A stretch of 11,226 nucleotides of DNA from the NCBI GenBank assembly GCA_003663695.1, contig QMUB01000012.1, positions 1 to 11,226 on the forward strand, given 5' to 3'. Positions within the stretch are counted from its first letter, which is position 1. Each line of letters begins with the position of its first letter. The notes under the pieces were generated by a model. That model was not told the DNA's origin. It did not search any database and was given only the letters and a program-made list of their open reading frames with translations. The position numbers and the translations under genes were made by a program. Source of the DNA: Thermococci archaeon (GTDB taxonomy: Archaea > Methanobacteriota_B > Thermococci > Thermococcales > Thermococcaceae). Shown here piece by piece: positions 1 to 11,226 of this stretch.

Positions 1-370
1 GACAGGTCGCATGCTATCCTCCGGCGGTGTTGGCCGCTTGAGGGGAAGGTGCCCTTAGTACGAGAGGAACCGGGTGCCGCGGCCTCTTGTCTACCGGTTG
101 TCCTGCAGGGCACTGCCGGGCAGCTACGCCGTTTCCGATAAGGCCTGAAAGCATCTAAGGCCGAAGCGGTCCCCAAAAATAAGCGGCCACTCCCTGGGTT
201 TGGGTCTGGGTGACCGATCCGTTCCAGGGACGAGGGCGCCCGTAGAAGACGGGTTTGTAGGGGCGGGGGTGTAAGCGGGAAGGGAAACCGACCCGTTTAG
301 CCTGCCGTTCCCTATTGCCCGAGGTCTTACCCTGAACTGGGGGTTGGGCGTTTGAAAGGTTAGCCTGCCT
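1..370 (+). rRNA. 23S ribosomal RNA, 3' end (partial)
   Basis: This is the last part of a large-subunit rRNA gene that begins before the window. The sarcin-ricin loop AGTACGAGAGGAACC lies at 57-71, the universally conserved site where elongation factors contact the ribosome. It is followed by the GC-rich helices of domain VI. The sequence GGTTAGCC at 358-365 looks like the 3' strand of the terminal helix that pairs with the 5' end of 23S, so the mature end should lie about 365-372. The next bases, TGCCTATGCACGGCCC, probably belong to the precursor processing stem; the exact end cannot be fixed without the 5' end of the gene. The GC content is far above the flanking DNA, as expected for a hyperthermophile rRNA. 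No 5S or tRNA gene follows within the window, consistent with the unlinked 5S of Thermococcales. Confidence 0.95.
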
Positions 371-448
371 ATGCACGGCCCATCAAAATATCCTCTTTCT
401 GAAATTCGACTAAGAATTGACTTAAAACTTAAAATTAAAATTACAGCA
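371..448. terminator. Convergent intergenic region: 23S trailer and THUMP gene terminator
   Basis: This A/T-rich stretch separates the 23S rRNA from the converging minus-strand THUMP gene. Read on the minus strand it holds three T runs at about 422-442 (TTTTAATTTTAAGTTTTAAG), right after the THUMP stop codon, which fits an archaeal oligo-T terminator. On the plus strand the best T run after the rRNA is CCTTTTTT at about 463-470, already inside the THUMP gene, so the rRNA precursor may overlap it. No further gene is visible. Confidence 0.5.
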
Positions 449-943
449 TTAACAGCTAACTTCCTTTTTTAGGACCTCCTCTGTTTTTAGGACACTTATT
501 CCTGTTTTTTTACCTAAAATTTCAACTAACACAAGCCATCTGGGATTGCTTAGATTAACCGTTGCGTTTAAACCTTCCTTTATTCTAGCCCCAAGCTCTC
601 TCTCTATCTCCTTCTCCGATTTGATTTTGCCCCCTCTTTTTTTGCACCTAACCGCAAAGCTATCCCCTTCTTTTATCCTCTCCGTAGCCACCTTAAATCC
701 GCACTCTATAATCACTTCCTTCGAGCTCTCCACGAGTGTGTCGATAGGGATTACTTTAAAAATGGCACTTGTTTCAAATTCTTTTATTCTCTTTAATGAT
801 TCTCCCTTTTCAATTCGGGTAAAACAGAGGAGAACCCCCTTCCATTTTGTTCTCTTTACCTTTGCATCCCCCAGTGCCCATTCAAGTTCGAGGGATGCAT
901 CTCCTTCTCTTCCATTGGGACATGTTACCAGCAAAACTGTCAT
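449..943 (-). CDS. THUMP-domain protein, TAN1-like
   Basis: A predicted RNA-binding protein of 164 residues. The C-terminal half is a THUMP domain: an EGDSFAVRCKKRGG segment (about residues 91-104), a helix with ELGARIKEG, then NATVNLSNPRWLVLVEILG and a final hydrophobic strand. The N-terminal CPNGREGDASLELEWALGD segment is typical of the archaeal homologues of yeast Tan1 (COG1818), which in eukaryotes presents tRNA to the Kre33/NAT10 acetyltransferase for ac4C formation. No catalytic domain is present, so it is probably an RNA-presenting partner; that role is inferred. The ORF can be extended to an ATG at 973, but that start has no Shine-Dalgarno. ATG 943 has GGAGGG 6 nt upstream and begins MTVLLVTCPNGREGD, so I prefer it. 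It converges on the 23S gene and diverges from the AAA+ gene. Confidence 0.85.
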   Translation of the reverse strand: MTVLLVTCPNGREGDASLELEWALGDAKVKRTKWKGVLLCFTRIEKGESLKRIKEFETSAIFKVIPIDTLVESSKEVIIECGFKVATERIKEGDSFAVRCKKRGGKIKSEKEIERELGARIKEGLNATVNLSNPRWLVLVEILGKKTGISVLKTEEVLKKEVSC

Positions 944-960
944 AGCTTTCCCTCCACAAC

Positions 961-1000
961 TTTTATATCCCATGATGATTTTAATCTTTAGGGGTGGTGA
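961..1000 (+). promoter_or_regulatory. Promoter and RBS of the AAA+ gene
   Basis: A TATA-like TTTTATAT at 961-968 predicts a transcription start near 990. GGTGAT at 997-1002, with a 3-4 nt spacer, precedes ATG 1006. The same interval carries the divergent promoter of the THUMP gene: on the minus strand TTTAAATC at about 1005-998 would start RNA near 974, 30 nt before ATG 943. The two promoters therefore face each other in about 60 bp. Confidence 0.5.
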
Positions 1001-1005
1001 TTTAA

Positions 1006-2208
1006 ATGGAAAAAAGGAATGTTCCCCTCAAAGTTTATCAGTCACCTTCTTATGAGATCTACGGGCTCTCTAAAAACCCCTTTGCAGAGCTTGCTAGCGA
1101 GGGTATAAAGGACGTTGAGAGCATACATGTGTATCAGGAGGTTGATATGAAGCTCTCGATGGCTATATCGGAGGTTTTGGGGGATAAATCATCGATTGCC
1201 TTTTCGATAGTTGGTCCTCTGGGAATGGGGAAGACCCAGAGGTTAAAGAGTCTGGCAAAGGCTATAGAGGAGAACAATGGCAAAGCTATCTACGTTAAGG
1301 TAGACACAAATGATATTTTGAAGATAACAAAGGATATTTTTAATGCATTCAAGCCTCCCAAGAGCAAAACCGCAATATTCTTGGAAAACCTGTCCAAAAG
1401 GCTCGGTTTCATTGATCAGCTTGATAAAATGCTAACTTCTGTTGATGAATACAAATCTAGGGATATCGCGGAACTTCTCTCTAAAGAGATGGCAAAATAT
1501 CCTCACTCGGCTCTTCTCTTGGATGAGCTTGAGAACATGCAAACCGCCAGGGAGTCTGAGAAAATTCAATTCTTTGAAATGCTCCGTCATTTCATAAGCA
1601 ACATGCCCCACGGGTGCATATTTGCATTCGCATGCATTCCTGAGGTTTACGAGGACTATACTGAGATCTTTCCGGCTTTCTTCATGAGACTTCACTATGA
1701 ATTCAAGCTCAGGTCAATGAGCGTGGATGAAACATTTGAGCTCGTTAAAAAGCGCCTTAATCGGGTTAGGATTAGAGACACAGATGATCCTTTATACCCT
1801 TTCACAGAGAAGGCGATAGAACTCATTCACAACTTGGGCAAGGGCAATCCAAGGCAGATACTTAGGCTCCTCCACTTCGTACTGAATGAAGCGAGCAAAC
1901 ATAAATTTGATCCAATTGACGATTACGTCGTGACGACCATACTGGAAGAGCCAAAGAATCTCGAGGAGTACCTAACTAGGATTCCCGAAAACTACAGGGA
2001 TTTGGTTGAGATAATAGTTTTCAAGTTCAAGGGCGGTCCAATAAGCTATATTCAGGTGGCCAAAGAAGCTAAAAAACCTGGAATCCAGGTGTATGAGCAT
2101 CTGGAGGAGCTCATAAGGATGGGCTTTTTGGTGGGAGACCCCAAGGGAAATTACAAAGTGCCAGCGTACGTTAGGGCGTTCTTAGAAGAGGAGGGAGCTG
2201 AGGAGTGA
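1006..2208 (+). CDS. AAA+ ATPase with C-terminal winged helix (Cdc6/ORC-like or ExeA-like)
   Basis: A 400-residue cytosolic P-loop ATPase. Walker A is GPLGMGKT (residues 70-77) and Walker B is ALLLDELEN (169-177) with Asp-Glu at 173-174. A sensor-1-like strand is at about 204-212, and GNPRQILRLLH (280-290) supplies a sensor-2 arginine in the lid. From about 330 to 392 there is a winged-helix-like domain (EIIVFKFKGGPISYIQVAKEA ... EELIRMGFLVGDPKGNYKV), a common DNA-binding or protein-binding module in ORC/Cdc6 relatives. The N-terminal YGLSKNPFAE resembles the start of ExeA-type ATPases. It lacks full Cdc6 features and is not next to a visible origin, so I would not call it the replication initiator. 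The following membrane protein overlaps it by 4 nt (GTGA), implying translational coupling. Function is unknown; an ATP-driven DNA or membrane-linked switch is possible. Confidence 0.85.
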   Translation: MEKRNVPLKVYQSPSYEIYGLSKNPFAELASEGIKDVESIHVYQEVDMKLSMAISEVLGDKSSIAFSIVGPLGMGKTQRLKSLAKAIEENNGKAIYVKVDTNDILKITKDIFNAFKPPKSKTAIFLENLSKRLGFIDQLDKMLTSVDEYKSRDIAELLSKEMAKYPHSALLLDELENMQTARESEKIQFFEMLRHFISNMPHGCIFAFACIPEVYEDYTEIFPAFFMRLHYEFKLRSMSVDETFELVKKRLNRVRIRDTDDPLYPFTEKAIELIHNLGKGNPRQILRLLHFVLNEASKHKFDPIDDYVVTTILEEPKNLEEYLTRIPENYRDLVEIIVFKFKGGPISYIQVAKEAKKPGIQVYEHLEELIRMGFLVGDPKGNYKVPAYVRAFLEEEGAEE

Positions 2209-2738
2209 ACTATGAAGGGCACGTTCTTGGGGGCATTCTAACATACCCCCTGGCAGTTCTATTTCTTGCACTTTTAAGATACTACGCGAACTTTCCCGTT
2301 AAACTGAGCTTCATTGCGATGGCTTTGGGATATGCCTTTTATGTCCTGGGAAGCGATTTACCGGATTTGGATCACCCGGATGCCCTGATTCACAGGGGTT
2401 CCAAGCCGATAGTGGCGGTTCTTGTGGGAAGTGCGTTCTTTGTGAAATTAATTCCTTACATAAACTTCACGTCCTATGGCTGGGCGAACTTGGCTATCGG
2501 GTGGGGGATATCGGCACTGGTGGCTTTTTGCTCCTGGCATGCATACACTGCTTTAATGCCAAAACACAGGGGAGTTGTTCATTCCTTAACTTTTGCGGCA
2601 ATTTATGGAATTTTGATCTTCATTGCACTTTACTACGGTGTCGAAATCAGCTTTGAAGAGTCCCTCTTTGTTGGAATAGTGGCATCCATGGGTTACGTGC
2701 TTCACCTGCTCTTGGACAGGGATGTGAAGCTGATTTAA
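2205..2738 (+). CDS. Membrane-bound metal-dependent hydrolase, YdjM/DUF457 family
   Basis: A 177-residue integral membrane protein with about five hydrophobic segments (roughly residues 8-26, 33-50, 68-84, 92-112 and 127-145). It has the polar motifs of the YdjM (DUF457) family: an N-terminal His (NYEGHVLGG), an acidic cluster GSDLPDLDHPDALIHRG (about 49-65), KHRGVVHSL (about 119-127) and a late HLLLDRD. These Asp and His residues are thought to bind a metal at the membrane, resembling a phospholipase C-like arrangement, but no substrate is established. The start is a GTG inside the stop of the preceding ATPase gene (GTGA), with a purine-rich GAGGAGG about 12 nt upstream. The tight coupling suggests that the two proteins act together. 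Confidence 0.8.
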   Translation: MNYEGHVLGGILTYPLAVLFLALLRYYANFPVKLSFIAMALGYAFYVLGSDLPDLDHPDALIHRGSKPIVAVLVGSAFFVKLIPYINFTSYGWANLAIGWGISALVAFCSWHAYTALMPKHRGVVHSLTFAAIYGILIFIALYYGVEISFEESLFVGIVASMGYVLHLLLDRDVKLI

Positions 2739-2805
2739 TTTTTACCCAGATATGTTCCACAATGTTTTTAAATAATCCATGAAAAGCAGAGATTGGGGTG
2801 GTAGG
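2739..2805 (+). promoter_or_regulatory. T-run terminator and trxB promoter with RBS
   Basis: A short T run just after the DUF457 stop (about 2738-2746) may end that transcript. A TATA-like TTTAAATA at 2767-2774 predicts a start near 2797, and GGGGTGGT at 2795-2802 sits 3 nt before ATG 2806. An in-frame ATG at 2779 would lie only a few bases past the TATA box and outside the RNA, which argues for the downstream start. Confidence 0.55.
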
Positions 2806-3801
2806 ATGTTTAGTCTGACAGGACTCTCAACAAGCGGTAAGGATGAAAATAAAGTGAGAGATGTTCTCGTTATTGGTGCGGGACCGGCAGGATACACGGC
2901 AGCACTTTATGCGGCTCGTTATGGACTGGATGTTGATATCATAAGCAAGGATTTGGGAGGACAGATAGCATTAACGGACATTATAGAGAATTATCCCGGA
3001 TTTCCCGAGGGTATAAGCGGTCAGGAGCTTGCCACAAGGATGTACGAGCAGGTCAAGAAGCTCGGTGTTGATGTGATCTTTGATGAGGTGGTAAGAATCG
3101 ATCCCACAGAATGTGCCTACTATGAAGGACCGTGCAAATTTGAGGTGAAGACCAAAAATGGCAAATCATACAAAACTAAGACTGTTATACTTGCCGTGGG
3201 AGCCGAACCAAGGAAGCTCCATGTTCCTGGGGAGGATAAATTCTACGGCAGGGGAGTGAGCTACTGTGCGACTTGTGATGGACCCCTGTTTAAGGGTAAG
3301 AGCGTGATAGTTGTTGGCGGTGGAAATACAGCGCTCCAGGAGGCACTCTATCTTAAAAGCATAGGGGTTAATGTATCCTTGGTTCACAGAAGGGAAGGTT
3401 TTAGGGCGGATAAAATAGTTCAGGATCGCTTTAGAGAATCGGGAATTCCAATGATCCTAAACACGGTTGTTACAGAGATTAAAGGGGAAGCAAAAGTCGA
3501 GAGTGTGATCCTAAAGAATCTTAAAACTGGAGAAACATTTGAAAAAAAGGTGGATGGAGTCTTTATATTCATAGGATATGAGCCGAAGACAGATTTCGTG
3601 AAGCATCTGGGCATAACGGATGAATATGGGTATATACCAGTGGACATGTACATGAGGACCAAGGTTAAGGGGATATTTGCAGCTGGTGATATAACGAACA
3701 CTTTCAAACAGATAGCGGTTGCTGTCGGTCAGGGAGCTATAGCGGCTGCATCTGCGAAGGAACTGCTTGAGGACTGGCGTGAGAAAAATCTTTCGGAGTG
3801 A
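2806..3801 (+). CDS. trxB: Thioredoxin reductase (NADPH, flavoprotein)
   Basis: A cytosolic FAD enzyme of 331 residues that passes electrons from NAD(P)H to thioredoxin or a glutaredoxin-like protein disulfide oxidoreductase. It has the low-molecular-weight TrxR layout: FAD-binding GAGPAG (about 24-29), a Gly-Gly-Gln FAD contact (51-53), redox-active CATC (154-157), a second nucleotide fold GGGNTALQEA (171-180), an HRR triplet (194-196) typical of NADPH preference, and a C-terminal FAD motif GIFAAGDITN with the downstream Gln-Ile-Ala. It has about 18 residues before the first beta strand (MFSLTGLSTSGKDENKV), longer than bacterial TrxB. I chose ATG 2806 over the in-frame ATG 2779 because of the promoter and Shine-Dalgarno positions. 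It is a single gene followed by a T-rich terminator. No thioredoxin partner is encoded nearby. Confidence 0.95.
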   Translation: MFSLTGLSTSGKDENKVRDVLVIGAGPAGYTAALYAARYGLDVDIISKDLGGQIALTDIIENYPGFPEGISGQELATRMYEQVKKLGVDVIFDEVVRIDPTECAYYEGPCKFEVKTKNGKSYKTKTVILAVGAEPRKLHVPGEDKFYGRGVSYCATCDGPLFKGKSVIVVGGGNTALQEALYLKSIGVNVSLVHRREGFRADKIVQDRFRESGIPMILNTVVTEIKGEAKVESVILKNLKTGETFEKKVDGVFIFIGYEPKTDFVKHLGITDEYGYIPVDMYMRTKVKGIFAAGDITNTFKQIAVAVGQGAIAAASAKELLEDWREKNLSE

Positions 3802-3827
3802 GCTTTAATTTTGGTCCTTTTTTCCTC
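3802..3827 (+). terminator. Oligo-T terminator after trxB
   Basis: The stop codon is followed by TTTAATTTTGG and then CCTTTTTTCC, the kind of clustered T runs that end archaeal transcripts without a stem-loop. Confidence 0.55.
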
Positions 3828-3886
3828 GACTTCCATTCCATAGTTCACCAGTTTTTAACTCTTTTCGAATTTTTTTCGAGCTAACG

Positions 3887-3947
3887 TGTTCTTTAATGAA
3901 CATAAAATTATATACCACTACTCCCTTCTATGCAATGGTGAGCTGAT
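3887..3947 (+). promoter_or_regulatory. Aminotransferase promoter with upstream 16-bp inverted repeat
   Basis: A near-palindrome TGTTCTTTAATGAACA occupies 3887-3902 (arms TGTTC and GAACA with an A/T centre). It abuts the TATA element AATTATATA at about 3906-3914, which predicts a start near 3937. GGTGA at 3937-3941 lies 6 nt before ATG 3948, so the leader would be only about 12 nt. An inverted repeat immediately upstream of BRE/TATA is a typical position for an archaeal regulator, for example of the Lrp/AsnC family; the regulator is not known. Confidence 0.5.
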
Positions 3948-5285
3948 ATGGTGAAGAGACCTGTTGTTAAAGAACTCCCCGGACCTAAGGCAAAAGAGGT
4001 AATAGATAGAAACTTTAAGTTTTTAGCACAGACAACGCAGGATCCAGAGACACTGCCAATTGTTATTGAGAAGGGTGAAGGAATTATGGTTTATGACGTT
4101 GATGGAAATGCCTTCTATGACTTTGGAAGCGGCGTTGGTGTCATGAATGTTGGGCATGTCCACCCGAAAGTTGTTGAAGCCGTAAAGAGGCAGGCCGAGA
4201 AGTTCACACACTTTGCATTGAACGATTTCTTCTATGAGAATGCCGTTGTGCTTGCACAGAAGCTTGGAGAACTCTCTCCCGGAGACTTTGAAAAGAAGGT
4301 TGTCTACCAGAACAGCGGTGCAGAGGCTAATGAAGCGATGATGAAGCTTGTCAAGTACGGCACAAAGAGGAAGAGATTCATAGCGTTCTATCACGCATTC
4401 CACGGAAGAACCCAAGCGGTTTTATCCCTCACGGCAAGCAAATGGGTGCAGCAGGATGGCTTCTTCCCAACCATGCCGGGTATCGAGCACATCCCCTATC
4501 CAAACCCCTACAGAAACCCGTGGCACATAGATGGTTATGCCGACCCCAAGGAGCTCATAAACAGGGTCTTTGAGTTCCTTGAGGATTATGTATTCAAGCA
4601 TGTTCCGCCGCATGAAGTGGGTGCGTTCGTCTTTGAGCCGATTCAGGGAGAAGGTGGCTATGTTGTCCCACCAAAGGACTTCTTTAAAGAATTAAGGAAG
4701 TTTGCAGATAAGTACGGAATTCTCCTAGCCGACGATGAGGTTCAGATGGGTGTTGGAAGAACCGGTAAATTCTGGGCGATTGAGAACTTTGGAGTCGCAC
4801 CCGACACGATACAATTTGGAAAGGCAATCGGTGGAGGAATCCCGCTTGCGGGTGTTGTCCACAGGGCGGATATAGCCTTTGACAAGCCGGGGAGACACGC
4901 ATCAACCTTTGGAGGAAATCCCGTGGCAATTGAGGCAGCTCTCGAAGTTGTTGAAATTGTTAAAGGGCTCCTCCCACATGTCCAAGAGGTTGGTGAGTAT
5001 CTCCACAAGCGCCTGAAGGAGTTCGAGGAGAAGTACGAGGTCATAGGAGATGCGAGGGGTATAGGGCTGGCACAGGCAGTTGAGTTTGTTAAGAACAAGG
5101 ATACAAAGGAGAAGAATGCTGAGGTCAGGAACAAGGTTGCCAAGGAAGCTGCAAAGCGTGGTTTGATACTCCTTGGCTGTGGAGACAACTCATTGAGGTT
5201 CATTCCACCTTTGATTGTCCAGAAAGAGGAGATAGACGTTGCAATGGAGATATTTGAGGATGCACTGAAAGCATCCCTTAAGTGA
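3948..5285 (+). CDS. Class III PLP-dependent aminotransferase or amino-acid racemase
   Basis: A 445-residue fold-type I enzyme of the 4-aminobutyrate/ornithine aminotransferase family. PLP contacts visible are NSGAEANE (122-129; phosphate cup), YHAFHGR (148-154; ring-stacking aromatic), Asp263 in ADDEVQMG (pyridine nitrogen), Lys292 in FGKAIGGG (Schiff base) and Thr320 in HASTFGGNP. The length is typical. Annotation pipelines call such proteins GABA or acetylornithine aminotransferase, but several Thermococcales members of this family have been shown to be pyridoxal-dependent amino-acid racemases (broad-specificity, alanine/serine, leucine/methionine) or ornithine aminotransferases. Sequence inspection alone does not separate these. 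No arginine, lysine or GABA pathway gene is adjacent, so context does not choose a substrate. It is a single gene with its own promoter and terminator. Confidence 0.9.
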
Positions 5286-5312
5286 TTCTATTTCCCTCTT
5301 TTTTTCAATTTC
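5286..5312 (+). terminator. Oligo-T terminator after the aminotransferase gene
   Basis: The stop is followed by CTATTTCCCTCTTTTTTTCAATTTC, containing a seven-T run at about 5299-5305, a good archaeal termination signal. Confidence 0.6.
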
Positions 5313-5326
5313 AGACATCCTGAAGA

Positions 5327-5388
5327 AAAGTTTTTAAGCAGTTATTTCAAGTTTTAACTTGAGAATATTATCAAGATGAGGTGAGAAT
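5327..5388 (+). promoter_or_regulatory. Promoter and probable operator of the ECF S-component gene
   Basis: TATA-like TTTTTAAG at 5331-5338, preceded by the purine-rich GAAGAAAAG, predicts a start near 5361. A 16-bp inverted repeat with 7-bp arms, TCAAGTT-TT-AACTTGA, spans 5347-5362, between the TATA box and the start, where a bound protein would block RNA polymerase. GAGGTGAG at 5378-5385 is 3 nt before ATG 5389. There is no room or visible fold for a vitamin riboswitch. Confidence 0.55.
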
Positions 5389-6000
5389 ATGGGAGAAGAA
5401 AGCATCATGTTTTTGGCTCCATATACAAAATGGATTTTGCTGGCTGTTGCAGTGCTCTATCTAACCTACATATTCGTGTGGAAAAAGGAGAGCTTTAAGA
5501 GTGCCGGGGTGGTGGCAATATCTGCTGTGATGACCGCATTGGTTGCAGTCATCACGATAGCTATTAGGGTTCCCACACCCGCCACAAGTGGTTACATAAA
5601 CATAGGCGATACAATGGTCATGCTCAGCGGTGTCCTATTTGGACCTCTTGTGGGGGCATTTGCGGGAGGATTTGGTTCCGCTCTTGCGGACGCCCTAGGT
5701 GGATATCCTCACTGGGCTCCGTTCACGCTCATAATAAAAGGGGTTGAAGGATGGATCGTTGGATATCTCGTCTCAAAGAGATTCGATTTCACCGTGGTTT
5801 TGATAGCTACAATCTTGGGTGGATTTTTGATGGTCTCCGGTTACTTCTTTGTGGGGGTTTACTTATACGGTTTCGGAGCGGCATTAACTGAAGTCCCCGG
5901 GAACACATTGCAGGCGGTTAGTGGCATAATTGTGGGGGGAGGTGCGGGATACCTAATAAAAAGGCTGTATCCTCAGATAGAGAGCTTTATAAAAGCATAA
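5389..6000 (+). CDS. ECF transporter S component (substrate-binding membrane subunit)
   Basis: A 203-residue membrane protein. After an N-terminal helix (about residues 13-31) and a basic linker it has the S-component core: a helix at about 38-58, then the signature GYINIGDTMVMLSGVLFGP (68-86), the glycine-rich LVGAFAGGFGSALADALGGY, WAPFTLIIKGVEGWIVGYL (about 109-127) and two more hydrophobic segments. This pattern matches the COG4720/PF07155 group, whose members have been linked to riboflavin or thiamine-precursor (HMP) uptake. The substrate here is unknown. S components capture a vitamin and dock on a shared EcfA/EcfT energising module; none is encoded in the window, so it probably uses a module elsewhere. 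The extra N-terminal helix is unusual for the usual six-helix core. Its stop codon lies 4 nt from that of the convergent DUF1884 gene. Confidence 0.8.
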   Translation: MGEESIMFLAPYTKWILLAVAVLYLTYIFVWKKESFKSAGVVAISAVMTALVAVITIAIRVPTPATSGYINIGDTMVMLSGVLFGPLVGAFAGGFGSALADALGGYPHWAPFTLIIKGVEGWIVGYLVSKRFDFTVVLIATILGGFLMVSGYFFVGVYLYGFGAALTEVPGNTLQAVSGIIVGGGAGYLIKRLYPQIESFIKA

Positions 6001-6004
6001 AAGC

Positions 6005-6292
6005 TTAGACTCTTCCCAGCTCGTCCCATGTCTCCCTTTCCCTATCCTTTAGGAAAGGATCGACAGAAACCCTCCTCGATGCTTTTTTCATGAGTCCTAA
6101 CGCCTGCGAGTCCGCTATAACGGCATCATATCCAAGTTCTTCAACCTCATATATCTTCAGGTTCAAATTTACCAGGAGATCCCCGGCATTCAGCAGAAAC
6201 TCTCCTCCGGCAAGGATTATGTCAGGTTCCAGACCTTCCTTTTTGAGAGCATCTATTTCAGTCAGGATGATATTTTTCAAGTCTTCCTTCAT
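6005..6292 (-). CDS. DUF1884 protein, Family 4 (A-domain) encapsulin-like
   Basis: A 95-residue protein without signal or membrane segments. It consists of an N-terminal helix (about 2-19), a strand at 23-28 (PDIILAGG), a helix, a strand LKIYEVEEL, a strand DAVIADSQ and a final [12 protein letters not shown] strand with an acidic, charged tail ([13 protein letters not shown]). I recognise the DUF1884 (PF08967) family, whose Pyrococcus furiosus member PF0899 has a crystal structure. This family was later proposed to be a minimal HK97-capsid A-domain, the Family 4 encapsulins, found in two-gene operons with an enzyme. The [21 protein letters not shown] segment recalls the GDfxxyxvxDRxgxsV end of phage capsid A-domains. 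It is the second gene after deoC, with a 4-nt ATGA overlap, so expression should be coupled to the aldolase. Whether it assembles a shell or simply binds DeoC is unknown. Confidence 0.8.
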
Positions 6293-6945
6293 TTTTCTAC
6301 CCCCCTCACAATTTCAACGCCTTTTGATGCCCCGATCCTGTTTGCACCGGCTTTTATCATAGCCAGCGCCGTCTCATAGTCCTTTATCCCTCCCGCAGCT
6401 TTAACACCTAGCTTGTCCCCTACGATCCTGCGCATGAGTTTCACATCTTCCACGGCTGCCCCTCCACTTCCAAAGCCAGTGGATGTCTTCACAAAGTCTG
6501 CCCCTGCTTCCATGGCAAGCCTGCACGCTGTTTCCTTCTCCTCATCGCTGAGGTAGCATGTTTCTATGATAACCTTCACAATTGCCCCCCTCTTGTGGGC
6601 TATCTGCACAACTGCTTCTATATCCCTCTTGACGTATTCATAGTCCCTGTCCTTCAGTGCACCGATGTTTATCACCATATCGAGCTCATTCGCGCCATCT
6701 TCTAGGGCTTTCTCGGCTTCAAAAACCTTGACCTCCGTTGGTGTTGCCCCCAGCGGAAATCCTATGACACTCGCCACCTTAACCCTACTCCCTTCGAGCT
6801 CCTTCTTGGCAAGTCTAACCCGATATGGATTAACACAAACCGCATGAAAGCCGTATTCTTTGGCTTCGCTGCACAGCTTGATTATATCCTCCTTGGTTGC
6901 ATATGCTCTGAGATTTGTATGGTCAATATACTTTGCAATATCCAC
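6289..6945 (-). CDS. deoC: Deoxyribose-phosphate aldolase
   Basis: A class I aldolase that splits 2-deoxy-D-ribose 5-phosphate into glyceraldehyde 3-phosphate and acetaldehyde, in nucleoside catabolism. The TIM-barrel shows IDHTNL near the start, the catalytic Asp in [11 protein letters not shown] (residue 89), the Schiff-base Lys in FVKTSTGF (153), the second Lys in [10 protein letters not shown] (182) and a phosphate-binding GASKG near the end. The length of 218 residues is typical of archaeal DeoC, but the C-terminus stops at GVEK with no added tail. The frame is open to GTG 6954 and has GTG codons at 6954, 6951 and 6945. I choose GTG 6945 because AGGTGGT at 6957-6951 is then a Shine-Dalgarno with the spacing used elsewhere in the window, giving [12 protein letters not shown]. 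It is first in an operon with the DUF1884 gene and divergent from eno. Confidence 0.93.
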
Positions 6946-8355
<1,410 letters not shown>

Positions 8356-8474
8356 GCCGTTTTCTTCTTTTAAACTTTTCTTACTGTCAGGATAAGCAGT
8401 AGGGTTTGAGTTTCTGATGATTCTTCAGAAAAAGAAGCCATCTTTTTGAGAATTAAGGAAAATATGAGAAAACC
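8356..8474. terminator. Convergent eno/asnS 3' region
   Basis: After the eno stop, CCGTTTTCTTCTTTTAAACTTTTCTT (8357-8382) gives repeated T runs that should end the plus-strand transcript. For asnS on the minus strand, TTTTCTCATATTTTCC just after the stop and CTTCTTTTTC further on are the equivalent. Two small inverted repeats lie between them: TACTG/CAGTA (8382-8401) and TTTCTGA/TCAGAAA (8411-8431). No gene is visible. Confidence 0.5.
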
Positions 8475-9767
8475 TCAAGGATAGATCCTCGAAGGTGTTC
8501 TTGGGAACAGTGTAGCCCATCTTACATGATCGAGCTTCATTGCCCACGCCACCAAACGCTCCAGTCCCAGACCAAAACCGCTGTGTGGGACTGAGCCATA
8601 TTTTCTAAGGTCGAGATACCATTCGTAATTCTTTGGATCCATGCCCTCTTCAAGGATTCTTTGGACGAGCTTGTCATAATCATCTTCACGTTGGCTTCCT
8701 CCTATAACCTCTCCATATCCTTCTGGTGCTAGAAGGTCGGCGGCTAGAGCTTTTCTTGGGTCTTCGGGGTCTTCCTTCATATAAAAAGCTTTTATGTGCT
8801 TTGGGTAGCCATACACAAAGAATGGTCTATCAAACTCTTGAGTTAGAATTCTCTCTTCATCCGCACCCATGTCCTCTCCCCATTCTATGCTCACGCCTTT
8901 GCTTTGGAGTGTGTCAATAGCCTCGTCGTAGCTCACTCTCGGGAATGGTGGCTCCGTATTTTTGAGCGTTTCAAAATCCTTTCTAAATATCTCGATTTCC
9001 TTCCTTCTGAGTTCTAAAGTTCTTTGGATCATGTAGCTCACGAGCTCTTCTTCAACTTTGAGGATATCCCACAGATCCATCCAAGCACCTTCTAGTTCGA
9101 GATGCCAGTACTCCGTTAGATGTCTCCGTGTTCTGCTCTTCTCGGCTCTAAAACTTGGTGTAAGTGACCATACCTTTTCCAGACCAAAGATTGCTGCTTC
9201 CAAGTAGAGCTGGGCGGACTGGCTTAGATATGCTTCTCTGTCGAAATATTTGAGTTTGAAGAGTGTTGAACCACCCTCAACTGCCCCTGTAACTAGAATG
9301 GGCGGAAACACCTCATACCATCCATCCTGAAGGAGCCACTCCCTTGCAGCCTGCATCATGGTGGCTTTTACCTTCAAAATTGCCCCAACCTTGGGTGAGT
9401 GAAGGTGGAGATGCCTTACGTCTAGTAAGAATTCATCACTCGCATCTTTTGTTATCGGGAAAAATTCGACGTCCTGAACTACCTCGAGTTTATCTGCTTG
9501 GATTTCAACACCACCCGGAGCCCTGGGGTCTGCTCTAACCGTTCCCTCTACAATCACGCTGGACTCTATACCAACTTTTTTAGCTAGCTTGTAGGCTTCT
9601 TCACTATCTTTCCTAAATATTGCTTGAATTACTCCACTTGAGTCCCTGAGGACTATGAAAACTTTTTTACCAACTTCTCTCTTTCTATAAACCCATCCGG
9701 CAAGTTTGACCCTCTCCCCTTCCATTTTGGGTTTTACCTGAGAGCAGTAAACCTTATCAATCATCAT
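8475..9767 (-). CDS. asnS: Asparaginyl-tRNA synthetase
   Basis: A class IIb synthetase that charges tRNA-Asn with asparagine. An N-terminal OB-fold anticodon-binding domain (about residues 1-105, with VKLAGWVYRKREVGKKVFIVLRD-type strands) is followed by the catalytic core: YLSQSAQLYLEA (180-191), motif 2 with FRAEKSRTRRHLTEYWHLE (206-224) and motif 3 GFGLGLERLVAW (397-408). The SRTRRH signature in motif 2 and the ending FPRTPSRIYP fit AsnRS rather than archaeal AspRS. The complete OB domain excludes the AsnRS-derived asparagine synthetase paralogue of Pyrococcus, which lacks it. The length of 430 residues is standard. Two tandem ATG codons occur; the first is used because GGAGGTG (9778-9772) is 4 nt upstream. 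It is monocistronic, converging on eno. Confidence 0.93.
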   Translation of the reverse strand: MMIDKVYCSQVKPKMEGERVKLAGWVYRKREVGKKVFIVLRDSSGVIQAIFRKDSEEAYKLAKKVGIESSVIVEGTVRADPRAPGGVEIQADKLEVVQDVEFFPITKDASDEFLLDVRHLHLHSPKVGAILKVKATMMQAAREWLLQDGWYEVFPPILVTGAVEGGSTLFKLKYFDREAYLSQSAQLYLEAAIFGLEKVWSLTPSFRAEKSRTRRHLTEYWHLELEGAWMDLWDILKVEEELVSYMIQRTLELRRKEIEIFRKDFETLKNTEPPFPRVSYDEAIDTLQSKGVSIEWGEDMGADEERILTQEFDRPFFVYGYPKHIKAFYMKEDPEDPRKALAADLLAPEGYGEVIGGSQREDDYDKLVQRILEEGMDPKNYEWYLDLRKYGSVPHSGFGLGLERLVAWAMKLDHVRWATLFPRTPSRIYP

Positions 9768-9771
9768 GAAA

Positions 9772-9820
9772 CACCTCCAATCTCAATCTTTTTCAACTTG
9801 GATGGCGGGTTTATTAAATT
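9772..9820 (-). promoter_or_regulatory. asnS promoter and RBS
   Basis: On the minus strand TTTAATAA at 9818-9811 is the TATA candidate, with a predicted start near 9789. The leader ends with a strong GGAGGTG 4 nt before the first ATG. Confidence 0.5.
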
Positions 9821-9832
9821 ATCTAAGAAGAG

Positions 9833-9901
9833 TCAATTCATCCACATCACAATTATCTTGAACCTCTTGGCTTTAGGCTCAAACAGCATCGGCATAGGCA
9901 T
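9833..9901 (-). other. Possible micro-ORF of 22 codons upstream of asnS
   Basis: On the minus strand ATG 9901 opens a frame reading MPMPMLFEPKAKRF and on to IVMWMN before TGA at 9835-9833. The open frame extends upstream to 9931. The Met-Pro repeat is encoded by three near-identical hexamers (CGATGC/CTATGC). The peptide has a plausible basic-hydrophobic composition, but no good Shine-Dalgarno is present (only TTAGGG) and no family is recognised. The plus strand of the same DNA also translates without stops. It may be a small gene, a remnant of a longer one, or a dispersed repeat. It ends just before the asnS TATA box. Confidence 0.25.
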
Positions 9902-9923
9902 CGGTAACCCTAAGGTTGGCTCA

Positions 9924-9996
9924 TATTTAAATTATTCGCTTTTATAATTGACATTCTGACAAACTTTAAATAGGTTTTAGGACTACCCAAGGTGAT
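9924..9996 (+). promoter_or_regulatory. Promoter and RBS of the MTA/SAH deaminase-like gene
   Basis: Three TATA-like elements follow one another: TATTTAAAT (9924-9932), TTTATAAT (9941-9948) and CTTTAAATA (9964-9972). The last has the spacing seen at the other promoters here, with a start near 9994. GGTGAT at 9991-9996 is 4 nt before ATG 10001. If the last box is used, the leader begins within the RBS; the middle box would give a leader of about 28 nt. Confidence 0.45.
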
Positions 9997-10000
9997 TGAG

Positions 10001-11226
10001 ATGAAGGCTATCATGGGAACACTCCTCGATGTGAGAGGTGCCAAAAAAGGTAGGGCGGTCCTCTTGGAGGGTGGCAGAATTTACGATGTTGTGCCTACAG
10101 GAGAGCTCAAAAACTGGGATGTTGATGAGGTTTTTGGAGGAAAGGATTATCTTATCATTCCCGGACTGATCAATGCACACACCCATGTTGCGATGACGAA
10201 GTTTAGAGGGCTGGGAGATGATATTCCCCTTGATGAATGGCTTAATAATGTTATATGGCCAATGGAAAAGGAATGGACGGGAGAGGATGTCTATAAGTGG
10301 GCCCTAATTGGAATCGCGGAAGCCGTAGCAAACGGCTCAACAACAATAAATGACCACTACTTCTTTGCTGAGGAGATCGCAAAGGCAGCCCAAAAGCTTG
10401 GCGTTAGGGCTTTTATTGGACAGACTATGATGGATCTGGTCGACATGCCCATAGCGGAGCCTGAAAAGGGATTTAAGTTCTTCAAAAAGTGGAGCGGTAA
10501 AGACGAGCTAGTTACAGCTACTTTAGCACCTCATGCAACGGATACTGTTTCCAGAGAACTATTAGAAGGAGTTAGGGACTTCAGCGAGCCGAAAAATGCT
10601 CTTGTTCATATTCACGTTTCTCAGAGCAGAGAAGAAGTAAAGCGCGTCAAGAAGAGGGAAGGTCTTTTGCCAGTTGAGTATCTAAAAGAGGCTGGACTCT
10701 TAAACGAGAGGTTAATCGGCGTCCACGGCGTTTATTTAACCGAGAGGGAAGTTGGGTTCTATGCAAAGAGTGGTGCCACTTTGGTCTACTGTCCCATCAG
10801 CCTGGCCAAGCTTGAGGGCAGCATAGCTCCTATAATCTGGCTCTGGGAAAGAGGAGCGAACATAGCTCTGGGTAACGACTGTGCAGTGTCGAACAACGCT
10901 ATGGATATGATTTTGGAGATGAAGTTCGCAGCGATTTTGAACAAAGTGAAGACTGAAAACCCAACTAAAGCTACCGCAGAAGATGTTTTTTATTGGGCAA
11001 CGCTTGGAGGAGCAAAGGCACTGGGACTAAATACGGGCTTAGTGGAAAAAGGCTACATGGCGGATCTAGTGTTAATAAACACCAAAAAACTCCACTTTCT
11101 CCCGGAGGACAATTATCTCTCCCATCTTGTCTATGCATCTAGGGGAAGTGATGTTGAAAAGGTTTTTGTCAATGGGGATTTAATCTACGATAGGGGCTAC
11201 TTTCCGAAGGCAAAAATGATGGTGGA
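10001..11226 (+). CDS. mtaD: MTA/SAH deaminase-like amidohydrolase (3' end outside the window)
   Basis: An amidohydrolase-superfamily enzyme of the TrzA/AtzA/MtaD branch, 408 codons present and cut by the window edge. Characterised relatives deaminate 5'-methylthioadenosine and S-adenosylhomocysteine to inosine forms, part of SAM recycling. Metal ligands are His60 and His62 (NAHTHV), His205 (HIHVS) and Asp293 (LGNDCAVSNN). His178 (LAPHAT) and His242 (GVHGVYL) are the other family histidines. The C-terminal beta sandwich reappears at LVEKGYMADLVLIN and VEKVFVNGDLIYDRG. One residue is unexpected: the Glu that normally follows the third metal His by three positions is Gln208 (HVSQS), while Glu211 and Glu212 come shortly after. 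This could alter the activity. The start is fixed by an in-frame TAG at 9971 and the GGTGAT RBS. The superfamily assignment is secure, the substrate less so. Confidence 0.85.
   Translation, partial: MKAIMGTLLDVRGAKKGRAVLLEGGRIYDVVPTGELKNWDVDEVFGGKDYLIIPGLINAHTHVAMTKFRGLGDDIPLDEWLNNVIWPMEKEWTGEDVYKWALIGIAEAVANGSTTINDHYFFAEEIAKAAQKLGVRAFIGQTMMDLVDMPIAEPEKGFKFFKKWSGKDELVTATLAPHATDTVSRELLEGVRDFSEPKNALVHIHVSQSREEVKRVKKREGLLPVEYLKEAGLLNERLIGVHGVYLTEREVGFYAKSGATLVYCPISLAKLEGSIAPIIWLWERGANIALGNDCAVSNNAMDMILEMKFAAILNKVKTENPTKATAEDVFYWATLGGAKALGLNTGLVEKGYMADLVLINTKKLHFLPEDNYLSHLVYASRGSDVEKVFVNGDLIYDRGYFPKAKMMV

Follow-up and report, generated by a model that had tools for sequence, protein, structure and literature searches.

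Relation to described Family 4 systems

Among the four operon types of Family 4 encapsulins listed by Andreas & Giessen in 2021 is one in which the enzyme is DeoC (PMC8346489), and a 2024 review (PMC11202242) describes Families 3 and 4 as "yet to be experimentally characterized". Our literature search, which covered titles and abstracts and left most subscription papers outside its reach, found no experiment on a DeoC–4B pair. The window analyzed here is the whole stretch of 11,226 nucleotides from contig QMUB01000012.1 of a Thermococci archaeon (family Thermococcaceae), and it carries a locus that shares with the DeoC-type Family 4B operon, as presented in PMC8346489, the gene pair, the gene order, the protein family and the archaeal order, with no essential difference. 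The initial annotation of this DNA correctly named DeoC as a reported partner, which is listed in that source, but its suggestion of an undescribed system has to be withdrawn, as the DeoC A-domain operon is named there and the protein is named by both Pfam and NCBIfam. The deoC–4B operon is therefore already known; our analysis adds natural losses, an exception in Pyrococcus and a denser survey.

Three other systems invite comparison. PF0899 (PDB 2PK8) is a Family 4A protein linked to hydrogenase, whereas the window protein scores as encap_f4b and not as 4A. Family 1 encapsulins (EncA from Myxococcus xanthus, the Thermotoga maritima encapsulin) and HK97 capsids possess the remainder of the capsid fold, which the window protein lacks; its profile similarity to Family 1 is not significant, and the window pair shows no sign of a cargo peptide or a shell. 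The GAPDH-type locus of Pyrococcus contains an orthologous 4B gene facing the same ECF-type transporter gene tail-to-tail, but differs from the window in that deoC is absent (8 genomes) and 4B is found 48–70 bp from gapdh, or well apart from it in one genome (G011).

Organization of the locus

The features of the window to which we refer are as follows.

5389..6000, forward strand: ECF-type transporter S component (PF07155), convergent, outside the operon
6005..6292, reverse strand: gene of 95 codons for the Family 4B encapsulin-like A-domain protein, here called 4B (matches to PF08967, encap_f4b and 2PK8)
6014..6061, reverse strand: predicted C-terminal helix of 4B, residues 78–93, with the conserved Trp89, beyond the capsid-matched part (AlphaFold2 model)
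6056..6292, reverse strand: HK97 A-domain-like part of 4B, residues 1–79 (AlphaFold2 model and VIA-align rows)
6289..6292, reverse strand: ATGA overlap between the deoC stop and the 4B start (sequence)
6289..6954, reverse strand: deoC, deoxyribose-phosphate aldolase, 218 aa from the likely start GTG 6945 (221 aa if read from GTG 6954)
6951..6956, reverse strand: AGGTGG, probable ribosome-binding site of deoC (inferred from sequence)
6976..6983, reverse strand: TAAATATA, possible TATA element, 31–38 bases upstream of GTG 6945 (inferred from sequence)
7063..8355, forward strand: enolase gene (PF00113 and PF03952), divergent upstream neighbour, outside the operon

GTG 6945, the start taken in the initial annotation, looks to be a better start of deoC than GTG 6954, because AGGTGG (6956–6951) lies just upstream of it. 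The overlap of deoC with the 95-codon gene by ATGA, noted in the initial annotation, is seen at 6289–6292, and its description as a two-gene operon also stands: since the enolase gene is divergent and the ECF gene is convergent, the operon in the window consists of deoC and 4B alone. The ECF gene ends at position 6000 of the forward strand, four bases from the 4B stop.

The aldolase

By family match and conserved residues the window DeoC is predicted to be a deoxyribose-phosphate aldolase: it scores 80.3 bits against PF01791 (Pfam cut-off 23.8) and 293.7 bits against TIGR00126 deoC (NCBIfam cut-off 117.3), and all 23 distinct sequences of solved structures matched at E <= 1e-20 are named aldolase. 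The Asp of DMVINIG, the Lys of FVKTST and the Lys of VKAAGG, which we take to be the catalytic residues, are kept in each of the 80 aligned DeoC proteins (two contig-end fragments were left out). Comparison of 73 DeoC proteins encoded with 4B and 7 encoded without it revealed neither a tail or residue that marks the presence of 4B nor a cargo-tail signature, leaving other modes of binding possible. In a proteome study of Thermococcus kodakarensis, DeoC (TK2104) is reported to rise in abundance under stress (PMC4473059), which has no bearing on 4B.

The 4B protein as a capsid A-domain

The assignment of the small protein to DUF1884 and Family 4 in the initial annotation was borne out by the curated models: 4B scores 88.7 bits against PF08967 (Pfam cut-off 31.4) and 112.1 bits against encap_f4b, compared with 37.0 bits against encap_f4a (NCBIfam, cut-off 90 for each), the matches extending to residues 79, 93 and 77, respectively. 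In the PDB sequence search the sole convincing match is 2PK8 (E 4e-7). We set aside the remaining matches as short or due to chance: 8biq (E 0.014), 4ozs (E 0.0014), 5zq0 and its kin (E about 0.026) and 6nud (E 0.54).

The AlphaFold2 model of 4B has a mean pLDDT of 87.4, with block means of 59 and 53 in residues 81–95. In plain Foldseek (239 matches) 2PK8 alone fell below E 0.001, ranks 2–4 were taken by V/A-ATPase stalk chains, placed above HK97 capsids, and among the 196 of the viral structure search there was no match below 0.001. As this result is ambiguous, the HK97 reading leans on the VIA-align list, a re-alignment of Foldseek's own candidates, in which rows 2–47 are encapsulins or phage capsid entries and a V/A-ATPase chain appears at rank 48. 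Its rows cover residues 1–79 of 4B, matched to one part of the capsid chains, so that the structural match to HK97-type capsids proposed initially was found over these residues. With 95 residues, of which only 1–79 match, 4B does not comprise the full HK97 fold of N-arm, E-loop, P-domain and A-domain. An hhalign comparison of the 4B profile with archaeal Family 1 encapsulins (alignment A3, with 27 of 68 proteins found) was not significant (probability 2.2, P 0.022, 43 columns), so that the sequences give no proof of HK97 homology and the relation of 4B to HK97 rests on the fold. Alignment A2 comprised 107 of 108 homologues and the window protein, with P0042 left out. On family scores and the predicted model, then, the window 4B is classed as a Family 4B encapsulin-like protein corresponding to the A-domain only of the HK97 capsid fold.

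Trp89 is present in 99% of the 75 DeoC-linked 4B proteins and in all eight from Pyrococcus. The C-terminal helix that bears it shows no clear amphipathic character (z 0.65 across 82 proteins); we regard it as a candidate docking element.

Distribution in Thermococcales

Matches to PF08967 are found in 92 of 94 Thermococcales genomes, including all 74 near-complete ones, and in a sample of 115 genomes from the phylum all 92 matches fall within this order. According to the 4B profile and inspection of the loci, 83 of the 94 genomes contain an intact 4B, meaning an open reading frame that matches the profile; a stop inside the profile match is marked in five of them (G089, G091, G086, G092 and G019), with open frames still of 93–98 aa. 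Seven further genomes have deoC and no intact 4B, and outside this count of 83 and 7 stand G009, G045, G052 and G081 (73–79% complete), in which neither state is readable.

In 75 of the 83 genomes deoC lies directly upstream of 4B on the same strand (in two of them deoC is truncated at the end of a contig), and the remaining eight are Pyrococcus; the linkage to deoC expected in the initial annotation therefore holds in every intact-4B genome outside that genus. The longest open reading frames of the two genes, which may overstate the overlap, overlap in 74 of the 75 pairs, with spacings from -68 to +3 bases; in 34 pairs the shared stretch is exactly 4 bases long. The order of genes upstream of deoC varies between genomes, and the pair is unbroken in all 75. 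The DeoC-linked 4B genes have a median dN/dS of 0.196 over 1055 pairs.

Some loci are built differently around the pair. In many loci of the genus Thermococcus, deoC is preceded by a same-strand open reading frame of about 100 codons (cluster c7, present in 35 loci, e.g. L044:4527-4853, reverse strand), which is not found in the window and could lengthen the operon in those genomes. Among the ten genomes of genus g3 (L096-L105), all of which encode a divergent ECF protein, nine have a predicted ThiF-family gene upstream of deoC; the cassette may have been replaced there. The genome from which the window derives also contains a second PF08967 copy (L001:1489-1779, forward strand, contig C61), which is 4A-like (113.6 bits) and lies behind a gene for a MarC membrane protein; inspection of the open reading frames on this 3.3 kb locus revealed no recognizable OsmC gene.

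The convergent transporter gene as a control

In all 83 loci with an intact 4B, Pyrococcus included, the convergent neighbour of 4B is the ECF gene, as judged with a profile built from a single-linkage cluster in which the members from L096-L098 have no direct phmmer match to the window protein and those from the other g3 loci match it weakly. The ends of the two genes overlap by 4 bases in 63 loci. Beyond the ECF gene an aminotransferase gene follows in 77 of the 80 non-Pyrococcus loci whose sequence reaches far enough and in none of the eight from Pyrococcus. Because the ECF gene is just as constant a neighbour, conserved adjacency is not specific to deoC and alone proves little; the overlap of their ends may be all that keeps 4B and the ECF gene side by side. 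The features specific to deoC are the same-strand, mostly overlapping junction and the preservation of the pair despite varied upstream order. Mirror-tree analysis, run on the 45 genomes that possess all five genes, yielded partial correlations of 0.32 for 4B–DeoC, 0.38 for 4B–ECF and 0.38 for DeoC–ECF (permutation p 0.001 each), and we reject a DeoC-specific co-evolution of 4B, since there is no excess over the ECF control.

Genomes that retain only one of the two genes

Seven genomes keep deoC without an intact 4B (G083, G078, G087, G073, G076, G085 and G093), from which we conclude that DeoC does not need 4B. At loci L124, L125 and L127 (G078, G087 and G083) the stretch from an intact deoC to the ECF gene still contains a decayed remnant of 4B, which in G087 is fainter and short; none was recognized in G073, G076, G085 and G093. 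About five independent losses of 4B are counted on a tree of DeoC and two linked genes, which is midpoint-rooted and no substitute for a species tree. At the locus of G093 (L126), from which 4B is absent, deoC and the ECF gene meet tail-to-tail with a 4-base overlap, as would be expected of a clean removal of 4B.

The opposite state is found in Pyrococcus, where all eight near-complete genomes yield no match to deoC and possess an intact 4B; as 4B persists there, it does not need DeoC in this genus. The sole trace of deoC in the genus, a fragment in assembly G009 (locus L159, contig C134), was dropped as probable contamination, because over 2.9 kb the contig shares 99.2% identity with a locus of G020, which belongs to another genus. 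Pyrococcus 4B looks to be under constraint at the sequence level, with dN/dS values of 0.037 and 0.132 in the two of 28 pairs with usable dS.

In seven of the eight genomes 4B follows gapdh on the same strand at a distance of 48–70 bp; in G011 the two are 1488 bp apart, with a permease-family gene on the opposite strand between them. TATA-like motifs, such as a separate promoter of 4B would have, can be seen by eye in the gap between gapdh and 4B, and are no better than those of shuffled DNA (the fraction of shuffles reaching the score is 0.09–0.84). Across 20 non-Pyrococcus genomes no neighbour of Pyrococcus 4B was found next to gapdh; two weak matches (25% and 23% identity) to one such neighbour lie about 2.7–3 kb from gapdh (L142 and L144). 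PF1874 gapdh is listed as a singleton in a ChIP-seq paper (PMC4706686), and PMC8346489, citing a proteomics study, reports a stable complex of GAPDH with its A-domain protein in P. furiosus.

Possible role of 4B

We tentatively propose, at somewhat less than even chances, that 4B is a dispensable accessory protein that is co-translated with DeoC and binds it as a small oligomer and not as a closed shell. Coupled translation would produce 4B where DeoC is synthesized and at the same rate; a small homo-oligomer of 4B could then bind the DeoC oligomer via the faces of its A-domain, the C-terminal helix with Trp89, or both, and would act as a stabilizing or clustering subunit. We consider a closed shell unlikely, since 4B comprises no more than the A-domain part and DeoC persists in genomes that lack an intact 4B. 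As 4B survives in Pyrococcus without deoC, another partner must be served there, possibly GAPDH. Comparison of the genomes speaks against a compartment that is essential, given that DeoC occurs without an intact 4B in seven genomes and 4B without DeoC in eight.

The same data leave room for a 4B that is independent of DeoC, its overlap reflecting genome compactness and a promoter that happens to be at hand, and its retention in Pyrococcus reflecting some other cellular partner. This is a serious reading, if a somewhat unlikely one: it would account for the intact and apparently constrained 4B of all eight Pyrococcus genomes, for the seven genomes in which DeoC does without it and for the lack of co-evolution specific to the pair, but it sits poorly with the 75 of 75 non-Pyrococcus 4B genes that overlap deoC or follow it within 3 bases, by longest open reading frames, while the upstream order varies. 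Glyceraldehyde 3-phosphate is heat-labile, and 4B might instead assist the enzymes that handle it, DeoC in most genera and GAPDH in the case of Pyrococcus, perhaps by shielding or channelling the aldehyde. The metabolite is common to both reactions as given in PMC8346489, which also supplies the P. furiosus complex, and 4B lies near gapdh where deoC is missing; yet the gapdh–4B link is confined in our survey to one genus, with a gapped junction in seven genomes and separated genes in the eighth, and PF1874 is a reported singleton (PMC4706686). The common metabolite is an attractive but thin link, and we judge this reading improbable.

The strong version in the initial annotation, a closed nanocompartment of 4B enclosing DeoC and retaining acetaldehyde, could appeal to the A-domain-like fold and to the argument in PMC8346489 that pentameric facets are common to every HK97-fold protein known so far, which is expected there of Family 4 as well. 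Against this, 4B contains the A-domain part alone, 2PK8 crystallized as a dimer (a possible tag artefact, as the authors of PMC8346489 suggest), DeoC carries no cargo-tail signature and seven genomes keep it without an intact 4B, so that such a shell seems very improbable. That the small open reading frame is no real gene, or owes its family assignment to accident, can practically be discarded: we found nothing in favour of it, and it conflicts with the curated models passed, 83 orthologues with near-invariant residues, the constraint in Pyrococcus and the fold match.

Implications

The favoured accessory reading can be extended to a more speculative and rather unlikely one, in which 4B would be no shell protein but a domesticated capsid A-domain serving as a detachable enzyme adaptor: for long it would have been translated together with DeoC as its partner, it would have disappeared about five times while DeoC stayed, and Pyrococcus, once deoC was gone, would have put it to a new use. 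If this were true, the published "GAPDH operon" would be either the remnant of a rearrangement or a genuine switch of partner between enzymes of glyceraldehyde 3-phosphate. Family 4 functional assignments are based on neighbourhood conservation, and it calls for caution that a convergent transporter gene, which has no evident connection, is conserved there to the same degree. The persistence of either gene alone narrows the range of possible roles of 4B, and the genomes with deoC only and the Pyrococcus genomes with 4B only are natural experiments that bear on whether it assists an enzyme, forms a shell or has an unrelated role.
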